The position numbers and the translations under genes were made by a program. The notes below the pieces were generated by a model. It saw nothing but the letters and a program-made list of their open reading frames with translations, was not told the origin of the DNA and made no database searches. 35,520 bases of DNA from an uncultured Lewinella sp. (GTDB taxonomy: Bacteria; Bacteroidota; Bacteroidia; Chitinophagales; Saprospiraceae): positions 1 through 35,520 of the forward strand of contig CALEDI010000328.1 in the NCBI GenBank assembly GCA_937949535.1. The letters are read 5' to 3'. Positions 1 to 35,520 of the stretch are shown piece after piece. Every line of letters begins with the position of its first letter. Positions within the stretch are counted from its first letter, which is position 1.

Positions 1-3000
1 GTCGCCATCAGGTCAATGACGCCATCTGTGCCATCGGCACAGAACGACCCTGTGGTGGTAATGTCTACGCTTAGCGCAGGACAAGACTGCGACTCACAAG
101 TCTCTACTGTTGCTTGCGAGTCTCCACAGGCTCCGGTGTTGCGGGCTATAACACTGATGGTTACAGATTCTCCTTCGGCAAGCCCAGTCACCAGCATATC
201 GGTGGGGCCTTGGGTCACGACTGCGTCCACTGGTTGGTCGGTGATCGTTACGTTGAAGTCGGTGGCGGTTGGGTGGCTCCAACTGAAGCCCACTTGGTCT
301 AGGTCTAGGTTTTCACAAACGATCGTTGGCGGCGCGATTACGCCGTCTACTTCCAACGTTTCGGTTACCGTTGGGCCAGTACATTGGGCGTTGGAGGCCA
401 CAAGGGAAACCGTCTGGGTTCCGGGGTTATTGAAGGTTACTTGGTGCGGGCCTGCGCCGGTGGCGGTGGCGGGGGTAGCCCCCGCGCCGAAGTTCCACGC
501 AAAGGTGAGGCCCGTAGGGTCGCCGTCGTAGGTCATCGTTGCCATTCCGCCTTCGCAGACTGCGGCGGTGCTGATGGTGAAATCGGAGGATGGGGGAGCA
601 ACTACGGTTAGTTCTACAGTCGCCTCATCAGAACACGTTCCTTCGGTGTAACGCGCTGTGATGGTATTCGTGCCTACGTCCGCGGCAGCGGGGTCAAATT
701 GGCTTCCGGTTACGCCGGGTCCAGACCATTCTAAGGTACCGCCGCCAGAGACGGTTGCGGTTAGGTTTATGGTACCGCCTGAGCCATCGGAGCAGAAAGA
801 ACCTGCTGGGGTAGTAATTGTGGGGGTTACGTCTGCGCAAACATTATTGGTACAACTGGTCGAGTTTTCTGCGCCTGGGCAGGCTACTAAGTTGGCGCTC
901 GCAACCGGCGTAACGCTTATGGTAACCGGCGTGCCGGGTGTTACCCCTGTAACAAGCAGTTCCGAATCAAAGACCTCTTCCATTGGTTGCGGCACACCTC
1001 CGATGGTAACCACGACATTGAAAAACTGCTGCCCAACATCGTTCCAATCGAAGAACATCTCATCGTCGTTCGGGAAGTTACAGTCGGCAAAGGTGATTGC
1101 CGGAAGGTCGGGTAAAATCTCAACACTACCGGGGTCTGAGACATTGGTGCATCCAAAGTCATCAGTGACCCGGACTTCAACGTTAGCTGCTGGGTTGTTG
1201 ATGTCTACAGTTAGCGTCTCGTCTGTACCAACAATTACGCCATCTACGACCCACTCGAAGTCATAATTGGGTTCTCCACCAGTAACTGTGGCGGTCAGTT
1301 CAACACTTCCATCACTACAGATGACTGGGTCTACTGGCGTTACACTAACAGTTGGCAGCTCAAAGATGGAGTACGGTGTCGGGTCCAATGCCCTGGAACA
1401 TCCCGAAGGGTTGGTAACCGTAAGGTTGAGTAAGTAATCATCTGGCGCAGTTCCGGAAATGGAATAAGAAGTACCTGACCCAGCGCCACCATCCCAGCTA
1501 AACGTCCATCCCGGCGGGAAGGCGTTTCCGTTCGCTAATACGGCATAAAAAGTAATGTCTGGGCCTACGCCATTGGGGGATTCGCAGGTAGCGAAACCGG
1601 GGTCTGCCTGAATTTCAATGGCTATTTCATCCGCGATGAAGATCTGTTGTTCTAAGGTAACATCACATCCGTTTGCGTCGGTAGCCGTGACCGTGATGGT
1701 GGCTAGGCCTTCTGCATCAGCGGTATAAGACAGTTCTGGTCCGGTTTCGGGCAAGCGTGTGCCTGCGGGGTCAAACCAAGCGAAGGATGCCCCCCCATCG
1801 GTTACAGTGAAGACTACATCATCACCGAAGCAAACGATGTCGTTGTCGACGGAGAGGGATGGGGTGAAGTCGACGTAAGAAACATCAACCTCTTCTTCAG
1901 GCCCAGTACAACCATCTACGGTTACGGCAAGGGTATATGTTCCTTCCACTGCGGGGTCAGCGGTTAAAGGGTTTTGCAAAGTAGAAGAGAAGCCCCCTGG
2001 GCCGGTCCAGTTGTAAGTAATTACTGCACCGGGGAACGTTGTTGAGCCGAGTAATGGAATCGGCCCGCCCTGCGGGCAAGTTTCTACGAAGTCTGGTATG
2101 GCATCTGGCGCCGGAGCATCATCGATGGTTACGAATATGGACCGCGGGCAGGAGTTGGAGAGGTTGATCGCTTCAACGTTATAGTCTCCTGCGGGGAGGT
2201 TCTCTGCTAACTGCTCTCCCCCACAGCCATTACAAGTGAATACTGCGGCTCCGTCGTCGTCACGAATCGTAAAGTTGAAGGCCTCGCTTAGGTCCAGCCC
2301 TCCGTTTCCTGTAACCAATAGGGAACCATCTGCTGTACCTGGGCAGCTGACCGTTGTCGGAATAGCCAGAGGGTCCGCATCGTCACAGACAACAACACTG
2401 GCGAGCACATCGAAGGTAGCACCGCTGTTACAGCCGGTCTCGGTCCAAGAACCCGCATCACCATCGCTAAAAACTGATATTAGAATACTAAGGTCTTCTC
2501 CCGTAAAGGTATTGGTAGCTGGGGGGCAATCACGTACATTCATTCGCCAACACCATTGGGTGGGTGTTGGGTAATTCACACAACCACTAGCACCATCTCC
2601 GTAATTGTTGCCGGGCCCAAAAGCACCTTCTGGGCAACTACCATTAACTCCCTGCGAGCTGTTGTAAGCAAAGCCCCGGGCAAAAGATCGCCCGCTATCA
2701 CACCCCGTCCACCCTCCGGGGTAATAGGCCCAAGAGCCCTGTCCATCACATGAAGCAGGAGTCTGGATATTGGTTATCGAGTTTATATCCCATCCTGGAC
2801 CAAACTCCGGCACAACGGAGTGCAGCCATTCAATTGTACCACTTGCGTTTCCTTCCCACTCCGTCAATGTAAAGCAGACATCAACCGATTCCCCACAACC
2901 ATAAACACCCGTAGCATTAAGTGGGCTCAGCGTGATGAAGCCGTTGTCTCCCTGAAAACAGGAACCACAAAGAACCGTACTCTCGAGTGTTATGTCAAAA

Positions 3001-3473
3001 GTTCCTACATCATCTGGGGCGGAACCCGCAACAAAGAAAAAGACGCGCTGCCCGGGAGAGGTAAAAAAAGTAGCCCCTACATCTCCTGCATTAACGCTAC
3101 AGGCCTGTGCTTGGAGGCTTCCACAATCATCTCCCAAATACACCACCAATTGGGTACCCGCCATAGTAGCATTAGTGATCTCAATTGTAGTGTTCTTACC
3201 CGCAGCTCTGAAGGTGTACCAAACCTCCGCTGCAGGAGCAGACTGACCAGGGTTACAGTTAAGCAACGGGAAAGGCTCAACTGGCGTAGCTCCAACATTT
3301 GTTCCTGAAGAAGTAACCCTTTCGGTAGTACCATCATCTCCGGGGCAACTAAGAATCCGGTTAAACTCCAGCGAAATAGCACCAAAACAGTCGTCATTAG
3401 CAGGTTGCGCCCACAACATAGCGGGCAGCAAAACAAATACTAAACACAGGGACGAATAAATAAAAGGCTTCAT
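1..3473 (-). CDS. Large secreted multi-domain protein (PKD/SprB-like, gliding/T9SS-type adhesin), C-terminus beyond window
   Basis: Minus-strand frame open from ATG at 3473 to the window edge; starts MKPFIYSSLCLVFVLLPAMLWAQPANDDCFGAI (signal peptide, then PANDDC motif); Ig/PKD-like repeats such as TFAWNFG, YNWTGPGGF and FEWVVDG. Absent from the supplied ORF track because no stop codon lies in the window. Confidence 0.85.
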   Translation of the reverse strand, partial: MKPFIYSSLCLVFVLLPAMLWAQPANDDCFGAISLEFNRILSCPGDDGTTERVTSSGTNVGATPVEPFPLLNCNPGQSAPAAEVWYTFRAAGKNTTIEITNATMAGTQLVVYLGDDCGSLQAQACSVNAGDVGATFFTSPGQRVFFFVAGSAPDDVGTFDITLESTVLCGSCFQGDNGFITLSPLNATGVYGCGESVDVCFTLTEWEGNASGTIEWLHSVVPEFGPGWDINSITNIQTPASCDGQGSWAYYPGGWTGCDSGRSFARGFAYNSSQGVNGSCPEGAFGPGNNYGDGASGCVNYPTPTQWCWRMNVRDCPPATNTFTGEDLSILISVFSDGDAGSWTETGCNSGATFDVLASVVVCDDADPLAIPTTVSCPGTADGSLLVTGNGGLDLSEAFNFTIRDDDGAAVFTCNGCGGEQLAENLPAGDYNVEAINLSNSCPRSIFVTIDDAPAPDAIPDFVETCPQGGPIPLLGSTTFPGAVITYNWTGPGGFSSTLQNPLTADPAVEGTYTLAVTVDGCTGPEEEVDVSYVDFTPSLSVDNDIVCFGDDVVFTVTDGGASFAWFDPAGTRLPETGPELSYTADAEGLATITVTATDANGCDVTLEQQIFIADEIAIEIQADPGFATCESPNGVGPDITFYAVLANGNAFPPGWTFSWDGGAGSGTSYSISGTAPDDYLLNLTVTNPSGCSRALDPTPYSIFELPTVSVTPVDPVICSDGSVELTATVTGGEPNYDFEWVVDGVIVGTDETLTVDINNPAANVEVRVTDDFGCTNVSDPGSVEILPDLPAITFADCNFPNDDEMFFDWNDVGQQFFNVVVTIGGVPQPMEEVFDSELLVTGVTPGTPVTISVTPVASANLVACPGAENSTSCTNNVCADVTPTITTPAGSFCSDGSGGTINLTATVSGGGTLEWSGPGVTGSQFDPAAADVGTNTITARYTEGTCSDEATVELTVVAPPSSDFTISTAAVCEGGMATMTYDGDPTGLTFAWNFGAGATPATATGAGPHQVTFNNPGTQTVSLVASNAQCTGPTVTETLEVDGVIAPPTIVCENLDLDQVGFSWSHPTATDFNVTITDQPVDAVVTQGPTDMLVTGLAEGESVTISVIARNTGACGDSQATVETCESQSCPALSVDITTTGSFCADGTDGVIDLMA

Positions 3474-3693
3474 CAATAAGAAGGCTTTGCAGCACGCAAA
3501 GCAAAATCAACATTCGAGCCAGGGCCGAACGGGCTATGTAGTTTAGGTGTTGTAAAGTAAAATTAGTGGTGGAGAGTAACCGTAATTGTGTTAGGACCTG
3601 AGTACAAAAATCAATTTTGCAGCGAATGCTACGATTGATAAAATAAAAACTAGGAGATTTCACATCTCCTTAAGCGTCCGCAAAATACACTTT

Positions 3694-4647
3694 ATGTTTG
3701 CATTTATGAAGCACAAACCATTCAATCGTCGAACCAACGACCTTAAAGACGCCCCTAGCCGACTTTTTTTGGTAATGTTGGGTGCCTTTTTCTTGTTCGC
3801 AGTTGTTGTAGCCGCAACCGGAGCTGGGCTTAGCTCCTCTGGGCTAATCAACTTACACGACATAGCAGGGCAAACAAGCTCCGAAAACGGACGGCAATGG
3901 CTGCGTTTATACCTGATGCTTAGCAACTTACTGCCCTTTGCGGCCACCGCGCTTTTAGCACTGGTCATTGTGTTCCAGAAGCGCTGGAAGGCAGCAGCGG
4001 GACTGGCGGTTGCTCCGCCTCAAAACGCTACCTTAGTAGCAACACTGTTTTTCTTGGTGGCCCTCCCGATGGTCGGCTGGCTTGCCTATCTAAATTTACA
4101 GCTTCCTTTGCCCGATTGGATGCAGCGAAACGAGGAAAATACCGATATTCTGCTGAAGGGCATCCTAAACATGACAACGGTTCCGGAGTTCGTTTTGGCC
4201 TTTATTACCGTAGCCATTACGCCGGCGATTGGCGAAGAATTGCTGCTCCGTGGAGTAGTTCAGCGGCGCATTCTTCGACCCTTTTTCGGAAACCCACACT
4301 TGGCCATCTGGGTAGCGGCCATTCTTTTCAGCGCTATGCACCTTGAGTTTGGGGGCTTTGCGCCAAGAATGGTGCTGGGGGTGTTGCTGGGTTATGCCTA
4401 CTATTGGACCCGGTCTTTGTGGGTCCCGATTGGCCTTCATTTGTTGTTCAACGGCCTCCAAGTAATAGCCGCCTATGTGAGCGGCAATTTTGACCCCGAA
4501 GCAGAACTGACCGATACCCCAGCTTGGTGGATGGGGGTTGGGAGCCTCATTTTGGTGGTCGTTCTTGGCGTTTACGCAGAGCGCAACTTCGTCGGAGCGG
4601 ATGAGCAAGATCAAGCGCAAGAAGAATGGCTTGCAGACGCAGATTAA
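3694..4647 (+). CDS. CPBP family intramembrane glutamic endopeptidase (CAAX/Abi)
   Basis: Multi-TM protein with EELLLRGVVQRRI, the HLEFGGFAPRMVLGVLLGYAYYWTRSLWVPIGLH signature and HLLFN motif. Confidence 0.88.
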   Translation: MFAFMKHKPFNRRTNDLKDAPSRLFLVMLGAFFLFAVVVAATGAGLSSSGLINLHDIAGQTSSENGRQWLRLYLMLSNLLPFAATALLALVIVFQKRWKAAAGLAVAPPQNATLVATLFFLVALPMVGWLAYLNLQLPLPDWMQRNEENTDILLKGILNMTTVPEFVLAFITVAITPAIGEELLLRGVVQRRILRPFFGNPHLAIWVAAILFSAMHLEFGGFAPRMVLGVLLGYAYYWTRSLWVPIGLHLLFNGLQVIAAYVSGNFDPEAELTDTPAWWMGVGSLILVVVLGVYAERNFVGADEQDQAQEEWLADAD

Positions 4648-4756
4648 GGAGGCGCGGCCGCAGGTGCGAGGAACGCTTTCCTCGGCGTTCCCTACCGAGG
4701 TGTTTGCAAACACCTTCAAACACCAGTTTCTCCATCCAAAAAAACAAAACACAACA

Positions 4757-5161
4757 ATGAACTACCTCGACGTAAGCGCACAAGCAGGTGCACGCTATTT
4801 TTCTGTACCTAGTACTGGCCCGGTCGTGATGCTGAACCTCCTCCGGTTCAAAGACAAGGCCGTGTTCCCCGAAGGCAAAGACCCCGGCGTATCCATGACC
4901 GGCCGCGAAGCCTACCGTAAATATATGGAATACACCCTACCTTTAGTTGAAGCCTCCGGCGGAGAAGTACTCTTCTGGGGCAAAGCCGAACACTTCCTCA
5001 TTGGCCCCGAAACAGAAACTTGGGACATGGTGCTCCTCGTTCGCCACCGCTCAAAAGAAGTTTTCCTTGAGTTCGCCCAGCACGAAGATTACCTCAAAAC
5101 CGCCTTCTACCGCTCAGCAGCTTTAGCGGATTCTCGGCTTTTGCCTATGGTTGCAGGTTAG
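4757..5161 (+). CDS. DUF1330 domain-containing protein
   Basis: Internal ATG of ORF 4538..5161 (MNYLDVSAQAGARYF...); VMLNLLRFKDKA and GGEVLFWGKAEHFLIG are typical of DUF1330. Confidence 0.8.
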   Translation: MNYLDVSAQAGARYFSVPSTGPVVMLNLLRFKDKAVFPEGKDPGVSMTGREAYRKYMEYTLPLVEASGGEVLFWGKAEHFLIGPETETWDMVLLVRHRSKEVFLEFAQHEDYLKTAFYRSAALADSRLLPMVAG

Positions 5162-5192
5162 TAGGTTGCAGGTTGCAAGTTGCAGGTTGCAG
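5154..5192. repeat. GGTTGCA heptad repeat, related to the array at 23383
   Basis: GGTTGCA GGTTAGTA GGTTGCA GGTTGCA AGTTGCA GGTTGCA; 26-mer TAGTAGGTTGCAGGTTGCAAGTTGCA shared exactly with 23383-23408. Confidence 0.85.
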
Positions 5193-5335
5193 TGTGACAA
5201 GGTTTTATAACCCGCCCCTTGCACCTGCGCTCCGTCGCCCTAATACTGATCGTCGGGCAGACAATGCGCAGTTTTGTAGCCCGACCATTTTACTATACGT
5301 ATCTTCGCCCTCTTCAACCTCAAAATAGCCACACA

Positions 5336-6412
5336 ATGTCTAAGAAAACATTCCGCGCCGGCGTATTGCACGGCGATGAAGTAACGGAACTCTTCCGTTA
5401 CGCCAACGAGAACAAATTCGCCATCCCCGCCGTAAACTGCACCAGCAGCAGCACGGTAAACGCGGTACTGGAAACCGCCAAGGCGCTCAACAGCCCCGTC
5501 ATCATCCAGTTCAGCAACGGAGGAGCTGCTTTCTTTGCAGGTAAGGGCATGAGCAACGACGGCCAAAAAGCAGCCATCGCAGGCGGCCTCTCCGGTGCCA
5601 TGCACGTCCACACCATGGCCGAAGCCTACGGCGTGCCCGTAGTGCTCCACACAGACCACTGCGCAAAGAAACTCCTCCCCTGGATCGACGGCCTCCTCGA
5701 AGCCGGAGAAAAGTTCTACGCCAAACGCGGCTTCCCACTATACTCTAGCCACATGCTAGACCTCAGCGAAGAATCTCTAGAGGAGAACCTCGAAATCAGC
5801 AGCAAGTACTTCAAGCGCATGGCCAAGATCGGGATGATGATCGAGATCGAACTCGGCGTTACCGGAGGCGAAGAAGACGGCGTAGACAACACCGGCGTAG
5901 ACAGCAGCAAGCTCTACACCCAGCCCGAAGAAGTATTCGAAAGCTACCAAGCACTCAGCAAAATCAGTGACCGCTTCACCATCGCAGCTGCCTTCGGCAA
6001 CGTACACGGCGTTTACAAGCCCGGAAACGTAGAGCTGACGCCCAAGATCCTGAAAAACAGCCAAGAATTCCTGAAGGAGAAGCTCTCCATCAAAACCGAC
6101 AACCCGATCAACTTCGTCTTCCACGGCGGATCTGGCTCCAGCCAAGAAGAAATCCGGGAAGCCATCGACTACGGCGCCATCAAAATGAACATCGACACCG
6201 ACCTCCAGTGGGCTTACTGGGACGGCGTCCGCGCGTTCGAAGCCGAAAAGAAGGACTACCTACAAGCCCAAATCGGTAACCCCGAAGGAGACGATAAGCC
6301 CAACAAGAAAAACTACGACCCCCGCAACTGGGTCCGTAAGGCCGAAGTCAGCTTCTCCACCCGCCTCAAGCAAGCTTTTGAAGACCTCAACTGCGTAGAT
6401 GTACTCGGGTAA
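5336..6412 (+). CDS. fbaA: Class II fructose-bisphosphate aldolase
   Basis: MSKKTFRAGVLHGDEVTELFRYANENKFAIPAVNCTSSSTVNA..., VVLHTDHCAKKLLPWIDGL, NFVFHGGSGSSQEEI, MNIDTDLQWAYWDG. Confidence 0.96.
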   Translation: MSKKTFRAGVLHGDEVTELFRYANENKFAIPAVNCTSSSTVNAVLETAKALNSPVIIQFSNGGAAFFAGKGMSNDGQKAAIAGGLSGAMHVHTMAEAYGVPVVLHTDHCAKKLLPWIDGLLEAGEKFYAKRGFPLYSSHMLDLSEESLEENLEISSKYFKRMAKIGMMIEIELGVTGGEEDGVDNTGVDSSKLYTQPEEVFESYQALSKISDRFTIAAAFGNVHGVYKPGNVELTPKILKNSQEFLKEKLSIKTDNPINFVFHGGSGSSQEEIREAIDYGAIKMNIDTDLQWAYWDGVRAFEAEKKDYLQAQIGNPEGDDKPNKKNYDPRNWVRKAEVSFSTRLKQAFEDLNCVDVLG

Positions 6413-6489
6413 AACCATCCCCGTTTCTCCCCGACGGCAACAGCCTAAGTCTCCCCCCTCAGCACACGCTGAGTATTTGAAAAAAATAT

Positions 6490-6525
6490 CCCTAACTCGC
6501 TTCCCGTGAGTTAGGGGTGTTTTTT
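6490..6525 (+). terminator. Rho-independent terminator downstream of fbaA
   Basis: CCCTAACTC-gcttcccgt-GAGTTAGGG followed by a T-rich tract. Confidence 0.85.
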
Positions 6526-6584
6526 ATCCCTCATGCCCTCTGTGATCTTTGTGTTCTCTGTACCCTCCACACCCCCACATGATC

Positions 6585-6622
6585 AAAAAAAAGAGAGGGT
6601 TCAGACATCAGTCCGAACCCTC
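6585..6622 (-). terminator. Minus-strand intrinsic terminator
   Basis: GAGGGTTC...GAACCCTC stem flanked on the plus strand by AAAAAAAA, which becomes a U tract for minus-strand transcription. Confidence 0.65.
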
Positions 6623-7065
6623 CTAGAAAAACACCTAAAACCCATATTCTTAATCATAACCATAATCTTCCATCTCTGAAGTGTACTTTATTAAGCAACA
6701 CCGTTTCTTGGTAGGAAGACATTGTTAGGACGTTAAAAACTCAATTTAGTAACACTCCTATTGTTATTAGATGAAGCGTATAAAACCTTCACCACATATT
6801 TTCGTAACGACAGTTAGACTGCTTGGTTTGCAAAACCCCTCGCCTTTAAAGCAAAAAAGTCGTGTTACGACGTTTTCTCTACAAAAGTGAACAAATCATC
6901 AAATTTTAACGATTGAGGACGGAACATGTACTAAACCGCCCCTCTCTGATCGTTAGCCGATCATTCTGTATCTTGTCGTTCAGGTAGGCCGAGAAAAGGA
7001 AGGGCGGCACAACTGCTTCCCACCAACGGACAACTCACCTGATTTTTTCCAACTGAATACACATC

Positions 7066-10000
7066 ATGTATAAGATCTTTCAACCCGCACGCCGGCTTTC
7101 GTTCCTTCTTCCCCTAATCTTTCTCTTTGGTTTTGTTGCGCAGGTGAACGGGCAAGCAACCACTGTATACACGGATGCTTGGCGCACGTACAAAAAAGCG
7201 GAAGCAGACTTTCAGGACAACCTCCTAGCGAAAGCACAGCGTCAATACGGCGAAGTGATTGATATGGTATTGCCCCTGCAGCAGCCCGAGGCCTTACTCC
7301 TACGCCAGAAAGCCGAACTGATGCAAGCCAAAATTGCCGTTCGGCTCGGTAAAGTAGAGGGAGAAAAACTCATCCTAGACTTCGTCCGCCGCTACCAACC
7401 AGACCCAATTGCGAACGATGCCCTGCTGGAAATCGCCAACTACTACTTCAACGACAACCAGCTCGACAAAGCGCTCGACTACTACAGCCGCGTCCCCGCA
7501 GAGCTCCTCACCACCGAGCAGCGCGCGGAGCTGAACTTCCGCCTCGGTTACACGAACTTCGTAAACAAAAAGTTCCCCGCAGCCAAGCGCTACTTCCAGT
7601 TCAGCAAAAGCAGCCAGGGCGAGTTCTACTACCCAACCAACTACTACTTGGGCATCATTTACTTCTTTGAAGGCAACTACGATGCTGCGGTGGGCCAATT
7701 CAAAATTGCCGAAAAATCCAATAAATACGACGACTACATCCCGTATTACCTCACCCAAATTTTCTTCGCCCAGCGCCGCTACGACGAACTGATTGCCTAC
7801 GCTGCGCCCATTCTTGCTTCCAAAACCCGGATCAAGAATAAAAAAGAAATGAGCCAGTTGCTTGGCCAGACTTACTTCGAGAAAGGCGACTACGCCCGCG
7901 CTCGTCCGCTACTAGAAGAATTTGCGCGCAACAACCGCAAAATCGAAGAAGAACAACTCTACCAACTTGGCTTCACGCAGTACAAACTGAACGACTTTGA
8001 GGCCGCCGGCAAGACCTTCCGCGAGCTGGCAGCACAGAACAGCCTAGTTGGGCAATCTGCCAGTTACTACCTAGGCAATGTGGAACTAAACCGGCGCAAC
8101 GGCAACGGCGCCCGGACCGCTTTCGGAACGGCCTCAAGGCTCAATTTCGACCCCGCCATCCAGCAGGAAGCACTCTTCAACTACGCCAAGCTGAGCTACG
8201 AACTCAACTACCCATCCGATGCCATCACGGCCATCCAGAGCATCGACCCCGGCAGCCAGTACTACCTACAAGGCCAAGAGTTGCTCGGCGATGTGTTCGC
8301 TACCACCGAAGACTATGAACGCACCCTGAACCTGCTGGAAAGACTCCCCAACCGTAGCCCTCGCCTCGAAGAATCTTACCAACGCGCAGCGTTCAGTAGA
8401 GGGCTTGAACTCTTAAATAGTGGCGATGACGCAGGTGCAAAGGTTCTTTTCGATAAAAGCCTCCAGCGGCCTGTAAGCCCCGTCTTCCGAGCCCAAGCAC
8501 TCTACTGGTTAGCAGACCTCGCCAACCGCCAAGAAGACTACCCCACCTCCATCAACCTCACCAACCAATTCCTGACGCTAGCCAGAGGGATGCAAAACCT
8601 ACCGCCCCAAAGTAGCGTCTACACCGGCAACTACCTCCAGGGCTACAACTACCTCAAGCAGAAAAACCCCGTCGCGTCCTTAGATTACTTCAAGGCCGCT
8701 GTAGAAGGCATTGAACGCAACCTCCCCTACATCACCGACGCCGACGTGCGCGAACGTGTGCTCGGAGACGCCGTACTGCGCGCCGGAGACGCACACTTCA
8801 GCCGCAACCAATACGACCAAGCCGCTCGGTACTACAACAGTGCCGTACAGCGCAAAAGCTCCGGCTACGTTTACGCCCTCTACCAAAAAGCCGTTATTGA
8901 AGGCCTCCGCAACCAGACCGCAAACAAAGTCCTGAGCCTAGAGCAGCTCGTAAGCCAATACCCCAAAAGCGAATACGCCGATGATGCCCTGTTTGAGCTC
9001 GCCGCAGCCTACCAAGAGCTAAACCGCCCACAGGAAGCCCTGCAACCTCTCCGGACCATCGTGAGCAACTACAAGCAAAACTCGCCGCTCGTCAATCAGA
9101 GTTTGCTCAACCTAGGCCTCATCAGTTTCAACCTCGGCAACCAAGAAGCCGCCGTCAACTACTACAAGCAAGTATTCAGCAACAACCCTACCGCCGAAGA
9201 ATCTGAACGCGCCAAGGAAAACCTACGCGAAATCTACGTAGACAAAATGGGCCGCCCAGACCTCTTCTTCCAGTTCTTCGAAACCCTTCCGGGCCAAGAA
9301 GTCAACGCCGATGGGCGCGAAGCGATCACCTTCCAAGCCGCCCGCTCTCAGTACGAAAACGGCAACTACGACCGCGCCCTATCTGCCCTGACCGACTACC
9401 TACGCCAGTACCCCAACACGCCAAACGCACTCGCCGCTACCTACTTCCGAGGAGACAGCTACGTTGCTACCCAACGATATGCGGAAGCACTAGCAGACTT
9501 CGACCGCGTTGCGGCCTCTGGCCCTAGCGGGTACTACCTCCCGGCCCTCAACAAAGGAAGCCTCATCGCTTACCGCCACGTAAAAGACTACAACCGCTCC
9601 TTCCGGCTATTCCAAGCGCTCGAAAATGCCGCCCCTTCAGATGATATCCGGATCGATGCCCAAGTAGGCGCAATGCAGTCTGCTTACCAACTCAACGACC
9701 AGCGCAGCGTAGAAGACTACGCCCGCAAAGTCGCCAACAACGGAGGTGCGTCCGCTACCCAACGCCTGATCTCCAACTTCTACATCGGTAAAATCGCCTA
9801 CGATCGCCGAGATTACCGCACCGCACTGCCTGCCCTAAACCAAGTCATCGCTAACTCTGATGATGAACGTACCGCCGAGGCCCGCTACCTACGCGCCAAC
9901 ATCGCCTATCTCAACAACGAACTCACCAAGGCCGTAGACCTCGCCCTGGAGGCCAACCGCGAAAGCTCCGGATACCCTTACTGGGTCGCTAAAACCGTGA

Positions 10001-10227
10001 TCGTTCTTTCCGACGCCCTGAAAGACCAAGGCGGAGACAACCTCTACAACGCCGAAGCAGCACTAGAAGCACTCCTCGAAAACTACAACGGAGACGCAGG
10101 CATCGTTGCCGAAGCCCAACAACGCCTTACCGTTGTTCGCAACCTCATCGCGGCAGGCAGCCGAATCAACAATTCCCCCGTAGACCCCAACCGCTTTGAA
10201 ATAGACAACGGAGGAGGACGAAAGTAG
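7066..10227 (+). CDS. Secreted tetratricopeptide repeat protein
   Basis: 1053 aa with N-terminal signal peptide and many TPR-like units (KALDYYSRVPAELLTTEQRAELNFRLGYTNF, ALADFDRVAASGPSGYYLPALNKG). Confidence 0.88.
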   Translation: MYKIFQPARRLSFLLPLIFLFGFVAQVNGQATTVYTDAWRTYKKAEADFQDNLLAKAQRQYGEVIDMVLPLQQPEALLLRQKAELMQAKIAVRLGKVEGEKLILDFVRRYQPDPIANDALLEIANYYFNDNQLDKALDYYSRVPAELLTTEQRAELNFRLGYTNFVNKKFPAAKRYFQFSKSSQGEFYYPTNYYLGIIYFFEGNYDAAVGQFKIAEKSNKYDDYIPYYLTQIFFAQRRYDELIAYAAPILASKTRIKNKKEMSQLLGQTYFEKGDYARARPLLEEFARNNRKIEEEQLYQLGFTQYKLNDFEAAGKTFRELAAQNSLVGQSASYYLGNVELNRRNGNGARTAFGTASRLNFDPAIQQEALFNYAKLSYELNYPSDAITAIQSIDPGSQYYLQGQELLGDVFATTEDYERTLNLLERLPNRSPRLEESYQRAAFSRGLELLNSGDDAGAKVLFDKSLQRPVSPVFRAQALYWLADLANRQEDYPTSINLTNQFLTLARGMQNLPPQSSVYTGNYLQGYNYLKQKNPVASLDYFKAAVEGIERNLPYITDADVRERVLGDAVLRAGDAHFSRNQYDQAARYYNSAVQRKSSGYVYALYQKAVIEGLRNQTANKVLSLEQLVSQYPKSEYADDALFELAAAYQELNRPQEALQPLRTIVSNYKQNSPLVNQSLLNLGLISFNLGNQEAAVNYYKQVFSNNPTAEESERAKENLREIYVDKMGRPDLFFQFFETLPGQEVNADGREAITFQAARSQYENGNYDRALSALTDYLRQYPNTPNALAATYFRGDSYVATQRYAEALADFDRVAASGPSGYYLPALNKGSLIAYRHVKDYNRSFRLFQALENAAPSDDIRIDAQVGAMQSAYQLNDQRSVEDYARKVANNGGASATQRLISNFYIGKIAYDRRDYRTALPALNQVIANSDDERTAEARYLRANIAYLNNELTKAVDLALEANRESSGYPYWVAKTVIVLSDALKDQGGDNLYNAEAALEALLENYNGDAGIVAEAQQRLTVVRNLIAAGSRINNSPVDPNRFEIDNGGGRK

Positions 10228-10331
10228 GCGTTGAAGGAGCTACTCAAACAACCTCTTCGTTGGCCAGCTCCCTAAACCCCTGATGTACCAACTTCTATTT
10301 TCTAGTTCTCTAGCCTTCTAATTTATATTCA

Positions 10332-11969
10332 ATGTTCAGCAAATATCTTCTTCTCTGCGGTCTGTTTTTCACCGCCACCACTACCCTACTCGCCCAAACT
10401 GATCTGGACGACAATGAGGTAACCGTAGTCTCCAACTTCGAGGCACGGCTAAAGGAGGCCACCCGCGTAAAGGTGGTAGGCGTAAAACCACCAGCAGACA
10501 CCTCTCGCCGCCGACAGCAGTACTCCGTCGTTGACCGCCCAATCGCCATCGAATATCCCGCTCCAGTAATTCGCCCAAGGGGCGTATCCCGCAAAAAAGC
10601 AGAGCCCGGCAAAAACGGGTACATCGGCATCGGTGCTGGCTTCCCCGGAGCATTGTACGGAGACCTCAGCTATGACCTAAGTGCTGTAGAAAACGCAGAA
10701 CTAGGCATCTACGCCAACCACTTCAGCTTCAACAACAACGGAAACGTAGAAAACCAAAAATCTAGCGACACCCGCTTCGGCGTTGGCGGAACCTACCTCT
10801 TCGATCAAGGCTTTGCCGTTAGCGGAGCAGCAGACTTTACCGCCCAAAGCCGCTACTACTATGGCTACAACTTCCCCGAATCATCAACGGACTCCGTACC
10901 AAGTTTCACCGACGACCAGGTCCGCCAACGCTTCAACATCACCGACATCAGCGCCGACATCTTCAACGGCGTACGTACCGCAGCAGACTTAGACTATAAA
11001 GCAGGTGTTTCCCTTTACCTAATGGACGGAGACCCCGCCGTCCGGGAGTCCAACATCGACATCAATGTACAAGCCACCAAATGGATTTCCGACAAACAAC
11101 CCCTCGACATTAAGCTGCGGGCCGACTTCACCACCTACAAAGACACCAGTAGCCAAAAGCTCAACAACGTATACTTAAGCCCAAGCTACACCACCGCCAT
11201 CGCTGGCCGCTACCGCCTCAAAATCGGGGTAAACCTGACCAGCCAAGACGACGACTTCGACATCTTCCCCGACGTGAGCCTCAACGCGCCCATCATCGAC
11301 GGTTTGCTGTCCGCTTTTGTTGGTGCTGAAGGCAGCATCCAGAAAAACACCCTCCGTACCCTGAGCGAGTACAACCCTTGGGTTCGCCCACGGTTGCGGG
11401 TACGCACCTCGGAGTACCTCCGGTTTTACGGCGGTGTAGAGGGCACTTTCTCTGGCGTAGCTTACCGCGCAGAAGCCAGCTACAAAAACCTCGACAACCT
11501 AGCGACCTTCCAGCTAGACCGTAGCAGTGCCATCCCCCAATTCCAAATCACTTACGACGACGGAAGCATCTTCACCCTCCAAGCCTCCGGAACCATGGAG
11601 CCGATCAAGAACCTCAAAGTAAACGCCTCCGTTGCGCAGCGTGTGTACAACTTAGAAAATCAAGAAAAAGCTTGGCATCTCCCCAGTTTCAGCCTCAACG
11701 CTGGCGCAGACTACAAACTGGAGAAACAAAACGTAACTTTCGGCGCAGACCTCTACCTAGAAAACGGCCTCCCCTACCAAGACGCCGCCGGTGAGGCCCA
11801 AACCCTCTCTCCACTCATTGACCTCAACCTGAACGGAGAGTACGGCTTTAGCGAAAACTTCAGCGCATGGCTAAAGGTCAACAACCTGCTCGGCAACAAC
11901 CGGGAACGGTTCGTGCAGTACCCAACCATCGGGCTCAATCTGCTGGTGGGCGTTTCGGCGAAGTTCTAG
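10332..11969 (+). CDS. Outer-membrane beta-barrel / TonB-receptor-like protein
   Basis: Signal peptide (MFSKYLLLCGLFFTATTTLLAQ), alternating beta-strand pattern, terminal LNLLVGVSAKF; follows the TPR gene in tandem. Confidence 0.75.
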   Translation: MFSKYLLLCGLFFTATTTLLAQTDLDDNEVTVVSNFEARLKEATRVKVVGVKPPADTSRRRQQYSVVDRPIAIEYPAPVIRPRGVSRKKAEPGKNGYIGIGAGFPGALYGDLSYDLSAVENAELGIYANHFSFNNNGNVENQKSSDTRFGVGGTYLFDQGFAVSGAADFTAQSRYYYGYNFPESSTDSVPSFTDDQVRQRFNITDISADIFNGVRTAADLDYKAGVSLYLMDGDPAVRESNIDINVQATKWISDKQPLDIKLRADFTTYKDTSSQKLNNVYLSPSYTTAIAGRYRLKIGVNLTSQDDDFDIFPDVSLNAPIIDGLLSAFVGAEGSIQKNTLRTLSEYNPWVRPRLRVRTSEYLRFYGGVEGTFSGVAYRAEASYKNLDNLATFQLDRSSAIPQFQITYDDGSIFTLQASGTMEPIKNLKVNASVAQRVYNLENQEKAWHLPSFSLNAGADYKLEKQNVTFGADLYLENGLPYQDAAGEAQTLSPLIDLNLNGEYGFSENFSAWLKVNNLLGNNRERFVQYPTIGLNLLVGVSAKF

Positions 11970-12002
11970 CCAAATCTCCCCAACAAGCCATAACTTGCCC
12001 CC

Positions 12003-13022
12003 ATGCAAGTAAACCTGACCTCCGATACCGCTACCAAGCCGACCCCAGCAATGCTAAAGGCGATGTTCGCCGCCGAAGTAGGCGACGATGTCTTCCGCCA
12101 AGACCCTACCGTAAACGAGCTTGAGGCAACTGCCGCAGCGCGCTTCGGGATGGAAGCGGCGTTGTATTGCCCCTCCGGAACCATGACCAACCAGCTGGCC
12201 ATCAAGTGCCATACCCAAGCACTAGACGAGGTGCTCTGCGAGGAAAAAAGCCACATTTACCAATACGAAGGTGCGGTATACAGCATGTTCTCCAGCGTTG
12301 GTGTTAACCTGATTCGTGGTGAGCGGGGGAAAATCCTTCCGGGGCAAGTGACGGCAGCGGTAAAGCCGCGCTACGACTGGCTACCGATCAGTCGCCTACT
12401 GGTCATCGAGAACACCTGCAATAAAGGCGGTGGATCGGTTTATACTATTCAGGAGGCGCGGACGCTGGTGCAAGAGGCCAAATCCTCCGGTTTAGCAGTG
12501 CACCTAGACGGCGCTCGCCTGTTCAATGCGCTGGTAGAAACCAAAGAAAGCCCCACGGAATGGGGCCAACTGTTCGATACCATCAGCATCTGTTTAAGCA
12601 AAGGCCTTGGTGCGCCGGTGGGCAGCCTTCTCCTCGGCCCAGCAGAGCTCATCGCTCGTGCCCGCCGCTACCGCAAAGTCATCGGCGGAGGTATGCGCCA
12701 AGCGGGTTACCTCGCCGCCGCAGGCCTCTACGCCCTCAACCACCACGTAGACCGCCTAGCAGAAGACAACGCCCGCGCCCGAAGACTGGCCGCAGCACTC
12801 GCTCCCCTACCCTTCGTCGCATCCGTAGAAAAGACCGAGACCAACATCTGCATCTTCCACCTCGCCGCAGACCTCATGGCGGCCGACTTCCTCGAAACCC
12901 TCGCCAGCCACGGCATTCAAGCCGTGCCCTTCGGCCCCCAGACGGTGCGCTTCACCACCCACCTCGGCGTTACGGATGAAATGATCGACTATGTCATCAA
13001 TACCTGCTCGTCTCTATCCTAA
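12003..13022 (+). CDS. ltaE: Low-specificity L-threonine aldolase
   Basis: MQVNLTSDTATKPTPAMLKAMFAAEVGDDVFRQDPTVNELEATAAARFGMEAALYCPSGTMTNQLAI; HLDGARLFNA; CLSKGLGAPVGSLLLG. Confidence 0.93.
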   Translation: MQVNLTSDTATKPTPAMLKAMFAAEVGDDVFRQDPTVNELEATAAARFGMEAALYCPSGTMTNQLAIKCHTQALDEVLCEEKSHIYQYEGAVYSMFSSVGVNLIRGERGKILPGQVTAAVKPRYDWLPISRLLVIENTCNKGGGSVYTIQEARTLVQEAKSSGLAVHLDGARLFNALVETKESPTEWGQLFDTISICLSKGLGAPVGSLLLGPAELIARARRYRKVIGGGMRQAGYLAAAGLYALNHHVDRLAEDNARARRLAAALAPLPFVASVEKTETNICIFHLAADLMAADFLETLASHGIQAVPFGPQTVRFTTHLGVTDEMIDYVINTCSSLS

Positions 13023-13708
13023 GCAAGGTAACTGAACAGCAGGTTTAGCTTACTCGCATGCCGCCCAAAGTCCATCATCGTTGTTGGGGAAGCACTGTCT
13101 ACCACAACCTGTACCCAAGTACGGCCGCGCACGGTAGGCTTTACCCAAACCTCTATGACTTCGCCAAACTTCCCGGAAGAACTCGGTGCGAGAGAGGCCG
13201 AGATTCGTCCGGCAGGCCGGTCGGCCTTTTCCATCGTCATGCCCGCTTTTTTGAGGGCTTGGGTCACCTGATGAAAAGCCGCGCCGTAGGTCTTCACCAA
13301 CTCTATACTCCGTTCTTTCTTAGACGGAGAGCCTTTATAAACGACCTCCCCTTTGAAGCCCATCGCTTCTTCGGGCTTGGGCTGAACTTCTTTTTCCGGA
13401 GCGGGGGCTAGTTTGAATTTCTCTACTGGCTTTGCTTCGGCTGCATCTGCTTTCTTTTGCGGTTGGTGCTCTTGTACGACATCCCGTAGCCCGCCGGATA
13501 TCCGGCTACGCACACGAGAGATGTCTTCCTTGTTCAGTGTGCCTAGGTCAATGCGTTCACTTAATTCTCGGAGTCGTTTTTCCAATTGGGAGATACGGCT
13601 CAGGTCTGGATGGTCAGGCGCGACCAGCTCTTTCAATTGGTCAATCGCTTCTTGCAGTTGCTCGGCGGCAATGAGGCTTAGTAGTGTCCGTTTTTCTGTT
13701 TTGTTCAT
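13019..13708 (-). CDS. Protein with N-terminal effector-associated-domain-11-like helical module and an unassigned C-terminal domain
   Basis: N-terminus LLSLIAAEQLQEAIDQLKELVAPDHPDLSRISQLEKRLRELSERIDLGTLNKEDISRVRSRISGGLRDVV resembles the EAD11 pattern; K/P/E-rich linker; C-terminal alpha/beta-like region. Confidence 0.6.
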   Translation of the reverse strand: MNKTEKRTLLSLIAAEQLQEAIDQLKELVAPDHPDLSRISQLEKRLRELSERIDLGTLNKEDISRVRSRISGGLRDVVQEHQPQKKADAAEAKPVEKFKLAPAPEKEVQPKPEEAMGFKGEVVYKGSPSKKERSIELVKTYGAAFHQVTQALKKAGMTMEKADRPAGRISASLAPSSSGKFGEVIEVWVKPTVRGRTWVQVVVDSASPTTMMDFGRHASKLNLLFSYLA

Positions 13709-13836
13709 GGTATTTAAATGGCACTTGCCCTCAAGGTAGCAAGAATTCGATAAAGGCTTTTACGAACTTTGGGCGATAACGCTGGTGCAATGATCGTTCA
13801 AAGGAGCAAATGTCATAAGCCCTAAAATAAGCATCG

Positions 13837-13868
13837 GCCCGTTACAGTGAAGTAACGAGCCGAAAACT
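13837..13868 (-). terminator. Hairpin terminator downstream of the 13920-14525 minus gene
   Basis: TCGGCCCGTTAC-agtgaa-GTAACGAGCCGA hairpin in the gap after the stop; only a weak T tract. Confidence 0.4.
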
Positions 13869-13919
13869 CTAAAGAGGAATGACTTAAATGTAAATGGGAT
13901 AATTCTTTGTTTAGCGGTC

Positions 13920-14525
13920 TTATTGGTTGCGGCGGCTAGCAGAGGCTTTAGCCTTGTCTGCTTTCTTAGCGCGGCGGCTGGAAGAGCTGTATACCTCGTC
14001 GTAAGCATCAGTGCTGCTGTTGGCGCGGCGGCTGCGGGTTGCGCGGCGGTCATCTCCACCTTGTTGGGTACGAACGCGGGTGGTCGTGTTGCCATTGGAA
14101 GTGCTTGGGCGAGTACGGGTTCCTACGTTGGTTCCACGGCCAGTGCTGCCAAAGATTTGGCCAAAGCTGCCGCCAGTACGGCGAGTGCTCTGCGCGCTAC
14201 CGTTGCTGGTACGTGCGTTACCGCCCGGGGGGCAGTAGTTCGGGTCGTTGTTGCGCTGGCGAGGCGTAGTGTTGGTACGCGGGCGCGGAGTAGTATTGGT
14301 ACGTGTCCGAGTAGTACCACGGTTAGAAGCTGAAGGGCGCGTAGAGGTTCCACGGTTAGAGGCCGATGTACGGGTAGTACGGGTTGCGGTACTTTGTGTT
14401 GGAGTTGTTGTAGCGGTACTTGTCTCGCTCGTAGTAGGGTTGTTTGGCCGCTGAGCTTGAGCTGTAGGCGAAAACAAAACGGCAAAAAGGACGAGTGCGA
14501 AAGTAAATAGGATTGACTGTTTCAT
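13920..14525 (-). CDS. Secreted low-complexity Thr/Ser/Arg-rich basic protein
   Basis: Signal peptide MKQSILFTFALVLFAVLFSPTAQAQ then repeats such as TSASNRGTSTRPSASNRGTTRTRTNTTPRPRTNTTPRQR. Confidence 0.65.
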   Translation of the reverse strand: MKQSILFTFALVLFAVLFSPTAQAQRPNNPTTSETSTATTTPTQSTATRTTRTSASNRGTSTRPSASNRGTTRTRTNTTPRPRTNTTPRQRNNDPNYCPPGGNARTSNGSAQSTRRTGGSFGQIFGSTGRGTNVGTRTRPSTSNGNTTTRVRTQQGGDDRRATRSRRANSSTDAYDEVYSSSSRRAKKADKAKASASRRNQ

Positions 14526-14675
14526 AACTGTTGCATTGTTTATTATGACTGCAAGTACGGGCCTTCAAGCCTCTTCCACCAACTTATCAGGTTCGTTTAA
14601 CCCGCTTTTGACTTTTACGAAGCCATTTCATACCAAACCGTTAACGTCCTCAAAATCTGTTAACATGAGCCATAA

Positions 14676-15284
14676 TTACTGAATCTCGGCCCCAGCGGTC
14701 CGCATTTCCTCAATGGCACCTTCCACATCTCCCGGAGCCATTTCTACGCCGCGCGTAGCATACCTTAATAAGGTAGTCTTGAAACCTTCGGAGAGGGCGT
14801 CTAGAACGGTGAACTTCACGCAGTAGTCTGTCGCAACGCCAAGTACGTGTACTTCCTCGATGCCTTGCTCCTTCAGCCATTCGGCCATCCCGGTAGATTT
14901 CCGGTGGCCGTTGTCGTAGAAGCCGCTGTAGCTGTCTACTTCTGGGTCTGTCCCTTTGGGAAAGACCTTTGTTATGCTTTCGGTGTCTAGGCCAGCGACG
15001 AACTCTGCTCCCCAGGTTTCCTGAACGCAGTGAATGGGCCAAAGTATTTGCTGCAACCCGTGGAGGTCAATTACCTGCCCCGGTTTCCGCCAAGGGTGGT
15101 TGGCGGCAAACGACCCGTGGTTGGCAGGGTGCCAGTCTTGTGTAGCCACAATGGTCTGGTAGTCTTTCATCAGGTTATTAGCCATAGGGATGATTTCATC
15201 CGCCTCCCCAACGGGCAACATTCCGGTAGGCATAAAGTCTACTTGGAGGTCTACGAGAATGAGGGCAATGTTAGAAGCTTGCAT
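14676..15284 (-). CDS. pncA: Nicotinamidase / pyrazinamidase
   Basis: ALILVDLQVDFMPTGMLPV, ATQDWHPANHGSFAANH, WPIHCVQETWGAEF, VLGVATDYCVKFTVLDA. Confidence 0.95.
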   Translation of the reverse strand: MQASNIALILVDLQVDFMPTGMLPVGEADEIIPMANNLMKDYQTIVATQDWHPANHGSFAANHPWRKPGQVIDLHGLQQILWPIHCVQETWGAEFVAGLDTESITKVFPKGTDPEVDSYSGFYDNGHRKSTGMAEWLKEQGIEEVHVLGVATDYCVKFTVLDALSEGFKTTLLRYATRGVEMAPGDVEGAIEEMRTAGAEIQ

Positions 15285-15451
15285 TTACACTTAGTTTAAA
15301 CCTAAAGCAAAGATACGAATTAATCGCCAATAAGATGTTAACGGGGATTAGGCAGCCGAACAATTAAGGTTCGGTTCGGATTAGTGGGGTGTTAAACTTC
15401 TACACTTTAGATCCGTCTCAAAAAAGATTACTTACTAGACTCCCCAGCCAA

Positions 15452-17914
15452 ATGCCTTTGCTTTTCAACTCCCCCTTGCACCTGCGTGCGCGCCTCTTCC
15501 TATTTTTCTCGCTGCTATCCTTGCTTTCTTTTGCACAGCCCCAGCCAGCATCTTCCCCCGGAAAGGTAGTTGGGACGCTGATAGACGCTGACACGGAAGA
15601 GCCTATTGGCTTCGCCAACGTCATCATTTACACTACCCGCGACAGCATGCTGACGGGTACTACCACAGATATTGACGGCAAATTCGAGTTCGAGAACGTT
15701 CCTCCGGGCGGCTACCGCGTAGAGATGAGCTTCATCGGTTACGACACCGAAAATCGGGACGTAGAGCTCAGCGAAATTGAGCGTGTTTTCTCCATCGGAG
15801 ACGTCTTCTTGGGTACCGCAGGGCAAGACCTAGACGAAGTAGTCGTTACGGCCGAGCGTGCAGTGATGGAGCTTGGCCTAGACCGCAAGGTTTTCAACGT
15901 AGAAAAATCAGTAGCCGCCGCAGGCGGCTCCGCCGAAGACCTACTGCGCCAACTGCCCAGCATCAGCGTTGACCTAGAAGGCAACGTATCCTTGCGCGGC
16001 TCCGGCAATGTCCGTTTCCTCATCAACGGTCGGCCTTCCGGTCTTGTTGGTTCAGACCCGGCTACCTACCTCAAGTCCCTCTCGGCCACCAACATAGAAC
16101 GCATCGAGGTAATTACCAACCCCGGCGCGGCCTACGACCCCGACGGGACGGCGGGCCTGATTAACATTGTGTTGAAAAACAAGCGCGACGATGGCTTCAA
16201 CGCCTCCATCAACCTCAATGCGGGCACCAACAACAAATTTGACGGCAGCCTAGACCTGAACTGGCGCAAAGGCAAGTTCAACACCTTTGCCGGTATAAGT
16301 GGTCGTTCCGACGAACGCTTCTTCCAGGGTTTTCGCGATCAAACGGGCGTGATTGAAGACAGCACCTTCAGCCGGAGATTCACTTTTGATGGAGATCGGA
16401 TCCGGAAGTCAACCACCTTCAAGCTGGGAACAGAATACAGCTTGGGTAAGCGCGCCACCTTCGGTTTGCAGGGCAACTACCAACTTGAAAACGGACAGAG
16501 CAACAACGAACGCATCACCCGCTTCTTCAACTCTGCCGGAGAACTGGACCGCGAGAGCAACCGCTTGGAAACCGAGCCTTCAGACGAGACGAACTACGAG
16601 GTAAGCGCAGACTACACCACGACCTTCAAAAAAGAAGGCCGCAAGCTGTCTGCCAACATACGCTACAGCCAAAACGACGAATCTGAGCAAGAAAACTACG
16701 ACGAAGTCATCGTTGATGGCAATGGTGTATTACTTGAAGACCTGCTTCAACAAAGCCCAGCTCTAGAAGACCGGACACAAGTTGTTGCACAGCTAGACTA
16801 CGAGCAAGCCATCGGAGAGTTCAAACTCACCACCGGCTGGCGCTCTACCCTTCAGGAACTAACAACGGACTCGGAGTTCGCTACTTTCGACGGCAACGCC
16901 TTCATCGTGAATGAGCAGCAGAGCAACCTGTTCAATTACCAGGAAGACATCCACGCGCTCTACGCCACCTTCGGCGGAAAAGTCAACGCGATCACCTTCA
17001 ACGCAGGCCTACGGGTAGAGCAAGCCTATACCACCAGTACGCTATTGGAGCCAGACTTTGAGGCCTTTGAAAACGACTACTTCAAGGTATACCCCAGTGT
17101 TTTTGCGGGTTATGCCTTTGATGACAACACTACTTTGCAGGCCAGCTATAGCCGCCGGATCAACCGGCCACGATCTAGGGCCCTCAACCCCTTCATCGAC
17201 CGAGGCGACCCCTTCAACCTACGCGGGGGCAATCCCTTTCTTTTGCCCGAACTCATCAACAGTTTCGAGCTGAACGTGCAGCAGCGCCACAGCTTGGGCA
17301 CACTAACGGCGGGCGTCTACTTCCGCCAACTCAACGACATCATCAGCCGCATCAACATCACCCAACCGGGAGGTGTCACCTTGGGGACCCGTGGGAACCT
17401 AGACCGAGGGCGCAACTACGGTATTGAGGTCATCAATACCCTCCGCATCGGTAAAAAACTGGAATTGACGGCGAGTGCGAACGGCTACAAGTCTGAAATC
17501 ATCGGTAGTGCAGACGACGAAGCGATAGACGCCAACGGCTACCTCTTTAGCGGTCGGGTTCAGGGCGGTTATCAACTGCCTGCCGACATTCAGGCGCAGT
17601 TCACGTACTTCTACCGCAGCCCCGGCGTGCGGCCGCAGGGCCGCATCGGGACCATCCAGAGTCTAGACCTTGGTTTCCGGAAGGAAATACTGGACAAGCG
17701 AGGTGCCATCACGCTCCGAGCAACCGACATTTTCAATACCCGCAGGTACCAGTTTGATACAGAACTTGCGGACCTGACCACGCGCAGCCAGTTTCAACGA
17801 GAGAGCCGCATCGTGTACATCGGCTTCCAATACAGCCTGCAACAGTTGAAGCCCGAACGCAAGCGCGGTGGTCGTGGGGGCGGCGGAGATGATGGCGGAG
17901 GTGGAGACTTTTAG
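15452..17914 (+). CDS. TonB-dependent receptor / outer membrane beta-barrel with carboxypeptidase-regulatory-like N-domain
   Basis: Likely start at MPLLFNSPLHLRARLFLFFSLL (ORF begins 15389); GTLIDADTEEPIGFANVIIY; plug domain EDLLRQLPSISVDLEGNVSLRGSGNVRFLINGRPS; C-terminal barrel and Gly/Asp tail. Confidence 0.9.
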   Translation: MPLLFNSPLHLRARLFLFFSLLSLLSFAQPQPASSPGKVVGTLIDADTEEPIGFANVIIYTTRDSMLTGTTTDIDGKFEFENVPPGGYRVEMSFIGYDTENRDVELSEIERVFSIGDVFLGTAGQDLDEVVVTAERAVMELGLDRKVFNVEKSVAAAGGSAEDLLRQLPSISVDLEGNVSLRGSGNVRFLINGRPSGLVGSDPATYLKSLSATNIERIEVITNPGAAYDPDGTAGLINIVLKNKRDDGFNASINLNAGTNNKFDGSLDLNWRKGKFNTFAGISGRSDERFFQGFRDQTGVIEDSTFSRRFTFDGDRIRKSTTFKLGTEYSLGKRATFGLQGNYQLENGQSNNERITRFFNSAGELDRESNRLETEPSDETNYEVSADYTTTFKKEGRKLSANIRYSQNDESEQENYDEVIVDGNGVLLEDLLQQSPALEDRTQVVAQLDYEQAIGEFKLTTGWRSTLQELTTDSEFATFDGNAFIVNEQQSNLFNYQEDIHALYATFGGKVNAITFNAGLRVEQAYTTSTLLEPDFEAFENDYFKVYPSVFAGYAFDDNTTLQASYSRRINRPRSRALNPFIDRGDPFNLRGGNPFLLPELINSFELNVQQRHSLGTLTAGVYFRQLNDIISRINITQPGGVTLGTRGNLDRGRNYGIEVINTLRIGKKLELTASANGYKSEIIGSADDEAIDANGYLFSGRVQGGYQLPADIQAQFTYFYRSPGVRPQGRIGTIQSLDLGFRKEILDKRGAITLRATDIFNTRRYQFDTELADLTTRSQFQRESRIVYIGFQYSLQQLKPERKRGGRGGGGDDGGGGDF

Positions 17915-17928
17915 GAAGGGCCTGAACC

Positions 17929-18070
17929 TAGGGTGTGTAATCTGCCTATGCATTTAGCCCGCCGACTATCATTAAAACGCGCAGCGTTTTTATAAGCCCC
18001 TCCCCCGTGGGGAGGGGTTTGGGGAGGGGGTTTTACGCGGAGAGAATACATTACAGATTACACTGTACTA
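17929..18070. repeat. MITE-like palindromic element, copy B (contains 63-bp core 17973-18035)
   Basis: Imperfect terminal inverted repeats (GTGTAATCTG 17935-17944 / CAGATTACAC 18054-18063) flanked by direct repeat GGCCTGAACC at 17919-17928 and 18071-18080. Confidence 0.6.
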
Positions 18071-18208
18071 GGCCTGAACCGGTGCCGAAACCTCCTCCTT
18101 GCACCTGCGGCCGCGCCCAAAATGCCTTTGTAGCACAGATACCACAAGACGATGACAGAATAACTATTCCCCCATCTTACTTTTGTGGGCATCGAAAAGC
18201 AAGTGTAC

Positions 18209-19882
18209 ATGAAAGCCACCCCGAAACGCGCCGCAAAACTCGCCAAACTACGCACCCAAGAATTTGACCTCGTCGTCATCGGCGGGGGCATCACCGGAGC
18301 CGGAGTTGCCCTCGATGCCGCTAGCCGAGGCCTCGAGGTGCTCCTTGTAGAACGCAATGACTTTGCCTCCGGCACCAGCTCAAAATCAACCAAACTCATT
18401 CACGGAGGGCTCCGCTATCTCAAGAATTTGGAGATCGGGCTCGTCCGTGAAGTAGGGCAAGAGCGCGCCGTGGTTCACGACATTGCGCCCCACCTCGTCC
18501 GGCCAGAAAAGATGCTGCTACCGCTCGTTGAAGGCGGATCGCTCGGCAAACTGACCACCAGCATGGCCCTCTGGGTATATGATTTCCTCGCCGACGTAGA
18601 AGGCGACGACAAGCGCGTGATGCTCACTAAGGAAGAAACGATGGACTACGAACCCCTCGTCCGGAAAGACATCCTGACCGGCGGCGGTTTCTACGCCGAA
18701 TACCGTACCGACGACGCCCGCCTGACCATCGAAAACGTAAAAACCGCCGAGCACCACGGCGCTACCGCCCTCAACTACACCGAAGCGACCGACTTTGTCT
18801 ACGACGACGATGGCATCATCTCCGCAGTAGTCTGCCATGACCGCTTTACGGACGAAAAAATCACCGTAAAAACCAAGCACGTCATCAGTTGTACTGGCCC
18901 TTGGGTAGACGAGCTGCGCGGGGTAGACCGCAGCATGACGGACCGCCACGTTTTCCTCTCCAAAGGCGTACACATCGTAGTCTCTCGCGAGCGGTTGCCA
19001 CTCCAGCACGCCGTCTACTTCGACGTTGAAGACGGCCGGATGTTCTTCGCCATTCCCCGCCTACGCTGTACCTACATCGGCACCACCGACACGGCCTACA
19101 AAGGCGACCCCGACGCCATCCCGACCTATAAAGAAGACGTGGAGTACATCCTGAAAGGAACCAACGCCATCTTCCCCTCCGTGAACCTGAAGATAGACGA
19201 CGTAGAATCTAGCTGGGCCGGCGTCCGGCCCCTCATCTTTGAGGAAGGCAAAGACGCCAGCGAAATGAGCCGCAAGGACGAAATTTTCGAATCAAAATCC
19301 GGCCTACTCTCCATCGCTGGCGGCAAACTGACCGGCTACCGCAAGATGGCCGAGCGCGTCGTAGACCGCGTTGGCGACCAGATGAAGGAACGCGGCGAAA
19401 AGTTGAAGGACACCCACACAAAAGACATCTACCTCACCGGCGGCCCTTTCCAAGACTTCGCGGCCGTGCTTACCTACGAGAAAGAAATCGCTGCCCAGCT
19501 AGAGGCCGCCAGCCTGGCGCCAGACCGCGCCGCCTACTTGGTGAGCAACTACGGCAAGCAATCTCCCGTCATCATTCAGGAAGCCCTGAAGCGCAGTGAA
19601 GGGACCGATGTGGCCCGCCTGGCCTGCGCCGAAGCGGCTTGGTGTATTGAGAACGAACTCACCCTCTACCCCATCGATTGGGTGGAGCGGCGCAGCGGCC
19701 GCCTCTACTTCGACATGCCGAGCATTGCGCCCGTGCTAGACGAGGTGTTGGCCGTCTTCGCCGACGCTTACCAGTATACCGAAGAAGACCTCGCTGCCGA
19801 ACGCGCCAAGGTAGAAGCGGCCATCAAGTGGGTATCTACTTTCGAGGCCGCACCAGAGGGGACGGTGGTGCATGAGGTGTAG
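18209..19882 (+). CDS. glpD: Glycerol-3-phosphate dehydrogenase (FAD-dependent)
   Basis: FDLVVIGGGITGAGVALDAASRGLEVLLVERNDFASGTSSKSTKLIHGGLRYL; HIVVSRERLPL; ORF track start 18185, in-frame ATG at 18209 (MKATPKRAAK). Confidence 0.95.
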   Translation: MKATPKRAAKLAKLRTQEFDLVVIGGGITGAGVALDAASRGLEVLLVERNDFASGTSSKSTKLIHGGLRYLKNLEIGLVREVGQERAVVHDIAPHLVRPEKMLLPLVEGGSLGKLTTSMALWVYDFLADVEGDDKRVMLTKEETMDYEPLVRKDILTGGGFYAEYRTDDARLTIENVKTAEHHGATALNYTEATDFVYDDDGIISAVVCHDRFTDEKITVKTKHVISCTGPWVDELRGVDRSMTDRHVFLSKGVHIVVSRERLPLQHAVYFDVEDGRMFFAIPRLRCTYIGTTDTAYKGDPDAIPTYKEDVEYILKGTNAIFPSVNLKIDDVESSWAGVRPLIFEEGKDASEMSRKDEIFESKSGLLSIAGGKLTGYRKMAERVVDRVGDQMKERGEKLKDTHTKDIYLTGGPFQDFAAVLTYEKEIAAQLEAASLAPDRAAYLVSNYGKQSPVIIQEALKRSEGTDVARLACAEAAWCIENELTLYPIDWVERRSGRLYFDMPSIAPVLDEVLAVFADAYQYTEEDLAAERAKVEAAIKWVSTFEAAPEGTVVHEV

Positions 19883-20122
19883 GGTTTGGCCACCAAGACG
19901 TATTACCAGCGTGAGTTTAGGCCCATTATTGTTGGGGGCGGCCCAAATGGGCCTGCCTGATCGACGAAGCAGGATGGATTTGTTACCAACGATTAGATCA
20001 AAAAGGATCAAACCATCATAGCGCACACCACGTTAGAGCAACGTACTTTTGCACGCGCTTACAACACCAAAACAGCCGTAAGCGTGTCATCCCCCAACTC
20101 TACCCATTAGCTATCCCGAAAT

Positions 20123-21184
20123 ATGCGTCACGAAGTAAAAATTGGACTCCTCACGATCGTTGCCATCGCCGTTGCCTTCTGGGGCTATAAATTCATTCAG
20201 GGAAGCAACATCCTTTCCAGTTCCAGTTTCTACTACGCCGTCTACGACAATGTGGATGGCCTAACGATCGGTACGCCAGTCACCATCAGCGGTGTAACGG
20301 TCGGCTCCGTCAACGACATACAACTAGACCAGGTAGAACGCAAAGTAAAAGTCTCCTTCGACATCAAGAAAGGCATCAACATTCCGCAAGGAACCGACGC
20401 TTACATCTCGACCATCAGCCTGCTTGGCGAAAAAGCCGTAGCCTTGGAATACGAAAAGCCCTGCTTCGGAGACGGCGACTGCGCTGCCGAAGGCAGCGAA
20501 CTCAACGGCTACACCAAAGGCATCATCGACTCCTTCACCGGCGGCGGAGGAAAAGACGACGCGAGCCCAATAGATGGCTTCAAGGACCAATTAAGTACTA
20601 CCCTAGACAGCCTAGAGTACAAGCTCTTCAGCCCCGAAAGCGACAACCCCATTGCCCGCAGCTCCAACGACTTGGCCGTCACGATGGAAAACCTAAAAAA
20701 GAGTACCGCGCGCCTCCAACGCATCATGGACCAGAACGCCGGAGAGATCAACACCACCTTCGACAACCTCGCCAGCCTAACCAATACCCTCGCCACCAAG
20801 CAAGAAACCATCGCAGGCCTGATCGATAATGCAGAAAACTTCACCGGAGACCTCAGCAAGTTGGAGCTCGAAAAGACGATGACTGAAGTCAACCAAACCA
20901 TCGCCAACCTCAAAAACACCCTCACCCAAGCAGACAAAGCCATGGGCGGTGTCAATACCATCATGAACAAGGTTAACGCTGGCGAAGGAACCCTAGGCAA
21001 ACTACTTACCGACGACAAAATGTACGACCGCCTAAACAGCACGGTATTCAAGGTAGACACCTTTCTGGGCAACTTCCAAGACAAACCCTACCGCTACATC
21101 CCCTTCAAGAGCCGCAAGCGCGTACTGAAACACGACCGTAAGGACGCGGAACTGGCCGAAGAGCAAAACACCGGTGGGCGGTAA
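20123..21184 (+). CDS. MlaD/MCE family ABC-transport substrate-binding protein
   Basis: MRHEVKIGLLTIVAIAVAFWGYKFIQGSNILSSSSFYYAVYDNVDGLTIGTPVTISGVTVGSV is a canonical MCE N-terminus. Confidence 0.92.
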   Translation: MRHEVKIGLLTIVAIAVAFWGYKFIQGSNILSSSSFYYAVYDNVDGLTIGTPVTISGVTVGSVNDIQLDQVERKVKVSFDIKKGINIPQGTDAYISTISLLGEKAVALEYEKPCFGDGDCAAEGSELNGYTKGIIDSFTGGGGKDDASPIDGFKDQLSTTLDSLEYKLFSPESDNPIARSSNDLAVTMENLKKSTARLQRIMDQNAGEINTTFDNLASLTNTLATKQETIAGLIDNAENFTGDLSKLELEKTMTEVNQTIANLKNTLTQADKAMGGVNTIMNKVNAGEGTLGKLLTDDKMYDRLNSTVFKVDTFLGNFQDKPYRYIPFKSRKRVLKHDRKDAELAEEQNTGGR

Positions 21185-21189
21185 CCTAC

Positions 21190-21786
21190 TTACCGTTCAA
21201 AAAGCCTCCGCATCTTCACTTCCTCCATCACCTCCGCCAAATCTTCTCGGCTGATGCGCTTGGCGAGGTAAAGCCCTTGAATCATTTTCACCTGATCGTC
21301 GAGCGGCAAGAGTTCATCAATTTTCAGGAACCGCTCACGGAGGTACGCATCGCGCGCAACGCGCATTTGGGCGATGAACGCATTCACGCGCTCTTCGTCT
21401 TCCGGGCGGTAGTAAAAAGTAACGTTTGAGTCGCCGTAAAGAATTTTGAGACGCTCCTCCTTCGCCAAAAGATAGAAGGGGTACACGAAGCAAAGGCCCG
21501 TCAGTACCGCAGGCACATAGAACCACCAAGTACCTCGAATGCCAGCCCAAAGGAGCCAAACGACCCAGAAGGCAAAGACGAAATTCAGCAGGACAGAGAC
21601 CAACAAGAAAGTCTGGCGCACATCAAACCCACGGCCTTGCACCACAGAATCGAAGGAGATGTCTTCCCAATCCAGTTTATAACCATCGAAGCGGCCAAGC
21701 GATTTACGCTCCACCAGTAGTGCAGCCCGCGTGATGCGGAATTTGCGGTAATCACGGCCTTTTTCTTGGTGGAGCGTTGCAGACAT
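21190..21786 (-). CDS. Membrane protein with PH-like region and SHOCT-like C-terminus
   Basis: MSATLHQEKGRDYRKFRITRAALLVERKSLGRFDGYKLDW; central TM pair; C-terminal MIQGLYLAKRISREDLAEVMEEVKMRRLF. Confidence 0.6.
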   Translation of the reverse strand: MSATLHQEKGRDYRKFRITRAALLVERKSLGRFDGYKLDWEDISFDSVVQGRGFDVRQTFLLVSVLLNFVFAFWVVWLLWAGIRGTWWFYVPAVLTGLCFVYPFYLLAKEERLKILYGDSNVTFYYRPEDEERVNAFIAQMRVARDAYLRERFLKIDELLPLDDQVKMIQGLYLAKRISREDLAEVMEEVKMRRLFER

Positions 21787-21908
21787 TATAATAGGATTGG
21801 TGGTAAAAGAACACGCAATAGGCAGACGAAAGTTGCCCGCAGCAATATAACGACATTCAATCACTTTTTGTGGCGCGGACGCAGGATGCAAAGTTGGTTT
21901 TTTGTCTA

Positions 21909-21932
21909 GGTCGAGCCTTTCCAAGGCGAGTT
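21909..21932 (+). repeat. 24-bp direct repeat, left copy
   Basis: GGTCGAGCCTTTCCAAGGCGAGTT, identical to 24600-24623. Confidence 0.85.
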
Positions 21933-21944
21933 AGCCGCCAACCA

Positions 21945-23567
<1,623 letters not shown>

Positions 23568-24584
23568 ATGCCCGCAAATAAAAACGCCCTCCTCCGCTAC
23601 CGCACCATCGACAAATGCCTCCAGAACCACGGCCGCAAATGGACGCTCAACGACCTGATTGAAGCTTGTTCCGATGCGCTGTATGAGTATGAGGGCAAGG
23701 ATACCTACGTCAGCAAACGCACCATTCAGCTGGATATTCAACTGCTGCGCAGCGACAAACTCGGCTACAATGCTCCCATCGAGGTCTACGAAAAGAAGTT
23801 TTACCGCTACGCTGACCCCGATTTCTCGATCACCGACGTACCACTCACGGAGGGCGACTTAGATGTGCTCTCCGAATCGGTGGCAGTACTGCGGCAGTTC
23901 AAGGATTTCTCTTTATTCAGCGAGCTCAATGGCGTAATCCAGAAGCTGGAAGACAAGATTTACCATGCGGCAGGTACCGAGCCGCCGGTTATTCACCTCG
24001 ACAAGAACGAGCAACTCAAAGGTTTGGCACACCTCGACGTTTTGTACCAAGCCATCACGAAGCGCATCGTTTTGAAGATCAGTTACCAATCGTTTTCAGC
24101 CCGACAGCCGAACGACATCGTCTTCCATCCCTATCTGCTCAAGGAGTTCAACAATCGCTGGTTTCTGGTTGGCCGGCGAGCGGATCACAAACCAATCCTC
24201 ACCCTTGCGCTAGATCGGATAGCCAGCATCTCCCCCGACCTGAAGACCGACTATTTGCGCGACGACTTCGACGCCGACACCTATTATAAAGACACTTTTG
24301 GGGTGACCGTACTCGGCGTACCGCCCATCGAAGTACGTCTTTGGGTCAACCGCCAGAACGCGCCCTATGTGCTCACCAAGCCTTTCCACCATTCGCAACG
24401 CCTCATTGAACGACGCAAGACGGGCGGGATTGAGATCGCTTTCACCGTCCACCACAATTTTGAACTGGAGCGGTTGCTCTTGGGCTTTGGCTCGTCCGTT
24501 GAGGTGTTGGGGCCGACGAGGTTGAGGCGGAAGATGAAGAAGGTTTTGGGGGAGGCGCTGGGGCATTATGAGGAGGCTCGGTAG
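23568..24584 (+). CDS. WYL-domain transcriptional regulator (HTH + WYL)
   Basis: MPANKNALLRYRTIDKCLQNHGRKWTLNDLIEACSDAL, YVSKRTIQLDIQLLRS, ITKRIVLKISYQSFSARQPNDIVFHPYLLKEFNNRWFLVGRRAD; ORF track N-terminal extension is translated repeat. Confidence 0.92.
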   Translation: MPANKNALLRYRTIDKCLQNHGRKWTLNDLIEACSDALYEYEGKDTYVSKRTIQLDIQLLRSDKLGYNAPIEVYEKKFYRYADPDFSITDVPLTEGDLDVLSESVAVLRQFKDFSLFSELNGVIQKLEDKIYHAAGTEPPVIHLDKNEQLKGLAHLDVLYQAITKRIVLKISYQSFSARQPNDIVFHPYLLKEFNNRWFLVGRRADHKPILTLALDRIASISPDLKTDYLRDDFDADTYYKDTFGVTVLGVPPIEVRLWVNRQNAPYVLTKPFHHSQRLIERRKTGGIEIAFTVHHNFELERLLLGFGSSVEVLGPTRLRRKMKKVLGEALGHYEEAR

Positions 24585-24599
24585 ACAGGTCTTCATCCT

Positions 24600-24623
24600 G
24601 GTCGAGCCTTTCCAAGGCGAGTT
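24600..24623 (+). repeat. 24-bp direct repeat, right copy
   Basis: GGTCGAGCCTTTCCAAGGCGAGTT, identical to 21909-21932. Confidence 0.85.
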
Positions 24624-24728
24624 TGACAAAGTTGCAAAGCGACTAATTTATTGGAGAATCGGATACCGTCGCTTCGCGGCGGCAACCTCGGGCCGGAGGC
24701 CCTCCACCCTCCACCCCAAACCAAACAG

Positions 24729-24764
24729 CCCGCCCCTCCGGAATAAACCGAAGAGGCGGGCTAA
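24729..24764 (-). terminator. Candidate terminator after the flotillin gene
   Basis: AGCCCGCC...GGCGGGCT hairpin between the convergent WYL and flotillin genes, followed on the minus strand by TGTTTGGTTTG. Confidence 0.45.
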
Positions 24765-24788
24765 AAAACTACGAATCAAACTACTCAA

Positions 24789-26357
24789 TTAATTCTTCGA
24801 AGACCCGGGCTTTGTGCTCTTCGAGGCAATCCGTCTGGTCTGCGGGCCTGTTGGGGCATCTTCGGTAGGCTCGGGTTCTTGCTGTACTAGGCCGCTGGGG
24901 AGGCTCATCCCGCTCTGGCTCAGGAAGTCGTTGAGCTGGGGAACCATGCCGTAGAGGCCGGAGACGAAGTTGCCTACGCCCTGCCCGTTGCCGTTGTCGT
25001 AGACGATCACCTTATCGATCTCGATGTCCTTGATGGCATCGACCTGAATTTTGGTGAGCGCTTCGAGCTTGTCTAGCATCAGGTAGTTGATGGCGCTTTG
25101 GGCATCTCCGCCTGCGGCGGAGACGAGCTTCTGGAAACCTTCGGCTTGCTTCTTGAGCAACTCCTCCATACCCTGGGCTTCGGCTTGGTACTTGGCGAGA
25201 GCAGCGTCGGCTTCGCCTTTTGCGATTTCGCGGCGGCTCTCGGCTTCGGCTTGGGCGGCGATGACGGCCTTCTGGCGCTCAATGTCGGCCTGAACGACCT
25301 GCTCGGCTTCCTTCTCGGCCTTCTCCTTCAGGGCGCGGGCTTTCTCGGCCGCTTCCTGGGCTTTGTAGGATTCTTCTTGGGCCTTGGCGATGGCGACTTT
25401 GCGGGCGGCTTCGGCGCGGCGGTTGGCTTCGGCGAGGGCTACGTCGCGGGCGGCGTTGGACTCGGCGATCTTGATGGCCGCTTCGTTCTTACCCTCTTGG
25501 GCTTCGGCGTTGAACTTTGACTCCCCGATTTCGGCGCGAGAGTTGGCGTCGGCGACTTTGATCCGTTGCGCTTGGGTGGCTTCGGCTTCACCGACCATTG
25601 CGCGGGCGTTGGCGTCGGCAATTTTGATGCGCTGCTCCTGCGCAGCTTCGGCTTCACCGATCTCCGCTTGGGCGGTGAGGGCAGCTACCTTTGTACGCTG
25701 TTCTTGCTGGGCTTCGGCGCGGCCGATGCTACCGGTACGCTTCTCTTGCGCAACCTTCACTTCGGCTTCGTTGATGGCGCGGGCGGCGGCTTCTTGGCCG
25801 AGGGCGGCGATGTAGCCAGACTCGTCCTGAATATCGGTAACGTTTACGTTGATGAGGCGCAGACCAACCTTGTGGAGTTCTTCGCCTACGTTGGAGTACA
25901 CGCTGGAGACGAACTTATCGCGGTCGGTGTTCAGCTCCTCGATGTCCATGTTGGCGATAACGAGGCGCATCTGACCCATGATGATGTCTTGGCTCAGGCG
26001 AGCAACTTGCTCGCGGGTGAGGGAGAGCAGGCGGTTGGCTGCGGCTAACATCAGGCTCTCGTCTTCGCCGATACCGACGGTGAACTGAGACGGGACGTTT
26101 ACGCGGATGTTCTGCTTCGAGAGGGCATCCTTGAGGTTAACGTCGATGCTCAGGGGGGTGAGGTCCAGGAATTTGTAGTCTTGGATAACGGGCCAGACGA
26201 AGGCCGCACCACCGGCGTAACATTTAGCGGAGGCTCCGCCTCCGGTTTTACCGTATACGACGAGGATCTTATCCGACGGGCAGCGTTTGTAACGGCTGAC
26301 GAGGAAAAATACGAAAAGTACGACGAGAAGGACTACGCCTCCGATTAATTCTAACAT
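24789..26357 (-). CDS. Flotillin-like SPFH/band-7 protein
   Basis: N-terminal TM and SPFH region (DKILVVYGKTGG...), long Ala/Glu-rich coiled coil (AEANRRAEAARKVAIAKAQEESYKAQEAAEKARALKEKAEKEAEQV). Confidence 0.93.
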   Translation of the reverse strand: MLELIGGVVLLVVLFVFFLVSRYKRCPSDKILVVYGKTGGGASAKCYAGGAAFVWPVIQDYKFLDLTPLSIDVNLKDALSKQNIRVNVPSQFTVGIGEDESLMLAAANRLLSLTREQVARLSQDIIMGQMRLVIANMDIEELNTDRDKFVSSVYSNVGEELHKVGLRLINVNVTDIQDESGYIAALGQEAAARAINEAEVKVAQEKRTGSIGRAEAQQEQRTKVAALTAQAEIGEAEAAQEQRIKIADANARAMVGEAEATQAQRIKVADANSRAEIGESKFNAEAQEGKNEAAIKIAESNAARDVALAEANRRAEAARKVAIAKAQEESYKAQEAAEKARALKEKAEKEAEQVVQADIERQKAVIAAQAEAESRREIAKGEADAALAKYQAEAQGMEELLKKQAEGFQKLVSAAGGDAQSAINYLMLDKLEALTKIQVDAIKDIEIDKVIVYDNGNGQGVGNFVSGLYGMVPQLNDFLSQSGMSLPSGLVQQEPEPTEDAPTGPQTRRIASKSTKPGSSKN

Positions 26358-26396
26358 GATTTAAAGGGTTTGAATGTGTGATTTTAAATTAGTGTA

Positions 26397-26906
26397 TTAG
26401 AGTGTACTGACGCGAACAAGCCCGTCGGTATCAATTTCTTCGACTACGATGGGCGCGCCCGTTGGGATGTCTTCCGTAGCGTTGGAGCGGGCTTTAAACT
26501 CCCGTTTGGTTCCTTTTACGTTTACTTGTACGAGGCCCTCGCCTCCGGCGGGGATGCGTAGGTAGACGGTTCCTTTCTCCATAATTGCGTCGTGAACAGA
26601 CCAATTGACGTTAGCTTGCTGGGAGAGCAAGAACTTCAGGATCATGCTCAGCACGTAAACCCCCACTGCACCTGCGGCCGCGCCCACCATAAATGCTAGT
26701 ACGGGATTGGCCTCCGAAATGAGCACCAACCGCACCACCCACGCACTGATGGAGAAGAAGGTAAGCACGCTTTTCACGGCTCCCAAACCATCTGCATCGG
26801 CGTCGAGGTCGATGTCCAAATCAAGCCCTCCGAGGATGGAGAGCAGTAGCAAAATGAGCAGCAAACCGCCGCAAATCAATGCTATATAGGTGAGTATCAG
26901 AATCAT
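26397..26906 (-). CDS. NfeD/YuaF-like membrane protein, operon partner of flotillin
   Basis: TM segments and C-terminal OB-like region (EKGTVYLRIPAGGEGLVQVNVKGTKREFKARSNATEDIPTGAPIVVEEIDTDGLVRVSTL). Confidence 0.8.
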   Translation of the reverse strand: MILILTYIALICGGLLLILLLLSILGGLDLDIDLDADADGLGAVKSVLTFFSISAWVVRLVLISEANPVLAFMVGAAAGAVGVYVLSMILKFLLSQQANVNWSVHDAIMEKGTVYLRIPAGGEGLVQVNVKGTKREFKARSNATEDIPTGAPIVVEEIDTDGLVRVSTL

Positions 26907-27049
26907 GAGCGATCAACTTTATAGGTGCTTAATTTCTATACCACAAGAACGCGCAAACATATGGTTTTAGGTTAATCGTTCGTCGAGGAAGGTGCTAGGT
27001 TGGTCGGGAAATGGGGTTTGAGTTGGGCAATTCTGGGGGCGCCGAGGTC

Positions 27050-27094
27050 GCGAAGGGCTGAACGTTGCCTACCGGCAAGCCTTCAACCCTTCGC
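27050..27094. repeat. Long imperfect hairpin
   Basis: GCGAAGGGCTGAACG-TTGCC-tacc-GGCAA-GCCTTCAACCCTTCGC. Confidence 0.6.
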
Positions 27095-27221
27095 TAAACA
27101 TGAGCCCCCTTCGGGACCAGACAGCACTAAAACTCCCCTTTGTTAAGCGGTATTTCAGGGCCGGAGGTCCACTTCCCGTAGCGTGAGGGCCCGCCCCCAC
27201 GTATTCGTTATGTATTTGGTT

Positions 27222-27345
27222 CCAAACCGCTATACATCGACTAAAACCCCCTCCCTAAATCCCTCCCCACGGGGGAGGGACTTGTGAAAACGCTACGCGT
27301 TTTAGCGTAAGGGCCACTTAATCAGCGTCAATGTATAGCGGTTTG
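27222..27345. repeat. MITE-like palindromic element, copy A (contains 63-bp core 27242-27304)
   Basis: 19-bp terminal inverted repeats CAAACCGCTATACATCGAC (27223-27241) / GTCAATGTATAGCGGTTTG (27327-27345), 18/19 matching; flanked by direct repeat ATTTGGTT at 27214-27221 and 27346-27353. Confidence 0.65.
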
Positions 27346-27413
27346 ATTTGGTTGTGTACACGAAGGTCCGGCTACAAATTCAGGAGTTCGCCCTATTGAT
27401 TACCTTCGCCCCC

Positions 27414-28598
27414 ATGAAAACAGTAACCCTCCAGAAAGGTAAAGACGGTGCCATCCGCCGCCGCAATCCGTGGGTATTTTCTGGCGCGATCAAGCGCGAG
27501 GAAGACGGCATTGAAGACGGTGATTTGGTAGCCGTAGACGCCATCAACGGCGACCGGCTCGGCTACGGGCACTACCAAAGCGGAGGCATCCGAGTACGGT
27601 TGTTGGGTTTCGGAGAAGAGGTGTTGCCGATTGAGGAGATATTTCGTGACAAGCTGGAGCAGGCGCTTAGCCTGCGCCAACAACTCGGTTTGGCGGATGA
27701 CCCGCTGACGAATGCCTACCGCGTTGTCCATGCAGCAGGCGATGGGTTGCCGGGGCTGATCGTAGACCGCTACGCTTCTGTCGCTGTTATTCAGTGTCAT
27801 GGTATAGGTATGTTTCGGCAGCGCAAACTAATCGCGAAGGTGCTGATGGAGTTGATGGGCGACGAGATAACGACCGTCTACGACAAAAGTGCCAAGACCC
27901 TACCCGATCGCTACCCCGCCGAAGACGGCGTGTTGTTGGGCGAGCAAGTTACCGAAGTTGTTGTCTTAGAAAACGGCCGCCGTTTTCGGGTAGACATTGC
28001 TAGCGGGCAAAAAACGGGCTTCTTCCTAGACCAGCGAGACAACCGCTGGCTGCTTGGCAGCTACGCAAAAGGCAAACGGGTGCTCAATACCTTCTGCTAC
28101 ACCGGTGGGTTTTCGGTGTATGCGCTTTTGGGCGACGCAGCGCAGGTGCAAAGTGTGGACCTGAGCGGCAGCGCGATCGACCTCACCAACGACAACGTGG
28201 GCCGTAACGGAGACTTCTCCGCCCAACACGAAGCCTACGCCGCCGACGTAATGGAGTGGCTCAAGGAGCACGCCAACGAAGACCCCTACGACATCATCAT
28301 CGTAGACCCGCCAGCCTTCGCCAAAAACAAACATAAGCGCCACAAAGCCGTACAAGCCTACAAACGCCTCAACGCCCGCGCTATGAAAGCCATCAAACCC
28401 GGCGGTTTGCTATTCACTTTCAGCTGTAGCCGCGTAGTGGAGCGCCAGCTTTTCTACGACACCATCGTAGCCGCAGGCCTAGAAGCCGGACGCGACTGCC
28501 GCGTCCTCCATCATCTCAGCCAAGGAGCCGATCATCCCGTAAATCTATACCACCAAGAAGGAGAGTACTTAAAAGGGCTAGTCTTACGCATCGGATAA
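27414..28598 (+). CDS. rlmI: Class I SAM-dependent rRNA (cytosine-C5) methyltransferase, RlmI-type
   Basis: MKTVTLQKGKDGAIRRRNPWVFSGAIKREE (PUA-like), GLPGLIVDRYASVAVIQ, SGQKTGFFLDQRDNR, VLNTFCYTGGFSVYAL, DIIIVDPPAFAKNKH. Confidence 0.92.
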   Translation: MKTVTLQKGKDGAIRRRNPWVFSGAIKREEDGIEDGDLVAVDAINGDRLGYGHYQSGGIRVRLLGFGEEVLPIEEIFRDKLEQALSLRQQLGLADDPLTNAYRVVHAAGDGLPGLIVDRYASVAVIQCHGIGMFRQRKLIAKVLMELMGDEITTVYDKSAKTLPDRYPAEDGVLLGEQVTEVVVLENGRRFRVDIASGQKTGFFLDQRDNRWLLGSYAKGKRVLNTFCYTGGFSVYALLGDAAQVQSVDLSGSAIDLTNDNVGRNGDFSAQHEAYAADVMEWLKEHANEDPYDIIIVDPPAFAKNKHKRHKAVQAYKRLNARAMKAIKPGGLLFTFSCSRVVERQLFYDTIVAAGLEAGRDCRVLHHLSQGADHPVNLYHQEGEYLKGLVLRIG

Positions 28599-28768
28599 AA
28601 ATCGTTACAATTTCAACCACTTTTCACTTACGAAAGTATAAAAACCTGTCAATCAGGTAACAATAAGTACACATACTTAATCAAAAATTAACCAAAAACA
28701 AACTTACAAATCGTAAAAAAACACCAAACGCGAAGCCGTTAAACAAGCGACTATACCAACACTAATCT

Positions 28769-28777
28769 TATCTTTGC
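28769..28777 (+). promoter_or_regulatory. Bacteroidota -7 box (TAnnTTTG type)
   Basis: TATCTTTGC in an AT-rich ORF-free intergenic region. Confidence 0.55.
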
Positions 28778-28780
28778 GAG

Positions 28781-28900
28781 CAAGATAACAACAACGTCAT
28801 ATTTGACGGTAGAACAAGAATTTAGGTTTATTTTTCATGAGAGACGCTGTGGACAACACAGTCGTATAGTAAGGCCCAAGCGCGATTCGCTTGGGCTTTT
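28781..28900 (+). ncRNA. Candidate small RNA
   Basis: Between a -7 box and a strong terminator; hairpins CGTCA-tatt-TGACG and CTGTG-gacaa-CACAG; no ORF above 10 codons. Confidence 0.35.
28874..28900 (+). terminator. Rho-independent terminator
   Basis: GCCCAAGCG-cgatt-CGCTTGGGC-TTTT. Confidence 0.8.
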
Positions 28901-28963
28901 CATTTCCCCCTACCACTACTTTTCTTAACCGCAACAAGAAAAGGACTATCGCACCTTTACATT

Positions 28964-28981
28964 TTAGCGAATTTTCGCTAA
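28964..28981. promoter_or_regulatory. Operator-like palindrome 1
   Basis: TTAGCGAATTTTCGCTAA (TTAGCGAA-TT-TTCGCTAA) upstream of the acyl-CoA dehydrogenase gene. Confidence 0.65.
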
Positions 28982-29029
28982 ATAATTGCTTGTGCCCTTG
29001 ACCAGCTCCCCGCTAACCCGTAACTTCGC

Positions 29030-29043
29030 AGCGAAAATTCGCT
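29030..29043. promoter_or_regulatory. Operator-like palindrome 2, just downstream of a -7 box
   Basis: AGCGAAAATTCGCT; same half-site as 28964-28981; adjacent to TAACTTCGC at 29021-29029. Confidence 0.65.
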
Positions 29044-29063
29044 AACCGTTTAATATTTCGACC

Positions 29064-30863
29064 ATGCCAACAGTTGCAGAACAACTAAAAGTCCTTAAAG
29101 GAGGAGAGTTCCTCGTTGCAGACGCTGCCCCAGAAACGACCTTCTCCCCTGAAGACTTCAATGACGAACAGATGATGGTGAAGCAGATGATGGCTGACTT
29201 CGTTCAGCAAAACATCATCCCTAACCTCGACGACATCGAGAAGCAGAAAGACAACATTGGCCCTAGGTTACTAGACCAGATGGCCGAGCTTGGCCTACTG
29301 GGCACCCACATGCCCGAAGCCTACGGCGGCATGGAAATGGATACCAATACGAATACGCTCATTTGTGACGAGCTCGGCGCCAGTTCTGGCTCCTTCACCG
29401 TTTCGTACGCCGCCCACACAGGTATTGGCATGCTCCCTATCCTATATTATGGTACGGAAGCGCAAAAACAAGAATGGCTCCCTCGCCTCATCACCGGCGA
29501 GTTGAAAGCAGCTTACTGCCTCACCGAACCCAGCTCGGGGTCCGACGCCGTTAGCGCCAAGACAACCGCTATGCGCGACGGCGACGAGTGGGTACTCAAC
29601 GGCCAGAAGATGTGGATTTCCAATGCTGGCTTCGCCGACGTATTCGTCGTATTTGCTCAGGCCGACGGAGACAAGTTCACTGGCTTCATCGTTCCGTCTA
29701 ACCTCCCCGGCATCACGCTAGGCGCAGAAGAAGACAAGCTTGGCATCAAAGGAAGCTCTACCCGTCAGGTATTCTTCGAAAACTGCCGCATCCCCGCCGA
29801 TGCCTTCCTCGGAGAAATTGGTAAAGGCCACCTCATTGCCTTCAACGTACTCAACGTTGGCCGCTTCAAGCTACACGCACTCAGCGTTGGCGGAGCCAAG
29901 GGCAGCATCACGATCGGTATCAAGTACGCCAACGAACGCATCCAGTTCAAACAGCCCATCGCCAACTTCGGTGCCATCAAGCACAAAATCGGAGAGGCCG
30001 CTATCAAGATTTTCACCGGCGAGTCTTCTCTCTACCGTGTTAGCCAACTCATCCAGGACGCCAACAACGGCCATAAAGCCAACGGAAAGTCTTACGCCGA
30101 AGCCAAGCGTCTCAGCGCCGAAGAGTACGCCATTGAGTGTGCACTACTCAAGTTCATCGGGTCAGAGATCTTGGATTACACCGTAGATGAAGTGCTCCAA
30201 ATCCACGGCGGCATGGGCTACAGCGAAGAGACCCGCGCACCACGGATGTACCGCGACGCGCGCATCAACCGCATCTACGAAGGCACCAACGAAATCAACC
30301 GCCTACTCAGCGTTTCCCAGTTGATGCGCCGCGCGATGAAAGGCTCCATCGACATCGCTACCCCAGCGTGGGCAGTGCAGAAAGAACTCGCTACCCCCGC
30401 AGACAATAGCACCCCTGAAGGAATCTACGGTGCGGAAGTCAAAGCTACCGCAGACTTCAAGAAAACCATCCTCATGGTCGTAGGCGCAGCCGTGAAGGCC
30501 CAGATGGACGGCAAGCTCGACCTCAAGGAAGCACAAGAAATCGTGATGAACGTCTCCGATATGCTCGCCGACTTGCTCAACGCCGAGTCTACCCTACTCC
30601 GCCTCCAGAAACTGCGCCAAACCGGCAAGGCGACGCAGCCACAGGAGGTGCTCGATGCTGTGCTTCAGGTTTACTTCCACGACGCCAACGCGCGCATCGC
30701 GAAGAACGCCCTAGATGCCGTAGCTGGTTTCACTGAAGGCGACTTGCTGAACACTTTCGTGGCCGGTATTCGCCGCTTCACGCAGTACCCTCCGCGCAAC
30801 ACCGCTAAACTGCGCCGCGTGGTAGCAGACCACTGCATCAAGGCAAATGCGTACGCGCTGTAA
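29064..30863 (+). CDS. Acyl-CoA dehydrogenase family protein
   Basis: AAYCLTEPSSGSDAVSAKTTA, WISNAGFADVFVVFAQ, QIHGGMGYSEETRAPRMYRDARINRIYEGTNEINR. Confidence 0.95.
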   Translation: MPTVAEQLKVLKGGEFLVADAAPETTFSPEDFNDEQMMVKQMMADFVQQNIIPNLDDIEKQKDNIGPRLLDQMAELGLLGTHMPEAYGGMEMDTNTNTLICDELGASSGSFTVSYAAHTGIGMLPILYYGTEAQKQEWLPRLITGELKAAYCLTEPSSGSDAVSAKTTAMRDGDEWVLNGQKMWISNAGFADVFVVFAQADGDKFTGFIVPSNLPGITLGAEEDKLGIKGSSTRQVFFENCRIPADAFLGEIGKGHLIAFNVLNVGRFKLHALSVGGAKGSITIGIKYANERIQFKQPIANFGAIKHKIGEAAIKIFTGESSLYRVSQLIQDANNGHKANGKSYAEAKRLSAEEYAIECALLKFIGSEILDYTVDEVLQIHGGMGYSEETRAPRMYRDARINRIYEGTNEINRLLSVSQLMRRAMKGSIDIATPAWAVQKELATPADNSTPEGIYGAEVKATADFKKTILMVVGAAVKAQMDGKLDLKEAQEIVMNVSDMLADLLNAESTLLRLQKLRQTGKATQPQEVLDAVLQVYFHDANARIAKNALDAVAGFTEGDLLNTFVAGIRRFTQYPPRNTAKLRRVVADHCIKANAYAL

Positions 30864-30897
30864 GATTTATGTAGATTGAAAATACGTTTTAAACAAC

Positions 30898-30932
30898 GCC
30901 CTTCCGCCATTTTGGTGGGAGGGCTTTTTTTT
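30898..30932 (+). terminator. Rho-independent terminator after the acyl-CoA dehydrogenase gene
   Basis: GCCCTTCCGCC-atttt-GGTGGGAGGGC-TTTTTTTT. Confidence 0.85.
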
Positions 30933-30993
30933 GCGCGAATGCGAGAGCTGCGTAATGGGCGGTTTGAAATCAGCACCAAAGAGGTCTGCCCGT

Positions 30994-31148
30994 CCGGACG
31001 CCCGCAGGTCCCTTGCCCTTATTCGCTGCTTCGCAGCTCGGGGCAAGGGACGCTACGGGGTCCTCGTCCACCCTCGTAGTAGGACCCCGTAGCGTCCAGT
31101 TAATCCTGAAGCGAAGCGCAAAGATTTACTGGACCTGCGGGCGTCCGG
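30994..31148. repeat. Cloverleaf-like composite palindrome
   Basis: 18-bp perfect outer arms (30994-31011/31131-31148) enclosing three hairpins, including a 17-bp perfect stem (31048-31064/31081-31097). Confidence 0.75.
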
Positions 31149-31184
31149 TTGTCGATTTGTGCTAAAATCAAACTTTACAGGCCA

Positions 31185-31763
31185 CTAATCCGTGCTAAAC
31201 AAAAAGTCCAGCACCCGTTCCTTGCCGCTGAGGTTGCGACTTCCCTTCACCAAGACGGGTTTTACGGGTGGTAAGTAGACGGTATCTCGGACGTAGACTA
31301 GCTTGGGCGAGGCGGGTACTTCGTGGTAAACTGTGTCATATCTGGTGCGGTAACGGACTTGCTTGATGGTCTGGTAGACGGTGTCGGTGACCACAATTTT
31401 TTCGGGCGCGGCCGCAGGTGCAATAATGGTTTTTTCAACGAGCAAGGTCTCCGGCTCCCGGAGCAGGAGAACCGAGCTAACAACGAAGAACAGCAACCAG
31501 CCAGCCGCAGCGAGCCAAGGTAGCCAGCCAAACTTGCGCCCTTTAACTTGCCTTGCATCCTGCGCTGCGTCGCCCAAATGTGTTGTAGTACTAGCCAAAA
31601 AAGCGGTTTGCAGGCTAGCCGGCAACGCCTCCTCGGGTTCCTGCATCAGCAAAGTCAGCTCACGCAGCTCGGTGTAGGTAGCGCGGTCTATGGTGGCTCG
31701 CACGGCTGGGGGCAGGGCGCCGTAGTCGTAGTCGGCCAAGTAATCGAGGTAGTCCATAGTCAT
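31185..31763 (-). CDS. Putative anti-sigma factor / single-TM membrane protein
   Basis: Start MTMDYLDYLADYDYG overlaps the sigma stop; one TM (WLPWLAAAGWLLFFVVSSVLLL); translationally coupled to the ECF sigma gene. Confidence 0.6.
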   Translation of the reverse strand: MTMDYLDYLADYDYGALPPAVRATIDRATYTELRELTLLMQEPEEALPASLQTAFLASTTTHLGDAAQDARQVKGRKFGWLPWLAAAGWLLFFVVSSVLLLREPETLLVEKTIIAPAAAPEKIVVTDTVYQTIKQVRYRTRYDTVYHEVPASPKLVYVRDTVYLPPVKPVLVKGSRNLSGKERVLDFLFSTD

Positions 31764-32302
31764 TTGATTTCGGAGGCTTTGAGGAGGGCGGCAAGCTTTT
31801 TGAGGCCGTAGTGTAGGCGGCTTTTCACCGTTCCCGGCGAGCAGCCGAGGGCTTCGGCCGTTTGCTCGGTAGAGAGGCCTTTCTGGAAACGCAGCTCTAC
31901 GCAAAGCCGCTGGTGTGGCGGCAGTTGTTCGAGGGCCAGCCTGACGCGACGGGCTTCTGCCCGGGGCTCCTCCGGCGCGGCTTTCACGCTGCGGAGATCG
32001 GCGTAAACCGCCTCCCGCCGTTGGCGACGCGCTTCGCCTCGGTATTCGTTTTTCAGCAGGTTGGCCGCGATGGTGAAGAACAACGACGATAGGTCATCTG
32101 GCCCCGTCTCCGCCTCCCGGAAAGCGCGGCTTTCCAACAACTTCAGGAATACTTGTTGCTTGAGGTCTTCCGCCCGCGCGCGGTCTCCGTTCAGCCGCTG
32201 AACGAAGTAGGCATACAGCCGCGCGCCATACCGCCGGTAAAGGGCGGTAAAGGCGGGTTGGTGGCCTCCGGCGGCCTGGATGAGGAGTTGGCGATCGGTC
32301 AA
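31760..32302 (-). CDS. ECF RNA polymerase sigma factor
   Basis: FTALYRRYGARLYAYFVQRL, AEDLKQQVFLKLLE, LEQLPPHQRLCVELRFQKGLSTEQTAEALGCSPGTVKSRLHYGLKKL. Confidence 0.93.
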   Translation of the reverse strand: MTDRQLLIQAAGGHQPAFTALYRRYGARLYAYFVQRLNGDRARAEDLKQQVFLKLLESRAFREAETGPDDLSSLFFTIAANLLKNEYRGEARRQRREAVYADLRSVKAAPEEPRAEARRVRLALEQLPPHQRLCVELRFQKGLSTEQTAEALGCSPGTVKSRLHYGLKKLAALLKASEIK

Positions 32303-32469
32303 ATTGAGGTTTTAGTTTTCAGCCCCAGCTTCGAGTGGGCGTCGTGATCTCAAAGCACTAGAGTATTGGTATGTAGTAGGTAACAGCTCTAAAATCGTCG
32401 GACCAACTTTTGGCCGACTTCGTCAGGCCAAAAGAATTGGTCAGACGATCAGTCGCTTGTTCTTACCTG

Positions 32470-34524
32470 CTACTCTACATACTCCATCACCAGCCGGAAG
32501 CCGGTAGAAGGGTGTGGTAGTTGGCGTTGTTTCGTTACGCCAATTTGCATATAGTAGGAAGCGTCCAGCCAGCCTCCTCCGATGGTTTGGTTGGGGGTGG
32601 CGGTCATTTCAGCAGCATTACCAGACATATTGTAGAGGCCGTAGTCGTTGGGGAAGTAGGCGTCTACATGCACGGTTAGGTCTCCGCCGTCGTCTTCGTA
32701 GTCGCAGTTGAGTTTTTTAAGCAACTCGGCTTTGTCTTTTCTTTTTAGCTGGGTATCTCCTTTAGCCCTGACAGCAAATTTTTCAAACTCTGCCTTTGAT
32801 TCGGGAAGGTAAGTATTGAAGTTGGCCAATAAACAGCCTTTGGCGTTGCGGTAATACGGGCCGCCCCACGGGTACGGAGCGTTGGCTCGCCCGCCTTTGG
32901 CAGCGTAGGCAAACTCTTCGGCGCGTGGTAAGCGAAAGCGGACGTTGCGGCCGTCTTTTCGTTTCGGGTCGGCGTTGTAGGCTTCGCTTAGCCAGTTGGC
33001 GTACATAGTTGCGGCTTGGTGGGAAACATTGACGATGGGATTGCGGCCAAACGCTGTTGTATTTGTGCCGTTGAAGAATGCTTCCGCAGCCTCACGCAAA
33101 CTGGCGGGCTCAACGTCGGTAGTCTTGAAGGAAGCGATGGCCGCCGAATCGAGTTGTTCAAACCGGCGTTGGCGCAGCAAGTCTTCGAGGAAGAGCTGAT
33201 AGTCTGCGTTGCTGACTTCGGTTTCTTGGATATGAAAAGCATTGACGGATAGCTTGGCGTCTTCGGCAGACTGTTGGTACACTCCGCTGGGAATAAAGGC
33301 GATGTTTTTGAGAATATCTTTGGCCCGAACGCCGGGTTGGTCGCTTGCTAAGCTACCGTCGTTGTCTTCGTTCAGGTACGTGTTGATGTCTTCCGTTCGG
33401 CCCGCCCGCGCCGCGACGGCGCGGAGCAGGGGCAATACTTCTCGGAAGCGCGGCGAAGGGTTCGTCTGGTTGTAGGCGTGCAGTTCCAGCAGTGCGGGCA
33501 GGTAGTTTTGGTTGAGTTCGTCGGCAACGGCTTGGGCGGGGCCGTTGGTAAGCGGCTGGCGGAGTTGCTCCATCCGGAATTCGTGTTCGAAGTTGCTCGC
33601 CAATATTTCCAAGTTGTCAATTGGGGAGTCGCCGTAGTAGAAGGCTAAGCCGCTGAGGTAGAGTTTGTCTTTCGGCAGCTCGTCTAGGTAAGCACGCCCA
33701 GTAGCCGCGAGGTATACCGGCCTAGATTGGGTTGCGAGCAACTCCAACAATTCAGGAACCGAAGGCGGCGCTCCTTCAGCCACGAACGGATCATCTAGGC
33801 CAATCCCTTTGAGGAAGCCCTTCCGCATCTCCGGATACCCACGCAGTAGGGGTACACTGGCCACCAGCACGTCTTCCCGGATACCGTAGACCGACTGCAA
33901 CACCCAACTCGGGTACGTGTCTGCGTCTCCGTTGGTGAGCAAGATGCCGTTGTTGCCCGCAGATAGGAGCTGGTTGTAGTTGTACTCCATCACGCCGGAG
34001 GGGATGGGGTCTTGCCGGTGCATTTTTCCTGAAAACACGTCTCGTTGTTCGGTTTCTCCGCGCGATTCGTGGTAGGCGATCAGGGCGGAATACGCTTCGT
34101 ACCGCTCCGGTCTGTTGGCGTGGGCGATGAGGAGATCAGCCCAGCGCTCCGTTGGGTGGCGGTTTGCGGCAAAGCGGAGATAAGGGAGGTAGAAGTCGTT
34201 GGGGTCCATCACTTTCTCTGCCGCGCTGAGGATGGCAGCTAAGTCGTGCTGCCCGGAGCCAAAGCGATTGCTGTAGTTGGCGGTTTTGAAGTAGTGGAAC
34301 CAAGCTTCGTCGGATGAGCAGTCGCCGTTGGCGACGGCCCGCCAGTCTTCCGCTTGTTGGTCGTAGAAAGCGCCGTCGTGCTTGGCGCGCATGATGTCTA
34401 CGAAGGGGTGCGGGAGGGCGAGGTCCGTGCAGTCTGGGGCGAGGTCGTTGCAGCCGAAGTATGAGTTGGCGGTCATTGGCTGTAACCAACAACTCAAGAG
34501 TAAGGCGAAGAGGAGGCGTAGCAT
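32470..34524 (-). CDS. Secreted FGE-sulfatase (SUMF1) domain protein
   Basis: Signal peptide; C-terminus FRLPRAEEFAYAAKGG...YPWGGPYYRNAKGCLLANF...YGLYNMSGNAAEMTAT...GGGWLDASYYMQIG...STGFRLVME. Confidence 0.85.
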   Translation of the reverse strand: MLRLLFALLLSCWLQPMTANSYFGCNDLAPDCTDLALPHPFVDIMRAKHDGAFYDQQAEDWRAVANGDCSSDEAWFHYFKTANYSNRFGSGQHDLAAILSAAEKVMDPNDFYLPYLRFAANRHPTERWADLLIAHANRPERYEAYSALIAYHESRGETEQRDVFSGKMHRQDPIPSGVMEYNYNQLLSAGNNGILLTNGDADTYPSWVLQSVYGIREDVLVASVPLLRGYPEMRKGFLKGIGLDDPFVAEGAPPSVPELLELLATQSRPVYLAATGRAYLDELPKDKLYLSGLAFYYGDSPIDNLEILASNFEHEFRMEQLRQPLTNGPAQAVADELNQNYLPALLELHAYNQTNPSPRFREVLPLLRAVAARAGRTEDINTYLNEDNDGSLASDQPGVRAKDILKNIAFIPSGVYQQSAEDAKLSVNAFHIQETEVSNADYQLFLEDLLRQRRFEQLDSAAIASFKTTDVEPASLREAAEAFFNGTNTTAFGRNPIVNVSHQAATMYANWLSEAYNADPKRKDGRNVRFRLPRAEEFAYAAKGGRANAPYPWGGPYYRNAKGCLLANFNTYLPESKAEFEKFAVRAKGDTQLKRKDKAELLKKLNCDYEDDGGDLTVHVDAYFPNDYGLYNMSGNAAEMTATPNQTIGGGWLDASYYMQIGVTKQRQLPHPSTGFRLVMEYVE

Positions 34525-34588
34525 AGGTTTGGGGGTTGCTTTTGCCTTTGTTTACACCGTGGGGTGGCGGTGGTTCAATTTCGGTTCC

Positions 34589-35161
34589 CTACTTATTCTT
34601 CTTCACGTACTCTGTCAGAATAACAATCATCTGCGTCTCTACCTTCCCTTCAATGTGGCCTGCGTTGTCGTGGACCAAGCGGATGTTACGGACGGCCGTG
34701 CCGCGCTTAGCCGTGAAGTTGGCCCCTTTCACTTTGAGGTCTTTGATGAGCGTTACGGAGTCTCCGGCTTGCAGGATGTTTCCGTTGCTGTCTTTGTGGA
34801 CCAGGGCGTCTTCGTCTGGCACACCAGCCTTGGCCCAGGCTAGGGTTTCGTCTTCGAGGTAGATCATGTCTAGCAGGTCTTGGGGCCAGCCTTCGCTGCG
34901 TAGTTGGTGGAGCATCCGGTAGGCGACGACCTTTACGGCGTCGGTCTCCGACCACATGCTGTCGTTGAGGCAACGCCAGTCGTTGGGGGCTGGGTCTGTG
35001 GTGCCGTCGAGTTGGTCTTTCAACTTCTGGGCGACGAGTATGGTCTGCTCCATTGAGCCATCGAAATTGGGACCGACCTCGTAAACGGCGAGGTTTTCGG
35101 TTTCGCCGCTTAGTTCGCAGGCATTGTTGGCGCGTTGGAGGAGGGCTTTGTCGATTTTCAT
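34589..35161 (-). CDS. yjdM: PhnA/YjdM family protein
   Basis: C-terminus DSNGNILQAGDSVTLIKDLKVKGANFTAKRGTAVRNIRLVHDNAGHIEGKVETQMIVILTEYVKK is typical; likely start MKIDKALLQRANNACELSGE. Confidence 0.9.
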   Translation of the reverse strand: MKIDKALLQRANNACELSGETENLAVYEVGPNFDGSMEQTILVAQKLKDQLDGTTDPAPNDWRCLNDSMWSETDAVKVVAYRMLHQLRSEGWPQDLLDMIYLEDETLAWAKAGVPDEDALVHKDSNGNILQAGDSVTLIKDLKVKGANFTAKRGTAVRNIRLVHDNAGHIEGKVETQMIVILTEYVKKNK

Positions 35162-35298
35162 GGGGGCGAAGGTACGGTACTGGAGTGAGCTGCTTCTGGT
35201 AGCTCGCTCTAGGTTTACGTGAGGCTTGCCCATAAGCCACCGGACGCTTCAGGACCTCCTTTAGCTTTGCAGAAGAACGAATTAGAAAGAAATTGATA

Positions 35299-35348
35299 TT
35301 TAATATCGGCGGTCGTCTCATCAAGAGACGACGACCGTCGAGATTAAA
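35299..35348. repeat. Long imperfect palindrome
   Basis: TTTAATaTCGgcGGTCGTCTC-atcaa-GAGACGACgACCgtCGAgATTAAA. Confidence 0.6.
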
Positions 35349-35520
35349 TGTTAATTTCCCCCACACAAGATTTTGGAACAAAACAAGACTCGTTGAACTA
35401 TAGGAGGTAAACTAATAGGATCTCCATACGCCACTTCTAACGAAAAAGGCTAAGCTTCGATTCAGCACCTTCGATAGTTTATGATTCGCCCAAACCCATA
35501 TAGCAATCCATCTTCACAGT

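Follow-up and report, generated by a model that had tools for sequence, protein, structure and literature searches.

Element B, the 142-bp segment at 17929-18070 of the window (the whole stretch of 35,520 nucleotides that was analysed), and element A, located further along the same stretch, are MITEs of the ordinary kind that belong to two distinct insertion-sequence types, and both carry one shared core. As read from its sequence, the core is a G/C-rich intrastrand triplex-type motif (TM/PIT) joined to a short hairpin, that is, a putative triplex. MITEs and the triplex motif are each known already, and their repeated union is the new part. These MITEs are probably mobilised in trans by different transposases, and each element would have taken up one and the same abundant triplex-type repeat as filler. 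A Neolewinella MAG (4.09 Mb, 335 contigs, 88% complete), whose assembly is broken by repeats, contains the window as its contig 328. The features of the two elements are the following.

17919-17928, no strand: left target-site duplication of element B, GGCCTGAACC, read from the sequence; 10 bp is usual in the B family
17929-18070, minus strand (orientation of the core): element B, a 142-bp MITE, from a B family with copies of 140-145 bp
17929-17944, plus strand: left terminal inverted repeat of B, TAGGGTGTGTAATCTG; the same ends are found on insertion sequences of the relatives G011 and G004
17974-18034, minus strand: shared 61-bp core in B, with 90% identity to that of element A
17974-17990, plus strand: 17-bp core hairpin AAAACGC-GCA-GCGTTTT, from the fold, with all cells paired in 20 aligned cores
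17997-18029, plus strand: triplex-type motif in B, from the sequence, the Y-loop-R-loop-R layout and a mirror-repeat test
18054-18070, minus strand: right terminal inverted repeat of B, imperfect, CAGATTACACTGTACTA, read from the sequence
18071-18080, no strand: right target-site duplication of element B, GGCCTGAACC, read from the sequence
27048-27118, plus strand: intergenic repeat, the empty-site counterpart of a B insertion in contig C334, from the match to its joined flanks
27214-27222, no strand: left 9-bp duplication of element A, ATTTGGTTC, from the sequence
27223-27345, plus strand: element A, a MITE of 123 bp that has ends CAAACCGCTATACATYGAC and the core found in B, from its 9-bp duplications and its repetition in the genome
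27346-27354, no strand: right 9-bp duplication of element A, ATTTGGTTG, matching at 8 of 9 positions, from the sequence

In the window, the 10-bp duplication stands exact and flush on each side of element B. An earlier note on this DNA had described a MITE-like segment with a 10-bp flanking direct repeat and imperfect inverted ends; the repeat proved to be a duplication found family-wide, and the inverted ends, GTGTAATCTG at 17935-17944 and CAGATTACAC at 18054-18063, were recovered, with the outermost bases of the element now refined to TAG...CTA. The right end of the window copy is a less usual variant, which was also observed in copies on contigs C46 and C76. Element B follows a TonB-dependent receptor gene, 14 bp past its stop codon, and precedes a FAD-dependent oxidoreductase gene. 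Both B (140-145 bp, with a sub-type of 164-165 bp) and A (123-125 bp) are below about 300 bp and too short for a transposase gene. Other repeats were also seen in the surroundings: the dispersed repeat TTGCACCTGCGNNCGCGCC has four direct copies in the window (15469-15494, 18092-18117, 22420-22445 and 26659-26684) and more that adjoin MITEs in other contigs, and clusters of a GGTTGCAGGTTGCAAGTTGCAG-type repeat, in both orientations, are located at 5159-5195 and 23383-23565.

Genome-wide copies establish the two families. The 142-bp unit of B gave at least 40 matches at 89-96% identity and element A at least 40 at 96-100%, with B-type ends at 119 sites (at most one mismatch to AGGGTGTGTAATCTG) and 89 occurrences of A-type ends. 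Among the B copies with both flanks, a 10-bp duplication was exact in 19 of 39 and present with at most one mismatch in 27 of 39; when lengths of 6 to 13 were tested, exact flanking repeats of B had length 10 and no other. Duplications of A were almost exclusively 9 bp, exact in 18 of 32 copies and within one mismatch in 26 of 32, levels that shuffled flank partners attain in about 1.3-1.4% of cases. The target consensus of B is palindromic, NNNYTARNNN, and the 10-bp duplications are centred on YTAR. Furthermore, empty sites were found: the joined flanks of the B copy in C334 match window positions 27048-27118 at 93% across the junction, those of the copy in C164 match an uninterrupted paralogue in C176 at 90%, and in contig C107 one B is inserted within the core of another B, with a paralogous empty site. 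For A, an insertion in C332 is matched by an empty site in C68, and another was found in C171; one A is inserted in a B end and split over contigs C181 and C182. Collecting core copies with their flanks and sorting the ends, as had been proposed earlier, returned direct repeats of 10 bp for B and 9 bp for A, together with empty sites.

The core was recognised from a 63-bp inverted match between 17973-18035 and 27242-27304, 90% complementary, far beyond chance and the top inverted repeat of the window, which bears out the earlier claim of a 63-bp core in opposite orientation at the latter site; it was trimmed to 17974-18034, and the match to relatives contracts to about 60 bp. On the plus strand the motif reads CCCCTCCCC (17997-18005), a CGT loop, GGGGAGGGG (18009-18017), a TTT loop and GGGGAGGGG again (18021-18029), so that its 9-nt runs and loops of 3 and 3 conform to the published TM/PIT pattern of Y-loop-R-loop-R, in which stems measure at least 6-8 nt and loops 1-6 nt. 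The 17-bp hairpin of AT/GC composition, whose stem is not G/C-rich, adjoins this motif, and in helix 1 of the 20 aligned cores three pairs show changes paired on both sides. The hairpin CCTCCCCACGGGGGAGGG occurs 160 times in the genome at no more than two mismatches, and its reversed control 0 times. Where the runs are asymmetric, A pairs TCCCTCCCC with CCCCTCCCT and other species pair CCCCTCTCC with CCTCTCCCC, the third strand tending to mirror the second. In the mirror test the third strand was better as a mirror than as a direct copy in 19 of 38 asymmetric arms, worse in 5 and equal in 14, and the summed score exceeded all 2000 shuffles, the 38 distinct arms being related and not fully independent. 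No Rfam family scored above its gathering score, the best matches lying far below the cut-offs.

A rival explanation, which appears somewhat doubtful, gives the core a function as a terminator acting in both directions or as a stabiliser of 3' ends; MITEs carrying it would be less harmful near genes, and it would hence have been selected as cargo in several MITE families. This explanation accords with the strong hairpins (z of -5.9 for the core strand of B and -8.0 for A), one of which is followed by 4-5 T, and with the placement of A and B copies, 17 between convergent and 4 between divergent genes by crude ORF calls, a count from which the solitary cores of relatives were left out for unreliable ORF calls (15 'inside'). 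However, purifying selection against insertion into promoters could account for that skew, and in tandem gene pairs both orientations of the core are found (10 same, 15 opposite). A scan of 17800-18250, around B, passed no terminator-like site, defined as a G/C hairpin with a T run at once behind it, and PIT/TM motifs were without promoter or terminator activity in earlier work, as PMC4666352 reports.

Across relatives, the core is confined to the genus and keeps varied company. When 298 genomes of the order were scored with covariance model R1, only Neolewinella exceeded 50 bits, others reaching at most about 43 bits; a GTDB-wide search for the exact core pattern, own A and B forms excluded, matched Neolewinella alone, and the viral contigs searched held no core. 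The core stands alone in some Neolewinella species and within at least four MITE families in others. Most cores of G002 and of N. persica DSM 23188 (G004) lack inverted ends, and G002 holds one B-ended copy. In N. aurantiaca (G014) cores lie in D elements (ends CAGGGCTRACGCATAGG; exact 11-bp duplications in 5 of 21), in E elements, whose ends are of IS4 type, and in one A-like element. G009 has a G-type copy with ends TAGGGTGTTCC and duplication CTACGAGAGG; F-type ends (G009, G007) are weakly supported, the duplication being clear in one copy only. A longer repeat of the own genome, C, also carries the core. Conversely, G005 holds MITEs of 141 bp that have B ends, exact duplications of 10 bp and a filler other than the core, so B ends do not need the core. 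As a separate observation, contig C16 of N. aurantiaca (L108, 426-959) has a small head-to-tail array of four D-type elements with the core, which suggests local MITE duplication.

In G002, G004 and G009 solitary copies have sharp borders and unrelated flanks, and the core lies inside several unrelated MITE families. Both observations would fit a core that is a small repeat mobile in its own right, comparable to REPs or the small dispersed repeats of cyanobacteria, and that enters intergenic DNA and MITEs by a route of its own. This reading is unlikely. No duplication and no GTAG/CGTC tag was noticed at the core borders, the tags having been looked for by eye beside the core hairpins of B, A and further core sequences. 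In the own genome, every one of the 111 cores examined with flanks has an A, B or C end on one side or both: 49 are B/B, 37 A/A and 12 C/C, and the others are one-sided, mostly at contig ends. The outcome that the earlier note had set against its reading, a core that is always a plain terminator without ends, is not what this genome presents, and it is in G002 and N. persica that most cores are solitary. Within each MITE family, moreover, the position of the core is constant, and since it always lies in the same place, no copies of one family with and without it were seen.

That homologous recombination at the common core produced A and B as chimeras is highly improbable: the core is common to both, their ends differ and a few one-sided copies (C88, C68) suggest rearrangement at the core, but the idea is largely refuted by the lack of any genuine A-left/B-right hybrid with its own duplication among the 111 copies, duplication length is specific to each family, and other species too have the core with each end type (A-like in N. 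aurantiaca, B-like in G002). Two mixed-end candidates were rejected as hybrids, one being an A inserted in a B end and the other read as flanking sequence that fits the loose B pattern by chance. Of the earlier proposal of modular or chimeric elements, modularity stands, as the core is found with several ends and the ends with other filler, and A-B chimerism falls.

Insertion sequences with matching ends were sought as sources of the transposases. Elements of about 1.5 and 2.9 kb in G011 and G004 have B ends, 10-bp duplications and a related transposase, which measures 370 aa in G004, where the element also holds an IS256-type gene, and whose frame is interrupted by a stop in G011. This B-type transposase gave a weak ISH6-like NCBIfam match, no Pfam match and nothing meaningful against solved structures; its homologues occur in 9 of 40 genomes searched, all in Neolewinella and often broken. 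For A, a 1.2-kb A-like element of G005 has ends CACACCGCTATACATT, the 9-bp duplication GTGAATGAT and an IS4-type transposase that scores 134.6 bits with NF033591 against a cut-off of 152 and exceeds the cut-off of PF01609. The own assembly, 88% complete and broken by repeats, yielded neither a complete B-type insertion sequence nor an intact autonomous partner for A or B; its nearest transposase, an intact-looking 470-aa protein on contig C84, shares 43% identity, and the ends there are different, TAGGCTGTCCAATC. The core is absent from the B-ended insertion sequences (G011, G004) and the A-ended one (G005) of relatives, and on this ground the core as part of an autonomous element was rejected.

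Two further candidates for autonomous elements were dismissed. The sequence inside an A end at C116:25501 matches a separate insertion sequence of C84, and a pair of B ends 1.6 kb apart on C86 is really an IS4-type element inserted in the core of a B copy. That element (L327 935-2404, own contig C86; 464 aa, NF033590) lies in the hairpin loop of the core with an 11-bp duplication, CCCCACGGGGG, and the related E-type MITEs of N. aurantiaca likewise sit at hairpin-like sites (CTCCTTGGGAG), which suggests a hairpin preference of these insertions. Separately, a group of transposases with TAGG... ends was observed, at L349 110-1522 (own C84), L329 2169-3281 and L334 1139-2164, with no Pfam match, scores under the NCBIfam cut-offs and 10-bp duplications on both relatives' copies. 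Its distant homologues are annotated as hypothetical proteins on plasmids of Persicobacter and Nostoc, and the group is possibly an unnamed insertion-sequence family.

In the proposed mechanism of trans-mobilisation, B would be a non-autonomous element whose TAGGGTGTGTAATCTG ends are recognised by a transposase like that of the relatives' insertion sequences of about 1.5 kb, the unit inserting at NNNYTARNNN with 10 bp duplicated. The movement of A would be the separate work of another transposase, of IS4 type, whose duplications are 9 bp long. The 61-bp core, a genus-specific dispersed repeat foreign to both insertion sequences, would have been captured more than once between unrelated insertion-sequence ends and then spread with each MITE. 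Capture may have occurred during MITE birth by faulty gap repair, template switching or microhomology, for which the end of IS-A, ...TAAAA, against the core start AAAACCCCC is a candidate. It is from the distribution of the core that we infer repeated capture; trans-mobilisation, the capture route and whatever influence the folded core may have on transcription or replication are likewise deductions.

A speculative extension, held with rather low confidence, is that the core is a passenger adopted repeatedly by unrelated transposons, its fold possibly stalling gap repair and so aiding MITE birth. If this were true, one small sequence would exploit several transposases, and the abundance of solitary triplex repeats would be explained; if the fold drives capture, a testable route for MITE birth is offered. 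Two open questions meet here, namely the source of MITE internal sequence and how triplex or fold-back repeats fill bacterial intergenic regions, and a repeat class associated with genome instability is tied to transposons. For annotation, a common core does not imply common mobility.

Compared with known systems, the elements resemble bacterial MITEs such as Correia/NEMIS, RUP and MITEAba12 in small size, lack of a gene, inverted ends and target duplications, as well as in many intergenic copies and ends common to an insertion sequence (PMC2229807); they differ in that one structured core lies between unrelated ends and that the relatives' insertion sequences are without it. A resembles the IS4 family through the A-like element of G005, with its IS4-type transposase and 9-bp duplication, but A is itself without a gene and has the core inside. 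Like REP/REPIN sequences (PMC3116915, PMC3733652) the core is short, dispersed, palindromic and intergenic; unlike them it is without a GTAG/CGTC tag and moves inside elements with 9-11-bp target duplications.

In layout the core resembles the TM motif (earlier PIT), which occurs in more than 260 bacterial genomes and forms a triplex in vitro (PMC4666352): both have the pyrimidine-loop-purine-loop-purine layout with short loops, are intergenic and dispersed, and have a third strand that tends to mirror the second. In E. coli, TM is intergenic and was reported not to be associated with mobile elements, and a triplex in vivo was not supported (PMC4666352), whereas the Neolewinella core rides inside MITEs, with an AAAACGC-NNN-GCGTTTT hairpin attached. 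A literature search of incomplete coverage found nothing linking intrastrand triplex motifs with MITEs. Finally, other triplex-like runs (CCCCTCCCC...GGGGTAGGGG..GGGG) were noticed beside C and A copies of the own genome, at C277 near 558 and in the L026 flank, and since these runs differ, several triplex-type repeats coexist.

Follow-up and report, generated by a model that had tools for sequence, protein, structure and literature searches.

What kind of element recurs at nine places within one stretch of bacterial DNA, inside genes as well as between them? The question is raised by the 9-mer GCACCTGCG in the window, that is, the whole analysed stretch of 35,520 nucleotides, in which one copy lies around position 18,100. 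The first-pass annotation of this DNA had proposed an uptake-like sequence, a highly iterated palindrome-like element or an architecture/recombination signal.

Results

Copies of the motif in the window

All nine reported sites of GCACCTGCG were recovered. On the plus strand the word starts at 5221, 15478, 18101, 22429 and 26668, and the minus-strand copies occupy 4659-4667, 8430-8438, 28141-28149 and 31413-31421. The full 11-mer TTGCACCTGCG was present in seven of the nine sites and four copies were identical over the 17 bp of GCACCTGCGGCCGCGCC, both as had been described. In dinucleotide-preserving shuffles of the window, the expected counts were 0.04 for TTGCACCTGCG (7 observed) and 0.38 for GCACCTGCG (9 observed); none of the shuffles reached either observed count.

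Copy 1 (4651-4667, minus strand) has the main form GCACCTGCGGCCGCGCC preceded by TC instead of TT and, according to the ORF calls, is intergenic, just past a CAAX-protease gene. Copies 2 (5219-5240, plus strand, TTGCACCTGCGCTCCGTCGCCC) and 8 (28130-28151, minus strand, TTGCACCTGCGCTGCGTCGCCC), described earlier as a closely matching pair, were indeed present and were assigned to a spacing variant with CGCC shifted outwards by 2 bp (N6 and not N4). Copy 2 is probably intergenic, upstream of a class II fructose-bisphosphate aldolase gene, because the motif itself provides the TTG 'start' of ORF 5219-6412. Copy 8 is antisense in an RlmI-like rRNA methyltransferase gene (27348-28598). Copy 3 (8422-8440, minus strand, TTGCACCTGCGTCATCGCC) resides within the gene of a TPR-repeat protein (7066-10227), and copy 4 (15476-15494, plus strand, TTGCACCTGCGTGCGCGCC) in the N-terminal (signal peptide) region of a TonB-dependent receptor-like gene (15389-17914). 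The sequence TTGCACCTGCGGCCGCGCC was found twice: as copy 5 (18099-18117, plus strand), intergenic and upstream of an FAD-dependent glycerol-3-phosphate dehydrogenase-like gene, and as copy 9 (31405-31423, minus strand) on the sense strand of ORF 31185-31904 (anti-sigma-like according to the first-pass annotation; without a Pfam match). Copy 6 (22427-22445, plus strand, TTGCACCTGCGTTCGCGCC) is antisense in rtcB and codes for the variable loop GANAGAK, and copy 7 (26667-26684, plus strand, TGCACCTGCGGCCGCGCC) is antisense in an NfeD-like gene (26397-26906; so named in the first-pass annotation, without a Pfam match). A possible degenerate copy with two mismatches, GCACCAGCGTCCGCGCC, was located at 12455-12471 on the minus strand.

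The window also contains 7-bp tandem arrays (GGTTGCA / GCAACCT) at 5149-5192, 23387-23419 and 23449-23565, partly within a 42-bp higher-order repeat. Their word family, AACCTGCAAC, is the second commonest 10-mer of the sampled genome. The arrays share 'ACCTGC' with the motif, but they are tandem and constitute a separate feature.

Abundance in the source genome

The RtcB protein encoded in the window shared 86% identity with its counterpart in Neolewinella aurantiaca and 72-74% with those of N. antarctica, N. persica and an uncultured Lewinella. By sequence, this marine bacterium is a relative of Neolewinella within Saprospiraceae (Bacteroidota). In the source genome assembly (G000; 4.09 Mb, 335 contigs, 88% complete), the genome-wide count proposed in the first-pass annotation resulted in 473 copies of TTGCACCTGCG (226 + 247 by strand) and 770 copies of GCACCTGCGNNNNCGCC (373 + 397), compared with 1 and 0 for the respective reversed-pattern controls. 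Therefore, the motif is neither an effect of composition nor confined to the window, and the shuffles together with the reversed-pattern control rule out an origin by chance or composition. As a separate observation, TTGCACCTGCGNCCGCGCC was detected on 23 IMG/VR contig stretches (L269-L291), mostly as a single copy on each; the stretches could be chromosomal fragments under a wrong label, or phages that infect these hosts.

Anatomy of the site

The logo was derived from 84 aligned copies, with positions counted from the first T of TTGC; logos and gene context were obtained from a sample of about 315 kb of G000. The site is approximately 40 bp long and asymmetric, with a graded core between A-rich blocks, in the order pyrimidines, A-rich block, C...C, TTGCACCTGCG, nnnnCGCC, A-rich block. 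Upstream, the pyrimidines are at -15 to -13, the A-rich block at -11 to -8 and the two cytosines at -6 and -2. Downstream of the core, a second arm peaks as CGCC(C) at +15 to +19 and is followed by the second A-rich block at +20 to +25. By these positions, the two A-rich blocks would be about three helical turns apart. An alignment anchored on the second arm independently recovered the first half of the core. The spacing between the arms among 71 sampled copies was N4 in 56, N6 in 5 and N5 in 2. In the aligned copies conservation was graded by position, not by descent, and almost none was detected beyond about 25 bp on either side.

Placement relative to genes and strands

In the 315-kb sample, 39 copies were located within genes, 21 in sense and 18 in antisense orientation and in nearly all reading frames. 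The intergenic copies numbered 32 versus 8.5 expected, an approximately four-fold excess with the simple ORF-based gene calls used, which are approximate; they make up 45% of the sampled copies, the genic ones more than half. Among the 29 classified intergenic copies, 13 were between divergent genes, which is above the divergent share of intergenic bases, and 4 were between convergent genes, without enrichment. The mixed reading frames rule out conservation at the protein level. The earlier view that the motif is conserved as DNA is upheld by the use of nearly all frames and both orientations in genes and by the different frame in the RtcB loop of Lewinella sp. W8.

The copy density was about 1 per 5 kb, and in one genome the gaps were somewhat more even than random (gap CV 0.71 and 0.88). 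The strand counts on long contigs, which are not closed replichores, were 25:25, 52:37 and 46:34, with no significant overall strand bias. On contig C1 (1.13 Mb) of genome G006, which carries two forms of the motif, the GCACC form was distributed 31:9 and the GCTCC form 15:25 by strand, the sum (46:34) being balanced. The two forms lean in opposite directions, perhaps owing to a mutation bias between the replication strands that affects a single position of the motif.

Evolution at single sites

The variable loop of RtcB before RFWNEHNF contains the motif in both G000 and N. aurantiaca SSH13 (G102), where it is read as GANAGAK. The same loop of Lewinella sp. W8 (G112) contains it in another frame (GAGAQVQ), and that of Lewinellaceae bacterium SD302 (G109) has a dialect of its own, TTGCTACTTTG. 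In the remaining species the loop is of unrelated sequence, without the motif. In alignments of G000 with N. aurantiaca at 70-79% identity, the 9-bp core was intact at three of four orthologous coding sites, with one base changed at the fourth. This small sample points to maintenance of the motif at the DNA level in protein segments that tolerate it. N. aurantiaca also has a spacing-variant copy (L051:18835) that seems to occupy the intergenic place of copy 5; its position, which falls outside the BLAST alignment, was estimated from colinearity.

Dialects within the genus

GCACCTGCGNNNNCGCC was counted in 21 genomes of the genus and was clearly enriched in 18 of them, with 57 to 1243 copies (controls 0-3). 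The enrichment was weak in G118 (27 copies), which has only traces of the motif, and the word was nearly absent from G109 (4 copies) and G111 (2 copies). Unbiased k-mer counts revealed other motifs in the latter two. The dialect of SD302, TTGCTACTTTG, amounts to 827 copies (407 + 420) genome-wide compared with 0-4 in every other genome of the genus; its logo, C-A-TTGC-TACTTTG-nn-(A/G)GCC-AAAA, retains the main layout, except that the GCC arm is closer by 2 bp. In G111, TTACCTGCG followed by ccccgccgc was determined from 100 kb only; TTACCTGCGCCCCGCC is probably a dialect as well. G113 has the dialect GCTCCYGCG (268 copies), and G006 mixes both forms (GCACC 228, GCTCC 169 copies); elsewhere in the genus GCTCCYGCG reached at most 25 copies per genome.

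According to the logos, the dialects share the layout C-n-TTGC, a variable middle, GCC and an A-rich block. They are mutually exclusive, TTGCTACTTTG belonging to G109 and GCTCCYGCG to G113 and G006, the last with both forms. In the midpoint-rooted RtcB tree G109 and G111 share a subclade with two further genomes, G110 carrying the main form and G118 being almost devoid of it; therefore, a change or loss of dialect probably occurred more than once.

Other genera of Saprospiraceae

One genome from each of 99 genera was surveyed. Outside its genus the Neolewinella motif was absent (0-3 copies in these genomes). The top dispersed word of the family member G003 was GCTTTCGCC. GCTTTCGCCAA was strongly enriched in many other genera, with 534 copies in G077, 514 in G083, 249 in G089, 247 in G038, 233 in G072 and 174 in G054, among others (controls in these genomes 0-3), and its usual context is GGCTTTCGCCAAA(A/T). 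This family motif is possibly related to the genus motif, judging from the CGCC end followed by A's which both have in common. In five other genomes of the family, unbiased k-mer scans revealed no iterated motif, while the positive controls stood out clearly. The trait is thus patchy across the family. A possible CATTGCCGAAG motif in G063 was dropped once its contexts were inspected.

Uptake machinery and receptor candidates

ComEC was found in 20 of the 20 genus genomes searched, which is weak evidence because the protein is widespread in bacteria. The ATPase of type IV pili and type II secretion was not found in five genus genomes in a search with PF00437, whose controls matched in 14 of 14 cases; the matches in G000 were identified as ClpB and a helicase, and those in the four other genomes were equally weak. 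Therefore, DNA uptake would depend on a different machine in the outer membrane, as in Riemerella anatipestifer, a member of Bacteroidota that is naturally transformed without a pilus (PMC8459023). Its transformation requires ComEC, DprA, ComF, RecA, a helix-hairpin-helix protein, an outer-membrane protein, a surface protein and a DUF1343 protein (PMC8459023).

Two receptor candidates were rejected. The Riemerella-type DUF5689 surface protein was absent from 19 of 20 genus genomes. The sole exception, SD302, which is also the genome with the TTGCTACTTTG dialect, has a protein carrying three DUF5689 domains (G109:C115:8691-10592; L205-L207, L215). The other candidate was a large secreted protein adjoining comEC, with a T9SS sorting tail and carboxypeptidase-regulatory/dockerin-type (dockerin/HYR-type) domains. 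It was detected in G000 (contig C204, L213:2452-6426), N. aurantiaca, N. persica DSM 23188 (G107), W8 and SD302 (L210, L211, L212, L214). It failed as the receptor: ten genomes (G006, N. antarctica DSM 105096 or G101, G104-G106, G110, G111, G113, G117 and G118) gave no match at E<=1e-40, and most of them have the motif.

Discussion

Among the options named in the first-pass annotation, the uptake-like one fits best with an asymmetric site of about 40 bp, present on both strands and in several dialects. The palindrome does not agree with the asymmetry, and a strand-skewed recombination or segregation signal was not borne out either. We consider it likely that the motif is a DNA uptake-type sequence, i.e. 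a genome-wide 'self' tag, the function being inferred. During natural transformation, such a tag would be recognised in one polarity by a DNA receptor specific for its sequence, and conspecific DNA released by other cells would be bound preferentially through it. The bound DNA would cross the outer membrane by a machine other than a type IV pilus, pass through ComEC and be recombined. Repeated biased uptake would keep and spread the tags wherever proteins and promoters impose little constraint (molecular drive), while a changed receptor specificity would give rise to a new dialect.

In the main rival explanation, the motif is where a nucleoid protein, or another protein that organises the chromosome, binds; this protein would be lineage-specific, and its specificity would drift from one species to the next. 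The dispersal of the copies over both strands at the observed density, the comparatively even gaps in one genome and the extended A-rich flanks, which could bend DNA, agree with such an architectural role. However, the information content is very high for so many copies, several mutually exclusive dialects exist inside one genus, and coding loops are used in changing frames, all of which is unusual for nucleoid proteins; we regard this explanation as unlikely. A Chi-like recombination signal or a KOPS-like segregation signal along the chromosome would also appear as an oligonucleotide over-represented inside genes. Signals of these kinds are short (about 5-8 bp) and strand-skewed, whereas the present site extends over about 40 bp and the long contigs, which are not closed replichores, lack a significant overall skew, which makes this reading highly improbable.

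Many near-identical short copies and some close inverted pairs, seen in G100 and few in G000, would be expected from mobile elements, be it REP/REPIN or MITE copies or the target sites of a transposon or integrase. Yet conservation decays within about 25 bp and does not follow descent, and more than half of the copies are within genes without disrupting them, as in RtcB. Close pairs in G000 are few, with 3 within 250 bp in a sample of 71 copies, and the copies are neither extended conserved units nor mostly extragenic, as REP/REPIN or MITE copies would be. There is little chance that the motif is of this origin. A role in transcription would accord with the intergenic share and with the preference for divergent genes, but both orientations occur within genes, where most copies lie. 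The logo shows no T-run after the motif, convergent genes are not preferred, and the set of close inverted pairs, T-run and convergent placement that marks intrinsic terminators was not found. Terminators or promoter elements are hence a very improbable explanation.

The reading as an uptake-type sequence can be compared with known iterated sequences. HIP1 of cyanobacteria, an 8-bp palindrome, is likewise highly iterated genome-wide, occurs inside genes and is lineage-specific; unlike HIP1, the present motif is long and asymmetric and has graded flanks. The uptake sequences known so far act together with type IV pili. In the USS of Pasteurellaceae, the flanking segments are A-rich and protein regions under weak constraint are preferred, the same as was observed here. 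The present motif differs from USS in its sequence and in the A-rich blocks on both sides of the core. Also, the receptor predicted for USS belongs to the type IV minor pilins, while the Neolewinella lineage seems to be without the pilus ATPase. Further likenesses to USS are the core with graded flanks, the hundreds to thousands of copies and the dialects (Hin and Apl types) (PMC12616744, PMC7811141). With the DUS of Neisseriaceae the motif shares hundreds to thousands of asymmetric, species-conserved copies in and between genes and dialects with a common core (PMC3630211). Unlike DUS, it belongs to another phylum, is of unrelated sequence and longer, and has A-rich flanks on both sides; the Neisseria receptor is the minor pilin ComP (PMC3630211). 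The pilus ATPase was not found here. Riemerella anatipestifer resembles the present case in phylum, in the lack of a type IV pilus and in the presence of ComEC (PMC8459023). In contrast to the present case, no mention of an uptake sequence (DUS) was found in that paper, and the Riemerella surface protein is missing from nearly all genomes of the Neolewinella genus.

Thus, copy number, asymmetry on both strands, placement in genes and intergenic regions in any frame, lineage dialects and ComEC were all found as in uptake-sequence systems; the type IV pilus machine, known from both families, was not. Since the pilus ATPase was not found, the motif would not be part of a classical pilus-borne system but would only work like one. 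According to a 2025 paper (PMC12616744), sequence-specific uptake of self DNA is known solely from two proteobacterial families, Neisseriaceae and Pasteurellaceae. Searches of an open-access library returned neither a report of uptake sequences in Bacteroidota nor uptake or transformation data for this genus. On balance, we rather favour the proposal that natural transformation in Saprospiraceae employs a third system of self-DNA recognition, which has three or four dialects at the least within one genus and is read by a non-pilus outer-membrane receptor of a new kind.

If this is true, it would add a third, phylogenetically distant example of sequence-specific DNA uptake, in another phylum and apparently without type IV pili, and uptake sequences could arise with other machines. 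The named cultured strains which carry the tag (N. persica, N. aurantiaca and N. antarctica) make the proposal directly testable. The genomes would form a natural series for finding the outer-membrane DNA receptor of Bacteroidota by its co-variation with dialect, and the fast-changing dialects would mark recombination barriers between species.
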